From contig CACEIY010000002.1 of the NCBI GenBank assembly GCA_902559635.1, positions 1-64,000 of the forward strand: 64,000 bases of DNA, given 5' to 3'. Positions within the stretch are counted from its first letter, which is position 1; each line of letters begins with the position of its first letter. The notes beneath the pieces are model-generated. The model was not told the DNA's origin. It was given only the letters and a program-made list of their open reading frames with translations, and ran no database searches. Position numbers and translations under genes: made by a program. Positions 1 to 64,000 of the stretch are shown here, piece after piece. This stretch comes from an uncultured Pelagibacteraceae bacterium. GTDB taxonomy: Bacteria; Pseudomonadota; Alphaproteobacteria; Pelagibacterales; Pelagibacteraceae.

Positions 1-1230
1 AATCATTGCTCCACCTTTGGTACGTATATCTGGATAAAATTGGTTATCCCAAGTAGAAAATAATGAAGTAGTGACATACATACGTTTTCCATCCAAAGAT
101 AGTTGGTACATTTGTGGCCCTCCAGCAATTTTAACTCCATTCACAATAGGAGCTTTGCCTAAGAGGCCTCCCATCCATACCTGTGCAGTTAATTTAGGAT
201 TATGAGGATCAGATATATCGTATTGTCTCATATCACCATGAAGCCAATTATTTAAATATAGATACTTATCATCCATAGATACCAGAATAGCAGACATAAC
301 ACCTGGAACGGGTATAGGCCAATCAGGATGAGGTTCATTTTCAACATCGATAACTTTTTCCCATTCCCATTTTCCTTCTTTAGTTTTCCAAAAATGAATA
401 ACATTAGAGCTAAGAGCTGCTCCACAAAATCCGTGGCTACTATTAGGATCATGTAAAAATTTTACTTCTAGCGGTAATAATCCATCTTCACCAAGATACA
501 TTGTTTGAACAGGTTCTTTTTTCTTAAAATCCCAAACATGTAATCTACGGCCGTACTTCAAATGCCCAACTTCTTCAAGATCAAAACCTGGCATAAAAGT
601 ATTAGGTGCAGCCCATTCAGAACTAATCATAACATTATGACGTGGTTGATACCAAAAATCATAGCTAAAAGGTATATCCCCCATAGAGTTTTCCCAACGA
701 CCGACAATTTCAAAATCTTTGTTTAGGTGCAAATATCCACCTGGGGCATCTCCTTTAGCGTTTCCAAGAAAAGAAATGATGATTTCAGATCCTAAACAAT
801 GCACTGTATGTGGTCCTGACAAGTTAGTTTTAGATTTAATTTCTGAGCCTTTAATAACTTTATGAATTCGGGGAGCAAATGGGTCTGTTGCAGTATCAAT
901 TACATAAATATTATTTGATCGAACACCTGGAACTAGAAGATATTTTCGACTCATTCCAGCATCATTATGACAAGAAGAACATGCGTTCCATCCCATATGA
1001 TGTAATTCATCTCCAATTCCAGGCATTTCAAGACGATGGATAACTTTAGAATAATTAGGGCTATCTGGATCAACATCAACAGTTGCCAGATAATCAGGTT
1101 TTTGAATTCCAGTTCCTGTGTAAATAGCAATAGTATACAAAAGTTTTTCTGTTGGTGCTTTGATTGCTTCAGAAGGGCTAGCATAACCAGGGCCACAACA
1201 CGATTTATCCATGATCTTGTTATTTCCCAT
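1..1230 (-). CDS. Selenium-binding protein 56 / methanethiol oxidase family protein (3' end truncated by window edge)
   Basis: Manual reverse-strand translation from ATG at 1230: MGNNKIMDKSCCGPGYASPSEAIKAPTEKLLYTIAIYTGTGIQKPDYLATVDVDPDSPNYSKVIHRLEMPGIGDELHHMGWNACSSCHND...; the CGPGY, DYLATVDVDP, DELHHxGWNxCSSC and YDFWYQPRHNVMISSEWAAPN motifs are those of SBP56/SELENBP1. Open at the window edge, so absent from the ORF track. Confidence 0.93.
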   Translation of the reverse strand, partial: MGNNKIMDKSCCGPGYASPSEAIKAPTEKLLYTIAIYTGTGIQKPDYLATVDVDPDSPNYSKVIHRLEMPGIGDELHHMGWNACSSCHNDAGMSRKYLLVPGVRSNNIYVIDTATDPFAPRIHKVIKGSEIKSKTNLSGPHTVHCLGSEIIISFLGNAKGDAPGGYLHLNKDFEIVGRWENSMGDIPFSYDFWYQPRHNVMISSEWAAPNTFMPGFDLEEVGHLKYGRRLHVWDFKKKEPVQTMYLGEDGLLPLEVKFLHDPNSSHGFCGAALSSNVIHFWKTKEGKWEWEKVIDVENEPHPDWPIPVPGVMSAILVSMDDKYLYLNNWLHGDMRQYDISDPHNPKLTAQVWMGGLLGKAPIVNGVKIAGGPQMYQLSLDGKRMYVTTSLFSTWDNQFYPDIRTKGGAMI

Positions 1231-1418
1231 TACTTATCCTTTTTTATCTGTTCCTCACAAAATTTTTTTGCTTCTTCTATAGTCATTGGCTGTTCTAATT
1301 TTTGGCTTCCTGCAATACAAGCATCTGTAGCTCTTTTAAAATTATGATCCCTAAAACTTAAAATTATATAAAGTGCTAAAATCAAAAAAATGACGATAGA
1401 AATATTTTTAATTGTCAT
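1230..1418 (-). CDS. Small single-TM hypothetical protein (62 aa)
   Basis: ORF with N-terminal hydrophobic segment; packed between the enoyl-CoA hydratase and SBP56 genes on the same strand. Confidence 0.6.
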   Translation of the reverse strand: MTIKNISIVIFLILALYIILSFRDHNFKRATDACIAGSQKLEQPMTIEEAKKFCEEQIKKDK

Positions 1419-2188
1419 TTATTTTTCCATTTAGGTTTTCTTTTTTCTAAAAATGCAGAAATACCTTCTTTGGCATCCATAGCCATCATGTTTAATGTCA
1501 TCATTTTACTTGTGTACGCATATGCCTTTCTTAAAGGCATTTCTAATTGTTTATAAAAAGCTTGTTTTCCTATTTTGATAGTAAGATTAGATTTTGAAGC
1601 AATTTTTTTAGCTACTTTTAATACTTCACTATTTAACTTAGATTTTGAAAAACAATCATTTATTAAACCAACTTCTTTTGCATAATTAGCTTTAATAGGT
1701 TCTCCTGTAAGCAGCATTTTCATCATTGGTTTTCTATTAATTTTTCTACTAACTGCCACCATTGGGGTACTACAAAATAAGCCTATGTTTACACCTGGAG
1801 TTGCAAATAAAGCATCATTAGTACTATAAGCTAAATCACAGCTCGCAACTAACTGACAACCAGCTGCATATGCTGATCCATGAACTTTAGCAATAACTGG
1901 TTTTCTTCCTTCAACAATTTGAAGCATTAACTTTGAACAAAGGCTAAATAGTTTTTGATATTTATTTTTTACTTTTAAATTTCTTACTTCTTTTAGATTG
2001 TGACCTGAACTAAAACCTTTTCCAGCACCTTCAAGTATTATCACTTTAACTTTTTGGTTTTTATTTAATTTTTTAAATACTCTAATTAGATCGTTTAAAT
2101 TTTCTGTAGATAGAGAATTATAAGTTTTAGGTTCGTTAATAATAACCCTAGCAATTTCTTTGTTATAATAATTAATTTTTATATTCAT
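1415..2188 (-). CDS. Enoyl-CoA hydratase/isomerase (crotonase) family protein
   Basis: Crotonase fold motifs: AGKGFSSGHNLKEV, KPVIAKVHGSAYAAGCQLVASCDLAYS. Confidence 0.9.
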   Translation of the reverse strand: MNIKINYYNKEIARVIINEPKTYNSLSTENLNDLIRVFKKLNKNQKVKVIILEGAGKGFSSGHNLKEVRNLKVKNKYQKLFSLCSKLMLQIVEGRKPVIAKVHGSAYAAGCQLVASCDLAYSTNDALFATPGVNIGLFCSTPMVAVSRKINRKPMMKMLLTGEPIKANYAKEVGLINDCFSKSKLNSEVLKVAKKIASKSNLTIKIGKQAFYKQLEMPLRKAYAYTSKMMTLNMMAMDAKEGISAFLEKRKPKWKNK

Positions 2189-2204
2189 TCAAAATTTTAG
2201 TTCT

Positions 2205-3056
2205 TTAATCAGCAAGTCCATCGGATCTTGATACATTTCTTTCTATATGAATAGGTAAAACTTTTCCATAAATTGCTTCAGAGTGTTCTGGAGTATTTAC
2301 TCTCCAAGGATCTAAAACATAAGCAGGAATACAAAGATATCTAGACTTTTTTCCGTTAATTTTTGTTACTCTATGTAATGTAAATCTCCCTTTAAATATT
2401 TGTAAATCTCCTGGTTCTAATTTTAGTTGTCGAACTCTAGATCTGTCACCATCTAAAACTTTTTTAACCTCTTCAAAATTTTCATTTCCAGGTTCTCTTA
2501 TAAAAGGACAATATTCAAAAATTCCACCCTTCTCAGGTTTCTGTATCATAATACTTAATGTAAATTCACAGCTATCAAAATGCCAAGGAAGGATTCCTTC
2601 GGGTCTCATAATATTATAAGCGTGGCAAGCTAAAGGATCAGCCCATCTATAAATTGGATAAATTCCTAAACAAGCAGATACAAATTTTAAAAGCTCATCT
2701 TGTTCATAAAGAAATTTCATTTCAGAATTTTTTTCAAAAAGATCAGAATTTAAATATCCATTATCTCGCTCCATAAATATTCTTTTAGGGTGATCTTGTG
2801 GAAGAGAAATATCATCTTTTGAATTTAAATAAGGATTAATGCTTTTGTTAGACATAAAAACTTTATCAATTAAATTTTCCAATTCTAAATTCATAATTTT
2901 TAAAGAATTAGGCAGAATGAAATTTGGAATAGTTGCGCAACTAAACCGATCTAAGTCATGCTTACATTTTTGGATAATATTTTTTAATTTAGCAGAGTTA
3001 AGATCTTGAATTGGGTATTTGTTTAAATTTACTATAGTCTCAAGTCTATCGTTCAT
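2205..3056 (-). CDS. 2-oxoglutarate/Fe(II)-dependent oxygenase-like protein
   Basis: HxD...H facial-triad-like pattern: WHFDSCEFTLSIMIQKPEKGG ... GDLQIFKGRFTLHRVTKINGKKSRY. Confidence 0.75.
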   Translation of the reverse strand: MNDRLETIVNLNKYPIQDLNSAKLKNIIQKCKHDLDRFSCATIPNFILPNSLKIMNLELENLIDKVFMSNKSINPYLNSKDDISLPQDHPKRIFMERDNGYLNSDLFEKNSEMKFLYEQDELLKFVSACLGIYPIYRWADPLACHAYNIMRPEGILPWHFDSCEFTLSIMIQKPEKGGIFEYCPFIREPGNENFEEVKKVLDGDRSRVRQLKLEPGDLQIFKGRFTLHRVTKINGKKSRYLCIPAYVLDPWRVNTPEHSEAIYGKVLPIHIERNVSRSDGLAD

Positions 3057-3061
3057 GAAAA

Positions 3062-3436
3062 TTAATCTAACTTACCTTCATCTCTCATCTTGGCTCTAAT
3101 TTTAGTAGCTGAAATTCTTTGAATCTCTTCAGGAAGTTCAATTTCTTCAATTTTATAACCAACGCCTCTGCCGTAACAGATATTTGTTATATTCGGAACT
3201 AAAATAATTTTAAAACGTCCTTCAAACTCAGGATTTAATCTATCTTCAATATTTTTTTTAACTGTTTCGAAGTCAAAAGGATTGTCATCAACTCCCTGAA
3301 CATCTCTAATTTGAATACAAACTTGACCAGTTTTCTTTATTATCTCTTTAAATAAAGTGTAATGACCATCATGAAATGGTTGCCATCTTCCTAACATTTG
3401 TGCAGTAGGTTTTTTGTTATCCCATTTGTAAACCAT
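3062..3436 (-). CDS. Nucleotidyltransferase (cytidylyltransferase-like, HxGH family)
   Basis: MLGRWQPFHDGHYTLF (HDGH motif) and ISATKIR terminal motif of HxGH nucleotidyltransferases. Confidence 0.85.
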   Translation of the reverse strand: MVYKWDNKKPTAQMLGRWQPFHDGHYTLFKEIIKKTGQVCIQIRDVQGVDDNPFDFETVKKNIEDRLNPEFEGRFKIILVPNITNICYGRGVGYKIEEIELPEEIQRISATKIRAKMRDEGKLD

Positions 3437-3843
3437 TATTTTATTTCCTTTAATATTTTTGGTGCCCAGTTTTTAGCATCTTGAGTTGTAACATGAAAGT
3501 CATACCTATCTGGTTTTACAAACATCTTGTTTGTATCTTCAAATCTTCCTTCATTTATTGTGTCAACCCATATAGTAAAATCTGATGGAAACAATTTCCT
3601 TGCTTCAGGTGTTGGACATATAAAGTCTGCTACAACATAATTACCTTCATTTTTAAGTTTGATCGCAAAGTCTGCCATTCTTTTTGCTTGTCTTTTTCTT
3701 CCTTCTTCAGAAAAATCCCAATCATTAGCTTCTTTTCTAACTTCATCAGCATTTAATCTTTTTGCATTTAGCATTGGACCTAGCTCATTTGCTAAAGTTG
3801 TTTTTCCAGATCCAGGTAAACCCATTATAAGAATTATTTTCAT
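3436..3843 (-). CDS. Adenylylsulfate-kinase-like P-loop kinase
   Basis: Walker A GLPGSGKTTLA; RLNADEVRKEANDWDFSEEGRKRQAKRM resembles APS kinase. Confidence 0.8.
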   Translation of the reverse strand: MKIILIMGLPGSGKTTLANELGPMLNAKRLNADEVRKEANDWDFSEEGRKRQAKRMADFAIKLKNEGNYVVADFICPTPEARKLFPSDFTIWVDTINEGRFEDTNKMFVKPDRYDFHVTTQDAKNWAPKILKEIK

Positions 3844-3844
3844 A

Positions 3845-5074
3845 TTAAATTAAACTATTGGCAACCCACTTGTGAAATTGGTGAGTCGGTTGATCCATTA
3901 CTGGAGAAAAATTTCCTCCGTTATAAACTGGTGAATTTCTTCCTTCTTGCATACCTTCTATAGCAATTACATCTTCTTGCATAACATCTTTCCAAAATCT
4001 TGAGTTTTCTTTTCTTAATTCTTTTAATTCTTCACCGTTCGCACTTTCATTACCAACATAATACATTTGCATATGTTCTTTTGTTTTATTCATAGCAAGT
4101 GGTTCTAACCAAAAAATATAAAAATGGTCTATATGCAAACCTATCATTACATTTGGAAATATAGCTATATATTCTGAATTTTTTAACATATCTTTGTTCC
4201 AATTAGTAAAGGTATTAAATTTTTTATTTCCTATTACTGATTGCTCATATCTTTTGCTTCCTTGTCCAGCAAATCTATTTGGTAAACCTTGAATGTGATA
4301 ATGATCATTAATATTAGACACTCTGTTTAATTCTGGATGAATCGTTGGTAAATGATAACTCTCACAATAGTTTTCTATAGCAAATTTCCAATTACAATTT
4401 ACTTCTAAATTAAAGTAACCATAGTCTTTTGAGTGTACTATTAATCTTTGATCGTCTTTATTAATAAACTTAGACCATCTTTTTTCAAGAGGTTTAATAT
4501 ATTCATCAAAATCTATTTCATTTGAATTTACATTTACAAAAATAATATCCATCCAAATTTTAGTTCTGACCTCTTTGAGGTTGCTTTTAGATTTGTTAAA
4601 TTTATCTGACTGATGAATATCTAGACCTCCAATATGAGGTGTTGCTATAAGGTTTCCTTTAAAGTTATAAGACCAAGAATGATATGGACATCTTATAACA
4701 TTTTTTAAGGAGCATGGTTTATCTAAAAGTTTAAAGCCTCTATGACTACACACATTGTGAAATACCCGAATCTGCATATCTTTATCTCTTATAATAATCA
4801 AAGGAATCCCCAGTAAATTGTATGGTCTGGCATCTCCTGGATTTGGAACTGAGCTTCCAACTCCAATCACAGACCATTTATCACAAAAAATTTTATCCTT
4901 CTCATATGCTAAATAGTCTTCACTCGTATAACACTCATTTGGAAGGCCATTTGCTGCCTCAATTGGCTTATCAACAGCGTTTAATTTTTTAACATCTAGG
5001 ACTTTTGAGAGAGTTTTATTTTTATAATTTTGGGTCACAAAAAAAATTATCATGAGCATCATTTTTGGCAACAA
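3845..5074 (-). CDS. Rieske (2Fe-2S) aromatic-ring-hydroxylating-type oxygenase, alpha subunit
   Basis: Rieske motif CSHRGFKLLDKPCSLKNVIRCPYHSWSYN and downstream NWKFAIENYCESYHLPTIHPE mononuclear-iron region. Exact start uncertain. Confidence 0.92.
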   Translation of the reverse strand: MLPKMMLMIIFFVTQNYKNKTLSKVLDVKKLNAVDKPIEAANGLPNECYTSEDYLAYEKDKIFCDKWSVIGVGSSVPNPGDARPYNLLGIPLIIIRDKDMQIRVFHNVCSHRGFKLLDKPCSLKNVIRCPYHSWSYNFKGNLIATPHIGGLDIHQSDKFNKSKSNLKEVRTKIWMDIIFVNVNSNEIDFDEYIKPLEKRWSKFINKDDQRLIVHSKDYGYFNLEVNCNWKFAIENYCESYHLPTIHPELNRVSNINDHYHIQGLPNRFAGQGSKRYEQSVIGNKKFNTFTNWNKDMLKNSEYIAIFPNVMIGLHIDHFYIFWLEPLAMNKTKEHMQMYYVGNESANGEELKELRKENSRFWKDVMQEDVIAIEGMQEGRNSPVYNGGNFSPVMDQPTHQFHKWVANSLI

Positions 5075-5104
5075 ATTTCAATCGGAAGTAATTGTTGAAT
5101 TTCT

Positions 5105-5131
5105 TTGACAGCTTTTTTAAAAAAGATAATG
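5105..5131 (+). promoter_or_regulatory. Candidate sigma70-type promoter TTGACA-N15-GATAAT
   Basis: TTGACA at 5105-5110 and GATAAT at 5126-5131, just upstream of ATG 5143; spacer is shorter than the usual 17. Confidence 0.35.
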
Positions 5132-5142
5132 ATCTGAAAAAA

Positions 5143-5871
5143 ATGAACTTTTCATTAGAAATTGGTCCTAATACTGACGTAGAATCGGTCCCACCAGTAA
5201 ATGATGTATACATTACTATGCTGCCAGGTGGAGATTATAAAGAGACTGCTCAAAAAGCCAATGAACTTGTTAAAAAGGGTTTCAATCCTGTTCCTCATTT
5301 TCCAGCAAGATCTATCAACGATGAAAAAGAGCTAAAAGATTATATATCTAGATGTAAAGATGGAGGTGCGAAACAAGCTTTAATAATTGGTGGTGGCAGG
5401 GAACCAGTAGGAAAATTTGACAGCTCTTTTCAGCTTTTAGAGACAGGTTATTTTGAAAAGATGAAGATAGGAATTGCTGGACACCCAGAGGGGAGTCCTG
5501 ATATATCCGACTCAGATTTAGAAAAAGCTATGATAGATAAAAAGCCTTATGCTGATTATATAGTAACCCAATGGTTATTAGATTCTCAGCCTATTATAGA
5601 TTTTATTTCTAAACAAAGCGTACCAGTGCATGTGGGAATTACTGGCCCTCTAAAAATATCAAGCTTAATTAAATTTGCTAATATTGTTGGGGCAAAAAAT
5701 TCCTTAAATTTTCTTAAATCTAATTTTAGTAAGGCGTTAGATTTATTAAAACCTAAAGACCCTAATGATTTAATTGGGAAAGTTAAATCGCATACTGATT
5801 TCTTCCACATTTATACATTCGGCGGCTTGAAGGAAACTAACAAGTGGTTGAAGGAGAATAGATATGTCTAA
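5143..5871 (+). CDS. Methylenetetrahydrofolate reductase-like protein
   Basis: SLEIGPNTDVESVPPVNDVYITMLPGGDYKETAQKANELVKKGFNPVPHFPARSI and LIIGGGREPVG are MTHFR-like. ATG at 5143 preferred over TTG at 5092 because of the start context and the promoter-like element between them. Confidence 0.8.
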   Translation: MNFSLEIGPNTDVESVPPVNDVYITMLPGGDYKETAQKANELVKKGFNPVPHFPARSINDEKELKDYISRCKDGGAKQALIIGGGREPVGKFDSSFQLLETGYFEKMKIGIAGHPEGSPDISDSDLEKAMIDKKPYADYIVTQWLLDSQPIIDFISKQSVPVHVGITGPLKISSLIKFANIVGAKNSLNFLKSNFSKALDLLKPKDPNDLIGKVKSHTDFFHIYTFGGLKETNKWLKENRYV

Positions 5872-7222
5872 TGAATTTGACTATACTAAACTAAAACATG
5901 TTACTTCTGTAGATCAATCAGATCGAAAAGTACCTTATAACTTGAGACAAAGTGGGCCCACTAAAGTTGAAATGTTAATTTCAACAAGAGTAAGAAAATC
6001 ACCATATTGGCATTTATCAATGCAGGCAGGTTGTTGGAGAGCAACTGTGTACAATCGTATTTATCATCCTAGAGGATATGTGAAGCCTGAAGATGGTGGA
6101 GCGATGGTTGAGTACGATGCAATTGTAAATCATGTAACAATGTGGAACGTTGCTGTAGAAAGACAAATTCAGGTTAAAGGACCTGAAGCAGAAAAATTTG
6201 TTGATTATGTTATAACTAGAGATGCTACCAAAATTTCACCTATGAGAGCTAGATATGTAATTTTATGTAACGCATACGGTGGAGTTTTAAACGATCCAAT
6301 TCTTTTAAGAATTTCAAAGGATGAGTTTTGGTTTTCTTTATCAGACTCTGACATTGGAATGTATCTGCAAGGAGTTAATGCTGATGGAAGATTTGATTGT
6401 ACTGTCGAAGAAATTGATGCTTGTCCAGTTCAAATTCAGGGGCCTAAATCAAAAGCACTAATGAAAGATTTATTAGGTGATCAAGTTGATTTAGAAAACA
6501 TGCCTTTCTATGGTCTAGCTGAAGTTAAAGTTGCAGGTAAAAGTTGTGTTATTTCTCAATCAGGCTTTTCAGGTGAGGCTGGATATGAAATATATTTAAG
6601 AAATGCTACTTTATATGCTGATGATATGTGGAATGCAGTTTTAGATGCTGGAAAAAAACATAACCTAATGGTTATTGCTCCAGCGCACCATAGAAGAATT
6701 CAAGCAGGAATTCTTTCATGGGGGCAAGACATGGATCAACAACATAATCCATATCAATGCAATTTAGGCTATCAAGTTTCTTTGTCTGGAAAAGGTGAAT
6801 GGAATAAAAAAACCGATTATGTTGGTAAAACAGCCTTAGAAAAAATGGGAGAAGAAATTAAAGCTGGAAAAAAACCTTATAAACTTCAATTAGTTGGTCT
6901 TGAATTAGGTGGAAAACCTATTGAGGATTATGCTCCTGACTTTTGGTTAATATCACCTTCTGATGGAGGAGACCCAGTTGGTTTTATAACTTCACCTTGG
7001 TATCATCCTGAGAAAAAAACAAATATAGCTATGGGATATGTTCCATTTGATGGAACTTTAAATTCAAATGGATTTCCTAAAGGTAAGGTTGGAACTAAAT
7101 ATAAAGTTCATTTACCTGAAAAATACTCAACCACTCCAGGACAACCTGTTGATGCAGTTATAGTAGATATACCATTTAAAGAGTCTTTCAACGCGAATAC
7201 AAGAGAAGTTGTAAAAGGTTAA
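5864..7222 (+). CDS. GcvT/DmdA-like tetrahydrofolate-dependent aminomethyltransferase/demethylase family protein
   Basis: GcvT-fold motifs: VERQIQVKGPEAEKFVDYVITRD, ISQSGFSGEAGYEIYL, C-terminal KTNIAMGYVP; 8-bp overlap with the MTHFR gene. Confidence 0.85.
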   Translation: MSNEFDYTKLKHVTSVDQSDRKVPYNLRQSGPTKVEMLISTRVRKSPYWHLSMQAGCWRATVYNRIYHPRGYVKPEDGGAMVEYDAIVNHVTMWNVAVERQIQVKGPEAEKFVDYVITRDATKISPMRARYVILCNAYGGVLNDPILLRISKDEFWFSLSDSDIGMYLQGVNADGRFDCTVEEIDACPVQIQGPKSKALMKDLLGDQVDLENMPFYGLAEVKVAGKSCVISQSGFSGEAGYEIYLRNATLYADDMWNAVLDAGKKHNLMVIAPAHHRRIQAGILSWGQDMDQQHNPYQCNLGYQVSLSGKGEWNKKTDYVGKTALEKMGEEIKAGKKPYKLQLVGLELGGKPIEDYAPDFWLISPSDGGDPVGFITSPWYHPEKKTNIAMGYVPFDGTLNSNGFPKGKVGTKYKVHLPEKYSTTPGQPVDAVIVDIPFKESFNANTREVVKG

Positions 7223-7231
7223 AATTATTTA

Positions 7232-7256
7232 GGGGGAGTCTAATACTCCCCTTAAA
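7232..7256 (+). terminator. Rho-independent terminator-like hairpin after GcvT-like gene
   Basis: GGGGGAGT-CTAAT-ACTCCCC followed by TTAAAATTTT. Confidence 0.6.
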
Positions 7257-7361
7257 ATTTTATCATAAATTTTAAATCGTTGTTTGCATTATCATAACTC
7301 TTGCTTTAATATTATTTTCATTACTTATCTCGTACATCGAATAAAAAGATAAAAAAAATAA

Positions 7362-7931
7362 ATGTTTAACGAATTTTTAAATATAATCTTTAAATCTATT
7401 AAGTTAGATAAAACTCTTTATAGAGATAACAAAAATTTTGATGAGGCATCAATATATTATGCTATTATAATAATTTTATTAACTTCATTAATAAGTACAA
7501 TACCTGGATCTGTATTCACTCAACATATGAGTGCTGCTTTTGGAATAATTGATCATAAGGGACCCTCCATTAGATCAATATTAATACTGTCATTTTTTAT
7601 ATGGTTGATTAAAACAACATACTTATATTTTTTTGGTGTTGTAATATTTTCAAGCAAATCAACAAAATGTTCTTTTAAGAAACTTTTAACCGTGGTTGCT
7701 TATGCTAATGCACCATTTATTTTTTATATTTTTATATTTGATATTAGTTTAATTTATTTCACGTTTATTCCTTATATATGGTACTGCATAAGTTTAATTA
7801 TTGGAATTAAAGAAGTCTTAAAATATGGAAATTACTTTAAATCTATTATCATAACTTTAGCACCACAAATATTATTTTTCATATGGTTGTTGAGCCAATT
7901 TTCAAATGCGAATAATGTTACTCTAAGTTAA
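7362..7931 (+). CDS. Yip1-like integral membrane protein
   Basis: Multiple hydrophobic segments; overall Yip1-domain-like pattern. Confidence 0.55.
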   Translation: MFNEFLNIIFKSIKLDKTLYRDNKNFDEASIYYAIIIILLTSLISTIPGSVFTQHMSAAFGIIDHKGPSIRSILILSFFIWLIKTTYLYFFGVVIFSSKSTKCSFKKLLTVVAYANAPFIFYIFIFDISLIYFTFIPYIWYCISLIIGIKEVLKYGNYFKSIIITLAPQILFFIWLLSQFSNANNVTLS

Positions 7932-8098
7932 AGTGGAAATAGAGTTTTGGATACTCTGCAGGATTTGCAAATTTTAAATCCCGTAAGTATTAAATTTTGT
8001 GAGACGCTCTCATCTTTTTTTTTACATTCATCACAAATATCATTCAACTCTTTTATATCTTTTTCATCAAATTCAAATTTATGATCAACTTTAATCAT
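7928..8098 (-). CDS. Small putative zinc-ribbon-like protein (56 aa)
   Basis: Manual translation: MIKVDHKFEFDEKDIKELNDICDECKKKDESVSQNLILTGFKICKSCRVSKTLFPL; CxxC...CxxC; start overlaps the stop of the upstream DUF3726-like gene by 8 nt. Below the ORF-track size cutoff. Confidence 0.6.
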   Translation of the reverse strand: MIKVDHKFEFDEKDIKELNDICDECKKKDESVSQNLILTGFKICKSCRVSKTLFPL

Positions 8099-8708
8099 TA
8101 TCTGTTAATCCAGCTCCTGCTGCACCTTTTTTTAAACTATCACTTTCTTCAACAAAGGTTTCTTCTGATAATTTATACAAACTTTTCCAATCTTCCTCGC
8201 TAAAATTGTCTTTGTTTTCTAAAAAAATAATTTCAACATTATTTGCACTAATTGGATACTTACCACTAAATATTTTAGAAAAAATCTTGACATTAAAATT
8301 CAATAAAAATTCATTTTCATCAAATTTATAATAAATTTTTTTTCCAATTATTTCAGAACTTCTGCTTAAAAATGGTAAAACTAAAAGTGGATATGCAATA
8401 TTATTTAATTTAATTTTATAAAATTTTTCTAAGGTTTTAACTTGGTCTAAAAAACTTATTCCAAAAATAATTGGACAGTAAGGATTTTTGTTTGATTGAT
8501 TATCTTCGTTAATCAAATTTAAATTTTCAAATTGCTTCTTAGATTTTGATTTAAAATATTCATTCAAATTTTTAACTCCTGCTAAACCGAATAGCTCCAA
8601 TAATCTAACACCTTTACCTACTTCTTCTGAAATCCCCCAAGAATAACCTGCAGCTTTACTAGCACGTTTTGAGGTTGTTTCTATTTCACTTAAAGATCTC
8701 ATTATCAA
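8091..8708 (-). CDS. DUF3726-like protein
   Basis: MRSLSEIETTSKRASKAAGYSWGISEEVGKGVRLLELFGLAG N-terminus; coupled to the 8705-10360 gene. Confidence 0.6.
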   Translation of the reverse strand: MIMRSLSEIETTSKRASKAAGYSWGISEEVGKGVRLLELFGLAGVKNLNEYFKSKSKKQFENLNLINEDNQSNKNPYCPIIFGISFLDQVKTLEKFYKIKLNNIAYPLLVLPFLSRSSEIIGKKIYYKFDENEFLLNFNVKIFSKIFSGKYPISANNVEIIFLENKDNFSEEDWKSLYKLSEETFVEESDSLKKGAAGAGLTDND

Positions 8709-10360
8709 GAATTATAGACCCATTGTTGATCATAATTATTTAATTCTTCTGGCAATGGCGCTCCTTGGAACATACAAATTCTAAGCCATTTGTCAGATCG
8801 TGGATCAAATTTTAAAGCGCCAAAAAAAGATAGCTTTAATCTCAACATATCAATTGGAACAACATCTTCTGCAATAGTATTATCTTGAATTTCTGCATAA
8901 GGAAATTTTTCAATTATAAATGCTCTTCTTACAACATGTCTTAAATTAGAATATTTAAATAAAAATTTATCAATAGTTAAACTATTTTTAGAAACAATTA
9001 ACTCCTCATATAATTTTTTAATATCTCTTGCTATTGCTAATGGCTGTTCTAATGCAGAACCTTGTTCTTCAAATCGATCAGAATATCTAGGTTCTTCTTT
9101 ATTTTTTGAAATAAACCAAAAATTTTTGATATTTTCTTTTTTATTAAAGTTAATCTTTAAAATATCAGGATATCTTTTTTCAATAATATTTATTAAATCT
9201 TTAATGGTTCTATGAGTGGGAATACTAAAATATTTTTCTTCCTCTGAGCTCATTTCACTAACTAATGGTTTTACAATTTCATCAAATGGTTCCATCATTA
9301 TTGAAACAATATATTCAATGCATTCATCACATGTTTCTTGTTCTAACCACAAATAAATTTCATTAAAAGGATATTCAGTACTAAAATTAAATTTATTTTC
9401 TAAAAAATTTATAGTTTTTTTAACATTACTCAGTAAAGAGTTAATTTTTTTTAATTGGTATTTGTTTTCTGTGTTCCAACTTGTAATATTTTTAATAGAA
9501 TTTCTTAAACTCTTTTTGAATAAATCTATTTTATCATTTTCAACTTTTTTTATTTCTCTAATTTTTTTTAAAACTTTTTCTCTACAAAGAATCCAATTAT
9601 TCAAAAGTGTTGGATGATTAACAATAAATGGTGCCATTCCAAGTCCTGTAGAATTACCAATCCCTAAACTTTTACAAATCTTGGGATCTAATTTAATAGC
9701 AAGTTTGGGGTTTTTTAATTTTGCTATATGATTAACTTGATCAAAAGTAAATTGTCTAACCAGATAAACCAACATCATTTCAAGTCTAAAAGGACCATTA
9801 ATTTCTTCTCTATTTTTAATTCTAAATCGATCAGCGAGTCCAAATTTACCTGAACCATAAACAGCTGTTGTCCTATAAAGATAACCAACTTTATTTAAGA
9901 GATTTAAGTCTGGTTGTTTTCCATTACTCAGACTTTCGACTACGTGATTAAAAACTCTTAATGATTTATTTGCTCTAGATAAAGTTAGTTCTTTATAAGA
10001 TAATCTCCCAACTTCTTGTTTTGGTACTTCATTTTTTAATCTTTCAATATCTGCACTAGATGGAACTCCATCATACAAAGTAAAGGCAGCATCCCATTTA
10101 GTTGCTATAACCCTATCTGATCTTTCATCATCACTGATTTTATTAGCAAAACAAATTAATGAATAAACTCTCTCCTTTTTTTTAAATGAATAAATAGCGT
10201 TTCCAAATCCATTTTCATCTAAATCAAATAAATCTCTTTTATATTCCCAGTCTTTAAACTCCTCTAAAAAACTTCTTAGAAAAGATAATTTTGATTGATG
10301 AAATGAACCCAATCTAGATAATTTCATTATTACATTTGGGTCTCGTAATTTTACTTCCAT
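8705..10360 (-). CDS. Conserved hypothetical protein (551 aa)
   Basis: Long uninterrupted ORF, 4-nt overlap with downstream gene; no family recognised with confidence. Confidence 0.7.
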   Translation of the reverse strand: MEVKLRDPNVIMKLSRLGSFHQSKLSFLRSFLEEFKDWEYKRDLFDLDENGFGNAIYSFKKKERVYSLICFANKISDDERSDRVIATKWDAAFTLYDGVPSSADIERLKNEVPKQEVGRLSYKELTLSRANKSLRVFNHVVESLSNGKQPDLNLLNKVGYLYRTTAVYGSGKFGLADRFRIKNREEINGPFRLEMMLVYLVRQFTFDQVNHIAKLKNPKLAIKLDPKICKSLGIGNSTGLGMAPFIVNHPTLLNNWILCREKVLKKIREIKKVENDKIDLFKKSLRNSIKNITSWNTENKYQLKKINSLLSNVKKTINFLENKFNFSTEYPFNEIYLWLEQETCDECIEYIVSIMMEPFDEIVKPLVSEMSSEEEKYFSIPTHRTIKDLINIIEKRYPDILKINFNKKENIKNFWFISKNKEEPRYSDRFEEQGSALEQPLAIARDIKKLYEELIVSKNSLTIDKFLFKYSNLRHVVRRAFIIEKFPYAEIQDNTIAEDVVPIDMLRLKLSFFGALKFDPRSDKWLRICMFQGAPLPEELNNYDQQWVYNS

Positions 10361-11326
10361 TTAAATTTTTTTATAAAAGTTATACCAGTTGTTACCAAGT
10401 ATCCCATTGATCTCATTATCAGAAAATCCTATTTTTTTTAAACCTTTCTCTAAATTTGAAAAACCTCTTGCATCTTGAAACCATTTTGGTTGTTTTGGAA
10501 AACCAGATTTATATTTTGATCCTTCTCCATAATTATTATTTTTTGACCAAGTTCCATTTCTCATCCATTCAACTACTGAGTCTGGTTGATTTAAACACAG
10601 ATCAGAACCTACACCAATATTTTTCACGTTTATTATTTCAGCTGTTTTTGCAACCATTTCACAAAAACTATCTAAAGTGCAGTTAGAATTATCTTTTAAA
10701 TGATGTGGATATAAAGAAAGACCTAACATTCCTCCACTCTCTCCTAAAGTTTTTAGTAAAGTGTTAGATTTATTTCTTTTTGCTGCATGCCAAAAAGTTG
10801 GGTTCGCATGAGTAATTGCAATTGGTTTTTCACTAAATTCAATTGCATCAAAAGTACTTTTTTCTGCAGAATGAGACATATCTACTACAATCCCTACTCT
10901 GTTCATTTCTTTGATTACTTCTTTTCCAAAATTAGTAACCCCGCCATCAATTTTTTCATAACATCCAGTGGCTAACAAAGATTGATTATTATAAGTCAGC
11001 TGCATAAAACGACAACCTAAGTCATGAATTTTTTCAACTAAATTTATATCATCTTCGATTGGAGAACAGTTTTGAAAACCAAAAAAAATTGATGTTTTAT
11101 TTTCCAATCTAGCTTTTTCAATATCTTCAAAACTTTTTCCTAAAAAAATTAGATCTGAGTTATCTTTAAAATACCCTTCCCATTTTTTTATTTCATCTAA
11201 TAATTCATCATAATCTTCATGATAAACAATCGTTACATGAACAGCATCTAGCCCTGCTTCTTTGTTAATTTTAAACACATCTCGGGACCAATTGCAGTAT
11301 TGAAGATTGTCTATTTTGTAATTCAT
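10361..11326 (-). CDS. Membrane dipeptidase (renal dipeptidase, peptidase M19 family)
   Basis: GCRFMQLTYNNQSLLATGCYE, GIVVDMSHSAEKSTFDAIEFSEKPIAITHANP, IGVGSDL motifs. Confidence 0.93.
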   Translation of the reverse strand: MNYKIDNLQYCNWSRDVFKINKEAGLDAVHVTIVYHEDYDELLDEIKKWEGYFKDNSDLIFLGKSFEDIEKARLENKTSIFFGFQNCSPIEDDINLVEKIHDLGCRFMQLTYNNQSLLATGCYEKIDGGVTNFGKEVIKEMNRVGIVVDMSHSAEKSTFDAIEFSEKPIAITHANPTFWHAAKRNKSNTLLKTLGESGGMLGLSLYPHHLKDNSNCTLDSFCEMVAKTAEIINVKNIGVGSDLCLNQPDSVVEWMRNGTWSKNNNYGEGSKYKSGFPKQPKWFQDARGFSNLEKGLKKIGFSDNEINGILGNNWYNFYKKI

Positions 11327-11426
11327 GATTTAGAAATATTAAACCATACCAATATGTATTTTTAAATTCTATAAATTTTATTGAAATTTTAACTATATTT
11401 TGAAATAAGGTTTAACACAAAAACTC

Positions 11427-11918
11427 ATGGGTAAAAATATAAAGCTTAAAGTGTCGATAGTAATGGGTAGTCAGTCAGACTACAAAATTATGAAACTATC
11501 AGAAAAGACTTTAAAAAATTTAGGAATTCCTTACGAAACTAAAATTATCTCAGCCCACAGAACTCCAAAAAGAATGTATAGATATGGATTAAATGTAGAA
11601 AAAAACAATATAGGAGTAATTATTGCTGCAGCAGGTGGATCAGCTCATTTGCCTGGCATGATTGCTGCACTAACATCAATACCTGTACTTGGTGTTCCGG
11701 TTGAGAGTAAGAAATTAAAAGGTTTAGATAGCTTATTATCAATTTCACAAATGCCAAAAGGAATTCCTGTTGGCACATTAGCTATTGGAGAAGATGGAGC
11801 AATTAATGCAGCGTTACTAGCGGCATCAATAATTGGAAATACTAATAAAAAAATCAAAAACAAATTGAAAAGTTGGAGAACCTTACAAACTAAATCGGTA
11901 AATAAAGTTCCAAAATAA
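11427..11918 (+). CDS. purE: 5-(carboxyamino)imidazole ribonucleotide mutase
   Basis: VMGSQSDYKIM, SAHRTPKRMYRY, AAAGGSAHLPGMIAALTSIPVLGVPVES; followed immediately by purK. Confidence 0.97.
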   Translation: MGKNIKLKVSIVMGSQSDYKIMKLSEKTLKNLGIPYETKIISAHRTPKRMYRYGLNVEKNNIGVIIAAAGGSAHLPGMIAALTSIPVLGVPVESKKLKGLDSLLSISQMPKGIPVGTLAIGEDGAINAALLAASIIGNTNKKIKNKLKSWRTLQTKSVNKVPK

Positions 11919-11919
11919 A

Positions 11920-12966
11920 ATGTCAGAAATTACGCTAGGTATTCTTGGTGGAGGTCAACTTGGAAGTATGCTTTCAGTTGCTGCCAAAAAGTTATCTGTT
12001 AAAAGTATTATTTTAAGTGATGATCAAGATGCTCCAGCACAAAACTTTTGTGATGAATTCATTTTTTCAAAATATGATGATAAAAATAAAATTTATGAAT
12101 TTTCAAAAAAAGTAGATTATATAACATATGAATTTGAGAATATTCCATATGAAACTTTAAATGAATTGAATAAATTTAAAACAGTTTTTCCTAAACCTTC
12201 TGTTAATAGATTGATTCAACATAGATTAGCTGAAAAAGATTTTGTAAATAAATTGAACTTAAGAACAACAAGATACGTTTATATTGAAAATGAAAAAGAT
12301 CTTGAAACATTAGCAGATTTTTTACCTGGAATTTTAAAGACTACCACTATGGGATATGATGGAAAAGGTCAGTACCCAATTCAAAGTATTGAACAGATTT
12401 CTTCATTGAACATTGATTTTTCAAAAAAATATATTTTAGAAAAATTAGTAAAATTAAAAAAAGAAATTTCTGTAATTATTACTCGATTTGGAAACAATAA
12501 ATACGAAATTTATGAACCAATTGAAAATACTCATGAAAATCAAATATTAAAATATTCTAAAATTCCTGCGGAAATTAGTGAAACATTATTTAATCAATCA
12601 AAAGATTGGGCAATACAAATTGCAGAGGAATTAAAATATATCGGGACACTTTGTGTTGAATTTTTTATAGATAGAAATGACAATCTATACATAAATGAAA
12701 TTGCTCCAAGAGTACACAATTCAGGTCACTTAACAATTAATGCTTATAATATTAGCCAATTTGAAAATCATGTTAGAGCTGTCTGTGCTTTAGAACAAAT
12801 TCGATTAAAAAAAATATCGAACGCTGAAATGATTAATTTAATAGGAAATCAAATCACTCCATATAGACAAAATCACAAATTGAATGACAACCAATTTCTC
12901 TTTGATTACCTTAAAAAAGAGATTAAGGAGAAAAGAAAAATGGGTCATTTAACAACTTTAAAATAA
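11920..12966 (+). CDS. purK: 5-(carboxyamino)imidazole ribonucleotide synthase
   Basis: LGILGGGQLGSMLSVAA, KTTTMGYDGKGQ, NEIAPRVHNSGHLTINA. Confidence 0.97.
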   Translation: MSEITLGILGGGQLGSMLSVAAKKLSVKSIILSDDQDAPAQNFCDEFIFSKYDDKNKIYEFSKKVDYITYEFENIPYETLNELNKFKTVFPKPSVNRLIQHRLAEKDFVNKLNLRTTRYVYIENEKDLETLADFLPGILKTTTMGYDGKGQYPIQSIEQISSLNIDFSKKYILEKLVKLKKEISVIITRFGNNKYEIYEPIENTHENQILKYSKIPAEISETLFNQSKDWAIQIAEELKYIGTLCVEFFIDRNDNLYINEIAPRVHNSGHLTINAYNISQFENHVRAVCALEQIRLKKISNAEMINLIGNQITPYRQNHKLNDNQFLFDYLKKEIKEKRKMGHLTTLK

Positions 12967-13434
12967 ATGCTTAAATCTATAGAAGGAAACTTTAATGATC
13001 CTAAAGTAAATGAGCTTCTAAAAAATCATTTTATTGAACTTAGAGCAGCATCTCCTGAAGGAAGCGCTCATGTATTAGATATTCCAGGTTTAAAAATACC
13101 TTCAATAAAATTTTGGAGCTTGTGGAAAGATGATCAATTAATGGGTTGTGGGGCTTTAAAATTTTTAGAAAAAAATCATGGTGAATTTAAATCTATTAGA
13201 GTACATGATAATTTTAGAAATAAAGGTAATGGAATTAAAGTAATTAATCATTTAATCGATAAAGCAAAAAAATTAGAAATCAAAAGAATAAGTATTGAAA
13301 CTGGTGCTGGAGAGTTTTTTACTCCAGCAAGAAAATTATTTGATAAATGTGGTTTCAAGCCATGTCCTCCTTTTGGACATTATACTAAAGACATAAATTC
13401 ACTTTATTTAACGAAACTTATTGACAACACTTAA
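12967..13434 (+). CDS. GNAT-family N-acetyltransferase
   Basis: GELKSIRVHDNFRNKGNGIKVINHLIDKAKK-type acetyl-CoA-binding motif and IETGAGEFFTPARKLFDKCGF. Confidence 0.88.
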   Translation: MLKSIEGNFNDPKVNELLKNHFIELRAASPEGSAHVLDIPGLKIPSIKFWSLWKDDQLMGCGALKFLEKNHGEFKSIRVHDNFRNKGNGIKVINHLIDKAKKLEIKRISIETGAGEFFTPARKLFDKCGFKPCPPFGHYTKDINSLYLTKLIDNT

Positions 13435-13458
13435 TATAATAATTGCTAATTATTATAT
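13434..13458. terminator. Perfect inverted repeat (11-bp arms, GCT loop) after GNAT gene
   Basis: ATATAATAATT-GCT-AATTATTATAT. Confidence 0.4.
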
Positions 13459-13550
13459 ATTTAGTTGACAAAACTCATTATTTTATAAAGAAACTACGAA
13501 TTACTTAATTATAAGTAATAAATTAATATAACAAAAAGTAAGATAAAAAT

Positions 13551-13757
13551 ATGAGTCTACAAGGAAAAGTAAAATGGTTCAATCCAACCAAAGGTTTTGG
13601 TTTTATTGAGCGTGAAGATAAAGAAAAAGATGTATTTGTTCATGTTTCAGCAGTAAGAGATGCTGGTATGAACGGTTTAGATGAGGGTCAAGCTTTGACT
13701 TTCGATGTTGAAGATGGTCCTAAAGGTCCTTCAGCAGTTAACTTAAAAACTGCATAA
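13551..13757 (+). CDS. Cold-shock protein (CSD family)
   Basis: [31 protein letters not shown]. Confidence 0.97.
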
Positions 13758-13771
13758 TTTTCATAATATCA

Positions 13772-13825
13772 TTTATTGGCTATAACTAATTATAATAATT
13801 TAAATTATTTTTTATAGCCAATAAA
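13772..13825 (+). terminator. Long inverted repeat downstream of cold-shock gene
   Basis: TTTATTGGCTATA (13772-13784) pairs with TATAGCCAATAAA (13813-13825). Confidence 0.6.
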
Positions 13826-13867
13826 ATATAAAAAATAACTTAATTTAAATTATTTATTTCTTCATTT

Positions 13868-14614
13868 ATGATTGGAATTTTGGGAGGAATGGGAACACAA
13901 GCTGGGTTGGATTTTTGTAACAAGCTAGCTATTCTAAACAGAGGAAAAGTAGATCAAGAATATCCTTTATTTTTATTATACAATAAATCTAATATACCTG
14001 GCAGACCAGAATCTATAGGAGTTCAAACAGGAAATCTATCCAATAAAAAAATAAATAAACAAAGTAGAAAAAAATATTCATTGGTTTTTAAAAGCTTACT
14101 AAAAGGTTGTAAACTTCTTGAAAAAAACAAATGTAAGTTTATTGTAATACCATGCAATACCGCTCATTATTGGTATCATGATTTAAAAAAAAAAATCAAT
14201 ATACCAATAATCAATATGCCAAAAGAAGTTTATAAACAGACAAAAAAAACTTGTAATAAAAATTCAAAAATTGGACTTCTTGCAACTGAAGGTACTTTAA
14301 AAACTGGTATATACGATAAAATTTTTAACAAAAATTTTAAACTGCAATATCCAACTAAATCTTTACAAAAAAATTGTGTTAATAAAGCTATAAAGTTAGT
14401 AAAAATGGGAAATGTAAAAACTGCAGAAAATATAATTCAACCAGCAATAAAATACCTTCTTAAACTAAAATGTAAAAAAATTATTTTGGGATGCACTGAG
14501 CTTCCTATAGCAATATTTGCTTTTAAGTCATTTAAAAATATTAAATCTTCAAAAATATTCTTAGACCCAAATTTAATCTTAGCTAATTCAGCGATGAAAA
14601 AAAATAAAAGATAA
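13868..14614 (+). CDS. Aspartate/glutamate racemase family protein
   Basis: IGILGGMGTQAGLDF, VIPCNTAHYWY, ILGCTELPIAI (two catalytic-Cys motifs). Confidence 0.93.
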   Translation: MIGILGGMGTQAGLDFCNKLAILNRGKVDQEYPLFLLYNKSNIPGRPESIGVQTGNLSNKKINKQSRKKYSLVFKSLLKGCKLLEKNKCKFIVIPCNTAHYWYHDLKKKINIPIINMPKEVYKQTKKTCNKNSKIGLLATEGTLKTGIYDKIFNKNFKLQYPTKSLQKNCVNKAIKLVKMGNVKTAENIIQPAIKYLLKLKCKKIILGCTELPIAIFAFKSFKNIKSSKIFLDPNLILANSAMKKNKR

Positions 14615-14617
14615 GTA

Positions 14618-15055
14618 ATGCAATCAAAAGACATGCCTTATGTGTTGTTTGTTGCTGAAAAAATTTATTTTGAAATATCTAAAATAAAAAAATCTAATCC
14701 AGATTTTTCAAATATTGATGCGATTGATGCTTTTATTGGTTCAAAAAGTTACGTAAAAATAAGTAGTGGAAATTTTCATAATGAATGGTTCAATGAATTA
14801 AAAAAAAATAAATTTATTGATCAAAAAACAAATAAAAGAATACCAGAAGAAACCATCAAGTTACTTAAAATTCAAAAAGATGTGATAGTTAAACAATTAA
14901 TTCAATTTCCTGATTTATATTATACTAAAAGTCACTACCCACTTGAAATTTCACAACAAGCATTTAATAACTTATGGCGAATGTGTGAAAGTTATGAGCT
15001 ATGGTGTAAAGAAAGTAAACAGAATGATTTAATATTTTTAAATATTATTGACTAA
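14618..15055 (+). CDS. Hypothetical protein (145 aa)
   Basis: ORF starting 4 nt after the racemase; family not recognised. Confidence 0.6.
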   Translation: MQSKDMPYVLFVAEKIYFEISKIKKSNPDFSNIDAIDAFIGSKSYVKISSGNFHNEWFNELKKNKFIDQKTNKRIPEETIKLLKIQKDVIVKQLIQFPDLYYTKSHYPLEISQQAFNNLWRMCESYELWCKESKQNDLIFLNIID

Positions 15056-15449
15056 CTTTTGTTAAATTTAGTTCTTTTTGAACTATTGTAATTCTTTTTT
15101 CAATTAATTTTTTAAATTCTTCATTTAATTTTTTTTGATTATTTTGTTCAACTAGTTTTTTTTGAGTTATAGCAATTCTTTTCTTAATTAGTTGATTAAA
15201 CTCTTCATTAAAATTTTTTTTGTCATTTTGTTTTGTCATCCCTTCTTTAAAAAAAGCTAATGAGTTTTTCCCTGTTTTTCTTTTTATTTCATTATCAATC
15301 AAAAATTGAGCACCTGCTTTATAAACATTGCCCGAAGAAAAAATAGTGACACCTGGCCCTATTAAAGCTGCAATTTGCACAAAACCCGTTAAAAATATAA
15401 ACGAAGTTATAAAAAAAATTATTCTTGTAAACTTAACAATCATTATCAA
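15045..15449 (-). CDS. Hypothetical secreted/membrane protein with internal duplication
   Basis: N-terminal hydrophobic signal/TM; duplicated segment NEEFNQLIKKRIAITQKKL / NEEFKKLIEKRITIVQKEL. Confidence 0.6.
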   Translation of the reverse strand: MIMIVKFTRIIFFITSFIFLTGFVQIAALIGPGVTIFSSGNVYKAGAQFLIDNEIKRKTGKNSLAFFKEGMTKQNDKKNFNEEFNQLIKKRIAITQKKLVEQNNQKKLNEEFKKLIEKRITIVQKELNLTKVSQ

Positions 15450-15561
15450 TTTATCCTCTGATTAAACTTATGTGATTTGTTTGATTATCTCAAATATGAA
15501 ATAGTCCAAAATAGGTTCATAATCTTGTAAAATAACTATAATTTGTGGTCTATAAAACAAA

Positions 15562-16419
15562 ATGACTAAAATACTTCCATTTATATTTATTGTAATTTGG
15601 TCATCAGCATTCATAACTACTAAACCATTAATTGATAATAGCGATCCTTTTACAGCCTTAGCATTTAGATTTTTTATTGTATCATTAGGTTTCTATTTTT
15701 TTTCAATATTTACAAAACAAAAAATTATAATTAATAAAAAAAAATTAATAGAGTCTCTTTTTAGTGGAGTTCTTTTTCATGGATTATACTTAGGAGGAGT
15801 ATTTTATTCAATTTCAAAAGGAATGCCAACAGCCATAGCAGCATTAATTGTTACACTTCAACCAATCTTAACTAATGCTTTAAGTAATTCAATTTTAGGA
15901 GAAAAAGTTTCTTTCAACCAATGGCTTGGTGTATTTTTTGGATTTGTAGGAGCTACAATGGTTATAGGTTTGGATATTGGATCAGGAATTCCTTTATCAG
16001 GACTTATAGCAACTATAATTTCTTTAATTGCTATTACAAGCTCTACTATTTGGCAAAAAAAATTAAGTTACAATCTACCTTTATCAATAAGCAATATGTA
16101 TCAAGCCATTGGAGGATTTATATTTCATTTAATCATTATAGTTTTGTTTGTTGATCCATATATTAATTTTACTCAAACTTTTCTCATAGCAATGAGTCAT
16201 CAAATATTTTTAGTTTCATTTGGAGCATTTACGATATTAATGTTTTTAATTAAAAAAAATTCGGCAAGTAAAACTGTTTCAATTTTTTTTCTTATTCCCC
16301 CAACTTCAGCTTTTATGGCTTGGCTTTTTTTAAATGAAAAATTAACTACAATTGATTTGGTTGGTTTTTTGGTTACTTCTGTTGGTGTGTATATTGCAAC
16401 CAGAGATAGCAAACATTAA
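15562..16419 (+). CDS. EamA/DMT-family transporter
   Basis: Repeated hydrophobic helices; IWSSAFITTKPLID start; TLQPILTNALSNSILGEKVSFNQWLGVFFGFVGATMVI. Confidence 0.92.
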   Translation: MTKILPFIFIVIWSSAFITTKPLIDNSDPFTALAFRFFIVSLGFYFFSIFTKQKIIINKKKLIESLFSGVLFHGLYLGGVFYSISKGMPTAIAALIVTLQPILTNALSNSILGEKVSFNQWLGVFFGFVGATMVIGLDIGSGIPLSGLIATIISLIAITSSTIWQKKLSYNLPLSISNMYQAIGGFIFHLIIIVLFVDPYINFTQTFLIAMSHQIFLVSFGAFTILMFLIKKNSASKTVSIFFLIPPTSAFMAWLFLNEKLTTIDLVGFLVTSVGVYIATRDSKH

Positions 16420-17003
16420 ATACCAATATATCCGTACTCTAATGCTGCATCTGTAATTGAATGGTAAAAAGACTCGCCAAAACTTCTTAAGGCAAATAGC
16501 CTAATTTTATTAGGATTATTATCAAGCACATCTAACGTAAAAGTTATGCCATTATATGTGGAACTTATTGAATTATTTTTTTCCAAAATATTAAAATTAA
16601 ATGGACATCCTTTCTTTAAAACTTCTTTAGCATTTTGCCCCTCTATTTCAATTATAGCTCTTGAATGAGATAAATCCGTTACAGCAAAATCTGCTTCTAT
16701 AAATTTCTCTGAAATATCTTTTAGCAACTCTCTCTTTGTTGATACCAAAAGCCAATTTTTTGGCCCATTCCATAAAATTCGAGTAACATTATTATTTACT
16801 ACATTTAATGGTTCATTATTAAATTTTAAACCATCAATATCAAAGTCTTCAAATGAGACTGTAGAATTTTTGTATTGAACTATTTGAACTATTAATAAAT
16901 TCTTTTTCTCATAGATTTTTAAAAGATTATTTTCATTTTTACCTTCATAATCACCATATTGACCTTTTAAATGAATATTGGCTAAGGCTGACATCGATCT
17001 CAT
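16416..17003 (-). CDS. soxG: Sarcosine oxidase gamma subunit
   Basis: Position after soxA and weak but consistent SoxG-like sequence. Confidence 0.88.
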   Translation of the reverse strand: MRSMSALANIHLKGQYGDYEGKNENNLLKIYEKKNLLIVQIVQYKNSTVSFEDFDIDGLKFNNEPLNVVNNNVTRILWNGPKNWLLVSTKRELLKDISEKFIEADFAVTDLSHSRAIIEIEGQNAKEVLKKGCPFNFNILEKNNSISSTYNGITFTLDVLDNNPNKIRLFALRSFGESFYHSITDAALEYGYIGI

Positions 17004-19996
17004 GATCTAACCCTTTCACCTTTTGGATCTACATAATGTGAAGAAACTATTTCCACTGGTATTACTTTATTTTTGAGTGGAGACATTACAAATAATTTTT
17101 CTCCTATCATATTTTTTCCATTTTTAAGAATAGCTAGTGAAAATGGATTATCATACTCAACACTCCAACATGATGCTGATATATAACCTAATTTTGGATT
17201 TGGTAGTGGCGCATTTGAGTCTTTGACCAAATGTGAACCTTCTGGAATACTCGTTTTCTTATCTAATGGAACGACACCTACAACTCTTTGTCTATCTTCT
17301 GAAATAAATGCAGCTCTTTGTAATGATCTTTTTCCAATAAAATCTTTCTTCTTACTTACTAGTCCATCTAAAGCATTATCGTATGGAATTGTTCTTCCAT
17401 CAAGTTCTGAACCTGCAACATGGCCCATTTCAATTCTAAGCGTTGATAATGCCTCTGTTCCATATGGTTGAATTCTAAATTCTTCACCTAATTCAATTAT
17501 TTTCTCCCACATAAAGTTTCCATTGTTAGACTCCACATTAACCTCGTAAGCCAACTCTCCTGAAAATGAAATTCTAAAAATTCTTGCTTTTATACCAAAT
17601 AAGTCTCCCTCCTTATAGCCCATAAAGGGAAAACCTTCGTTGGATACATCGTTTTTAGGAAATAACTTTTGTAATAACTGTCTTGATTTAGGACCTGCAA
17701 TTGCAGCTCCAGCCCATTGTTCAGTGCTAGAAACTACATTAACGTTTAACTCTGGCCAAACAAGCTGTAAATAATACTCAAGATGAGACAGAACATTTGC
17801 TGCTTGAGCTGTAGTTGTTGTCATGTGATAATGATTTTCTGAAATCCTTGTAGTAGTTCCATCATCCATAACAATTCCATCTTCTCTTAACATCACACCA
17901 TATCTAGCTTTACCAACAGGTAACTTAAGCCAAGAATTGGTATAAATTCTATTTAGAAACTCCGCTGTATCTGGGCCTTTAATATCTATTTTTCCTAAAG
18001 TTGTTACATCACAAACTCCAACATTTTTTCTTACATTTTGAGCTTCTCTTTTTGATGCTTCAAATAAATTTTCATCTCCTCTTTTATAATATCTTGGTCT
18101 CAACCAAACTCCGGCATCAACAAATATCGCGTTGTTTTTTTCATGCCATGAATGCATAGGTGATTTTCTAGTTGGTTTTGAATGTTTGCCAACTTCTCTT
18201 CCTACTATTGCTCCAATTGAAATAGGTGTATAGGGAGGTCTGAAAGTAGTATGTCCTACGGCTGGAACCACTTTATTTTCAATTTCAGACACAAGTTGTA
18301 GACCATTTAAATTACTAGTTTTACCTTGATCTGTAGCCATCCCAAGTGTTGTATATCTTTTGACATGTTCAATTGATCGATAGCCCTCTCTTAAGGCTAT
18401 TTCTACATCTGAAACAGCGACATCATTTTGAAAATCTAAAAATCGCTTATAATGTTTGCCTTTTGGTAAAGGTACACACCAAAATTTATCATGTTTAGAA
18501 GATTTTTTTTCTACAACATTTGGTACAGAAACTTTATTTTCTTTTTCAGTTATTTTTTTTGATAAATCATTACCAGCTTTCAATGAAGTTTTTAATGTCT
18601 CCTCAAGTGAAAAAATTCCATTTGCTGCACCTAAAGTTGTTTCATTTTGTTTAGATTTTCCAGGAACAAATGCATCTATATCTTCTTTAAACTTTGTTTT
18701 ATTTCCTGATTGAGAAGCTAAATGAATAGTTGGTGTCCAAAAACCTGATACACATATACAATCACATTTGATATTTTCTGTTTTTCCTAATTGTTTTTTG
18801 TCTTCTGAAATACTAGCAATATCTGCAGATTTTACTTTTTTATATCCTTGAGCTGCAACCACTACATAAGAGAATTTGATATTTATTCCAAGGTTTTTTG
18901 CTTCATCAATTATTTCTGAGTCAGGATTTTTTCTAGAGTCTAAAACAATTGGATTAATTCCATTTTTTTTAAATTCAATTGCTGTTTCATATCCACTATC
19001 GTTGTTCGTAAATATTAATGGATTTCTTCCAACAAATACTCCATAAATTTTTAAATATTCTTTTGCAGCAGATGAAAGCATTACTCCTGGAGTATCATTA
19101 TTTCCAAAAACTATTGGTCTTTCAATTGATCCTGAAGAAATTAAAACTTCTTTTGCCCTGATATACCAAAGTCTTTTATTAGGATGGTATTTTTTAGTTT
19201 TGGGTAAATGGTCACTTACCTTTTCTGACATCACAAGCATATTGTGGTCATAATATCCAAAAATTTGAGATCGGTTTTTTACAATAACATTTGGCATCTC
19301 TTTAAGTTCAGTAATAATGCTATCTGCCCAATCTTTTCCTGATTGGTTTCCAATATTGACATCATTTGTTAATAGCGATCCACCAAACCTAGGTTTGTCC
19401 TCTGCTAAAATAACTCTAGCCCCATTTTTTGCTGCTGCGTAAGCACTTGCAAGTCCTGATGGTCCTGATCCAGCAATTAATAAATCACAATATTCGTATT
19501 TGTGCTCATATCTCTCTTTGTCATGTTTCGTTGATGCAACGCCTAAACCAGCTGCTTTTCTAATAAATGGTTCATAAATTCTGTACCAAAAACTTTTTGG
19601 CCACATAAATGTCTTATAATAAAACCCAGCTGGCAGGAAAATTTTTAAGAAATTATTAATTGCCCCAACATCAAAATTTACACTTGGCCAACAATTAACA
19701 CTTTTTGCCTCTAAGCCTTCAAAAAGTTCTTGTTCTGTTGCTTTAACATTGGGCTCTGTTTCACCATTTCTATAAAGCTGAACAACTGCATAAGGTTCAT
19801 CCACTCCTGCTCCAAAAAAACCTCTTGGTCTATGGTATTTAAAACTTCTACCAATTAAATGAACTCCATTTGCTAATAATGCAGATGCCAGGGTATCACC
19901 TTCATAACCATAGTAGTTTTTACTATTAAATTTAAATGAAATTTTTTTATTTCTGTTTATCAGTCCAACATTCTCTAATCTAAAATTTTGATCCAT
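17000..19996 (-). CDS. soxA: Sarcosine oxidase alpha subunit
   Basis: 998 aa: N-terminal 2Fe-2S-like FNGKxYxGYEGDTLASALLANG, FAD GSGPSGLASAYAAAKNGARVIL, C-terminal GcvT domain. Confidence 0.97.
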   Translation of the reverse strand: MDQNFRLENVGLINRNKKISFKFNSKNYYGYEGDTLASALLANGVHLIGRSFKYHRPRGFFGAGVDEPYAVVQLYRNGETEPNVKATEQELFEGLEAKSVNCWPSVNFDVGAINNFLKIFLPAGFYYKTFMWPKSFWYRIYEPFIRKAAGLGVASTKHDKERYEHKYEYCDLLIAGSGPSGLASAYAAAKNGARVILAEDKPRFGGSLLTNDVNIGNQSGKDWADSIITELKEMPNVIVKNRSQIFGYYDHNMLVMSEKVSDHLPKTKKYHPNKRLWYIRAKEVLISSGSIERPIVFGNNDTPGVMLSSAAKEYLKIYGVFVGRNPLIFTNNDSGYETAIEFKKNGINPIVLDSRKNPDSEIIDEAKNLGINIKFSYVVVAAQGYKKVKSADIASISEDKKQLGKTENIKCDCICVSGFWTPTIHLASQSGNKTKFKEDIDAFVPGKSKQNETTLGAANGIFSLEETLKTSLKAGNDLSKKITEKENKVSVPNVVEKKSSKHDKFWCVPLPKGKHYKRFLDFQNDVAVSDVEIALREGYRSIEHVKRYTTLGMATDQGKTSNLNGLQLVSEIENKVVPAVGHTTFRPPYTPISIGAIVGREVGKHSKPTRKSPMHSWHEKNNAIFVDAGVWLRPRYYKRGDENLFEASKREAQNVRKNVGVCDVTTLGKIDIKGPDTAEFLNRIYTNSWLKLPVGKARYGVMLREDGIVMDDGTTTRISENHYHMTTTTAQAANVLSHLEYYLQLVWPELNVNVVSSTEQWAGAAIAGPKSRQLLQKLFPKNDVSNEGFPFMGYKEGDLFGIKARIFRISFSGELAYEVNVESNNGNFMWEKIIELGEEFRIQPYGTEALSTLRIEMGHVAGSELDGRTIPYDNALDGLVSKKKDFIGKRSLQRAAFISEDRQRVVGVVPLDKKTSIPEGSHLVKDSNAPLPNPKLGYISASCWSVEYDNPFSLAILKNGKNMIGEKLFVMSPLKNKVIPVEIVSSHYVDPKGERVRS

Positions 19997-20265
19997 TATG
20001 ATATATCCTCATCAGCTTTTAGTGTATTAAAAATTTCATGAGTTGTTGTATCTCTCTCAACCTTTATCCATTGTCGACAACCAGACAAATGTTGCCATAG
20101 CTCCCAATGCTTTCCTCTTAAACTTTTTCTATTATAGACAAAATTATCCCAATCTTGATCTGATATTTCTTTGTTTAAATTAGGTCTTTTAACACTAGCA
20201 TCACCTCCATATGAAAACTCATTTTGTGATCTCATTCCACAATGTGGACATTTAATATGAAGCAT
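19996..20265 (-). CDS. soxD: Sarcosine oxidase delta subunit
   Basis: MLHIKCPHCGMRSQNEFSYGGDA...W.LWQHLSGCRQWI. Confidence 0.97.
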   Translation of the reverse strand: MLHIKCPHCGMRSQNEFSYGGDASVKRPNLNKEISDQDWDNFVYNRKSLRGKHWELWQHLSGCRQWIKVERDTTTHEIFNTLKADEDIS

Positions 20266-21528
20266 TTATGAAATCCAAGTTTTTGTACCAAGTCCTTTTT
20301 CATCAAGTAAGTAACCGGTGTTAAATCTATTTAAACTATATCCTGCATTTAATTCATGAACTCTATCCTGAGCTATCGTATGAGCAAAAGTCCAGCCTGA
20401 TGCTGGTGTTGCTTTAAATCCACCATAACACCAACCACAATTTAAATACAAACCCTCGATATGTGTTTTGTCTATAATAGGTGAACCATCCATGGACATA
20501 TCCATTATTCCACCCCAAGTTCTAAGCATTTTAAGTTTGCTTAAAAAAGGCATCATTGCAATTCCTTCAGTTAATACATGTTGTAAAGTTGGTAAGTTTC
20601 CTCTTTGAGAATAACTATTATATCCATCTAGGTCGCCACCCATAACCATTTCACCTTTGTCTGATTGGCTTAAATAAAAGTGACCTGCACCAAATGTTAC
20701 TACTTTATCTAAAACTGGTTTAACTGGTTCAGAAACACATGCTTGCAAAAGATGTGTTTCGATAGGTAATGTCATATTTAATTTCTCAGCCAAAATATTG
20801 GTGCTTCCTGCAACACATAATCCTATTTTTTTAACTTTTATGTCTCCACGAGATGTTCGTATTCCATTTATTTTTCCTGCTGATACATCAAATCCCATTA
20901 CCTCACAATTTTGAATGATATCTACTCCCATAGAATCAGCTTGACGTGCATAGCCCCATGCCACTGCATCATGACGAGCTGTTCCTGCACTTGGTTGCAT
21001 TAAACCTCCAAAAATAGGAAATCTCACATTTTCTGAAAAGTCTGCCATTGGTATTATTTCTTTAACTTGTTCTCTATTTAGAAGCACTGCATCAATACCA
21101 TTCAATCGCATTGAGTTACCTCTTCTAGCATAGACATTCATCTGTGCATCTGAGTGGGCTAAATTAATAATACCTCTAGGAGAAAACATAACATTGTAAT
21201 TTAAATCTTGACTCATTCTTCTCCATAAATTCATTCCAAATTCACTGAACAAACCGTTATCATCATGCATATAGTTTGATCTTATAATTGTTGTATTTCG
21301 GCCCACATTTCCACCGCCAATCCAACCTTTTTCTATGACAGCTACATTTGTTATATTGTGTTCTTTTGCTAGATAATATGCTGTTGCTAATCCATGACCA
21401 CCACCACCAATAATTACAACATCATATTCTTTCTTGGGAGATGAATCTTTCCATGCCAAATCCCATTTATCATGATTAGAAAAGGCATTTTTGATTAGGC
21501 TAAATATTGAATATTTTTGCATAATCAA
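20266..21528 (-). CDS. soxB: Sarcosine oxidase beta subunit
   Basis: YDVVIIGGGGHGLATAYYLAKEH, GGGNVGRNTTIIRSNY, LYLNCGWCYGGFKATPASGW. Confidence 0.97.
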   Translation of the reverse strand: MIMQKYSIFSLIKNAFSNHDKWDLAWKDSSPKKEYDVVIIGGGGHGLATAYYLAKEHNITNVAVIEKGWIGGGNVGRNTTIIRSNYMHDDNGLFSEFGMNLWRRMSQDLNYNVMFSPRGIINLAHSDAQMNVYARRGNSMRLNGIDAVLLNREQVKEIIPMADFSENVRFPIFGGLMQPSAGTARHDAVAWGYARQADSMGVDIIQNCEVMGFDVSAGKINGIRTSRGDIKVKKIGLCVAGSTNILAEKLNMTLPIETHLLQACVSEPVKPVLDKVVTFGAGHFYLSQSDKGEMVMGGDLDGYNSYSQRGNLPTLQHVLTEGIAMMPFLSKLKMLRTWGGIMDMSMDGSPIIDKTHIEGLYLNCGWCYGGFKATPASGWTFAHTIAQDRVHELNAGYSLNRFNTGYLLDEKGLGTKTWIS

Positions 21529-21646
21529 ATTTTATAATAATGAATATAAATAGTTCATATTTTTTTTATATATAATTTTTAGATATTTCCAAAGGGCCTA
21601 AAAAGAGATACTAATCGACCAATTTTAATATTTTTATAGAATTTAA

Positions 21647-23332
21647 ATGGGCAAATTTAAATCAGATATCCAAATAGCAAGAATGGCAAAAATGAAACCT
21701 ATAAAACAGGTTTTATCCAAATTAAAAGTCCCTGATAATAGTTTTGCTTTTAGTCCACAAGGAAGACATATCGCTAAACTCAATTTAGAATATATTAACA
21801 CTTTAAATAAAAAAAAAGATGGAAAGCTTATTTTAGTCACTGCAATTAATCCTACTCCTGCTGGAGAAGGCAAAACTACAGTTTCGGTTGGTCTTTCTGA
21901 TGGACTAAATAAAATTGGTAAGAAATCTATTGTTTGTTTAAGAGAACCGAGTTTGGGTCCATCATTTGGTGTAAAAGGTGGAGCTGCAGGTGGAGGTTAC
22001 TCTCAAGTTGTTCCTATGGAACAAATTAATTTACATTTTACTGGTGACTTTCATGCAATTACTTCAGCTCACAATTTATTATCAGCTTTAATTGATAACC
22101 ACATTTATTGGGGGAATAAATTAAATATAGATGTTAGACGTGTAGTTTGGAATAGAGTAATGGATATGAATGATCGTTCTCTAAGATCAATTGTAGTTGA
22201 TTTAGGAGGAGTAGCTAATGGATATCCAAGACAAGATGGTTTTGATATTACAGTAGCATCAGAGATAATGGCTATTTTTTGCTTATCCAAAAATTTAAAA
22301 GATCTCGAGAATAGAATAGGAAATATAACAATAGGATATACTAGAGATAAGAAACCTATTTATGCGAAAGATCTAAAAGCTCAGGGCCCTATGACTGTAC
22401 TTTTGTATAGAGCTTTCAGACCAAATGTTGTTCAAACTTTAGAAAATAATCCAGCAATAATTCATGGTGGACCATTTGCAAATATTGCTCATGGATGTAA
22501 TTCTCTTCTTGCTACTAAAACTGCTCTAAAATTATCAGACTATGTTGTAACAGAGGCTGGCTTCGGTGCAGATCTAGGTGCAGAAAAGTTTATTAATATT
22601 AAATGTAGAAAATCAGGATTAAAACCTTCTTGTATTGTAATTGTAGCAACTATAAGAGCTTTAAAAATGCATGGTGGATTAGACAAACATCAGTTAAAGA
22701 AAGAAAACATGTCAGCATTAATAAAAGGTATGATTAATTTAGAGAGACATATAAACAATATGAAAAAATTTGGCGTTCCTGTTACTGTTGCTATAAATAA
22801 ATTTGTAAATGATACCCGTAAAGAGGAAAATGCCGTAATTGATTTTTGTAAAAGCATGGGTATCAAAGCTAATTTATGTACGCATTGGTCTGAAGGAGGC
22901 AAAGGTACGAGGGAACTAGCTAAAACAGTTGTGAAGTTATCTTCAAAAAAAAATAATAAATTTAAGTATCTTTATGATAGCAAACTTCCATTATTCAAAA
23001 AAATTGAAAAAATTGCTATAGAGCTTTATAAAGCTAGTGAAGTTGTTGCAGATACAAAAATCAGAAGTCAATTAAAAGAATTTGAAACAATGGGTTATAA
23101 GAATTTGCCTATATGTATTGCAAAAACTCAGTATAGTTTTTCTACAGATCCAAATTTAAAAGGTGCACCCAAAGATCATGTCATGCAAATAAGAGGGTTG
23201 AGACTATCATCTGGAGCTGAGTTTATTGTTGTTTTTTGTGGTTCTATAAACACTATGCCTGGTTTGCCAAAAGTTCCAGCTGCTGAAAATATAAAGTTAA
23301 ATTCAAATAATGAAATTGAAGGCTTGTTTTAA
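21647..23332 (+). CDS. fhs: Formate--tetrahydrofolate ligase
   Basis: [75 protein letters not shown]. Confidence 0.98.
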
Positions 23333-23334
23333 AA

Positions 23335-24363
23335 TTACCATCTAATTTCTAATTTTTTATTTTCACAGATACAATCTATAACACTAATTAATAGAGGATA
23401 TTCTTCTTTACCGAATTCTTTAAGCACTTTTGGACCTATTGCAAAAGCTAGATCAGCTCCTTCAACAGTGACATCTTTCATAAATTTTTTTTTTGCTTCA
23501 GTAAATAGATGTCCTTGTCCTAAGTAATACCCCATTTTACTATTTCTTCCTCCAGCGGAACTTACGTATAAATCTCCAAGTCCAGCAAGTCCATATGCGG
23601 TTTCTTCTTTGCCATTTAATTTTTTTGTTAAATTTTTCATTTCTGAGACCGCCTTATAAGCCAAAGATGCAGCTGTATTTAAAAAATATTTTTTCTTTAT
23701 TTCTTCACTCAAGGATTTACTACTTAAACCTTCTGATGCTCCTATTAACATAGAGTATATATTCTTAGTCGCCGCACAAACTTCTACTCCTATAAGATCT
23801 TCGGAATACTCAGTCGAGTAATATTGAGTAGAAATAATTTTTCCAATATTTTTTACTCTATTTAAATCTTCATTTGCAAGAACAACACTGCTATTAATTC
23901 TATTAACTAAACCGTTGGCAAGACATGGTCCTCCCACTGCAGATATCTTAGGATTGTCAATACCTTTTGTTTTTAAAATATTACCTAATTTTTCTGCTAA
24001 AGTTTCAAATTTATTTTTAATAATAGTTAAACCTTTTGTTAATAAAAGTATGTCTGTTTTATCATTGTAAAATTTAGATATTTCATCTCCAATCCAATCA
24101 ATCCCTTTAGAGCTTACTCCAATTACTAAAAGATCAATATTATCTTTTACCTCATCATTAAATTCTGAAAATTTCAAAACTTTAATATTTTTTGGTAGTT
24201 GACTTTTTAATATAGGATGAAAATTATTAAGATTATTTATTTCTTCAATTACTTTATCTTCTAGAAAAGATCCAACCAAAAAAACTTGATTTGAATTATC
24301 AGCACAAGGCACAGCAAAAGCTGATCCCATTGCTCCAGCTCCAATAATTACAATTTTTTTCAT
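23335..24363 (-). CDS. NAD(P)-dependent glycerol-3-phosphate dehydrogenase family protein (GpsA-like)
   Basis: VIIGAGAMGSAFAVPCADN, AVGGPCLANGL, GVEVCAATKNIYSMLIGASEGL, GLAGLGDLYVSSAGGRNSKMG. Confidence 0.88.
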   Translation of the reverse strand: MKKIVIIGAGAMGSAFAVPCADNSNQVFLVGSFLEDKVIEEINNLNNFHPILKSQLPKNIKVLKFSEFNDEVKDNIDLLVIGVSSKGIDWIGDEISKFYNDKTDILLLTKGLTIIKNKFETLAEKLGNILKTKGIDNPKISAVGGPCLANGLVNRINSSVVLANEDLNRVKNIGKIISTQYYSTEYSEDLIGVEVCAATKNIYSMLIGASEGLSSKSLSEEIKKKYFLNTAASLAYKAVSEMKNLTKKLNGKEETAYGLAGLGDLYVSSAGGRNSKMGYYLGQGHLFTEAKKKFMKDVTVEGADLAFAIGPKVLKEFGKEEYPLLISVIDCICENKKLEIRW

Positions 24364-24366
24364 AAA

Positions 24367-24723
24367 TTATACATATTTAAAGACAAATATTGCAAAAATA
24401 GAAGATATAAATGTAGCAAACCAAAGATTAAAGTCTGTGAGACCAAGCCAAGCTAAATGAATAAATGCTGCACTTAACAAGGAAACAAACAGCCTGTCTC
24501 CTCTAGTAGTGTTTAGTGTAAGTATTCCTTTTCTAGGGTTTCCACCTGGAACCTTTTTTTCCCAGAAATACATAACTGTGATGCAAAGAGCTATAAAAAT
24601 AAAAAAACTTGCCGTAGGCCAAGTCCAAGCCATCCATGTTATAAAATCAAAATCAAAAAGACCTTTTTCTTTTGGTTTGCCAACCGTAGACCAGCTAGAT
24701 GCATATAGATTTGTAAAAATCAT
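24367..24723 (-). CDS. DUF2160-like small membrane protein of glycerol ABC transporter operon
   Basis: Hydrophobic protein at the conserved position next to GlpPQ-type permeases; FITWMAWTWPTASFF. Confidence 0.75.
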   Translation of the reverse strand: MIFTNLYASSWSTVGKPKEKGLFDFDFITWMAWTWPTASFFIFIALCITVMYFWEKKVPGGNPRKGILTLNTTRGDRLFVSLLSAAFIHLAWLGLTDFNLWFATFISSIFAIFVFKYV

Positions 24724-25520
24724 ACTCTCCCCATTGCAAATCCTTTAGCAATATAATTTCTTACAAAGTAAATTACTACTGCTCCAGGTAAAATAGTTAA
24801 GCTTCCAGCTGCTGCTAATAAACCAAGTTCATAACCTGAAGTACTTGAGGTTCTCGTCATTATAGCTGCAATTGGTTTAGCCATTGTAGCAGTAAGAGTT
24901 TTTGCCAACAATAATTCAACCCAAGAAAACATAAAACAGAAAAACATAGTAATACCTATTCCGGCAGCTATTGTAGGAATAAAAATTTTAAAGAAAAATT
25001 TAGGAAAAGAATAACCATCAACATATGCAGTTTCATCTAATTCTTTAGGAACAGAGGACATAAATCCTTCTAATATCCAAACAGCAAGAGGAATATTAAA
25101 AAGACAATGAGATAGCGCAATAGCTATATGAGTATCAAATAAATTTACTGATGAGTAAAATTGAAAGAAAGGTAAAGCAAAAACAGCTGGTGGAGCCATT
25201 CTGTTTGTTAAAAGCCAGAAAAATAAATGTTTATCACCTAAAAATTTATATCTTGAAAAGGCATAAGCAGCAGGAAGTGCTGCAGATACAGAAATTATAG
25301 TATTAAAAACTGTATACGTAATAGAATTTACATAACCCATATACCAGGTGCTATCTGTAAATATTGTTTTATAATTATCTAAAGTAAAATCTTGTGGCCA
25401 CAATGAATAAACATTTATAATTTCAGTAGTTGATTTAAATGACATATTTAACAACCAATAAATAGGTAACATTAAAAAAATTATGTAGAATGTTGGTACC
25501 ACCCATTTTATTTTTTTCAT
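24720..25520 (-). CDS. Carbohydrate/glycerol ABC transporter permease (GlpQ-like)
   Basis: MalG-type permease with conserved ELDETAYVDGYSFPKFFFKIFIP EAA loop. Confidence 0.9.
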   Translation of the reverse strand: MKKIKWVVPTFYIIFLMLPIYWLLNMSFKSTTEIINVYSLWPQDFTLDNYKTIFTDSTWYMGYVNSITYTVFNTIISVSAALPAAYAFSRYKFLGDKHLFFWLLTNRMAPPAVFALPFFQFYSSVNLFDTHIAIALSHCLFNIPLAVWILEGFMSSVPKELDETAYVDGYSFPKFFFKIFIPTIAAGIGITMFFCFMFSWVELLLAKTLTATMAKPIAAIMTRTSSTSGYELGLLAAAGSLTILPGAVVIYFVRNYIAKGFAMGRV

Positions 25521-26383
25521 GTTCTGCCCTCATCTTTCATCATTAAGCTGTAAAAAACCCAACACATTAAAAGCACAATTAAAAAATAGATAAGCGACAT
25601 AGCAGCTGCAGGTCCAAGATCAAATTGACCTAAGGCCATTTTTACTAAGTCTAACGATAGAAAATTTGTTGCATTACCAGGGCCACCTCCTGTTAAAACA
25701 AAAGGTTCAGTATAGATCATAAAGCTATCCATAAATCTTAAAAGTATAGCTAAAGTTAAAACTTTTTTCATTTTAGGTAGTTCGATATATCTAAAAATAT
25801 CCCATCTACCAGCACCATCTATTTCTGCAGCTTGATAGTAAGCTGGCTGAATTGAATTTAAACCTGCGTAAGATAAAAGAACAACTAAAGAAGTCCAATG
25901 CCAAACATCCATAAGAATAGTTGTGAACCAAGCATCTCCACTTTGTTGAGTAAAATTATAATCAAAACCAAGTGAATTAAGAGAATTTCCAAGAAAACCT
26001 ATATCGGGAAGAGCAAATATATTCCACATAGCTCCTACTACATTCCAAGGTATTAATAACGGCATTGACATTAAAATTAAACAAACAGGAACTCCCCAAC
26101 CTTTTTTGGGCATAGTTAAAGCAATAGCTATACCTAAAGGCAACTGTATTAGAAGAATTATAAAAGTAAATATGAATTGTCTACCTAAAGATGCGTGAAA
26201 TCTTTCGGAATGTAAAATTTCTTTGAACCATCTAGTTCCTTCCCATTGAAAAACGTTACTTCCAAAAGTTTCTTGAAAGGAATAATTAACAACAGTCATT
26301 AATGGCACTACAGCGTTAAATGCAACAAGTGCAAAAACAGGAATAACAAAGAACCAAGCTTTTTGATTAAGTGTTTTGTTCAT
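25517..26383 (-). CDS. Carbohydrate/glycerol ABC transporter permease (GlpP-like)
   Basis: MalF-type permease; YYQAAEIDGAGRWDIFRYIELPKMKKV EAA loop. Confidence 0.9.
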   Translation of the reverse strand: MNKTLNQKAWFFVIPVFALVAFNAVVPLMTVVNYSFQETFGSNVFQWEGTRWFKEILHSERFHASLGRQFIFTFIILLIQLPLGIAIALTMPKKGWGVPVCLILMSMPLLIPWNVVGAMWNIFALPDIGFLGNSLNSLGFDYNFTQQSGDAWFTTILMDVWHWTSLVVLLSYAGLNSIQPAYYQAAEIDGAGRWDIFRYIELPKMKKVLTLAILLRFMDSFMIYTEPFVLTGGGPGNATNFLSLDLVKMALGQFDLGPAAAMSLIYFLIVLLMCWVFYSLMMKDEGRT

Positions 26384-27447
26384 TATTCAATTATCCAATC
26401 ATCTCCATATAAATAAGTATATTTTTGATCAAAAGTTATATGTGCGCTGTCACTTGGTATTTCTGCAGAAGCATTAGCTAAAATTTTAATACTTCCGCTA
26501 CTACACTCGGTATCAATTACTTTATGTCTGCCTGTATCACTAACTCTTTTAATTTTTACTTCAATTCCTTCATCAGAAAAATTAATAAATTCTGGCCTAA
26601 TACCTAATTGCGTTTTGCTAAAATTTGTTTTTTTTATACTGGTACTGTTAGGTAATATCTTTCCTTCAAAATTAATTTGACCATTTTCAATTTCACATGG
26701 AAGAATATTCATACCTGGTGAACCAATAAAATGTCCTACAAAAGTATGTTTTGGTTTTTCAAATAATTCTACAGGAGTACCTGTTTGAACAATTTGACCT
26801 TCATGCATAACCACTACTTGGTCTGCAAAAGTTAAGGCTTCAATTTGATCATGGGTAACATAAATCATAGTCCGATTAATTTTTTGGTGTAATTCTTTTA
26901 ACTTTGACCTTAAAACCCATTTTAAATGAGGGTCAATAACCGTTAGAGGTTCATCAAACATTATTACATTTACATCTGATCTCACTAATCCTCTTCCTAA
27001 AGAAATTTTTTGTTTTCCATCCGCTGTTAACCCAGCAGCTTTATTATTCAGAGTTGATGTCAGTTCTAACATTTCTCCAATTTCTTTTACTTTTGAGTCA
27101 ATTTCTGTTTTAGAAAGACCTCTATTTTTAAGTGGAAAAGCTAAATTTTCATAAACAGTCATTGTGTCGTATATAACTGGAAATTGAAATATCTGAGCAA
27201 TATCTCTCTCAACTGGGTTTAAAGCCGTTATATCTTTATCATCAAATAAAACTTTACCTTTAGTTGGTTTTAATAAACCTGAAATAATATTTAATAATGT
27301 TGTCTTTCCACAACCAGAAGGGCCTAATAATGCGTAAGCTCCCCCATCTTTCCAATCAATATCAACTCCTCTTAATGCCCAATCTGCATCGTTACTTTGT
27401 TTTGTTAAATAGCTATGACTTAAATCTTTTAAGGTAATTTTAGCCAT
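26383..27447 (-). CDS. Glycerol ABC transporter ATP-binding protein (GlpT-like)
   Basis: LLGPSGCGKTTLLNIISGL; ISLGRGLVR; MFDEPLTVID; TOBE-like C-terminus. Confidence 0.92.
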   Translation of the reverse strand: MAKITLKDLSHSYLTKQSNDADWALRGVDIDWKDGGAYALLGPSGCGKTTLLNIISGLLKPTKGKVLFDDKDITALNPVERDIAQIFQFPVIYDTMTVYENLAFPLKNRGLSKTEIDSKVKEIGEMLELTSTLNNKAAGLTADGKQKISLGRGLVRSDVNVIMFDEPLTVIDPHLKWVLRSKLKELHQKINRTMIYVTHDQIEALTFADQVVVMHEGQIVQTGTPVELFEKPKHTFVGHFIGSPGMNILPCEIENGQINFEGKILPNSTSIKKTNFSKTQLGIRPEFINFSDEGIEVKIKRVSDTGRHKVIDTECSSGSIKILANASAEIPSDSAHITFDQKYTYLYGDDWIIE

Positions 27448-28504
27448 TGGTTACCAATCTGTTATTCGTATCAAAATATAAAAATTCATCTACATTCATA
27501 AATAATTTTGTATTCTCACCAATATTTTTTTGTTGAATACCGTTTGATAACGAAACCCAGTTAAGTTTTCCGTTAGTAAAATGAATTAAACTTTCTGACC
27601 CACTTAATTCAGAAATCAAAACTTTTCCATTAATTTCAACTGAATTATCTCCTTCTTTGTATGTGGTTATGTTGTGTGGTCTTATACCTATTTTATAGTT
27701 TCCATCTTTGATTTTTATGTTTGATTTCCATTGGACGTTGTTATCTTTTATTTTGAATATTTCTCCACTTTTACTTATTTCAGCTATGTTCATTGGAGGG
27801 TCGCTAAATACTTTAGCTGAAATCAAATTTTCAGGTTTATTGTAAACATTTAAAGTTTTTCCATACTGAATAACATTTCCTTCTAATAATGTTGCAGTGT
27901 TTCCACCTATCATTAATGCATCCAAGGGTTCTGTTGTTGCATATACAACAATACAATCTCTATCTTCAAAAAGTTTAGGTAACTCTTCTCTTAGCTCTTC
28001 ACGAAGTTTAAAATCTAAATTAGCTAATGGTTCATCTAGTAATATTAAATCTGAATCTTTTACTAATGCTCTAGCTAAAGCAGTTCTCTGCTGCTGTCCT
28101 CCAGATAATTCATCTGGTTTTTTATTTAACATAGCTGATAATTTTAAGAGTTCGGCTACTTTACCTACTCTTGCTTTAATTTCATCTGGTTTCACACCAG
28201 TGATTTTTAATGGTGAAGCAATATTTTCAAAAACTGTAAAATTAGGATAATTGATAAATTGTTGGTAAACCATAGAGCAATTTCTTTTTTGAACTTCTTT
28301 GCCAGTAACATTTTCACCATTAAACCAAATTTCACCTGATGTAGGTTTGTCTAGACCAGCCATAATTTGCATAAGAGTTGTTTTACCCGCAAGAGTGGAA
28401 CCTAATAGAATATTAATAGTGTTTTTTTCTAATTTTAGATTAGTTGAATATATATGAGTTTCTAGTCCTACTTTTTTTTCAACATTTTTTAATTCTAAAC
28501 TCAT
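27440..28504 (-). CDS. Glycerol ABC transporter ATP-binding protein (GlpS-like)
   Basis: LLGSTLAGKTTLMQIMAGL; LSGGQQQRTALARALVKDSDLILLDEPLANLD. Start placed at ATG 28504 because the ORF-track start (28543) lies inside a terminator hairpin. Confidence 0.9.
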   Translation of the reverse strand: MSLELKNVEKKVGLETHIYSTNLKLEKNTINILLGSTLAGKTTLMQIMAGLDKPTSGEIWFNGENVTGKEVQKRNCSMVYQQFINYPNFTVFENIASPLKITGVKPDEIKARVGKVAELLKLSAMLNKKPDELSGGQQQRTALARALVKDSDLILLDEPLANLDFKLREELREELPKLFEDRDCIVVYATTEPLDALMIGGNTATLLEGNVIQYGKTLNVYNKPENLISAKVFSDPPMNIAEISKSGEIFKIKDNNVQWKSNIKIKDGNYKIGIRPHNITTYKEGDNSVEINGKVLISELSGSESLIHFTNGKLNWVSLSNGIQQKNIGENTKLFMNVDEFLYFDTNNRLVTNG

Positions 28505-28530
28505 ATTTATTATTTGTAATTTAGCTTTAA

Positions 28531-28558
28531 AAAAAAGGGGCAATAAATGCCCCTTTTT
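28531..28558 (-). terminator. Intercistronic Rho-independent terminator/attenuator between substrate-binding protein and ATPase genes
   Basis: Minus strand AAAAAGGGGCATTTATTGCCCCTTTTTTTT. Confidence 0.85.
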
Positions 28559-28578
28559 AAATTTAGATTAACCTATGG

Positions 28579-30297
28579 TTATTTCCAAGCGTCTTTGTAT
28601 GCTATGGTTTTACCTTGAGGTTTCTCGTTAACTTTAGCTTTTGGCGAACCAGCTTTATTTAACCAAAAAGAAGCTTCTTTTGGTTCATTAAGTCTTGGTC
28701 CACATCCACCGTACGCGTTACTAGCTTTATCAGCAGCTTCCATACGAGACATAACTAAGTCCATCTCATCTGCAAGACGATCCATAGTTTCTTGTGGTGT
28801 AAATGTACCAGAGTTAACTTCTCCGATATGCTGCCACCATAATTGTGCTAGCTTCGGATAATCTGGAACGTTGATACCTGTTGGAGACCATACATTTCTG
28901 TTGTCTGATCTATAGAACTCAATAAGTCCACCTAATTCAGGTGCTCTCTTAGTAAAGTGTTTGTGGTTAACAGTACTTTTTCTTACGAAAGTTAAACCAA
29001 CATCAGCTTTTTTAAGAGATACAGTTTTTGAAACTGCAAATTGAGCGTACAACCATGCAGCTTTTCTTCTCTCAACATCAGTAGACTTAAACAAAGTCCA
29101 TGATCCAACGTCTTGATATCCAAGCTTCATACCTTCTTCCCAATAAGGTCCTTTAGGTGATGGGCCCATTCTCCATAAAGGCATACCGTTTGCATCAACT
29201 ACTTTATTATTAGGATCTTTTCCTACTAAAGAAGCTGTGAAAGCTGTGTACCAGAAAATTTGCTGAGCAACATTTCCTGAAGAAAGAGATGGTAAAGACT
29301 GATAAAAGTCCATAGCTGCTGCTCCCGGAGGCGCATAAGCTCTTAACCATTCATCCCATTTTCTAATTGCGTATACTGCAGCAGGGCCATTAGTAGCTCC
29401 ACCTCTTGATACGTTAGCACCAACTGGGTTACAAGAACCTGGCTCCATTCTAATTCCCCATTCGTCTACAGGTACTCCATTAGGTAGACCTTTACTTCCT
29501 GCACCAGCCATTGATAACCATGCATCAGTCATTCTCCAACCTAAGTCAGGAGCTCTTTTACCGTAGTCCATATGACCATAAATATTAACACCATCTATCG
29601 TCTTCACATCTTCTGAAAAGAATTTAGCGATGTCTTCATAAGCAGACCAGTTTAATGGTACACCTAAATCATAACCATATTTAGCTTTAAATTGTTTTTT
29701 AATTTCAGGTCTATCAAACCAGTCTTTTCTGAACCAATAAAGGTTAGCAAATTGTTGGTCTGGTAGTTGGTAAAGATTTCCATCTGGACCTGTAGTAAAT
29801 TGAAGCCCTATGAAATCATCTAAATCCAAATATGGATTAGTAACAGCTTTACCTTCGCCTTTCATCCATTCAGTTAAATTAACAGCCTGTTGCATACGCG
29901 CGTGCGTACCAATTAAGTCTGAGTCATTAACATATGCATCGTAAATACTTACGTTAGTTTGCATTTGTGTTTGAACAGCCATTACTACATCACCTTCTCC
30001 TATGATTTGGTGTTGTACTTTGATGCCCGTTATTTCTTCAAACGCTTTTGTAAGAGTCTTAGACTCATACACGTGAGTGGGTATCCCTTCAGATACTACT
30101 TTTAAAGTCATTCCTTTGAATGGCTTAGCAGCATCTTGAAACCACTTAAGCTCTTTCTCTCTATCTTTAGCAGATAAAACAGAAAGACTAAACTCGCCGT
30201 CAGACCATTTCTTAATTGCATTGGCAGATGCATTAGAAATAGTTACGATTGAAAAAGTAATAGCAACAGCAAGAACAGTTTTTAATGTCTTAATCAT
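28579..30297 (-). CDS. Glycerol ABC transporter substrate-binding protein (GlpV-like)
   Basis: 572 aa with signal peptide; extracellular solute-binding family 1; operon context with glycerol permeases, DUF2160, glpK. Confidence 0.88.
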   Translation of the reverse strand: MIKTLKTVLAVAITFSIVTISNASANAIKKWSDGEFSLSVLSAKDREKELKWFQDAAKPFKGMTLKVVSEGIPTHVYESKTLTKAFEEITGIKVQHQIIGEGDVVMAVQTQMQTNVSIYDAYVNDSDLIGTHARMQQAVNLTEWMKGEGKAVTNPYLDLDDFIGLQFTTGPDGNLYQLPDQQFANLYWFRKDWFDRPEIKKQFKAKYGYDLGVPLNWSAYEDIAKFFSEDVKTIDGVNIYGHMDYGKRAPDLGWRMTDAWLSMAGAGSKGLPNGVPVDEWGIRMEPGSCNPVGANVSRGGATNGPAAVYAIRKWDEWLRAYAPPGAAAMDFYQSLPSLSSGNVAQQIFWYTAFTASLVGKDPNNKVVDANGMPLWRMGPSPKGPYWEEGMKLGYQDVGSWTLFKSTDVERRKAAWLYAQFAVSKTVSLKKADVGLTFVRKSTVNHKHFTKRAPELGGLIEFYRSDNRNVWSPTGINVPDYPKLAQLWWQHIGEVNSGTFTPQETMDRLADEMDLVMSRMEAADKASNAYGGCGPRLNEPKEASFWLNKAGSPKAKVNEKPQGKTIAYKDAWK

Positions 30298-30416
30298 TAT
30301 TATTTCCCCCGTTTATGTTATTATTTATTCTTAGATGAATAAGTAAACTAGATCGAAGAGTGTATGTCAAAAAAAAATTCAATTTATACGACAGTTTTCA
30401 ATTTCTAATTGAATAA

Positions 30417-31895
30417 TTATGATAGTGTTTTTTTAATGGCTTTATCCCAGCCTTTAATAAGATTTTTTCTATTAGATGATTTCATTCTAGGATGAAAAGT
30501 TCTATCGACTTGCCAATTGTTAGAAATATCTTTTAAAGATTTATAAACTCCTATTTGAAGTCCTGCCATAAAAGCTGCACCTAAAGCTGTTGTTTCATCT
30601 ACTTTCGGTCTCAACACTTTTACATCAACTACGTCAGCTAAAAATTGTGAAAACCAGTTATTCTTAACCATTCCTCCATCTACTTTTATTATTCTTGGTC
30701 TTAAACCATCATTTTTCATCGCTTCAAATAGATCATGAGTTTGATATGCAACAGACTCTACTGTAGCTCTTACAATTTCTTTTGGTCCCGTGTCTCTGGT
30801 TAAACCTGACAGTACTCCTCTTGCATTAACTGCCCAATAAGGAGCACCAAGTCCTGTGAAGGCTGGAACTAAATAAATTCCATTATTTGACTTCAAAGAT
30901 TTTATTATTTTTTCGGTATCAGAAGCTTTTTTTATAAATTTTATTTTGTCTCGTAACCATTGCACGCCAGCACCAGCTATAAAAATAGATCCCTCTAATG
31001 CATAAGTTGTTTTTCCATTAATTCTATAACCAATTGTAGTTAATAATCTATTTTTAGAATAAACTTTTTTACTACCTGTGTTTAGCAGAACAAAAGCACC
31101 TGTGCCGTAAGTACTTTTAAGAGATCCTTGTTCAAAACAACATTGTCCTATAGTTGCTGATTGTTGATCTCCCACCATTCCTGTAATTGGATAAGATGTG
31201 CCAGTAAGACTCGGGTCTGTGTGACCGAAATCAGCCGAACAATCTTTAACTGTGGGCAATATTTCTCTAGGTATTTTTAATATTTTTAATATTTGACTAT
31301 CCCATTCATTTGTAGAAATATTAAATAACATAGTTCTACTAGCATTCGTTGCATCAGTTGCATGGTCAGCTCCATTAGTTAATTTCCATAAAAGAAAACA
31401 ATCTACCGTTCCAAATAATAATCTTTTCTTTTTGATCAATTCTTTTGCTTTAGGCACATTGTCTATTATCCATTTAATTTTTGTTGCTGAAAAGTATGCA
31501 TCAATTAACAATCCAGTTTTATTGTAAATAATAGTTTCTTTTTTTTGTCTAATTAACTTTTTACAATATTCAGATGATCTTCTATCTTGCCAAACTATAG
31601 CATTGTAAACAGGTTTGCCTGTTGTTTTGTCCCATAATATTGTCGTTTCTCTCTGATTTGTAATCCCTATTGTTAAAATCTTTCCTTTTAATTTTTTACT
31701 TTTTTTAATTACATCTCGTAAGACTTTTAGTGTAGTCTTCCATATTTCATCTGGATTATGCTCAACCCATCCATCTTTTGGAAAATGCTGAGTAAATTCT
31801 ATTTGTGATACATAAACTGACTGACCTTTTAAATTGAATAAGATAGCTCTACTTGAAGTGGTACCTTGATCGATAGAGATAATAAATTTTTTCAT
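30417..31895 (-). CDS. glpK: Glycerol kinase
   Basis: ISIDQGTTSSRAILFN, ITNQRETTILWDKTTGKPVYNAIVWQDRR, GMVGDQQSATIGQ, FTGLGAPYW. Confidence 0.97.
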   Translation of the reverse strand: MKKFIISIDQGTTSSRAILFNLKGQSVYVSQIEFTQHFPKDGWVEHNPDEIWKTTLKVLRDVIKKSKKLKGKILTIGITNQRETTILWDKTTGKPVYNAIVWQDRRSSEYCKKLIRQKKETIIYNKTGLLIDAYFSATKIKWIIDNVPKAKELIKKKRLLFGTVDCFLLWKLTNGADHATDATNASRTMLFNISTNEWDSQILKILKIPREILPTVKDCSADFGHTDPSLTGTSYPITGMVGDQQSATIGQCCFEQGSLKSTYGTGAFVLLNTGSKKVYSKNRLLTTIGYRINGKTTYALEGSIFIAGAGVQWLRDKIKFIKKASDTEKIIKSLKSNNGIYLVPAFTGLGAPYWAVNARGVLSGLTRDTGPKEIVRATVESVAYQTHDLFEAMKNDGLRPRIIKVDGGMVKNNWFSQFLADVVDVKVLRPKVDETTALGAAFMAGLQIGVYKSLKDISNNWQVDRTFHPRMKSSNRKNLIKGWDKAIKKTLS

Positions 31896-31976
31896 TTAAT
31901 TGTATAATTTATTTTAATTTTTTGAATTTTGTTAGTAAAGTATATTTAAAAATTTTAATAGGATAGGCAAATCTAA

Positions 31977-33317
31977 ATGAAAAAAGTAGCTATTATTGGA
32001 GCTGGACCATGTGGTTTATCGATTTTGAGAGCTTTTGAACAAGCTGAAAAAAAAGGTGAAAAAATCCCAGAAATTATTTGTTTTGAAAAACAAGAAAATT
32101 GGGGAGGTTTGTGGAATTATAGTTGGAGAACAGGATCTGATCAATATGGAGATCCAATTCACAACAGTATGTATAGATATCTTTGGTCTAATGGACCTAA
32201 AGAATGTTTAGAATTTGCAGACTATTCTTTTGATGAACATTTTGGAAAACCTATTCCATCATTTCCTCCAAGAGAAGTTCTTTACGACTATATAATTGGA
32301 AGAGTAAGCAAAGGAAATCTAAAAAGCAAAATTAAGTTTAATACAAGAGTAACTAATACAATTTTTAAAAATGACAAATTTGAAGTTAGCTATCAAGATA
32401 AAGCTAATAACAAAATATTAACTGAAAATTTTGATTATGTAGTGGTATCTACAGGTCATTTTTCAGTTCCTTTTATTCCTGAATATGAGGGAATGAATTC
32501 TTTCCCTGGGAGAATAATGCACTCTCATGATTTTAGAGATGCAGAGGAGTTTAGAGATAAAAATATAGTTGTACTTGGAAGCAGCTATTCTGCAGAGGAT
32601 ATCGCTTTACAATGTAATAAATACGGCGCTAAAAGTGTAACTATAGGATACAGACATAATCCAATGGGATTTAAATGGCCCAAAGGAATGAAGGAGGTTC
32701 ATTATCTTGATAAACTAGAAGGAAAAAATGCTATTTTTAAAGATGGAACAAAACAAGAAACAGATGTTTTAATTTTATGTACTGGATATCTTCATCATTT
32801 TCCATTTTTAGATGAAAGTTTAAAATTAAAAACTCATAATAGATTGTATCCCCCTAAATTATACAAAGGGGTTATTTGGCAAGACAACAATAAGTTGTTA
32901 TTTCTTGGAATGCAGGATCAGTTTCACACTTTTAATATGTTTGACTGCCAAGCTTGGTATGCAAGGGATGTTATTATGGATAAAATTAAAATGCCAAGCG
33001 ACAATGAAATAGAGAATGATATTAATAAATGGGTAGCTATAGAGGAGAAATTAGAAAATCCTGATCAAATGATAGATTTTCAAACAGAGTATACCAAAGA
33101 ACTTCATGAATTATCAGACTATCCAAAAATTGACTTTGAATTAATTAGAAAACATTTTAAAGAATGGGAGCATCATAAAGTAGAGGATATACTGACATAC
33201 AGAAATAAATCATTCTCATCTCCTGTTACTGGATCTGTTGCTCCTATTCACCATACTCCTTGGGCATCAGCAATGGATGACTCGGCAAAAACTTTTTTAG
33301 ACCAGTCTAAAAAATAA
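31977..33317 (+). CDS. tmm: Trimethylamine monooxygenase (flavin-containing)
   Basis: GAGPCGLSILRAFEQAEKKGEKIPEIICFEKQENWGGLWNYSWRTGSDQYGDPIHNSMYRYLWSNGPKE; FMO-type second dinucleotide motif VVLGSSYSAEDIA. Confidence 0.95.
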   Translation: MKKVAIIGAGPCGLSILRAFEQAEKKGEKIPEIICFEKQENWGGLWNYSWRTGSDQYGDPIHNSMYRYLWSNGPKECLEFADYSFDEHFGKPIPSFPPREVLYDYIIGRVSKGNLKSKIKFNTRVTNTIFKNDKFEVSYQDKANNKILTENFDYVVVSTGHFSVPFIPEYEGMNSFPGRIMHSHDFRDAEEFRDKNIVVLGSSYSAEDIALQCNKYGAKSVTIGYRHNPMGFKWPKGMKEVHYLDKLEGKNAIFKDGTKQETDVLILCTGYLHHFPFLDESLKLKTHNRLYPPKLYKGVIWQDNNKLLFLGMQDQFHTFNMFDCQAWYARDVIMDKIKMPSDNEIENDINKWVAIEEKLENPDQMIDFQTEYTKELHELSDYPKIDFELIRKHFKEWEHHKVEDILTYRNKSFSSPVTGSVAPIHHTPWASAMDDSAKTFLDQSKK

Positions 33318-33341
33318 TTTATAAAATATTTTATAAATTAT
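33314..33341. terminator. Perfect 28-bp palindrome between convergent tmm and tmoW (likely bidirectional terminator)
   Basis: ATAATTTATAAAATATTTTATAAATTAT is its own reverse complement. Confidence 0.6.
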
Positions 33342-33347
33342 AAAAAC

Positions 33348-35501
33348 TTAATCTATACCAAGATGTTTTTTTCTTTTTTCTACCCAAGTTCGAATTAAAT
33401 TATCAAATATCAAACCTATGAAAGCAACACAGATCCCCAAGGTTAATCCAATACCTGCTCCATTCTTATCTGATAAAGCTTTAAGAATATATTGACCTAA
33501 ATCCTCTGTTCCAATAAATGCACCAATTATAACCATAAATAATGCAAATACGATTGTTTGATTTAAGCCAAGCATCATATGTGGAAAAGCTAAAGGGAAT
33601 TCTATTTTTGTTAACCTTTGAAATTTATTAACACCAGACATTGTAGCAGCATCATGCAAGGCTGCTGGTACACTTCGCAGTCCCTCAATTGTATATCTTG
33701 TTGCTGGAATTGTTGCATAAACAATAACTGCTATTAATACAGATGTATCTGTAATTCCAAATAACATCATTACTGGAATTAAATAAACAAAAGATGGGAA
33801 AGTTTGAAAGATATCACAAACACCTAACATAAAATTAGTTGTATGTTTGTTCTGAAAACATAAAGTTCCTACCGTAAATCCAATTATACAAGAAACAATA
33901 ACGCCAAAAGTTGCCATATACGTTGTAACCAATGCTCTATCCCACCATGGGCTTAAAGCTATAAACAATGTTAATCCACAAACAACTAAAGCGGAACGAA
34001 TCCCACCAATTAAATATCCAGCTCCTACAACTAATACTAATGTAGCTACAGCTGGCATTCTTAAATATAAAGCTCGCATTGGTTGAAGCACTTCCACAAT
34101 TAACCAAGTATTAAATGCTTTGATGTAAACAAAAAAAGTATCAAAAATCCAATCAACTCCTTTATTCCAAAAATCAGCGGTTGAGATCCCTTTGTTATGT
34201 GGAACTTCAAATAGATAATTAAATCCCTCTTTAAAATAAAAAGATCCAAAATAGGCAAGGACAATTCCTATTAGTAAAGCTACGCCAAAAAAAATTGCAT
34301 TTTTATTACGTTCAAAAAATGTCAAATTACCAAAATAATCAACTTGTTTATTCGCCCAAGCTAAAGACATCTTATCTAATAAAATAGCAATTAAACTTAT
34401 GCAAAGACCTGCTTCTAAAGCCAATCCAATATTAAGCTGATTCAAAGCCAATAATAAATTAAATCCTAAACCTTTAGCACCAATAAAAGCTGAAATAACA
34501 GCCATAGAAAAACACACCATTATGACCTGGTTTACTCCAATTAATATGTCTCTTCTTGCGGTTGGAATTAATACTTTAAACATTAGTTGAAAATTATTAC
34601 ACCCACTCATTCTACCAGCTTCAATAACTTCTGGTGGGACTGCTCTTAAACCTAACAAGGTCAATAATATCATTGGTGGAACAGCAACGATCATAGTTAT
34701 AATTACTGCTGCATGATCACCAACTCCAAAAAGAACAAGCGCAGGAACTAACACTGCATATTGTGGCATTGTCTGCATAACTAATAGTATTGGATATAAA
34801 GCTTTCTCAACTCGTTTACTTTTAAATGCTGCAATTCCTAAAGCTAGACCAAAAATAAAAGATAGTGGAGCTGCGACTAATATAAAAGAAAGAGTTTGCA
34901 TTGAAGGTTTCCACTGACCAAATATAGAAATATAAACCATAACTAAACCCGCAAATATAGCTAAACCCTTACCGCTTAGTTTGTATGCTAATATTGCTGA
35001 ACCCGCAGCAACGACTGTCCATGGTAGACCTGGCATTTTTGCCCATGAATTTGAACCTACCCAATCCCAGCTAGTAAAAGCTACAATAGTTTTAAGACCT
35101 CCAAGTAAAATTTCCCTAATCAATTCAATTAAAAATGTCATAATTGAAGTTATTTCTCTTGTTATCTGAAGGATTAATGGTCGAGTTTTGTAAGTTTGAG
35201 TATCACTATTCCAAAATTCCATAGGCAACCATTCATTCATTAAGAAAAACAATGAATCATTTATCCAAATAGGCAACCACCCAAGGAGAGGGGGGAGTCT
35301 CCAAAACACATCAAAAGCATAATATCTTACTTCTTTACCAAGAAAGATATAAAAGCTTTGATTAGGATCTTTAACAAACTCCGCTTGACCTCTTATAAAT
35401 TTGTATGTTTCAGGAACTTCGATGGCAAAACATAAAGCAAAAAAAACTACTAACAAAAATAACCATTGAAATGCTTTTGGATATTTTTTTATAAAATCCA
35501 T
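33348..35501 (-). CDS. tmoW: TMAO/glycine betaine ABC transporter permease, fused double permease (TmoW-like)
   Basis: 717 aa with two ProW/OpuAB-like permease halves, each with an EAA-like loop (GCNNFQLMFKVLIPTARRDI; GVNKFQRLTKIEFPLAFPHM). Confidence 0.9.
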   Translation of the reverse strand: MDFIKKYPKAFQWLFLLVVFFALCFAIEVPETYKFIRGQAEFVKDPNQSFYIFLGKEVRYYAFDVFWRLPPLLGWLPIWINDSLFFLMNEWLPMEFWNSDTQTYKTRPLILQITREITSIMTFLIELIREILLGGLKTIVAFTSWDWVGSNSWAKMPGLPWTVVAAGSAILAYKLSGKGLAIFAGLVMVYISIFGQWKPSMQTLSFILVAAPLSFIFGLALGIAAFKSKRVEKALYPILLVMQTMPQYAVLVPALVLFGVGDHAAVIITMIVAVPPMILLTLLGLRAVPPEVIEAGRMSGCNNFQLMFKVLIPTARRDILIGVNQVIMVCFSMAVISAFIGAKGLGFNLLLALNQLNIGLALEAGLCISLIAILLDKMSLAWANKQVDYFGNLTFFERNKNAIFFGVALLIGIVLAYFGSFYFKEGFNYLFEVPHNKGISTADFWNKGVDWIFDTFFVYIKAFNTWLIVEVLQPMRALYLRMPAVATLVLVVGAGYLIGGIRSALVVCGLTLFIALSPWWDRALVTTYMATFGVIVSCIIGFTVGTLCFQNKHTTNFMLGVCDIFQTFPSFVYLIPVMMLFGITDTSVLIAVIVYATIPATRYTIEGLRSVPAALHDAATMSGVNKFQRLTKIEFPLAFPHMMLGLNQTIVFALFMVIIGAFIGTEDLGQYILKALSDKNGAGIGLTLGICVAFIGLIFDNLIRTWVEKRKKHLGID

Positions 35502-35504
35502 AAT

Positions 35505-36536
35505 TTAATTATTATTTTTTCTCCCTCCAAAAACTGTATTAATTATTTTTGTTGGGTTAATAGAGCCTACTATCTTATTTTTGCTATCTATGACAGAAAC
35601 AGATTTTTCTTGAGTAAGAATTTTTTCAGCTACATTTTCAATTATTTCGTCTTTTGAAACTTTAAAATCACTTAAATTATTGGTAACAGATGTGTCCATT
35701 ACATCTTCTATTAATAAAACTTTTTCCCTAGGTACCTCTTCAGTAAATTTTCTCACATATTCAGTTGCTGGATTTAAAACAATATTAGCTGGAGTATCTA
35801 ACTGTTCAATTGTACCATCCTTCATAATTGCAATACGATCTGCAAGTTTTAGAGCCTCATCAAAATCATGTGTTATAAACATAATTGTTTTCTGGAGTTT
35901 ATCTTGAAGTCTTAAAAACTCATCTTGCATTTCTTTTCTAATCAATGGGTCTAAAGCAGAAAAAGGTTCATCCAGAAACCATATATCTGGTTCAACAGCT
36001 AATGATCTTGCAATTCCAACTCTTTGTTGTTGTCCTCCAGACAGTTCTCTAGGAAAATAATTTTCTCTACCATCAAGTCCGACTAATTTAACCATATCCA
36101 TCGCTTTAGTAATACTATCTTCAATTTCTATTCCTTTGATTTGAAGTGGAAAAGCTATATTTTCAACAACAGTTTTATGTGGTAACAAAGCAAAACTTTG
36201 AAAAACCATTCCCATTTTATTTCTTCTAAGATCGATAAGTTCTTTATTATTTAATTTTAATAAATCTTGACCTTCTATAAAAATTTTTCCACCCGTAGCA
36301 TCCGTTAGTCTTGAAATACATCTTAAAAGTGTAGATTTTCCAGAACCAGATAAACCCATCACAACCAACATTTCACCTTTTGAAACTTCAAAAGAAGCAT
36401 TGTTTACACCTACAATACATCCATTTTCTTGAAAAGTTTTAGCATCAACTTTGCCATTAGATTCTTGGAGCATTTTTTCAGCATTAGCTCCAAATATTTT
36501 AAAAACATTTTGACATTTTATTACTGCATTAGACAT
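35505..36536 (-). CDS. tmoV: TMAO/glycine betaine ABC transporter ATP-binding protein (TmoV-like)
   Basis: MGLSGSGKSTLLRCISRL; LSGGQQQRVGIARSLAVEPDIWFLDEPFSALD; C-terminal CBS-like region. Confidence 0.93.
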   Translation of the reverse strand: MSNAVIKCQNVFKIFGANAEKMLQESNGKVDAKTFQENGCIVGVNNASFEVSKGEMLVVMGLSGSGKSTLLRCISRLTDATGGKIFIEGQDLLKLNNKELIDLRRNKMGMVFQSFALLPHKTVVENIAFPLQIKGIEIEDSITKAMDMVKLVGLDGRENYFPRELSGGQQQRVGIARSLAVEPDIWFLDEPFSALDPLIRKEMQDEFLRLQDKLQKTIMFITHDFDEALKLADRIAIMKDGTIEQLDTPANIVLNPATEYVRKFTEEVPREKVLLIEDVMDTSVTNNLSDFKVSKDEIIENVAEKILTQEKSVSVIDSKNKIVGSINPTKIINTVFGGRKNNN

Positions 36537-36601
36537 AAATATTTAATTAAGTTATATGATATTAAGATAGAATTAAATCCATATTATTGTTGTTTTTCTC
36601 C

Positions 36602-37153
36602 TTAAAAATTTTTAATAAAATAAACCCTAGTGTCAATTCCTGTGCTTAAAAAACTTAATGCTTCACCACTTACAGTTATAGACTCATTGACTCCTACATT
36701 ATTTCCACTTACAGTAAAACCTGCAAAGCACTTCTTTTTATCTTTATCCCACTTAACAAAAGTCTCATCAATTTTATTTCCATTTATCGTATAAATCTCA
36801 TGCGCTCTAAAATTTAAAAAATTTGCACCCATAATTGCTCTCTGAGGAATAAGTTTAGTTGCATTACAGACTTGTTCATACACTTCATTAGTTAATTTAT
36901 AATGATCAGTTCCATCAAAAGTTACAAGTATACCTGAGGGAAGTTTTGATATTAATTCACTTAATTTTTTTTCATTTGCTATTCTTTCTTCCTCTATTTT
37001 CATTCTCTCAACCAATTCATCACCTTGACCAAACATAATATTTAAAACAAAAAAACATGAAATTATTACAATAACTAAAATTACTAGACCACTCATCTGT
37101 CTAATAAACTCTGGTAACTCTTTAATTTTTTCTAAATAGATTTCCTTTAACAT
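36602..37153 (-). CDS. Hypothetical membrane-anchored protein (183 aa)
   Basis: Single N-terminal TM; between tmoX and tmoV. Confidence 0.6.
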   Translation of the reverse strand: MLKEIYLEKIKELPEFIRQMSGLVILVIVIISCFFVLNIMFGQGDELVERMKIEEERIANEKKLSELISKLPSGILVTFDGTDHYKLTNEVYEQVCNATKLIPQRAIMGANFLNFRAHEIYTINGNKIDETFVKWDKDKKKCFAGFTVSGNNVGVNESITVSGEALSFLSTGIDTRVYFIKNF

Positions 37154-37530
37154 TATTCCTGCAACTCTCCATTTTTCCAGGTCCCTGTTTTTTGGGTTCC
37201 ATCAGACCATGTAAAAGTTCCTTTTCCATTCATAAATCCTTTGGCCCATTCCCCTTCATAGGTAGAGCCATCTGGAAAAGTTAAAATACCTATCCCATTC
37301 CACTCACTATTCTTAAACTGACCTTTGTAAATATATCCATTAGGCCAAGTCTCAACTCCTTGACCATTTTTTTTTGTTCCTACCCACTCTCCTTCGTAGG
37401 TAGTTTTATCTGTATAAACCCATTTACCATAACCATTTTCACAATTACCTTCTTTACATCCGGTACTACGTGCTAATGCAACTGATGTAAGCAATAAACT
37501 TAAAATCAAACTGATAAGAAATTTTTTCAT
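37153..37530 (-). CDS. MORN-repeat protein with signal peptide
   Basis: Repeats YEGEWVGTKKNGQGVETWPNG / YKGQFKNSEWNGIGILTFPDGS / YEGEWAKGFMNGKGTFTWSDG. Confidence 0.9.
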   Translation of the reverse strand: MKKFLISLILSLLLTSVALARSTGCKEGNCENGYGKWVYTDKTTYEGEWVGTKKNGQGVETWPNGYIYKGQFKNSEWNGIGILTFPDGSTYEGEWAKGFMNGKGTFTWSDGTQKTGTWKNGELQE

Positions 37531-37564
37531 TATTATACTTTACACAAAATTTGTTAAAAAAAAA

Positions 37565-38023
37565 TCAGACTTTTCCCCTCAGTTTACTGCAAGAATAAAA
37601 AGTTATATCTTTTTCAGCATTTTCACTTTTTATATTTTTGGTAACTTCGTGAACTAACTCACCTGTTTTTCTGTCAATAATACCTGACTCGGAATAACTT
37701 GTGTCATTATCAATTGCTTTAAATAATACTACGTCTTTATTTACTATTTTGACATCTAAATTTATAGCTGAAAGAAAAGATGATAACCCTTTAATTAAAA
37801 GAGTTTCTGGTTGTAAGGATTTAATTTCAAATTTATTTAAATCTTTTTTATCTAAATCTTTAGCTAAAAAAACTTGATAATTATATTCTGAATTCTTTAT
37901 AATTTTTTTTTCTAATTCACATTTAAAACTAAGGTTTATATTTTCTTGAATATTTATATTTTTTGCTAACAACTGATTAGAAAATAGTAAACTAATCAAT
38001 ATTATCAAAAAATATCTAGTCAT
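37565..38023 (-). CDS. Hypothetical secreted protein (152 aa)
   Basis: N-terminal signal-like sequence; coding continuity. Confidence 0.55.
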   Translation of the reverse strand: MTRYFLIILISLLFSNQLLAKNINIQENINLSFKCELEKKIIKNSEYNYQVFLAKDLDKKDLNKFEIKSLQPETLLIKGLSSFLSAINLDVKIVNKDVVLFKAIDNDTSYSESGIIDRKTGELVHEVTKNIKSENAEKDITFYSCSKLRGKV

Positions 38024-38041
38024 TAAAACTGAAATAAAAAA

Positions 38042-38070
38042 ATCCCCCCCAACAATGTTGGGAGAGATTA
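38042..38070 (-). terminator. Rho-independent terminator after tmoX
   Basis: Minus strand CTCTCCCAACATTGTTGGGGGGGATTTTTTTATT. Confidence 0.8.
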
Positions 38071-38092
38071 TTTAATTTAATTATTGTTTACC

Positions 38093-39067
38093 TTATTTAG
38101 TAAATGCTTTCCAAACTGACTCGTTATCAGCTAACCATTTTTTAGCCGCATCTTCATGAGTCATTTTATCAATATCAACTAAAGCTGCCATTGCACCAAT
38201 TTGACTTGTAGAAAATGACATTTTTTTAAACACTGCTGCCGCAGCTGGATGAGTATTTGGAAAATCTTCATGTACTGCTTTTTTCAAATATCCATCTGGA
38301 GATCCACATTTTCCATCTCCACCGTCTGCTGGTCTGCAACCGGCTGTGTAAGGAGGGAAATCAATAAATGTAAAACCAGCACCATCTGTAAAGTTTGGTG
38401 TCCAGTTAAAAATTATAGTTCCTCTTCCTTCTTTTTCTGCTGCTGCTAATTCAGCCCAAAGTGCGTCAGCACTTCCTGCAAATTTAACCCACCAAAGGTC
38501 TCCTAAACCTAAAGCATCAACTCTTTGCGGAATTAAATCTCCATGCCAAGTTTGAGGACCTTCCAACATTCTTCCTTTTCCATCTGGTGAATCAGGAGTT
38601 GTGAAGTTTTTAGCACAGTCTGGATTTTTTAAAGCAGTCCAATCTGGTAAACCTGGACATAATCCTTTATCAACAACCCAGTTAGGATATCCCATATCTT
38701 CAAGAGTTCTTGCTTCGTGGTCTCCCCAATCTAATAAACCGCCTTTATCTCTAGCTGTATCAAAAGATTTTCCAAAAGCAGATTCCCATACCTCATGAGA
38801 GATAGTTACATCTCCAATTCTAATAGACTCATATACAGCTTGTGAGTCAGCATTAACATAACTTACATTGTTACCCATGCTTTCAAAAATTCCACCAATT
38901 ACGTAAGCCATTACAATTTGGCTAGACCAATTGTGAGTTGGGATAACAATAGGTGCACTACTATCACCCGATTTCTTCGCTGATTTATCGCCTCCACCCA
39001 TAAAGAATACAGCAGCTGCAATAATAACCACCGCTCCAATAATTAGCGGTAAAGTTTTGTTTTTCAT
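38093..39067 (-). CDS. tmoX: TMAO/glycine betaine ABC transporter substrate-binding protein (TmoX-like)
   Basis: OpuAC family: IVIPTHNWSSQIVMAYVIGGIFESMGNNVSYVNADSQAVYESIRIGDVTISHEVWESAF. Confidence 0.92.
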   Translation of the reverse strand: MKNKTLPLIIGAVVIIAAAVFFMGGGDKSAKKSGDSSAPIVIPTHNWSSQIVMAYVIGGIFESMGNNVSYVNADSQAVYESIRIGDVTISHEVWESAFGKSFDTARDKGGLLDWGDHEARTLEDMGYPNWVVDKGLCPGLPDWTALKNPDCAKNFTTPDSPDGKGRMLEGPQTWHGDLIPQRVDALGLGDLWWVKFAGSADALWAELAAAEKEGRGTIIFNWTPNFTDGAGFTFIDFPPYTAGCRPADGGDGKCGSPDGYLKKAVHEDFPNTHPAAAAVFKKMSFSTSQIGAMAALVDIDKMTHEDAAKKWLADNESVWKAFTK

Positions 39068-39121
39068 ACTTATTCCCCTTTCTTAATATTAAGTAAGATT
39101 AGTATGTGCCTTTGTAAAATG

Positions 39122-39136
39122 ATAGTCAACGACTAT
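39122..39136. promoter_or_regulatory. Inverted repeat in tmoX-tdm divergent intergenic region, candidate operator
   Basis: ATAGTC-AAC-GACTAT, adjacent to AT-rich ATATTTATATAATATAAC. Confidence 0.35.
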
Positions 39137-39169
39137 ATATTTATATAATATAACAATAGATTTTTAAAA

Positions 39170-41509
39170 ATGTCGCAAACTACTTTAAATATCAAAGAGC
39201 CTGGTTTAAATGTTTTACCACCTGGAGTTGAAAGACATGTAGTAAATGCTGGTGGACTTACAGGTTTTCAAATTTTTCCAGACGACGAAATAGAAATTAT
39301 TAATGACGAAGGAAATCAAATTTGTGAAGTAGTTTGTTTTGATAAAGATGGAAAATCTGAACTTGGAATTTTAAGTCAAAAAGAATCTAATAAAAAAAGT
39401 TTTATTAAAGAAATATTAAAAAACAAAGACGAAAGTTCTTTAGCAGCAAATCTTCAATTAAAAAAAAGAAATTTAAAAATAAACGAGTCAAAATCATCAA
39501 TTTTATTTGATGACAAAACTCCAAGTGGTGAGAAAATTAAGATTAAATCAAAAGATAAATGTTATGCTATTTTTGCAGCGCCACAAAATGATATGTTGGT
39601 AAGTGAACAAAATCCTTCAAGTGATTTAACAATATTTATAAAAAGAGACAAAATAGTTAACGATAAAGAATTGTCTATTATACCTGATCCAATTTTTGAA
39701 CCAAATTATGAACAAAATATTTTGAAACAAACTGCAATTTCTTTTCAAGTAAAAGAAGGAGACTTTATTCAAGTAATCAGTCCAGCAGGAAGACAATGCT
39801 CCGACTTTGTTGCATTTGATACAAAAAAACTAGATAAAAAAATTGAAAAAGGTCTTGATTGGCAAACCACTAGAACATTTATGGGTAATACCTTTCCTGG
39901 ACCTGGTCTATTCTCAAAATTTTATGATACTGACCACGAACCACTAGTAGAGGTTGTTAGAGATACTGTCGGAAAACATGATACTTTTAATTTAGCTTGT
40001 ACTTCAAAATATTATGAAGACGCTGGTTATTTTGGTCATCCTAATTGCTCTGATAATTTAAGCAACTCAATGTCTAAATTTGGGGTTCAAAAACAAAAGG
40101 GTTGGCATGCCATAAACTTATTTTTTAATACTTCAGCTTCAGGTTTAAATTCTGTAATTTCTGATGAGTCATATGCAAGACCCGGTGATTACGTAATGTT
40201 TAGAGCTTTAAAAGATTTAACTATTGGAACAACTGCCTGTCCAAGTGATATTGATGCATGTAATTCATGGAATCCTACCGACATTTTTGTTAGAACGTAT
40301 GACAAAAAAAAAGAATTTTCAAAATCATTTGCTTTTAGAATGAAAACTGACTCAGAAAAAAAATTAACTAGAAACTCTGGTTTTCATCCTAGAACTTCAA
40401 AATTAACTAGAAACTTTATAGATGCTAGAGGTTTTTGGTTGCCTAACGATTATACCAAACATGGTTTAGTAGAAGAATATAATGCCTGCAGAGAAAAGGC
40501 AGTATTAATTGATTTATCATCTTTAAGAAAATTTGAAATAATTGGTCCAGATGCTGAAGAATTAATGAATTATACTCTCACAAGAAACATAAAAAAACTT
40601 TCAGTTGGTCAGGTTGTTTACTCTGCAATGTGTTATGAAAATGGAATGATGTTTGATGATGGCACTCTATTAAGATTAAGTGAAACAGGTTTTAGATGGA
40701 TTTGTGGAGATGAATATGCTGGAGAATGGTTAAAAGAAATAGCCAAAAAGAAAAATTTTAAAGTAAATATAAAAAATTCTACAGATCAAATTAGTAATGT
40801 TTCAATTCAAGGTCCAAAAAGTCGAGATATACTAAAAAAAATAATTTTTACACCACCTACCCAACCTTCTATTCAAGAATTAGAATGGTTTAGATTTTCC
40901 ATTTGCAGAGTCGAAGAACTTCAAGGAATTCCCTTGATTGTATCTAGAACAGGTTACACTGGTGAACTTGGTTACGAAGTATGGTGTCATCCAAAACACG
41001 CGCCTGAAGTATGGGATAAACTTATGGAGGCGGGAAAGAAAGATGGTTTAATTCCTGCAGGTTTTGCAGCGCTAGATAAATTGAGAATTGAGGCAGGGTT
41101 AATTTTATTTGGTAATGAATTTGATGGACAACAAGATCCTTTTGAAGCTGGAATTGGTTTTGCAGTTCCACTTAAAACTAAAGAAGAAGATTTTATAGGA
41201 AAAGATATTTTGAAAGAAAGAAAAACTAATCCACAAAAAAAACTTGTAGGTTTAGAGCTTATTGGTAAAGAGCCGTCAGGACATGGAGATTGTGTTCATA
41301 TAGGAAGATCCCAAGTCGGGATAGTTACAAGTGGATGTTTATCAACAACCCTCAATAAAAATATAGCATTGTGTAGGATTGACAGTCAATATTCAGAGCC
41401 AGGAACAAAAGTTGAAGTTGGAAAAATCGATGGCCATCAAAAAAGAATTTCTGCTCAAGTAGTGTCATTTCCACATTTTGACCCTAAAAAGACTAGAGTA
41501 CGATCTTAA
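39170..41509 (+). CDS. tdm: Trimethylamine N-oxide demethylase (N-terminal DUF1989-type plus C-terminal GcvT domain)
   Basis: DUF1989-like region FIQVISPAGRQCSDFVAFD ... DAGYFGHPNCSDNLSNSM; GcvT region ISRTGYTGELGYEVW; next to TMAO transporter and tmm. Confidence 0.9.
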   Translation: MSQTTLNIKEPGLNVLPPGVERHVVNAGGLTGFQIFPDDEIEIINDEGNQICEVVCFDKDGKSELGILSQKESNKKSFIKEILKNKDESSLAANLQLKKRNLKINESKSSILFDDKTPSGEKIKIKSKDKCYAIFAAPQNDMLVSEQNPSSDLTIFIKRDKIVNDKELSIIPDPIFEPNYEQNILKQTAISFQVKEGDFIQVISPAGRQCSDFVAFDTKKLDKKIEKGLDWQTTRTFMGNTFPGPGLFSKFYDTDHEPLVEVVRDTVGKHDTFNLACTSKYYEDAGYFGHPNCSDNLSNSMSKFGVQKQKGWHAINLFFNTSASGLNSVISDESYARPGDYVMFRALKDLTIGTTACPSDIDACNSWNPTDIFVRTYDKKKEFSKSFAFRMKTDSEKKLTRNSGFHPRTSKLTRNFIDARGFWLPNDYTKHGLVEEYNACREKAVLIDLSSLRKFEIIGPDAEELMNYTLTRNIKKLSVGQVVYSAMCYENGMMFDDGTLLRLSETGFRWICGDEYAGEWLKEIAKKKNFKVNIKNSTDQISNVSIQGPKSRDILKKIIFTPPTQPSIQELEWFRFSICRVEELQGIPLIVSRTGYTGELGYEVWCHPKHAPEVWDKLMEAGKKDGLIPAGFAALDKLRIEAGLILFGNEFDGQQDPFEAGIGFAVPLKTKEEDFIGKDILKERKTNPQKKLVGLELIGKEPSGHGDCVHIGRSQVGIVTSGCLSTTLNKNIALCRIDSQYSEPGTKVEVGKIDGHQKRISAQVVSFPHFDPKKTRVRS

Positions 41510-41859
41510 TGCCAAAAACAACAAAAGATTTACTCGAATTTTGGGAAGATCAAATGAAACTTTCTCATACATCTAGTAATTATTTTTTTAGAAAATCACC
41601 ATCACATTATCATATGATGCTTCTAGTAATGCATGCATATAAATATAAAGAGAACCTTACTGTTGAAGAATTAAAGACCAAATTATTTAAAACTTCACGT
41701 CCTAAGTCTGCTTTAATGATAAATGAAGCGTGTGAAAAAGGGTTTTTTTTTTTAGAAAAGACTTCAGGAGATCAAAGAAAAAAACATATTAAGCCCAGTA
41801 TGTCTTTTATTGAGGAATTTAATCAATATCTTGAAACGTTAAAACATCTTAGTTTTTAA
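41509..41859 (+). CDS. Putative winged-helix (MarR-like) transcriptional regulator
   Basis: Size and helical pattern LTVEELKTKLFKTSRPKSALMINEACEKGFFFLEKTSGDQRKKHIKPSM resemble a wHTH; starts 1 nt before the tdm stop ends. Confidence 0.6.
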   Translation: MPKTTKDLLEFWEDQMKLSHTSSNYFFRKSPSHYHMMLLVMHAYKYKENLTVEELKTKLFKTSRPKSALMINEACEKGFFFLEKTSGDQRKKHIKPSMSFIEEFNQYLETLKHLSF

Positions 41860-41882
41860 CAATTAAAATAATTATTACTTAT

Positions 41883-41904
41883 ATTTTTTATATATATAAA
41901 AAAT
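41883..41904. terminator. 22-bp AT palindrome between wHTH and FAD oxidoreductase genes
   Basis: ATTTTTTATATATATAAAAAAT, perfect self-complement. Confidence 0.4.
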
Positions 41905-41920
41905 TATATATTTACATCAC

Positions 41921-43267
41921 GTGAAAAATAAAAATGTAAATATGTCATTACCGACAAAAGCAAAAGTGGTTATAATCGGTGGAGGTATTCACGGATTAAG
42001 TACCGCTTGGAAACTTTCTGAAACTTATAAAAACCCTGGTGATATTGTTGTTATAGAAAAAAAAGATACTGCGGCTGGTGCAAGTGGAATAGCTTGTGGA
42101 GTTATAAGAAATAATTATTTTCAGCCAGCTATGAGAGAATTAATGGCTCACTCTGTAGAAGTTTGGGAAAGCGATCCAAAAGCTTTTAGATATAATCCTG
42201 TTGGGTATATGCAAATTTCTCCAGAAGTAATGCACAAAGATGTAGCTAGTATTTATGAACAACAAAAAGCAATTGGATATGAATCAGTTTTTATTGAAGG
42301 AGAAAAAGATTGTACAAAATACATGAAAAGTATTTTTGAAGATTGGCAAGCTCAAGGAATTACATCTGTTCTTCATGAAAAAAAAGGGGGATATGCATTT
42401 AACAAAGACTCCATTAAAGCATTAGAAAGCAAAGCTAATTCAAATGGAGTTAAAGTTCATAAAGGAGTTAAAGTTACTGGCTTTAAAAGAGGAAGTAATA
42501 GTAATGCTATTACTGGAGTTGAAACAGACAAAGGAACAATTGACTGTGAACAAGTAGTCGTAGGAGCTGGTCCATGGGTTAGAGATTTTTGGAACATGTT
42601 AGAGCTTCCTAAAACTACTGAAATAAAAGACCAAGATGGTAAAATGCATGAAGTCGATATGTGGACATATTGGTTCTTGCAAGAAGGTGTTTTAGGTGTT
42701 GAAGCAGACTATTTAAAAACAAATGATGGAAAGCAGCCACCGGTAATCCATGTCGATACAGACGCGCCGTTATATTCTGACAAAGATAAAAAATTAATTA
42801 CAGATAAATTATGGGGAATATATTACAAACCTGATATTGAAGGTTTGGGTGTGCAAGGTGGAACTTCTCCCTACATAGTAAAAAAACATTTTGATAAAGT
42901 TAATGTTGATCCATACGGAATAGAGTCTCCAGAATATCAAACTACAGATGAATTTGCCGACATGTGGTCTTCTGCTTTAGCACATTGTCAAAAAAGATTT
43001 GAAGGGAAATCAAATCTTTATAGAAGAGGACCTTCGGGTGGTCTTGGCTGTTTAACACCTGACTCTTTTCCAATTTTTGATAGATTTTTTGAAAATGTTT
43101 ATATGATAGCTGATGCAAATCACGGCTATAAAATGTTAGGAGTTGGTCATCTAGTAGCACAAGAAATTTTAGGACAAGAAAGTAATTTATTAAAACCATT
43201 TCGATTCAATCGATACGCGAAAGGTGAACTTCACCCCACTTCGAACAGTCCATTTCCTTGGAGCTAG
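41921..43267 (+). CDS. FAD-dependent oxidoreductase, DAO/sarcosine or dimethylglycine dehydrogenase-like
   Basis: KVVIIGGGIHGLSTAWKLSETY; AAGASGIACGVIRNNY; VVVGAGPWVRDFW; YMIADANHGYKMLGVG. Confidence 0.88.
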   Translation: MKNKNVNMSLPTKAKVVIIGGGIHGLSTAWKLSETYKNPGDIVVIEKKDTAAGASGIACGVIRNNYFQPAMRELMAHSVEVWESDPKAFRYNPVGYMQISPEVMHKDVASIYEQQKAIGYESVFIEGEKDCTKYMKSIFEDWQAQGITSVLHEKKGGYAFNKDSIKALESKANSNGVKVHKGVKVTGFKRGSNSNAITGVETDKGTIDCEQVVVGAGPWVRDFWNMLELPKTTEIKDQDGKMHEVDMWTYWFLQEGVLGVEADYLKTNDGKQPPVIHVDTDAPLYSDKDKKLITDKLWGIYYKPDIEGLGVQGGTSPYIVKKHFDKVNVDPYGIESPEYQTTDEFADMWSSALAHCQKRFEGKSNLYRRGPSGGLGCLTPDSFPIFDRFFENVYMIADANHGYKMLGVGHLVAQEILGQESNLLKPFRFNRYAKGELHPTSNSPFPWS

Positions 43268-43339
43268 TTATCTAAGTAGACAGATGTTTTTTTTTCCGTT
43301 ACCTTTTTGAACTTAAAATATTTTATTTAAAGGGGAATA

Positions 43340-44809
43340 ATGACTGATTTAGAAAAACATGTTAACCAGCCAGGAAGAGCAAAACTTGTAAAAAGAGTTA
43401 GAGAAAAAATTAAGGAGTTAGGAATAACTTATATTTATTTTCAATTTATTTCAGTTACTGGAAGAGTTGTAGGTAAAGGTATACCTGCAGATCATTGGGA
43501 AAGAACAGCTGAAAAAGGATTTCAGCTAGTTTATGGTTCAACAGCAAACTTATTTTTAGATCGACATAATAATTATATTGGTTATGGACCCGAAGCTATG
43601 GAATTAGTAGGTATTCCAGATCCAGAAACTTTCGTTCAATTACCTTGGGATAAAAGAGTTGGAAGAGTTTTTTGTACTTGTTTTAGAAATAGAGAAGAAA
43701 GAAAAAATCCAGGAGGTCATTTAACATCTGACTGTAGAGGAAACTTAAGAATCTTTATGGATGAATTTCAAAAAAAACATGGTTTAGAATTAAGAGTTGG
43801 AACAGAGCCAGAAATGATGTGGTTAACTAAAAACCCTGATGGAACTCCAACTGGAAAAGGTTTCTCAAAACCATTCTGTTATCATATTGATCAATTTGAA
43901 TCTTTAAGACCTGTGTTTATGAAAGTAATAGAATACTCGAATGCAATGGGCTTAGATATGATTCAAGGTGATCACGAAGACGCTCCCGGCCAATTAGAAT
44001 TGAACTGGACATACGATAATGTGTTAAGAAATGCGGACAGATTATCTACTTATAGACAGATCTGTGCTCAAGTAGCTAGAGAGCATGGTTTAATTGCTTG
44101 TTTTATGACAAAACCATTTATGGGTGTTTCTGCTAGCGGTTGTCACACAAATATGTCTTTATGGAAAGGTGGAAAAGTTTCAGTAAATAAACTCGGACAC
44201 AAAAACTTACCAGGTGTTGAAGAAGTATTTAGTTATGTTTCTGGAGGGACAAATACTTTTATGCCTGACACTAAAGATATGCAGATGCCTGGAAAGATTG
44301 GCCTGCAATCTATTGCTGGAATTATGAAACATTTACCAGCACTAACTGCTTTAGGATCTTCAACCGTAAATTCATATAGAAGATTATGGGATCAAGGATT
44401 TTGGGCTCCAGTATATGCAGATTGGGGATACCAAAATAGAACTTGCGGATTAAGAGTTTCTGCTCCTGGAAGATTCGAATACAGATCAGTAGACTCAATG
44501 CATAATCCATATTTACTAGGTGCAGCTCTATTAAAAGCATGTAACGAAGGTATATCTAAAAAAATGAAACCCGCAGCACCAGAGTCTAGAAATATTTATG
44601 AAGCTCAAAAAGCTGGTAAAGATGTCAAAAAACTTCCATTAAGTTTAGGTGAAGCACTAGAAAGATTGGCTGAAGATGAGGTAATTAAATCTGCAATGCC
44701 AGATGAAATGTATAAAGTTTTCCATTGGTATAAAAATGATGAATGGGAAAGATTTTTAGGAGCAACAACTCAATGGGATCTAGATACTTATCTTGATTGC
44801 TTGCCATAA
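43340..44809 (+). CDS. Glutamine synthetase-like gamma-glutamyl ligase (489 aa)
   Basis: GS catalytic motifs: GTEPEMMWL, GDHEDAPGQLELNW, KPFMGVSASGCHTNMSLW, RFEYRSVDSMHNPYL. Confidence 0.9.
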   Translation: MTDLEKHVNQPGRAKLVKRVREKIKELGITYIYFQFISVTGRVVGKGIPADHWERTAEKGFQLVYGSTANLFLDRHNNYIGYGPEAMELVGIPDPETFVQLPWDKRVGRVFCTCFRNREERKNPGGHLTSDCRGNLRIFMDEFQKKHGLELRVGTEPEMMWLTKNPDGTPTGKGFSKPFCYHIDQFESLRPVFMKVIEYSNAMGLDMIQGDHEDAPGQLELNWTYDNVLRNADRLSTYRQICAQVAREHGLIACFMTKPFMGVSASGCHTNMSLWKGGKVSVNKLGHKNLPGVEEVFSYVSGGTNTFMPDTKDMQMPGKIGLQSIAGIMKHLPALTALGSSTVNSYRRLWDQGFWAPVYADWGYQNRTCGLRVSAPGRFEYRSVDSMHNPYLLGAALLKACNEGISKKMKPAAPESRNIYEAQKAGKDVKKLPLSLGEALERLAEDEVIKSAMPDEMYKVFHWYKNDEWERFLGATTQWDLDTYLDCLP

Positions 44810-44836
44810 ACAAAAAATTTTAAATAGGGTAGTAAT

Positions 44837-45781
44837 ATGTGCGGAATTGCGGGATTAATTCATAGAGGAAAATCTTCTAAAGTAGGTCACGAACTTCAAG
44901 GAATGTTGCAAGCTCTTAAGCATAGAGGTGAAGACTCAACAGGTTACGCTTTGTACGGTGATACTGACGGAAAAAATTTCATTATGAGATTTAAAGTGGG
45001 TGAAAACGTTGGGGAAGGAAGCACATCAGTAGCTGAAGATGTATCTGTATATGATGAAAGAAAAAAAATTGTTGATAATTATCTTTCTGAATTAGGAGCA
45101 AAAATTATTAAAGAGGATAGAATACTCCCCTACTCTTTAAGATATGAAATAGAGTATGATAAAAAAGATTTACTAAATTTTTCACAAAAAATAGAAAGTA
45201 TTCCTGGAGTTGAAATTCTGTCAATGGGTAAGTCCTTGGAAGTTATCAAAGATCTTGGAAATGCTAAAATGGTTTGTGATAGGTATAATTTAGATAAACT
45301 TGTAGGGACACATGCAATAGGTCATGCAAGGATGGCTACTGAGTCTGGTGTTGATATTAAGTCTGCACATCCATTCTGGGGTTATCCTTTTAGCGATGTA
45401 TCAGTAGTTCATAATGGCCAATTAACAAATTATTGGAATAACAGAAGAGCCTTGGAAAATAAAGGAATGAGATTTATGTCTGAATGTGACTCTGAATTAA
45501 TTGCTGTTTATTTAGCTGAAAAAATGAGAGATGGTGCTTCATTGGAAGAAGGTATGAAAGACTCATTATCTGGTTTAGATGGTGTTTTTACATATTTCGT
45601 AGCCACAAAAGATTCTTTAGGTATGGCAAAAGATACTATGGCTGCTAAACCTCTAGTTTTATATGAGTCTGATGAATTGGTTGCTATGGGTTCAGAAGAG
45701 ATAGCTATTAGATCTATTTTACCGCATGAAATTGATACTTACGATCCATTCGATGGGGAGGTTAAAGTATGGCAAATTTAA
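44837..45781 (+). CDS. mgsA: Class II glutamine amidotransferase-domain protein, N-methylglutamate synthase subunit A / GlxB-like (copy 1)
   Basis: Ntn Cys2 MCGIAGLIHRG; LKHRGEDSTGYALY; GHARMATESG; VVHNGQLTNYW. Confidence 0.85.
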   Translation: MCGIAGLIHRGKSSKVGHELQGMLQALKHRGEDSTGYALYGDTDGKNFIMRFKVGENVGEGSTSVAEDVSVYDERKKIVDNYLSELGAKIIKEDRILPYSLRYEIEYDKKDLLNFSQKIESIPGVEILSMGKSLEVIKDLGNAKMVCDRYNLDKLVGTHAIGHARMATESGVDIKSAHPFWGYPFSDVSVVHNGQLTNYWNNRRALENKGMRFMSECDSELIAVYLAEKMRDGASLEEGMKDSLSGLDGVFTYFVATKDSLGMAKDTMAAKPLVLYESDELVAMGSEEIAIRSILPHEIDTYDPFDGEVKVWQI

Positions 45782-46623
45782 AAAATACTGAAAAAAAAAC
45801 AAAAGCCCAAGCTATGGGTATGCATACAGAAGTTTTAACAGGAAGAACCCAACAAAAATTCTTTAATCCTGATGAAGCTGAGAATTTTTATTATTTTGGT
45901 ACTTATGATGTAGATTTTAATAAAAGAACTGATTTAGATGTTTTGGATATGACAGCACCAGAAGCTAATAAAGAAATTGATAATTTAATGAGCCAAGGCT
46001 TCGGAACTATAGTGATTAAAAATCCTCAAGGAAAACACAGTCTTGGTGTTGGTATTTTAAATAAATTAAATTTAATTTTTGAAGGAAGTTTAGGTTATTT
46101 TGGTATGGGATCATGCGATGGTCCTATAGTACGAATTAATGGTAGAGTTGGCTGGTCTTGTGCAGAAAACTTAATGGCCGGAAAAGTAGTTATTGAAAAA
46201 AATGCTGGATCATGTTTTGGAGCTGCCATTAGAGGTGGAGATTTAATTTGTAAAGGAAGTGTTGGTGCTAGAACTGGTATCGATATGAAGGGAGGAACAA
46301 TTATAGTTGGTGGAGATGCTGGGGCATTCACTGGTTTTATGATGCAAAGAGGAAGAATTATTATTTTAGGAAATGTGGGAATTAATTTGGGAGATTCTAT
46401 GTATGATGGGACAATTTTCGTAGGTGGAGAAATTGGCTCTTATGGTAGTGATGCTGTAGATTCTGAATTAACTAAAAACGATCAAGATTGGTTAAAAAGA
46501 AAATTAAAAGTTGCCGAAATAGGTGAAAACTTTGATGTTACTAAAATGAAAAAAATCGTAGCAGGTAAAAAACTTTGGAATTATGATAATTTAGAACCTA
46601 CAGAGAAAAAAGGAGCAATTTAA
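45769..46623 (+). CDS. mgsB: Glutamate synthase GXGXG-domain protein, MgsB/GlxC-like (copy 1)
   Basis: Beta-helix repeats: GYFGMGSCDGPIVRINGRVGWSCAENLMAGKVVIEKNAGSCFGAAIRGGDLICKG. Confidence 0.87.
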   Translation: MANLKNTEKKTKAQAMGMHTEVLTGRTQQKFFNPDEAENFYYFGTYDVDFNKRTDLDVLDMTAPEANKEIDNLMSQGFGTIVIKNPQGKHSLGVGILNKLNLIFEGSLGYFGMGSCDGPIVRINGRVGWSCAENLMAGKVVIEKNAGSCFGAAIRGGDLICKGSVGARTGIDMKGGTIIVGGDAGAFTGFMMQRGRIIILGNVGINLGDSMYDGTIFVGGEIGSYGSDAVDSELTKNDQDWLKRKLKVAEIGENFDVTKMKKIVAGKKLWNYDNLEPTEKKGAI

Positions 46624-48032
46624 TGCCTAAGAAAAAAAATAAAAAAAAAACAAATAGTAAAGGTGTTGGTGGAAAAGCAGATGTCCATGCTCATGAAGAA
46701 GGTAAAAGAAACAAAAGTTTATTAGGATACAATGCTATTTTTACCCCTGAAGTTATAGACGATATTCATATTAAATCTCAATTAGGAAGATACAGAATGC
46801 GAGGAATGGCATTAATGAAAAAAATTCCTACTTTTGATGATTTAGTTTTTTTACCAGGCACACTAACAAGATTTGTAATTGAAGGTTACAGAGAAAAATG
46901 TGAAACAAAAACTGTAATTGGTCCAAGATGTGAAAACCCAATTGAGTTAGATATCCCTGTTTATATTACTGGTATGAGTTTTGGTGCACTATCATATGAA
47001 GCTAAAACTGCTTTAGCAAGAGGAGCAACAATGGCTGGAAGTGCAACTTGTTCTGGTGAAGGTGGAATGATACCTGACGAAAGAAGATATTCTGAAAAAT
47101 GGTTTTACCAATGTATTCAATCTAGATATGGATTTAATCCTCATCATGCTCAATTAGCAGATGGGATTGAAGTATTTATTGGACAAGGTCAAAAAGTTGG
47201 AATGGGTGGTCACTTAATGGGTCAAAAAGTAACTGACCAAGTTGCTGAGATGAGATCATTACCATCTGGTATTGACCAAAGATCTCCAGCAAGACATCCT
47301 GACTGGTTAGGTCCAGATGATTTAGCTTTAAAAGTTGAGGAATTAAGACAATTAACAAAAAATAAGGTTCCAATTCAATTAAAACTTGGGGCATCAAAAG
47401 TTTATGATGATGTTCGAATGGCAGCAAAATGTGATCCTGACTCTATTTATCTTGATGGTATGGAAGGCTCAACTGGAGCAGGTCCACACATAGCCGCAGC
47501 AAATACGGGAATTCCGGGTATAGCAGCAATCAGAGAGGCTAGAAGAGCTTTGGATGATGTGGGTAAAACTGGAAAAGTAACTTTAATTTATGCAGGAGGA
47601 GTTAGAGATGGTGCTGATATGGCAAAGGCTTTAGCATTAGGAGCTGATGCAATTGCAATTGGTACAGGTTCAATGATTGCATTAAATTGCAATAAAGATA
47701 TCCCCGAAGCAAATTTTGAAAAAGAAATGGGTGTAAAAGCAGGAGAATGTTATCACTGTCATACGGGAAGATGTCCAGTTGGTGTTGCAACTCAAGATCC
47801 TAAATTAAGGGCAAGATTAAATCCTGATGATGCAGCATTAAGAGTATATAATTATTTACATTCAATGACTTTAGAAGCGCAGCTTCTAGCAAGAGCATGT
47901 GGTAAAACTAATATTCATTCATTAGAGCCTGAAGATTTGGCTGCGTTAACATCTGAAGCATCTGCTTTAGCTAAAGTGCCTTTAGCAGGAACTAATTACA
48001 CTGTTGGAGTAGATAACTTTCATAAAATATAA
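46623..48032 (+). CDS. mgsC: Glutamate synthase FMN-domain protein, MgsC/GlxD-like (copy 1)
   Basis: DIPVYITGMSFGALSYEAKTALARGA, GEGGMIPDER, GGHLMGQKVTDQVA, CYHCHTGRCPVGVATQ. Confidence 0.93.
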   Translation: MPKKKNKKKTNSKGVGGKADVHAHEEGKRNKSLLGYNAIFTPEVIDDIHIKSQLGRYRMRGMALMKKIPTFDDLVFLPGTLTRFVIEGYREKCETKTVIGPRCENPIELDIPVYITGMSFGALSYEAKTALARGATMAGSATCSGEGGMIPDERRYSEKWFYQCIQSRYGFNPHHAQLADGIEVFIGQGQKVGMGGHLMGQKVTDQVAEMRSLPSGIDQRSPARHPDWLGPDDLALKVEELRQLTKNKVPIQLKLGASKVYDDVRMAAKCDPDSIYLDGMEGSTGAGPHIAAANTGIPGIAAIREARRALDDVGKTGKVTLIYAGGVRDGADMAKALALGADAIAIGTGSMIALNCNKDIPEANFEKEMGVKAGECYHCHTGRCPVGVATQDPKLRARLNPDDAALRVYNYLHSMTLEAQLLARACGKTNIHSLEPEDLAALTSEASALAKVPLAGTNYTVGVDNFHKI

Positions 48033-48040
48033 AAATAATA

Positions 48041-48457
48041 ATGGCTAAGAAAAAAAATATAAAAGTTAAAAACAAACCAAAAAAAGAAAAGAAAATGAAG
48101 CTTGGTACTTTTAAAGAAACCGCTAGAGAAAAACTAATTGGCCAACATATTGGTTACAGATATGATGTAAATTTACTTCCTGATTATAAAAAAATGACTC
48201 CATTTCTAAAAAAATATGTGGAAGCTATGGGTTGGGATGATTTAAACTGGTTAGAAGACGTCCATATGGGTTATGAAGAAGGAAGACCTGCGGTATTTTG
48301 TAGAAATGCAAATGGTTGGGTTACAATTCCTAAATCTATTAAACTACCTAATAATCAACAAGACAGAGACATGATAGCTAGAGAGCTTCTTGTTAAATTT
48401 CAAATGTCTCCAAAACATCCTCTTGTTGATTTAAAAAAGGCCTACTTAAAATTCTAA
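48041..48457 (+). CDS. Conserved hypothetical protein (138 aa) linked to mgsC copy 1
   Basis: ORF 9 nt after mgsC; compositionally coding; no family recognised. Confidence 0.65.
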   Translation: MAKKKNIKVKNKPKKEKKMKLGTFKETAREKLIGQHIGYRYDVNLLPDYKKMTPFLKKYVEAMGWDDLNWLEDVHMGYEEGRPAVFCRNANGWVTIPKSIKLPNNQQDRDMIARELLVKFQMSPKHPLVDLKKAYLKF

Positions 48458-48581
48458 TCACACAATCTAAAGTTGTTTTTTTTTTAAAACCTAGTGTCTG
48501 TATTGGGTTTTATAAGATTGTTTTGTTTGTCACACCTTTCTAAATTTTATAGGGTTTTGAAAACTAATATGGAGAGAGAAT

Positions 48582-49982
48582 ATGACTGATCAGTTAGGTG
48601 CTCTTACTACTATATTTACAGAATTTTACTACTGGGTAACGGTAGTATTGATGTTTTTAATACACGTCGGTTTCTGTATGTATGAGGTTGGAGCTTCTCG
48701 ATACAAACATCACCAACATACTCTTATGAAAAACACAATGCTGATACCATTGGTAACGGTAACTTGGTTTTTATTTGGTTGGTGGATATACTGGGCTTTC
48801 CCAACAGGACCGGGAATAGCTCCTTCAATAATGAATGAAAGCACGGCTCTTATCACTGATGAGAGTACTTTTAGTGCCAAATGGTATTTGGCTAATACAG
48901 AGTATATGGCGGTCAACTTAGGTGACCACATAAGCGGTGTTTTCTGGGCTGCGTTCTTACTGTTCTCATGGACAGCTGCTTCTATCGTTTCAGGAGCAAT
49001 CATTGAAAGAATAACAACATTTGCATTTGGAATTTTAGCAATTGCGATTGGATCTGTTTTTTGGACAATTGATGCTGCTTGGGGATGGCACTTTGATGGA
49101 TGGATGCTTAAAATTTTAGGATACCATGATGCTTATGCATCAGGAGTAATTCACGCTATAGCAGGAGGATTTGCTTTAGGTGTTCTAATGGTTTTAGGAC
49201 CAAGAATTGGTAAATTTTCATCTAGTGGTGAACCAAGAAACATAGGACCAAGAAATCCTTGGCTAGTAACTATAGGTTTATTTTTAATTTATACTGGCTT
49301 CTGGGGATTCTATGCAGCATGTAACATACCTATATTTGATCTTGGACCAGAGTACGGTATGGAAGGCATAAGTTATTGGACAGCTACAAACATATATGTA
49401 ACCCCTACTACACTTAGTGGTATTACTTTTAATTTCTTGATGTCATTATCAGGAGGATTATTAGCTGGTTATGTGGTTGCTAAAGGCGATCCATTCTGGA
49501 CATACTCAAGTGGACTAGCAGGTGTCATCTGTGCTTCAGCTGGAAATGATTTATATCATCCAATTCAATCAATGATCATTGGTATGATCGGGGTTGTGAT
49601 TGCATACAAACTACATTACTGGGTTGAGCGTAAGTTCAAAATTGATGATGCAGTTGGTGCAGTTGCCGTTCATGGTTATGCTGGATTTGTTGGGTTGGTA
49701 ATTTGTGGTTTTGTATTAAATGGTTATCCATCATCTGGTTACAGTGTTGGAGCTATGTGGGATGGAACTACTTATGCATCTATAAATCCATTGGGAATGT
49801 TTCTAGGAGCAATCATAATGTTTGGTGTTCTTGGAATGTTACCAGGTTATGTTATAGCTAAAATACTTCACGGAATGGGTAAATTAAGAATCCCACGGGA
49901 AGTTGAAATAGCTGGACTAGACTATGAAATGATGGAGACTGCAAAATCTGATGAAAAAGCAGTTTCATCAGCAACCAGGTAA
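48582..49982 (+). CDS. amtB: Amt/Mep/Rh family ammonium (possibly methylammonium) transporter
   Basis: Multi-TM; SGAIIERITTFAFG; HDAYASGVIHAIAGG; DDAVGAVAVHGYAGFVGL (conserved His positions). Confidence 0.9.
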   Translation: MTDQLGALTTIFTEFYYWVTVVLMFLIHVGFCMYEVGASRYKHHQHTLMKNTMLIPLVTVTWFLFGWWIYWAFPTGPGIAPSIMNESTALITDESTFSAKWYLANTEYMAVNLGDHISGVFWAAFLLFSWTAASIVSGAIIERITTFAFGILAIAIGSVFWTIDAAWGWHFDGWMLKILGYHDAYASGVIHAIAGGFALGVLMVLGPRIGKFSSSGEPRNIGPRNPWLVTIGLFLIYTGFWGFYAACNIPIFDLGPEYGMEGISYWTATNIYVTPTTLSGITFNFLMSLSGGLLAGYVVAKGDPFWTYSSGLAGVICASAGNDLYHPIQSMIIGMIGVVIAYKLHYWVERKFKIDDAVGAVAVHGYAGFVGLVICGFVLNGYPSSGYSVGAMWDGTTYASINPLGMFLGAIIMFGVLGMLPGYVIAKILHGMGKLRIPREVEIAGLDYEMMETAKSDEKAVSSATR

Positions 49983-49994
49983 AGGAGATAAAAT

Positions 49995-50225
49995 ATGGCT
50001 ACAGTTACAAACTGGATCGATCACCTGAATAAACCTGCTGAAGAAGTTGTGGGTGCTATTTATCCTGGTGCAGGATCAAGTGAAACATTACTAGTTATTC
50101 TTGCTTTTATAGTATGGATTGGTTGGCATGTTTTGACTGCAAAATCTGAAAGTGAAGAACTTGAAAGATTAGCAAGAAAAAGACATGGCGCTAATGATCA
50201 TAAAAGCAATATAGCTGAGTGGTAA
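49995..50225 (+). CDS. Small single-TM protein downstream of amtB (76 aa)
   Basis: MATVTNWIDHLNKP...SETLLVILAFIVWIGWHVLT; GGAGATA-like SD 12 nt after amtB. Confidence 0.7.
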   Translation: MATVTNWIDHLNKPAEEVVGAIYPGAGSSETLLVILAFIVWIGWHVLTAKSESEELERLARKRHGANDHKSNIAEW

Positions 50226-50240
50226 TTTAAAATAAAATTT

Positions 50241-50275
50241 GGGCGCTACTAAATTCCGTAGCGCCCTTTTTATTT
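50241..50275 (+). terminator. Strong Rho-independent terminator
   Basis: GGGCGCTAC-TAAATTCC-GTAGCGCCC-TTTTTATTTATT. Confidence 0.93.
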
Positions 50276-50287
50276 ATTAATCATAAA

Positions 50288-50443
50288 ATGACGGAAGAAA
50301 ATAATAACGAAGAATTAAGACCAAGTAAGATGCGAGGTGTTGCGTTTCCAAAAGCTAAATATGGTGTAATTCTTGCAGTCATAATAATTATCTTAGTAAA
50401 TATAATATTTTATAAAGATGAAATTGTTCAATTTTTAAATTAA
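50288..50443 (+). CDS. Small single-TM protein (51 aa)
   Basis: Manual translation: MTEENNNEELRPSKMRGVAFPKAKYGVILAVIIIILVNIIFYKDEIVQFLN. Confidence 0.45.
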   Translation: MTEENNNEELRPSKMRGVAFPKAKYGVILAVIIIILVNIIFYKDEIVQFLN

Positions 50444-50569
50444 TATTTATTTTCAATCTTAGGTAGAATTTTTTTTTCAATTTTTACTATTATTTTAGAA
50501 TCATTATAAATTATCTTGATCCTGAATTTTAAAGATTATAAGATTTTTTAAATAAAAAGGGGGTCATTA

Positions 50570-51925
50570 ATGAAAAAGAAAAAAAAGTCTAATAATTTCG
50601 TTAACAAGAAAAGACGAAAAGTAATTAAGACTCTTGGTACGGCAGCTTTAATAGCAGGTGCTTCAAATTTTTTACCTATGCCATGGGTAAGAAAGGCAGA
50701 TGCATCTAATCACTTATTAATAGGTGTGCCTTCATCTTTATCAACACCTTATGGTGTGGCAGATGACCAAGATCATTTGAATGGTACAATAATGGCAATA
50801 GAAGCAATCAATGCTAAAGGTGGAGTAAAGGGAAGAGAGTTGAAAACTTTTGTACCTGATTATGATAAACTCTCAGCAGAAAGTACACAATCTGCGATAG
50901 CTGCTTGTATAGACAAAAAAGTTCATGCAATATCAAATGCATTTACTTTTGCTCCAATTCCTGGAATGGATACATCAACTAAATGGAAAGCTCCATATTT
51001 ACAAGGTAATACTCAGAGACTTGCTACAGAGGAATTCAAAAAAAATCCTAAGAAGTATAGTCACGTATTACAAACCGATCCATCCGAGGTAAATTATGGT
51101 TGGACTTATCCAATGTGGCTTGATGCAATGAAAGCAACAGGAACATGGAAGCCTGTTAACAATAAAGTTCACATAATCTCTGAACAAACTGGTTATAATC
51201 AAACAATTTTGAAAGCTGCAAAAGAGTCTTTAGCAAAATCTGGTTGGGAATTAGCTGGTGATACACAAATTCAGTATCCTGTAAATGATTGGGCGCCAGT
51301 AATACAAGAGCTAAAAAAGGTAGGTGCTGGAGCAATTATGTGTAACCACTGGATGGCTGCTGAAGAAGCTGCTTTTTGTAAACAGTTTAGAGCTGATCCT
51401 GTACCAGGAGCTTTAGTCTATGTGCAGTATGGTGCTTCTCAACCAGAGTTCTTGGAACTTGGTGGAAGAGCAATGGAAGGTTTCTGTTGGAGTACAGTTC
51501 TAGGTATATATGGAGACAAAATGGGAGAAGATTTTAGAAAAGATTATCTAAAAAGATTCCCAGAGTTTGGAACATATAAGGATAACACAATGGGACTTGT
51601 TTACACTGGTAATGGGTATGACATTGTAAATTATCTAGCTGCTTCTTGGAATGCTACTGGAGCTCTCGGGCTTAATGATGCTGATTTCAAGAAAAATTGT
51701 GATTGGATAAGAACTAATCCTTTTAGAGGTGTTTGTGGAATGATGGACATGAATAATGAATATCAAGAAGCTTTACACTTCCCGGATAATGGATTTGGAA
51801 ATCAATCTGACTCTCATGAAACTGGAATGGGACAATTGTTTGTTCAAGTTCAAAATGTTCAACACAGGATCATATGGCCAAACGAGTATAGCCAATCTAA
51901 ATTAGAGGGTTGTGACTGGTGGTAA
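50570..51925 (+). CDS. Urea/amide-type (branched-chain family) ABC transporter substrate-binding protein with Tat-like signal
   Basis: KKRRKVIKTLGTAALIAGASNFLPMPWVRKADA; LIGVPSSLSTPYGVADDQDHLNGTIMAIEAINAKGGVKGRELKTFVPDYD. Confidence 0.9.
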   Translation: MKKKKKSNNFVNKKRRKVIKTLGTAALIAGASNFLPMPWVRKADASNHLLIGVPSSLSTPYGVADDQDHLNGTIMAIEAINAKGGVKGRELKTFVPDYDKLSAESTQSAIAACIDKKVHAISNAFTFAPIPGMDTSTKWKAPYLQGNTQRLATEEFKKNPKKYSHVLQTDPSEVNYGWTYPMWLDAMKATGTWKPVNNKVHIISEQTGYNQTILKAAKESLAKSGWELAGDTQIQYPVNDWAPVIQELKKVGAGAIMCNHWMAAEEAAFCKQFRADPVPGALVYVQYGASQPEFLELGGRAMEGFCWSTVLGIYGDKMGEDFRKDYLKRFPEFGTYKDNTMGLVYTGNGYDIVNYLAASWNATGALGLNDADFKKNCDWIRTNPFRGVCGMMDMNNEYQEALHFPDNGFGNQSDSHETGMGQLFVQVQNVQHRIIWPNEYSQSKLEGCDWW

Positions 51926-51945
51926 GATCTAGATAATAATATTTT

Positions 51946-51976
51946 AAAGAGGGCGACTACTCGCCCTCTTTTTACA
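51946..51976 (+). terminator. Intercistronic Rho-independent terminator/attenuator after substrate-binding protein gene
   Basis: AAAGAGGGCGA-CTAC-TCGCCCTCTTTTTA. Confidence 0.9.
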
Positions 51977-52003
51977 TAAATCCTAATAATAGATAGTGTA
52001 AGT

Positions 52004-52729
52004 ATGAATAAAGTTTTGGCTAAAGATTTTTTTTCCTGCAAAAATATTAGCATTGACTTAGGTGGAAGAGAAATATTAAGAAATATAAATATAAACATAA
52101 AGCCAGGTGAAGTTTTAGGTATTATTGGTCCAAATGGAGCGGGAAAAACTTCTTTAATTGAAATACTTTCAGGTAGATACAAACAAAAAACTGGTGATGT
52201 AATTTACAAAGACCAAATTATTAATAACAAACCTCTTTATGAAAGAGCAAGAATGGGTATTGGAAGAACTTACCAAACTCCAGTCGTACCTGAAGAATTA
52301 ACAGTTGGTGAAACTTTAAAAGCTGCAAGACAATCAACAAAACCTTATTTACCAGTTACAGATGCAGAATATGCAGCAGATTTGGTAAAATTTAAAGTTA
52401 GCTGGGATATGGCTAATACAAAATTAGAAACTTTTAATAGAAGAAAACTTTTAATGACTAGTGTTCTAATGAGAGAACCAGAAATTATATTAATGGATGA
52501 GCCAGCTTCAGGTTTGATAAATGCGGAAATAGATGAAATTGATAATACACTCAGAATGTTGTCGAAAGAAATGAACATAGCAGTTTTGATTGTAGAACAT
52601 AGAATTGAATTGCTAGAGACAATTGCAGATAGAGTTGTTGTAATGGATGCTGGTGAAATTATTGCAGAAGGAAATTTAGAGGAAGTTATTAATAATCCAA
52701 AAGTAAAAGAAGCTTATTTTGAGGGTTAA
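52004..52729 (+). CDS. ABC transporter ATP-binding protein, LivG/UrtD-like
   Basis: IIGPNGAGKTSLIEILSGRY; GIGRTYQTPVV; ILMDEPASGL. Confidence 0.92.
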   Translation: MNKVLAKDFFSCKNISIDLGGREILRNININIKPGEVLGIIGPNGAGKTSLIEILSGRYKQKTGDVIYKDQIINNKPLYERARMGIGRTYQTPVVPEELTVGETLKAARQSTKPYLPVTDAEYAADLVKFKVSWDMANTKLETFNRRKLLMTSVLMREPEIILMDEPASGLINAEIDEIDNTLRMLSKEMNIAVLIVEHRIELLETIADRVVVMDAGEIIAEGNLEEVINNPKVKEAYFEG

Positions 52730-52734
52730 ATTTT

Positions 52735-53445
52735 ATGAGTAATATTTTAGAAATTAAAGGTTTGTCAGCAGGCTATGGACCTCTTCGTGTTATTCATGAT
52801 TTAGATTTAATAATCCAATCAGGAGAACGAGTAGGAATTGTAGGCTTAAATGGTCATGGCAAAACAACATTATTTTATGCGATTGCAGGTCTTACTCATT
52901 GGCAAAGAGGATCGATTAAGATCAGTGGAGAAGAAATTGGTCGAACAAGAAGCCAAGGTCCTGGAAGATATACTCACATTGTAGTTAAAAAAGGTTTGGC
53001 AATTATGCCTCAAGGTGATGAAATTTTTCATGGTCTTACCGTTGAGGAACATTTAGATAGTGGTGCATTCACACCTGAGTCTTGGAAAAATAGAAAACAA
53101 AAAAGAGAGGAAATTTTAGAAATTTTCGAGCCTTTAAAAAAACTAATCCACACTCCTGTAGCACGTTTATCTGGAGGAGAAAGAAGAATGGTTTCTATAG
53201 GAAGAGGAATGATGTCAGAAGCTAAGCTTTACATGGCAGATGAGCCAACCTTAGGATTAGCACCAAAAATTGGAAAGGGTGTTCTTGAGGCACTGTTAAA
53301 GATTGACTTGAAAGACTCTGCAATGATTATTGCTGAACAAAACGTAGCCTTACTAGAAGGAAAGGTAGATAGAATTATTGGTATGCATGCTGGTAAATTA
53401 AAAGGAGAAGCATCATCATCATTGTCTATGGGATTAAAAAACTGA
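52735..53445 (+). CDS. ABC transporter ATP-binding protein, LivF/UrtE-like
   Basis: IVGLNGHGKTTLFYAIAGL; LSGGERRMVSIGRGMM; YMADEPTLGLAP. Confidence 0.92.
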   Translation: MSNILEIKGLSAGYGPLRVIHDLDLIIQSGERVGIVGLNGHGKTTLFYAIAGLTHWQRGSIKISGEEIGRTRSQGPGRYTHIVVKKGLAIMPQGDEIFHGLTVEEHLDSGAFTPESWKNRKQKREEILEIFEPLKKLIHTPVARLSGGERRMVSIGRGMMSEAKLYMADEPTLGLAPKIGKGVLEALLKIDLKDSAMIIAEQNVALLEGKVDRIIGMHAGKLKGEASSSLSMGLKN

Positions 53446-53448
53446 TTT

Positions 53449-54333
53449 ATGAATGATATTATTTTTTTAATTATTAACGGAATTACAGTAGCTTCCATAT
53501 ATGGGCTTATCGCTGTAGCAGTATCAATAACTTGGTCAGCATTGGGATTATTAAACCTAAGTTACGGTTTTATATTTTCATTTGCTGGATATGGAGCATG
53601 GTTAGCTGAAAGACATTTATATGGAGAACCAATTTTTGTAATGTTCATGGGAATAACTGCAGGAATAATTGGTGGTGTAATGGTGTGCTTGCTTGTATTT
53701 ATCCCAGTTCACGATAAACCAAATTTTACTATTAGAGGCATGATAGGGACATTAGCAATTAGTCTAATTGGAGGACAAATTTTACTTCAAAATTTTGGGC
53801 CTAAAGCAAAACTCCTTCCAGAATTTTTTGGTTATGGAAAATTAAAAATTTTAGATGTTACTTTGACTGCAGATAAAATTGGAATAATTTGCTCGTCAAT
53901 TATAATGCTTACACTTGTTGTAAGATGGATGAAATCTAGCAGAAGAGGATTGGAAATTAGAGCGATGATGATGAACCCTCATGCAGCAAGTATTGTTGGG
54001 ATTGGAGTGCGTAAAACAGGAATATATGTAATGGCAGTAACTGGAGCCATGACAGGTTTATCAGCTGTGCTACTTTCACAGACATATTATCTTTCACCTT
54101 TTAGTGGCCTTATTCCAATGATTAAGGGTGTAAGTATAGCTTTAATGGGCGGACTAGGAAGCGTCAGAGGAGCTGTAATTGCTGCAATTATACTTGGATT
54201 TAATGAGGCACTAACTACAAAATTTTTGGGTGGAAGATATGTTTTAATGACTCAATTTGCACTAATTATAATTGTACTTATTATCAGACCAAGAGGTATT
54301 GCTGGTATTTTAGATAAGGCGAGAGAAGCATGA
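53449..54333 (+). CDS. ABC transporter permease, LivH/UrtB-like
   Basis: Multi-TM NGITVASIYGLIAVAVSITWSALGLLNLSYG; KGVSIALMGGLGSVRGAVIAAIILG. Confidence 0.92.
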   Translation: MNDIIFLIINGITVASIYGLIAVAVSITWSALGLLNLSYGFIFSFAGYGAWLAERHLYGEPIFVMFMGITAGIIGGVMVCLLVFIPVHDKPNFTIRGMIGTLAISLIGGQILLQNFGPKAKLLPEFFGYGKLKILDVTLTADKIGIICSSIIMLTLVVRWMKSSRRGLEIRAMMMNPHAASIVGIGVRKTGIYVMAVTGAMTGLSAVLLSQTYYLSPFSGLIPMIKGVSIALMGGLGSVRGAVIAAIILGFNEALTTKFLGGRYVLMTQFALIIIVLIIRPRGIAGILDKAREA

Positions 54334-55988
54334 GTGATATCAAAACAAAAAAAAGAAAAACTTGGAAAAACCCATTGGCAGTATGGGGAGCCAAAGGTGG
54401 AAATCACGAAGTAGCAACACCTGAGTGGAAGAATCCACATCAAATTTGGAAAGATACTAAAGCATTTAAAGTCCCTACAAATAAAATTGGAAGATTTCAT
54501 TATGAATATAAATCTAGCAATCATGGTGAAAAAATATGGAACAGATTAAGATGGTGGCCAACAAGAAGAACAATACTTTGGACACAAGGTGTTTATAATA
54601 GAAAAAGTCTTAAACCAGAAAAAATTAGAAAAGATAAAAGACCAATATTTTGGTTTTTAAGTTTGGTATTATTGGTAATTGCTCCTTTCATTTTGCCTGA
54701 GGGATATAAAAATAGTTTATTAACTGCTGGAGGAATATTTGGTATCTATGCATCAATAAATCTTTGCTGGACACTTGTTATTGGAACTGCAGGAATATTT
54801 TCTTTAGCTACATATGCCATAGTTGGAATGTCAGCATTTTTAACTACCTGGTTATCAATAAATTTGGGCTTACCCTGGTGGATGTTACCAATGATTGGTA
54901 TGTTTGTTGGGCTAGCTTTTGGAATAATAATAGCTTTACCCGCTTTAAGATTAGATGGATTTTATTATGGACTTTTAACTCTAGGTCTTAACGAACTTTG
55001 TAGAGTATTTATCACAACTTCACATGCATTTGGAGCTGCATCTGGTGGATTATATGGAGCTGATACTTTTATTAATGAAAACTGGGCACCTATGACACAA
55101 ACTCTCGTACAGTATTATTCTGGATTTGCATTATTAATTGCTGCACTTTTTTTATTTAGATTTGTAGATGGCAAAAGATTAGGTAGAATTCTAAAATTAG
55201 CGCCTGAAAAAAAAGAAGCTTTTGCAGAAGCATCAGGTGTTAACTATAAGAGGGCAAGAGTTACTGTCTTTTTAATATCATCAATCGCATTAGGATTTAT
55301 TGGAGGGTTTTATGCTGCTTATTATAGAGGTAGTGCATTTGATATATTCTCTTTTCATACTGTAATCATGGGTTTAGCAATGATTACAATTGGTGGTATT
55401 GGAAGAGCTGATGGTGCTGTTGCAGGTACTTTAATTATAGTAATTATAGATAGAGTTCTAGTAGAACTTGGTCCATGGAGATATATTATAATAGGATTTG
55501 TAATGATGTTTACAATCCTTTTTTTGAAAAATGGATTATTTGGAATAAGAAAACAATTTAGAGATTGGAGAGATAAGAAAAAAGGTGAAGCAAGATCATC
55601 AAGATTAGAAAGAGGAGGAGAAATGTTACCAGAGCAAGCAACTGAGACAGATAATAAAGATGAAATATACAGAAGAAGATATGACAAAATGCAAAGAGAG
55701 TTTTTAAAAACTCTAATTTGTGATGAGATAATTGAAGAACATAAACAAAAACCTTTAGGACAGCACAGTGAAGCTTTGGAAAGAGTTTGTTATTATTTTA
55801 GAAGAGGTGCTATGAATGATAAATATGTTGTAAAGTGTGAGGTGCCTTTTAAGAAATATAAAATAATGGCTCTTTCGGGAGTAAGAGGAAGATCGCCTAG
55901 ACTTGTTGAGGATAAAATATATGAAACAGTTGAGGCTGCTTATCATGGTCTGTTCTTAAGAAGAATTCAAGATTTAATGGAGGCATAA
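54330..55988 (+). CDS. LivM/UrtC-like ABC permease fused at its C-terminus to an N,N-dimethylformamidase small-subunit (DmfA1)-like domain
   Basis: Core: LCWTLVIGTAGIFSLATYAIVGMSAF... MITIGGIGRADGAVAGTLIIVIIDRVL. C-terminus IIEEHKQKPLGQHSEALERVCYYFRRGAMNDKYVVKCEVPFKKYKIMAL...YETVEAAYHGLFLRRIQDLMEA resembles DmfA1 (recalled pattern EEHxxxPxG...LxRVxxYFR...KYxxxxExxxxxYxIAxx...AxHxxFLRRIxD). About 110 aa hydrophilic N-terminal extension. Confidence 0.85.
   Translation: MSDIKTKKRKTWKNPLAVWGAKGGNHEVATPEWKNPHQIWKDTKAFKVPTNKIGRFHYEYKSSNHGEKIWNRLRWWPTRRTILWTQGVYNRKSLKPEKIRKDKRPIFWFLSLVLLVIAPFILPEGYKNSLLTAGGIFGIYASINLCWTLVIGTAGIFSLATYAIVGMSAFLTTWLSINLGLPWWMLPMIGMFVGLAFGIIIALPALRLDGFYYGLLTLGLNELCRVFITTSHAFGAASGGLYGADTFINENWAPMTQTLVQYYSGFALLIAALFLFRFVDGKRLGRILKLAPEKKEAFAEASGVNYKRARVTVFLISSIALGFIGGFYAAYYRGSAFDIFSFHTVIMGLAMITIGGIGRADGAVAGTLIIVIIDRVLVELGPWRYIIIGFVMMFTILFLKNGLFGIRKQFRDWRDKKKGEARSSRLERGGEMLPEQATETDNKDEIYRRRYDKMQREFLKTLICDEIIEEHKQKPLGQHSEALERVCYYFRRGAMNDKYVVKCEVPFKKYKIMALSGVRGRSPRLVEDKIYETVEAAYHGLFLRRIQDLMEA
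55613..55625 (+). promoter_or_regulatory. Candidate internal ribosome-binding site and start codon for a free DmfA1-like polypeptide
   Basis: AGGAGGAGAAATG: AGGAGG at 55613-55618, in-frame ATG at 55623, at the start of the DmfA1-like domain; would give 121 aa. Confidence 0.5.
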
Positions 55989-55989
55989 A

Positions 55990-58317
55990 ATGGCAGAAAT
56001 AAAAGTATTCGGATATACAGACAAACTCTCAGTTAAACCAGGAGATAAAATAGATTTTCATGTATCTGCAGATGGAACAAAAACTGTGAACGCACAATTA
56101 GTAAGATTAATTCACGGAGATGAACATCCTAATGGACCTGGATATAACGATGAAGCAGTGGATTGTAAACTAAATGGAGTTTGGAATGTAAAAAAACAAT
56201 TTACTCAACTTGGTTCATTTTTAAAAGTTGAAGATCCAAATAATCACCTTGCTATCGATGGAGATTTTACTGTTTTTGGATATATCAACCCATCAACACC
56301 TCATACTGGGGCTCATCAGTGGATATTTTGCAGATGGAATAATAAAACAAATGAAGGTTATGGAATCGGTATTAATAAAGATGGCCATTTAGAATTAGTA
56401 GTTGGTGATGGAAAAGAAGTTGACTATTTAGTTTCTGAATTACCAATAGTTAAAAAGATTTGGTATTTTGTGGCTGCAACATTCAATTATAAGACTAAAG
56501 AAGCAACCTTATATCAAGAGGGAGTAGTTAATCGCTATAATTCATTACTTGGAAAAGTTGTACCTTACGACTACAGGTCTCACACAAAAACAACTTTTAG
56601 ATTTAAACAAAAAAATAATCCTAAAACACCTTTTATAATTGCAGGAGCAATAGATAATCATGAATTGAGAGGTGATTTTGTCTCTGGAACTTTTGCAGGA
56701 AAAGTAGATAGACATGGTGTTTGCAATAAAGTTTTATCAAAAGATGAATTAGACAAAATGAAACTTGGTGAAATGCCACCAAAAGAAAGCATTGCCGCTT
56801 ATTGGGATACTACTGAAGGATATAATGAAAATGGTATCAGCAATACTGTTATAGATATTGGTCCTAATAAATTAAATTCAATCGGATACAATCATCCTGT
56901 TAGGGCAATGACTGGTTGGAATTGGTCTGGGAAAAATGACTGTTTTAGACTAGCTCCTAAAGAGTATGGAGGGGTTGATTTTCATCCTGACTCAATTACT
57001 GATGCGAAGTGGGATGTTACAAATTCATTAATAATACCAGATAATTTAAAGAGTGGTGCGTATGCAATGAGATTAAAAGCTGGCACAAATGGAAGTCAAC
57101 TTAGTGAAGAATATATTGTATTCTTTGTAAGAGCAAAAGTTCCAAAAGCAAAAATATGTTTTTTATTTCCAACAGCAAGTTACCTTGCCTATGCTAATGA
57201 AAAACTAAGTTTTGAAGCTCAAATAATTCAACCAATGACAGGTCAACCACCAACTATTACTGATATAGATGTTGAACAATATAAAAATCCAGAGTTTGGT
57301 TTATCAACGTATGATAGTTACGCGGATGGAGGTGGAGTATGTTTTACTTCATATCGAAGACCAATTGTAAATATGAGGCCAAAGTATAGAACTTCAGGAA
57401 TGGGTATTACCTGGCAGTTTCCAGCTGATTTATCAATAATTGGTTGGTTAGAACATCATTATAAAGATGAATATGAAATTCTTACAGATGAAGATGTTCA
57501 TTTGGAAGGGATTGATGCGTTAAAGCCTTACAATTGCGTAATATCTGGAACTCATCCTGAATACACTTCTGAAAAAATGCTAGATGCTTTTGAAGATTAT
57601 GTGGCAGAAGGAGGAAGATTTATTTACATGGGTGGTAATGGTTTCTATTGGGTTGTAGGTCATTATGAAAATGAACCATGGTGTTTAGAAGTAAGAAAAC
57701 TAGATGCTGGTATGAGAGCTTGGGCTGCTAAACCAGGAGAATATTATATGCAAACAACTGGCGAAAGAGGAGGTTTATGGAGAATGAGAGGCCGGGCTCC
57801 TCAAAAATTCTCAGGAGTAGGATTTATAGCCGAAGGTTTTGACACTGCCGAAACTTATAGGAAAATGCCTGATGCATGGCATAGAACTGTTTCTTGGATT
57901 ACTGAGGGAGTTGAAGGAGAAATTTTTGGTGATCACGGATTAGCTTATGGAGGTGCAGCAGGAATAGAGTTAGATAGATATGATCTTTCTTTAGGAACTC
58001 CGCCTCACACAAAAATAGTTGCATCATCTGGTGGTCACAGTGATAATTATGTTCTTGTAACTGAGGAGCTTCTTTATGCTTACGCGGGTTTAGTTGGATC
58101 TTTAGATTATAGAATAAGAGCTGATATGACCTATTTTACAGCACCAAATGAAGGTGCAGTGTTTTGTACTGGATCAATTGGTTACGGTCAATCATTGCCA
58201 TGTAATAATTTCCAAAATAATACCTCAACAATTCTTAAAAATGTTGTAAATGCATTTTCAAAAGAAAAAAAACTACCTGGTGGTCTATGGACTCTAGAGG
58301 AGAAACAGTGGAAATAA
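55990..58317 (+). CDS. dmfA2: N,N-dimethylformamidase large subunit (DmfA2)-like protein
   Basis: 775 aa; lectin/LamG-like region (HTGAHQWIFCRWNNKTNEGYGIGINKDGHLELVVGDG) and DMFase C-terminal region (TYDSYADGGGVCFTSYRRPIVNMRPKYR ... YMGGNGFYWVVGHYENEPWCLEVRK). Starts 1 nt after the DmfA1-like fusion gene. Confidence 0.88.
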   Translation: MAEIKVFGYTDKLSVKPGDKIDFHVSADGTKTVNAQLVRLIHGDEHPNGPGYNDEAVDCKLNGVWNVKKQFTQLGSFLKVEDPNNHLAIDGDFTVFGYINPSTPHTGAHQWIFCRWNNKTNEGYGIGINKDGHLELVVGDGKEVDYLVSELPIVKKIWYFVAATFNYKTKEATLYQEGVVNRYNSLLGKVVPYDYRSHTKTTFRFKQKNNPKTPFIIAGAIDNHELRGDFVSGTFAGKVDRHGVCNKVLSKDELDKMKLGEMPPKESIAAYWDTTEGYNENGISNTVIDIGPNKLNSIGYNHPVRAMTGWNWSGKNDCFRLAPKEYGGVDFHPDSITDAKWDVTNSLIIPDNLKSGAYAMRLKAGTNGSQLSEEYIVFFVRAKVPKAKICFLFPTASYLAYANEKLSFEAQIIQPMTGQPPTITDIDVEQYKNPEFGLSTYDSYADGGGVCFTSYRRPIVNMRPKYRTSGMGITWQFPADLSIIGWLEHHYKDEYEILTDEDVHLEGIDALKPYNCVISGTHPEYTSEKMLDAFEDYVAEGGRFIYMGGNGFYWVVGHYENEPWCLEVRKLDAGMRAWAAKPGEYYMQTTGERGGLWRMRGRAPQKFSGVGFIAEGFDTAETYRKMPDAWHRTVSWITEGVEGEIFGDHGLAYGGAAGIELDRYDLSLGTPPHTKIVASSGGHSDNYVLVTEELLYAYAGLVGSLDYRIRADMTYFTAPNEGAVFCTGSIGYGQSLPCNNFQNNTSTILKNVVNAFSKEKKLPGGLWTLEEKQWK

Positions 58318-58327
58318 GGAAAATTAG

Positions 58328-58399
58328 ATGACAACACTGTTAATAGTAATCATTGTTGTAATTCTTTTAGCTGCTTTGTTATTATTTTTATATGCTTAA
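58328..58399 (+). CDS. Hydrophobic micropeptide (23 aa)
   Basis: MTTLLIVIIVVILLAALLLFLYA, between dmfA2 and the second mgsA; preceded by AAGGA. Confidence 0.4.
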   Translation: MTTLLIVIIVVILLAALLLFLYA

Positions 58400-58410
58400 A
58401 AAGAAATGAT

Positions 58411-59295
58411 ATGTGTGGAATAGTAGGAATTTATCTAAAATCCAAAAAATATGAGAGTTCTTTAGGGAACATGCTCTCAAATATGCTTATAAATATGGGT
58501 TCTAGAGGGCCAGATAGTGCGGGATTTGCTATTTATAAAGAAGATGAAGAGGAAAATTTCAAGTACTCACTATGCTTAAATGGCTACGATTTTGAAAAAT
58601 TTAAAAAGGAAATTGTAAATAAAATTACCATTTCAAATATTGGAAAAAACTCTGATCATGTAATCATGAAATCCAAAAGTCAACCGAGTGATGTAATCGA
58701 AATACTCAATAAAAATTTTAAGGAAATTTCAATTGTTGGCTATGGTAAATCTATTGAAATATTTAAACAAGTTGGAGAACCTAAAGATGTTGTAAAAAAA
58801 TTTAATCTTGTTAATTTTAGTGGCACACATGCTATTGGTCATACTAGAATGGCTACAGAAAGTGCAATTACTACTGATGGTTCTCATCCCTACTCAACTG
58901 GAGAAGATGAATGTTTAGTGCATAATGGATCATTATCTAATCATAATAACCTAAGAAGAAAATTAAAAAAAAATGGTATAAATTTTAATTCAGAAAATGA
59001 TACTGAAGTTGCCGCAGGATATATTTCTAATAATTTATCAAATAAAGAAAGTTTAAAAGATACCCTTAAAAAATGTCTAAAAGATTTAGACGGATTTTAT
59101 ACCTTTATAACAGGCACAAGAAAAGGATTTGCAGTTTTAAGAGATGAGATTGCATGCAAGCCAGCTGTAATAGCAGAAAACGATGACTATGTAGCTATCG
59201 CATCAGAATTTCAAGCTATGGCTCATTTACCAAATGTAAACAATGCTAATATTTTTGAACCAGAACCTGGCGTAGTCTACTCGTGGGGAAATTAA
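58411..59295 (+). CDS. mgsA: Class II glutamine amidotransferase-domain protein, MgsA-like (copy 2)
   Basis: MCGIVGIYL; GSRGPDSAGFAIY; GHTRMATESAITTDGSHPYS; LVHNGSLSNHNNLRR. Confidence 0.87.
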   Translation: MCGIVGIYLKSKKYESSLGNMLSNMLINMGSRGPDSAGFAIYKEDEEENFKYSLCLNGYDFEKFKKEIVNKITISNIGKNSDHVIMKSKSQPSDVIEILNKNFKEISIVGYGKSIEIFKQVGEPKDVVKKFNLVNFSGTHAIGHTRMATESAITTDGSHPYSTGEDECLVHNGSLSNHNNLRRKLKKNGINFNSENDTEVAAGYISNNLSNKESLKDTLKKCLKDLDGFYTFITGTRKGFAVLRDEIACKPAVIAENDDYVAIASEFQAMAHLPNVNNANIFEPEPGVVYSWGN

Positions 59296-59978
59296 TGGAA
59301 TTAGATTTAAAAAAACTTAAGTTAAGAGAAGTAAATAATAAATTACAAAATTTAGACCATAAACAAAATCAAAGAGACTTTACTATAACAAACCCTGAGG
59401 GAAATCACGCTATATGTGCAGGCTTAACAGAAGAAATGAATGTAACGATTAAAGGTCATGTTGGATATTATTGTGCAGGCATGAATCAAAAAGCAAAAAT
59501 AACTATTGATGGAAATGTGGGAACAGGTGTTGCAGAAAATATGATGTCGGGAATAGTTCATGTTAAAGGAAATGCGTCTCAATCTGCTGGGGCTACTGCA
59601 CATGGAGGATTATTAATTATAGATGGAGATGCAAGTTCAAGATGTGGGATTTCAATGAAAGGAGTAGATATAATAGTCAAAGGATCTGTTGGCCATATGT
59701 CTGGCTTTATGTCTCAATCAGGCAATTTAATTGTATGTGGAGATGCTGGGGAAGCTCTAGGAGATAGTTTATACGAAACTAATATCTATATTAAAGGTAA
59801 TGTTAAATCATTAGGAGCTGATTGTGTAGAAAAAAAAATGGATAAAAATCATGTTAAAAAATTAAATAAATTTTTAAAAGAAGCTAAAATAAAAAATCTT
59901 AAAGCGAAAAATTTCAAAAGATATGGATCAGCAAGAAAATTATATAACTTTAAAATAGATAACATTGCAAATTATTAA
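59295..59978 (+). CDS. mgsB: Glutamate synthase GXGXG-domain protein, MgsB-like (copy 2)
   Basis: GYYCAGMNQKAKITIDGNVGTGVAENMMSGIVHVKGNASQSAGATAHGGLLIIDGDAS. ATG 59295 (TAATG overlap) preferred over GTG 59283. Confidence 0.88.
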   Translation: MELDLKKLKLREVNNKLQNLDHKQNQRDFTITNPEGNHAICAGLTEEMNVTIKGHVGYYCAGMNQKAKITIDGNVGTGVAENMMSGIVHVKGNASQSAGATAHGGLLIIDGDASSRCGISMKGVDIIVKGSVGHMSGFMSQSGNLIVCGDAGEALGDSLYETNIYIKGNVKSLGADCVEKKMDKNHVKKLNKFLKEAKIKNLKAKNFKRYGSARKLYNFKIDNIANY

Positions 59979-59980
59979 CT

Positions 59981-61309
59981 ATGAAAAAAAATAACAAAAC
60001 TCACCCAAGGCAATCCTGGACATTTGATGAGTATACTAATTCAGAAATAAGAAGAGCGGCATCTACTGGGATATATGATATTAGAGGTGGAGGATCAAAA
60101 AGAAAACTTCCCCACTTTGATGATTTACTTTTTTTAGGAGCCTCAATGTCAAGATATCCTTTAGAAGGCTATAGAGAAAAATGTACCACAAATGTTACTT
60201 TAGGTACTCGATATGCAAAAAAACCTTTAAGGCTCGACATACCTATCACAATAGCAGGAATGAGTTTTGGTGCTTTGTCTGGACCAGCTAAAGAAGCATT
60301 GGGAAGAGGTGCAAGTGCAGCTGGTACCTCAACTACTACTGGTGATGGAGGTATGACACCAGAGGAAAGAGGTCAGTCTAAATACTTAGTTTATCAGCTT
60401 CTTCCATCTAGATATGGGATGAATCCTAATGACTTGAGAAAAGCAGACGCTATTGAAGTGGTTATTGGACAAGGAGCAAAACCAGGAGGTGGTGGAATGT
60501 TATTAGGTCAAAAAATAAATGATCGAGTAGCAAAAATGAGAACATTGCCTAAGGGAGTTGACCAAAGATCTGCTTGTAGACATCCTGATTGGACAGGACC
60601 AGATGATTTAAAAATAAAAATTTTAGAGTTAAGAGAAATAACTAAATGGCAAGTCCCAATATTTGTAAAAATAGCTGGAGCAAGACCTTATTACGACACA
60701 GCCTTAGCTGTTAAAGCTGGTGCTGATGTTGTTGTACTAGATGGTATGCAAGGTGGTACTGCAGCAACACAAGAAGTTTTTATTGAAAATGTTGGTCAAC
60801 CAACTTTAGCTTGTGTAAGACCAGCTGTAGATGCTTTACTAGATTTAGATGTTCACCGAGATGTTCAACTTGTAATATCTGGGGGTATTAGAAATGGAGC
60901 GGATGTAGCAAAAGCTTTAGCGTTAGGTGCAGATGCAGTATCCATTGGAAGTGCTGCGATGATTGCTATTGGCGATAATGATCCAAAATGGGAAAAAGAT
61001 TATAAAAAATTAGGAACTACAGCAGGTGCCTATGATGATTGGCATGAAGGAAACGATCCAGCTGGTATATCAACTCAAAATCCAAAATTAATGAAAAGAT
61101 TAGATCCAATTAAAGCAGGCAGAAAACTTACAAATTTTTTAAAAGTTATGACTTTAGAAGCTCAAACACTTGCTAGAGCATGTGGAAAAAATAGTTTACA
61201 TAACCTTGAACCTGAGGATTTATGTGCCTTAACAGTTGAAGCAGCAGCAATGGCTAGAGTACCTTTAGCTGGAAGTAGTTGGATACCAGGAATAAATGAA
61301 AAAAAATGA
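59981..61309 (+). CDS. mgsC: Glutamate synthase FMN-domain protein, MgsC-like (copy 2)
   Basis: DIPITIAGMSFGALSGPAKEALGRGASAAGTSTTTGDGGMTPEERGQSKYLVYQ; VVLDGMQGGTAAT. Confidence 0.93.
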   Translation: MKKNNKTHPRQSWTFDEYTNSEIRRAASTGIYDIRGGGSKRKLPHFDDLLFLGASMSRYPLEGYREKCTTNVTLGTRYAKKPLRLDIPITIAGMSFGALSGPAKEALGRGASAAGTSTTTGDGGMTPEERGQSKYLVYQLLPSRYGMNPNDLRKADAIEVVIGQGAKPGGGGMLLGQKINDRVAKMRTLPKGVDQRSACRHPDWTGPDDLKIKILELREITKWQVPIFVKIAGARPYYDTALAVKAGADVVVLDGMQGGTAATQEVFIENVGQPTLACVRPAVDALLDLDVHRDVQLVISGGIRNGADVAKALALGADAVSIGSAAMIAIGDNDPKWEKDYKKLGTTAGAYDDWHEGNDPAGISTQNPKLMKRLDPIKAGRKLTNFLKVMTLEAQTLARACGKNSLHNLEPEDLCALTVEAAAMARVPLAGSSWIPGINEKK

Positions 61310-61343
61310 TTGCTAGAAATCTTTTAAATACATAAAGTAAAGT

Positions 61344-62669
61344 ATGCCAAAAAATTTATCTCAAATTGCTAAACAAAAAAAAATTAAATATTTTTTAATT
61401 AGTTTTGTAGATTTATTTGGTGTTTTAAGATCAAAATTAGTTCCTTCCCAAGCAATATCAGAAATGCAAAAAAATGGTGCAGGATTTGCTGGATTTGCAA
61501 CTTGGCTTGATATGACACCAGCTGATAGTGATATGTTTGGTGTACCCGACCCAAATAGCTTGATTCAATTACCCTGGAATAAAGAAATAGGTTGGTTGGC
61601 TTCAGATTTATATATGAATGGCAAACCAGTTAAAGCCTCACCAAGAATAATGTTGAAAGAACAAATTAAAAAACTATCTCAAAAAAAACTTCAGATGAAA
61701 TCAGGTGTCGAATGTGAATATTTTTTAATTTCAGAGGATGGTTCTAAAATTGCAGATTCAAGAGATATTCAATCAAAACCTTGTTATGATCAATCAGCTC
61801 TAATGAGACGTTATGATTTAATTAAAGAAATTTGTAACAGCATGATTGAACTTGGATGGAAGCCTTATCAAAATGATCATGAGGATGCTAATGGTCAATT
61901 TGAAATGAATTGGGATTATTCAGATAGTTTAGTAACTGCAGATAGACATGTATTCTTTAAATTTATGGTCAAGAGTTTGGCTGAAAAACATGGTTTAAGA
62001 GCTACATTTATGCCTAAACCTTTTCATAACCTAACCGGAAATGGATGTCATGCTCATGTTTCTGTTTGGAATGGTAAAAATAATAAGTTTTTAGATAACA
62101 AAAATAATCTAGGATTAAGCAAACTTGCATATAATTTTTTGGGTGGAATTATGAATAATGCACAAGCCTTATCAGCTTTTTTTAACCCAACAATAAATAG
62201 TTATAGAAGAATTAATGCGCCTCCAACTAAATCTGGAGCGACTTGGTCACCAAGTAGTATTTCATATACAGGTAATAATAGAACTCATATGATTAGAATA
62301 CCAGACCAAGGAAGATTTGAACTTAGACTAATGGATGGTTCAGCAAACCCATATTTACTTCAAGCAGGTATAATCGCAGCTGGTTTAGAGGGAATAAATA
62401 AAAAATTAAATCCAGGAAAGCCATTACACTGCAATATGTATACTGACTATAAGAAATATCCTAAGCTTAAAAAACTTCCCAACGATGTTGGACAAGCAAT
62501 TAAACTTTTAGAAAATAGTAAATCTTTAAATAATGCTTTTGGTAAAGATGTTATTAAAAGTTATGTTAAATTAAAAAATTCAGAAATTAAAGATTTTAAA
62601 AGGAAAGAAACTTTCAATAAAAAACGACCTGTTACAATGTGGGAGAGAAATAATACCTTAGATTGCTAA
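61344..62669 (+). CDS. gmaS: Gamma-glutamylmethylamide synthetase / type III glutamine synthetase (GmaS/GlnT family)
   Basis: KYFLISFVDLFGVLRSKLVPSQAISEMQKNGAGFAGFATWLDMTPADSDMFGVPDPNSLIQLPW; YQNDHEDANGQFEMNW; directly downstream of mgsABC copy 2. Confidence 0.88.
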   Translation: MPKNLSQIAKQKKIKYFLISFVDLFGVLRSKLVPSQAISEMQKNGAGFAGFATWLDMTPADSDMFGVPDPNSLIQLPWNKEIGWLASDLYMNGKPVKASPRIMLKEQIKKLSQKKLQMKSGVECEYFLISEDGSKIADSRDIQSKPCYDQSALMRRYDLIKEICNSMIELGWKPYQNDHEDANGQFEMNWDYSDSLVTADRHVFFKFMVKSLAEKHGLRATFMPKPFHNLTGNGCHAHVSVWNGKNNKFLDNKNNLGLSKLAYNFLGGIMNNAQALSAFFNPTINSYRRINAPPTKSGATWSPSSISYTGNNRTHMIRIPDQGRFELRLMDGSANPYLLQAGIIAAGLEGINKKLNPGKPLHCNMYTDYKKYPKLKKLPNDVGQAIKLLENSKSLNNAFGKDVIKSYVKLKNSEIKDFKRKETFNKKRPVTMWERNNTLDC

Positions 62670-62672
62670 TAC

Positions 62673-63800
62673 ATGACTATAATTTCAAATGGTCATTTAT
62701 GGAAATATTCAGAGTTTTTAGAAAATAAAAAATTTTCATTTGATAAAAACAAAATTTTAAATTTACTATCAAAAAAAGACATTGAAGAAGCTTACTCTAG
62801 CATCTCTAATTGGAAAAATTACTCTCCAACACCTTTAATTGAGCTACATAAACTCTCAAAAGAACTAAATTTAAATAAAATTTTTTACAAGGATGAAAGT
62901 AAGAGATTTGATCTTAAATCGTTCAAAGCTTTAGGTGGTGCATATGCTGTGGAAAAAATTAGTAAAGGAAATAAAGATATTGTGGTTGCTACGGCTACAG
63001 CAGGGAATCATGGTAGATCTGTTGCATGGGGTGCTAGAAGACTTAATTTAAAATGTAAAATTTTTATTAGTGAATTTGTTAGTGATTCAAGAGGAAAAGC
63101 TATGACTAATTTGGGTGCTGATGTAATTAAAGTCAAAGGTAATTATGAAAAATCCTTAATTGAGTGTATTAAGCAATCAACCGAAAATAATTGGCAAATA
63201 GTTCAAGACGTTGCATGGAAAGATTATACGATTGTTCCAAAATTAACTATGGCGGGTTATGCCACTATGATGAAGGAAATAGCTGATCAAATTAAAAGAG
63301 ATCAAATTACACATATTATATTACAAGCTGGAGTTGGTGGTATGGCAGCTGCCATGATTGCAGGTATTGCAGGATATTTGGATAATGTGCCAATAACTAT
63401 GGTTGTTGAACCAGATAGTGCAGCATGCGTTTTAGAAAGTATTAAAACAGGTAAAATAGAAAAGATAGATATTAAAAGAGAAAGCTTAATGGGTGGTATG
63501 TCTTGTGGTGAAGTGTCATTGGTTCCATGGCAAATTATAAAAAACTCAGTTAAATATTGTATTAGCCTACCTGATGATGATATTGGAAAAACTATGAAAT
63601 TACTTGGAAATGCAAGTTTAAGTAATGAGTCTATTATCGCTGGTGAGAATTCAGCACCAGGTATAATAAGTTTAATTGCAAGTTGTGAAAATGAAAAAAT
63701 AAAAGAAAAGCTTAAATTAACTAAAGATTCCAATATTTTGCTAATTGGTTGTGAAGGAGATACAGATGAAGAAATGTATCAAAAACTAATAAATCAGTAA
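62673..63800 (+). CDS. Diaminopropionate ammonia-lyase-like PLP enzyme (threonine dehydratase fold)
   Basis: YSPTPLIELHKLSKELNLNKIFYKDESKRFDLKSFKALGGAYAV; VATATAGNHGRSVAWGARRL; LQAGVGGMAAAMIAGI. Confidence 0.88.
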   Translation: MTIISNGHLWKYSEFLENKKFSFDKNKILNLLSKKDIEEAYSSISNWKNYSPTPLIELHKLSKELNLNKIFYKDESKRFDLKSFKALGGAYAVEKISKGNKDIVVATATAGNHGRSVAWGARRLNLKCKIFISEFVSDSRGKAMTNLGADVIKVKGNYEKSLIECIKQSTENNWQIVQDVAWKDYTIVPKLTMAGYATMMKEIADQIKRDQITHIILQAGVGGMAAAMIAGIAGYLDNVPITMVVEPDSAACVLESIKTGKIEKIDIKRESLMGGMSCGEVSLVPWQIIKNSVKYCISLPDDDIGKTMKLLGNASLSNESIIAGENSAPGIISLIASCENEKIKEKLKLTKDSNILLIGCEGDTDEEMYQKLINQ

Positions 63801-63812
63801 AAAAATATTTAA

Positions 63813-64000
63813 ATGAAAAAAATTTTAAAAAAAAAGATTGATAACTTAGATTTTTATAAAATTTTTAAGCCAGAATTAACTCCCAAAAAAATGTTAGAAT
63901 TGGGTGTTTTTGGGGGTTCCTACTTTGGATTAAATGTAAAGGAATATCCTAAATCATGGTTTAAAAATGCTAAAATAAGTAAAACTTTTGATGTAAATTT
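63813..64000 (+). CDS. Unidentified protein, truncated by window edge
   Basis: Open frame [62 protein letters not shown] to window end. Confidence 0.6.

Follow-up and report, generated by a model that had tools for sequence, protein, structure and literature searches.

Organization of the locus

The window analysed here is a 64,000-nt stretch of DNA from an uncultured SAR11 bacterium (Pelagibacteraceae). On its forward (+) strand, the genes of an ABC importer are tightly packed in the order of a periplasmic substrate-binding protein (50570–51925), a LivG/UrtD-like ATPase (52004–52729), a LivF/UrtE-like ATPase (52735–53445) and a LivH/UrtB-like partner permease (53449–54333). The end of the last gene is overlapped by 4 nt by the start of livM::dmfA1 (54330–55988), a single intact open frame of 552 aa in which a second permease is fused to the small subunit, DmfA1, of N,N-dimethylformamidase (DMFase). 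Its stop codon (TAA, 55986–55988) is separated by 1 nt from the ATG (55990) of dmfA2 (55990–58317), which encodes the large, catalytic subunit of 775 aa and has a GGAGG ahead of its start (55979–55983). The DmfA2 product matches the Paracoccus large subunit (6lvb_A) over its full length with 599 bits, compared with 371 for an N-acetyl-beta-phenylalanine acylase relative.

GATase/GXGXG/Glu_synthase trios and glutamine synthetase-like genes flank this importer-enzyme operon on both sides. The downstream trio (58411–61309) resembles N-methylglutamate synthase (mgsABC/glxBCD), and the synthetase that follows it (61344–62669) is of type III and resembles gamma-glutamylmethylamide synthetase (GMAS; TIGR03105, 627 bits). 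An ammonium-transporter gene lies upstream of the operon. Upstream of the methylamine-type genes, at 39170–41509, a DUF1989 domain is fused to a GcvT-like aminomethyltransferase.

The fusion protein begins with an extension of 103 residues (54330–54638), for which a Pfam search gave no match. This extension is positively charged and common to fused permeases across lineages, between which it is ~40% identical. The permease core (residues 104–399; 54639–55526) has about ten transmembrane helices and contains a BPD_transp_2 domain (Pfam, residues 137–395, E = 1.9e-23). Together with the partner permease, the two ATPases and the binding protein, this identifies it as a HAAT-type permease. LivM and UrtC are the nearest NCBIfam profiles, and both score far under their equivalog cut-offs (63 bits against 366 for LivM, PRK11301; 32 bits against 296 for the urea permease UrtC, TIGR03408). 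A charged linker (residues 400–448; 55527–55673) with an invariant Glu-Lys/Arg-Gly-Gly-Glu at 427–431 leads into the DmfA1 domain (residues 449–549; 55674–55976). Ten helices are predicted. Positive charges lie at the N-terminus, in the loop facing the ATPases and in the C-terminal tail, and by the positive-inside count this predicts an N-in/C-in topology, which would place both the N-terminal extension and DmfA1 in the cytoplasm.

The C-terminal domain is DmfA1

Residues 449–549 align nearly end to end with residues 24–127 of the 132-aa Paracoccus small subunit (6lvb_B; E = 2.8e-8 with the whole protein as query, and 3.8e-9 with the last 123 aa alone). The fold agrees. The best PDB match of the full-length AlphaFold model, whose pLDDT is only moderate (62), is again 6lvb_B (E = 1.2e-4, TMt 0.79), and the isolated-domain model (pLDDT 81) superposes on it with an E of 4.9e-7, a TM of 0.79–0.81 and an rmsd of 1.8 Å (Foldseek). 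This model has the four helices and two strands of DmfA1, with long N- and C-terminal helices (H19–38, H41–49, H57–68, E73–81, E85–92, H110–127). The comparisons in sequence and predicted structure confirm a real DmfA1 domain. The original prediction had named DmfA1 from its sequence pattern, as the tail of a LivM/UrtC-like permease in one 552-aa frame with a DmfA2-like gene starting 1 nt later; each of these points is borne out.

The fused domain is under strong purifying selection, with a dN/dS of 0.017–0.031 in SAR11 pairs. In the window DmfA1 is encoded in frame with the permease rather than as a separate polypeptide, and a free form would have to come from an internal start at Met432.

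A candidate internal start in the linker

Hidden in the linker DNA, and new here, are a Shine-Dalgarno (SD) site and an in-frame ATG. The sequence GAA AGA GGA GGA GAA ATG contains AGGAGG (55613–55618), followed after 4 nt by the ATG of Met432 (55623), from which a nested frame (55623–55988) would encode a free DmfA1 of 121 aa. Among the 414 in-frame internal ATGs of the window, this site has the second strongest SD, the background having been drawn from the window and the fetched loci. Moreover, in Rhodococcus and Caballeronia the free DmfA1 begins within 0–1 residue of Met432, so that the site resembles the former dmfA1 start codon, retained within the fusion.

In SAR11 itself, the strength of the SD is no more than codon usage gives (synonymous shuffle p ~0.4), and the codon evidence therefore comes from GC-rich relatives. 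Synonymous shuffling applied genome by genome as a direct test of the SD gave few individually significant values. Codon-specific contrasts, and contrasts with free-copy genes, were adopted after that test and were chosen after the first set of sequences had been seen. In 30 GC-rich fused genes, the amino-acid-corrected GC3 has a unique minimum at residues 423–436 (z = −4.7; the next is −1.5). The signal falls mainly on Lys428 (AAA) and Gly429 (GGA, GGT or GGG), that is, on the SD itself. The peptide Glu-Lys/Arg-Gly-Gly-Glu that precedes residue 432 never varies, not even in genes that have lost the SD codons, and residue 432 itself can otherwise be Met, Val, Pro, Ala or Leu.

Eleven fused genes have a linked free dmfA1. 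In six (Ensifer, G920, G861, G1611, G1610 and G1621) it lies directly downstream, and in five a second dmfA1-dmfA2 module adjoins the operon. Where no free copy is linked, ATG, GTG or TTG stands at position 432 or 433 in 34 of 34 genes (ATG in 29). With an adjacent free dmfA1, ATG is kept in 0 of 6 (p = 1.2e-4). Likewise, with expected counts taken from each gene's own codon use, AAA at Lys428 is found in 27 of 31 genes without a free copy (expected 6.9) and in 1 of 11 with one (p = 7e-6), and a codon other than GGC at Gly429 in 29 of 31 (expected 11.8) and 1 of 11 (p = 5e-7). The codons kept without a free copy are rare ones that strengthen the SD; genes with a linked copy go back to the default ones. 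All three Fisher p values overstate the independence and strength of the contrast, because the sequences are related and the 11 genes with a linked copy fall in two clades, the copy having arisen only about twice on the tree. Ensifer adhaerens pB illustrates the pattern: fused dmfA1, free dmfA1 and dmfA2 follow one another (L055 9662–10057), and Met432 of the fusion has become Ala.

The prediction for the start codon and GC3 was set down before twelve further genes were fetched. Those without a free copy had a start-capable codon in 7 of 7 and the GC3 dip in 6 of 7; of those with one, the start was lost in 3 of 5 and a start-capable codon still stood in 2 of 5. The GC3 contrast alone was weak in this set (p = 0.10). 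The SD and the in-frame start codon are conserved beyond the need of the protein, and this codon-level selection is lost with a separate dmfA1. On this codon evidence, the gene probably makes two products, a permease-tethered DmfA1 and a free one.

In all 11 genomes with a free dmfA1, the fused domain is full length and in frame and its linker peptide is intact. It is also the fused domain that stays closer to consensus, while the free copy has diverged more (63% vs 41% in Ensifer, for example). Since the fused domain is kept beside a free dmfA1 and its dN/dS is low, both forms appear to be selected.

Distribution and origin of the fusion

The fusion occurs in marine SAR11 and in relatives from soil; ~40 different sequences with it come from SAR11, Hyphomicrobiales and Burkholderiales. 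A scan of 85,462 species genomes gave 21 loci that carry all or part of it, from SAR11, Methylopila, Bradyrhizobium, Methylobacterium, Methyloversatilis and Burkholderiales MAGs, and the conserved operon with the fusion also occurs in Agrobacterium/Rhizobium. In nearly all complete loci the order is sbp-livG-livF-livH-livM::dmfA1-dmfA2. G782 has a porin-like outer-membrane gene (383 aa, identified by eye; L037 1920–3071) between the fusion and dmfA2, which suggests a full uptake route from the outer to the inner membrane in that genome. Twenty-six plasmid records carry the fusion; those that are annotated call it simply a 'branched-chain amino acid ABC transporter permease'.

The fusion is not an artefact of assembly or of a frameshift, since numerous different SAGs, MAGs and isolates have it in a single frame. 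The only broken case seen is the SAR11 genome L028/G001 (also L003), in which a run of eight T instead of seven just ahead of the linker (L028 480–640) puts DmfA1 out of the permease frame and leaves the internal SD and ATG intact; the cause is an error of sequencing or else a fission that arose naturally.

Among 398 Pelagibacterales genomes, 12 have DmfA1, fused in 2 and free-standing in 10. The free-standing SAR11 dmfA1A2 belong to a different branch, ~40% identical, and those fetched are only distant relatives of the fused genes. The possibility that the genes are separate in all close relatives is accordingly rejected for the orthologues. In one such locus (L004 181–4220), the pair adjoins an alpha/beta hydrolase gene and a 121-aa ORF; this is possibly the DMFase that has been reported in the rhodopsin FAR cluster (PMC10308929).

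In the DmfA2 tree, all fused loci fall in one clade (100/100). The clade also takes in Caballeronia and unfused second copies, its only members in which the permease is absent. Methylobacterium DM1, a known degrader of DMF, falls outside it. The simplest reading of the tree is one ancient fusion that spread horizontally, with later losses of the permease, and the free-standing DmfA1 is likely the ancestral state. A free dmfA1-dmfA2 pair is also present in the haloarchaeon Halalkalicoccus jeotgali B3 (L049 2413–2955); its DmfA1 bears the annotation 'inner-membrane translocator', which was probably transferred from relatives that have the fusion.

Active site and likely substrate

Tyr401, Tyr441 and Glu524 of the window's DmfA2 correspond to the iron ligands Tyr399, Tyr440 and Glu521 of the Paracoccus enzyme, and His522 to the catalytic His519. 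Every primary DmfA2 of a fused operon whose sequence spans these positions keeps the ligands and the histidine. The position of Paracoccus Phe693, a pocket-narrowing residue of known DMF degraders, is occupied by Tyr (23) or His (3) in DmfA2 of the fused clade, so the substrate specificity may differ from that of Paracoccus.

Some second DmfA2 copies adjoining a fused operon lack an iron ligand (L019 12034–14803, L020 12059–14831 and L043 18152–20473). Cys replaces the Tyr440 equivalent in two such copies from Bradyrhizobium; in the one from Aminobacter, HPE has become HSA, the Glu521 equivalent being Ala. Judged by these residues, such copies may be inactive partner subunits.

The neighbouring genes bear on the substrate. 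In the window's own genome, which is incomplete (77%), no match was found to PF11927, presumably a marker of dimethylamine demethylase, which is weak evidence by itself. SAR11 genomes have been described as being without dimethylamine monooxygenase (PMC5520151), and DMF would therefore leave them with a dead-end product. For the SAR11 homologues of the flanking genes (glxBCD and glnT), roles as N-methylglutamate synthase and gamma-glutamylmethylamide synthetase have been put forward (PMC3160333). Given the adjoining methylamine genes and the absence of dimethylamine oxidation, release of methylamine by the hydrolase, from N-methylformamide for instance, suits the neighbours and SAR11 metabolism better than action on DMF, which is a doubtful substrate in SAR11. 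Thus, we infer an N-methylated formamide, the place of DMF itself being uncertain; it may be N-methylformamide, for which the kcat/Km of the Paracoccus enzyme is ~24-fold higher than for DMF (PMC7686228). A related second dmfA1A2 of P. aminophilus was not associated with DMF use (PMC4543880).

Discussion

Taken as a whole, we regard it as reasonably probable that livM::dmfA1 is a conserved dual-output gene of an importer-plus-enzyme operon, providing tethered and free DmfA1 for a methylamine route. For the way it would work, we lean to the following model. One frame would encode a permease bearing an obligatory subunit of the enzyme for the imported substrate, and would also yield that subunit unattached, by initiation at the internal start and ribosome-binding site that it has kept. 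How much enzyme is docked at the importer would depend on the proportion of tethered to free product, and lineages that gained a separate dmfA1 would have kept the fused domain and lost the internal signal. The first product would be an importer permease whose C-terminus bears, in the cytoplasm, the small subunit of a DMFase-type iron amidohydrolase. By binding this domain, DmfA2 would hold part of the amidase at the importer. The second, started at Met432, would complete the alpha2beta2 enzyme, and would be needed because a single importer would contribute just one tethered beta subunit. Given the 1-nt gap, dmfA2 would probably be translationally coupled to both. The enzyme could then dock at importers or bridge them and take the amide as it emerges, so that an N-methylated formamide would be imported and hydrolyzed to formate and methylamine, the latter passing to the products of the flanking methylglutamate-synthase- and GMAS-like genes.

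The original prediction held that the fusion could anchor the catalytic complex to the cytoplasmic mouth of the importer. The identity of DmfA1 and, in the survey of related genomes, the conservation of the fusion in SAR11, Hyphomicrobiales and Burkholderiales stand. Tethering is a plausible though incomplete account, consistent with the predicted topology, the invariant linker and the intactness of the fused domain beside a free dmfA1. Two points are amended: the codon-level signs of a free DmfA1 indicate that not all enzyme need be tethered, and SAR11 metabolism and the neighbouring genes make DMF doubtful as the substrate.

Other explanations deserve consideration. All small subunits might sit on importers, the fused protein being the only product and the SD and ATG of the linker a fossil, or a pausing signal that aids membrane insertion or folding. 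An SD-like pause is plausible at a domain boundary, and the linker is evidently constrained as protein, since Glu-Lys-Gly-Gly-Glu is kept where the SD codons are gone. Pausing, however, predicts neither a start-capable codon at 432/433 in every gene that lacks a linked free copy, nor the loss of SD codons and start only beside a separate dmfA1, nor the alignment of the site with the starts of free DmfA1s at a residue that is otherwise variable; we consider this explanation unlikely. The strong signature of an internal start and the likely ancestry of the free-standing form could also be turned the other way, to say that an intergenic stop was lost, that only the internally started DmfA1 matters and that the permease-borne one is a harmless tail. 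A harmless tail would hardly be kept full length, in frame and near consensus in 11 genes whose linked free copy diverges more, nor would its linker peptide be invariant, and within the clade the permease is missing only from Caballeronia and the second modules. This makes such an incidental fusion rather improbable.

Regulatory C-terminal domains occur in some ABC importers, and the fused domain might similarly be a sensor through which DmfA2 binding gates the transporter, by trans-inhibition or activation. Second DmfA2 copies that have lost an iron ligand (the Y440C and E521A equivalents) could in some relatives be regulatory rather than catalytic. No positive evidence was found for this reading, the catalytic residues are intact in the primary DmfA2 encoded by fused operons, and in Paracoccus DmfA1 is required for activity, the small subunit wedging between large subunits that are inactive alone (PMC7686228). 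We therefore hold it to be quite improbable, and retain the model of a dual-output gene.

Paracoccus DMFase (PDB 6LVB, PMC7686228) is homologous to both subunits over their full length, sharing the iron ligands, the catalytic His and the small-subunit fold (TM ~0.8), but its DmfA1 is a free 132-aa protein and not, as in the fusion, the C-terminal part of a permease. With LivFGHM and UrtABCDE the operon shares a five-part gene set and a core matching the LivM/UrtC profiles; it differs by the N-terminal extension, the C-terminal enzyme subunit and the low equivalog scores. The free-standing SAR11 dmfA1A2 are of the same enzyme family and genus, yet are unfused, and L004 showed no linked importer. 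For the dual output, the closest parallel is SctQ/SctQC of type III secretion, where one gene gives the full-length protein and a C-terminal fragment; in YscQ, the fragment is needed for assembly and its internal start is proven by mutation (PMC4295842). In the flagellar FliM/FliN, the fragment is a separate gene, FliN, a parallel to the linked free dmfA1 described above. Unlike the transporter-enzyme considered here, for which internal initiation is what the codons suggest, SctQ builds a structural C-ring. In the open-licence literature we found no published description of, or experiment on, the livM::dmfA1 fusion and no mention of dimethylformamidase together with an ABC transporter, and SAR11 and dimethylformamide met only in chance co-mentions.

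If true, the covalent attachment of an import channel to a required subunit of the enzyme that acts on its cargo would be direct, testable evidence for the coupling of uptake to hydrolysis. Such coupling would be most important where the amide is small and crosses membranes readily, and would otherwise escape from the cell at the minute concentrations found in the open ocean. By keeping the start of the old gene inside the new one, the nested start would leave the fusion reversible, and the genomes with and without a separate dmfA1 form a natural series of ready-made comparisons. Finally, the presence of the operon in streamlined SAR11 suggests a natural occurrence of N-methylated formamides in the sea, beyond their being industrial pollutants.
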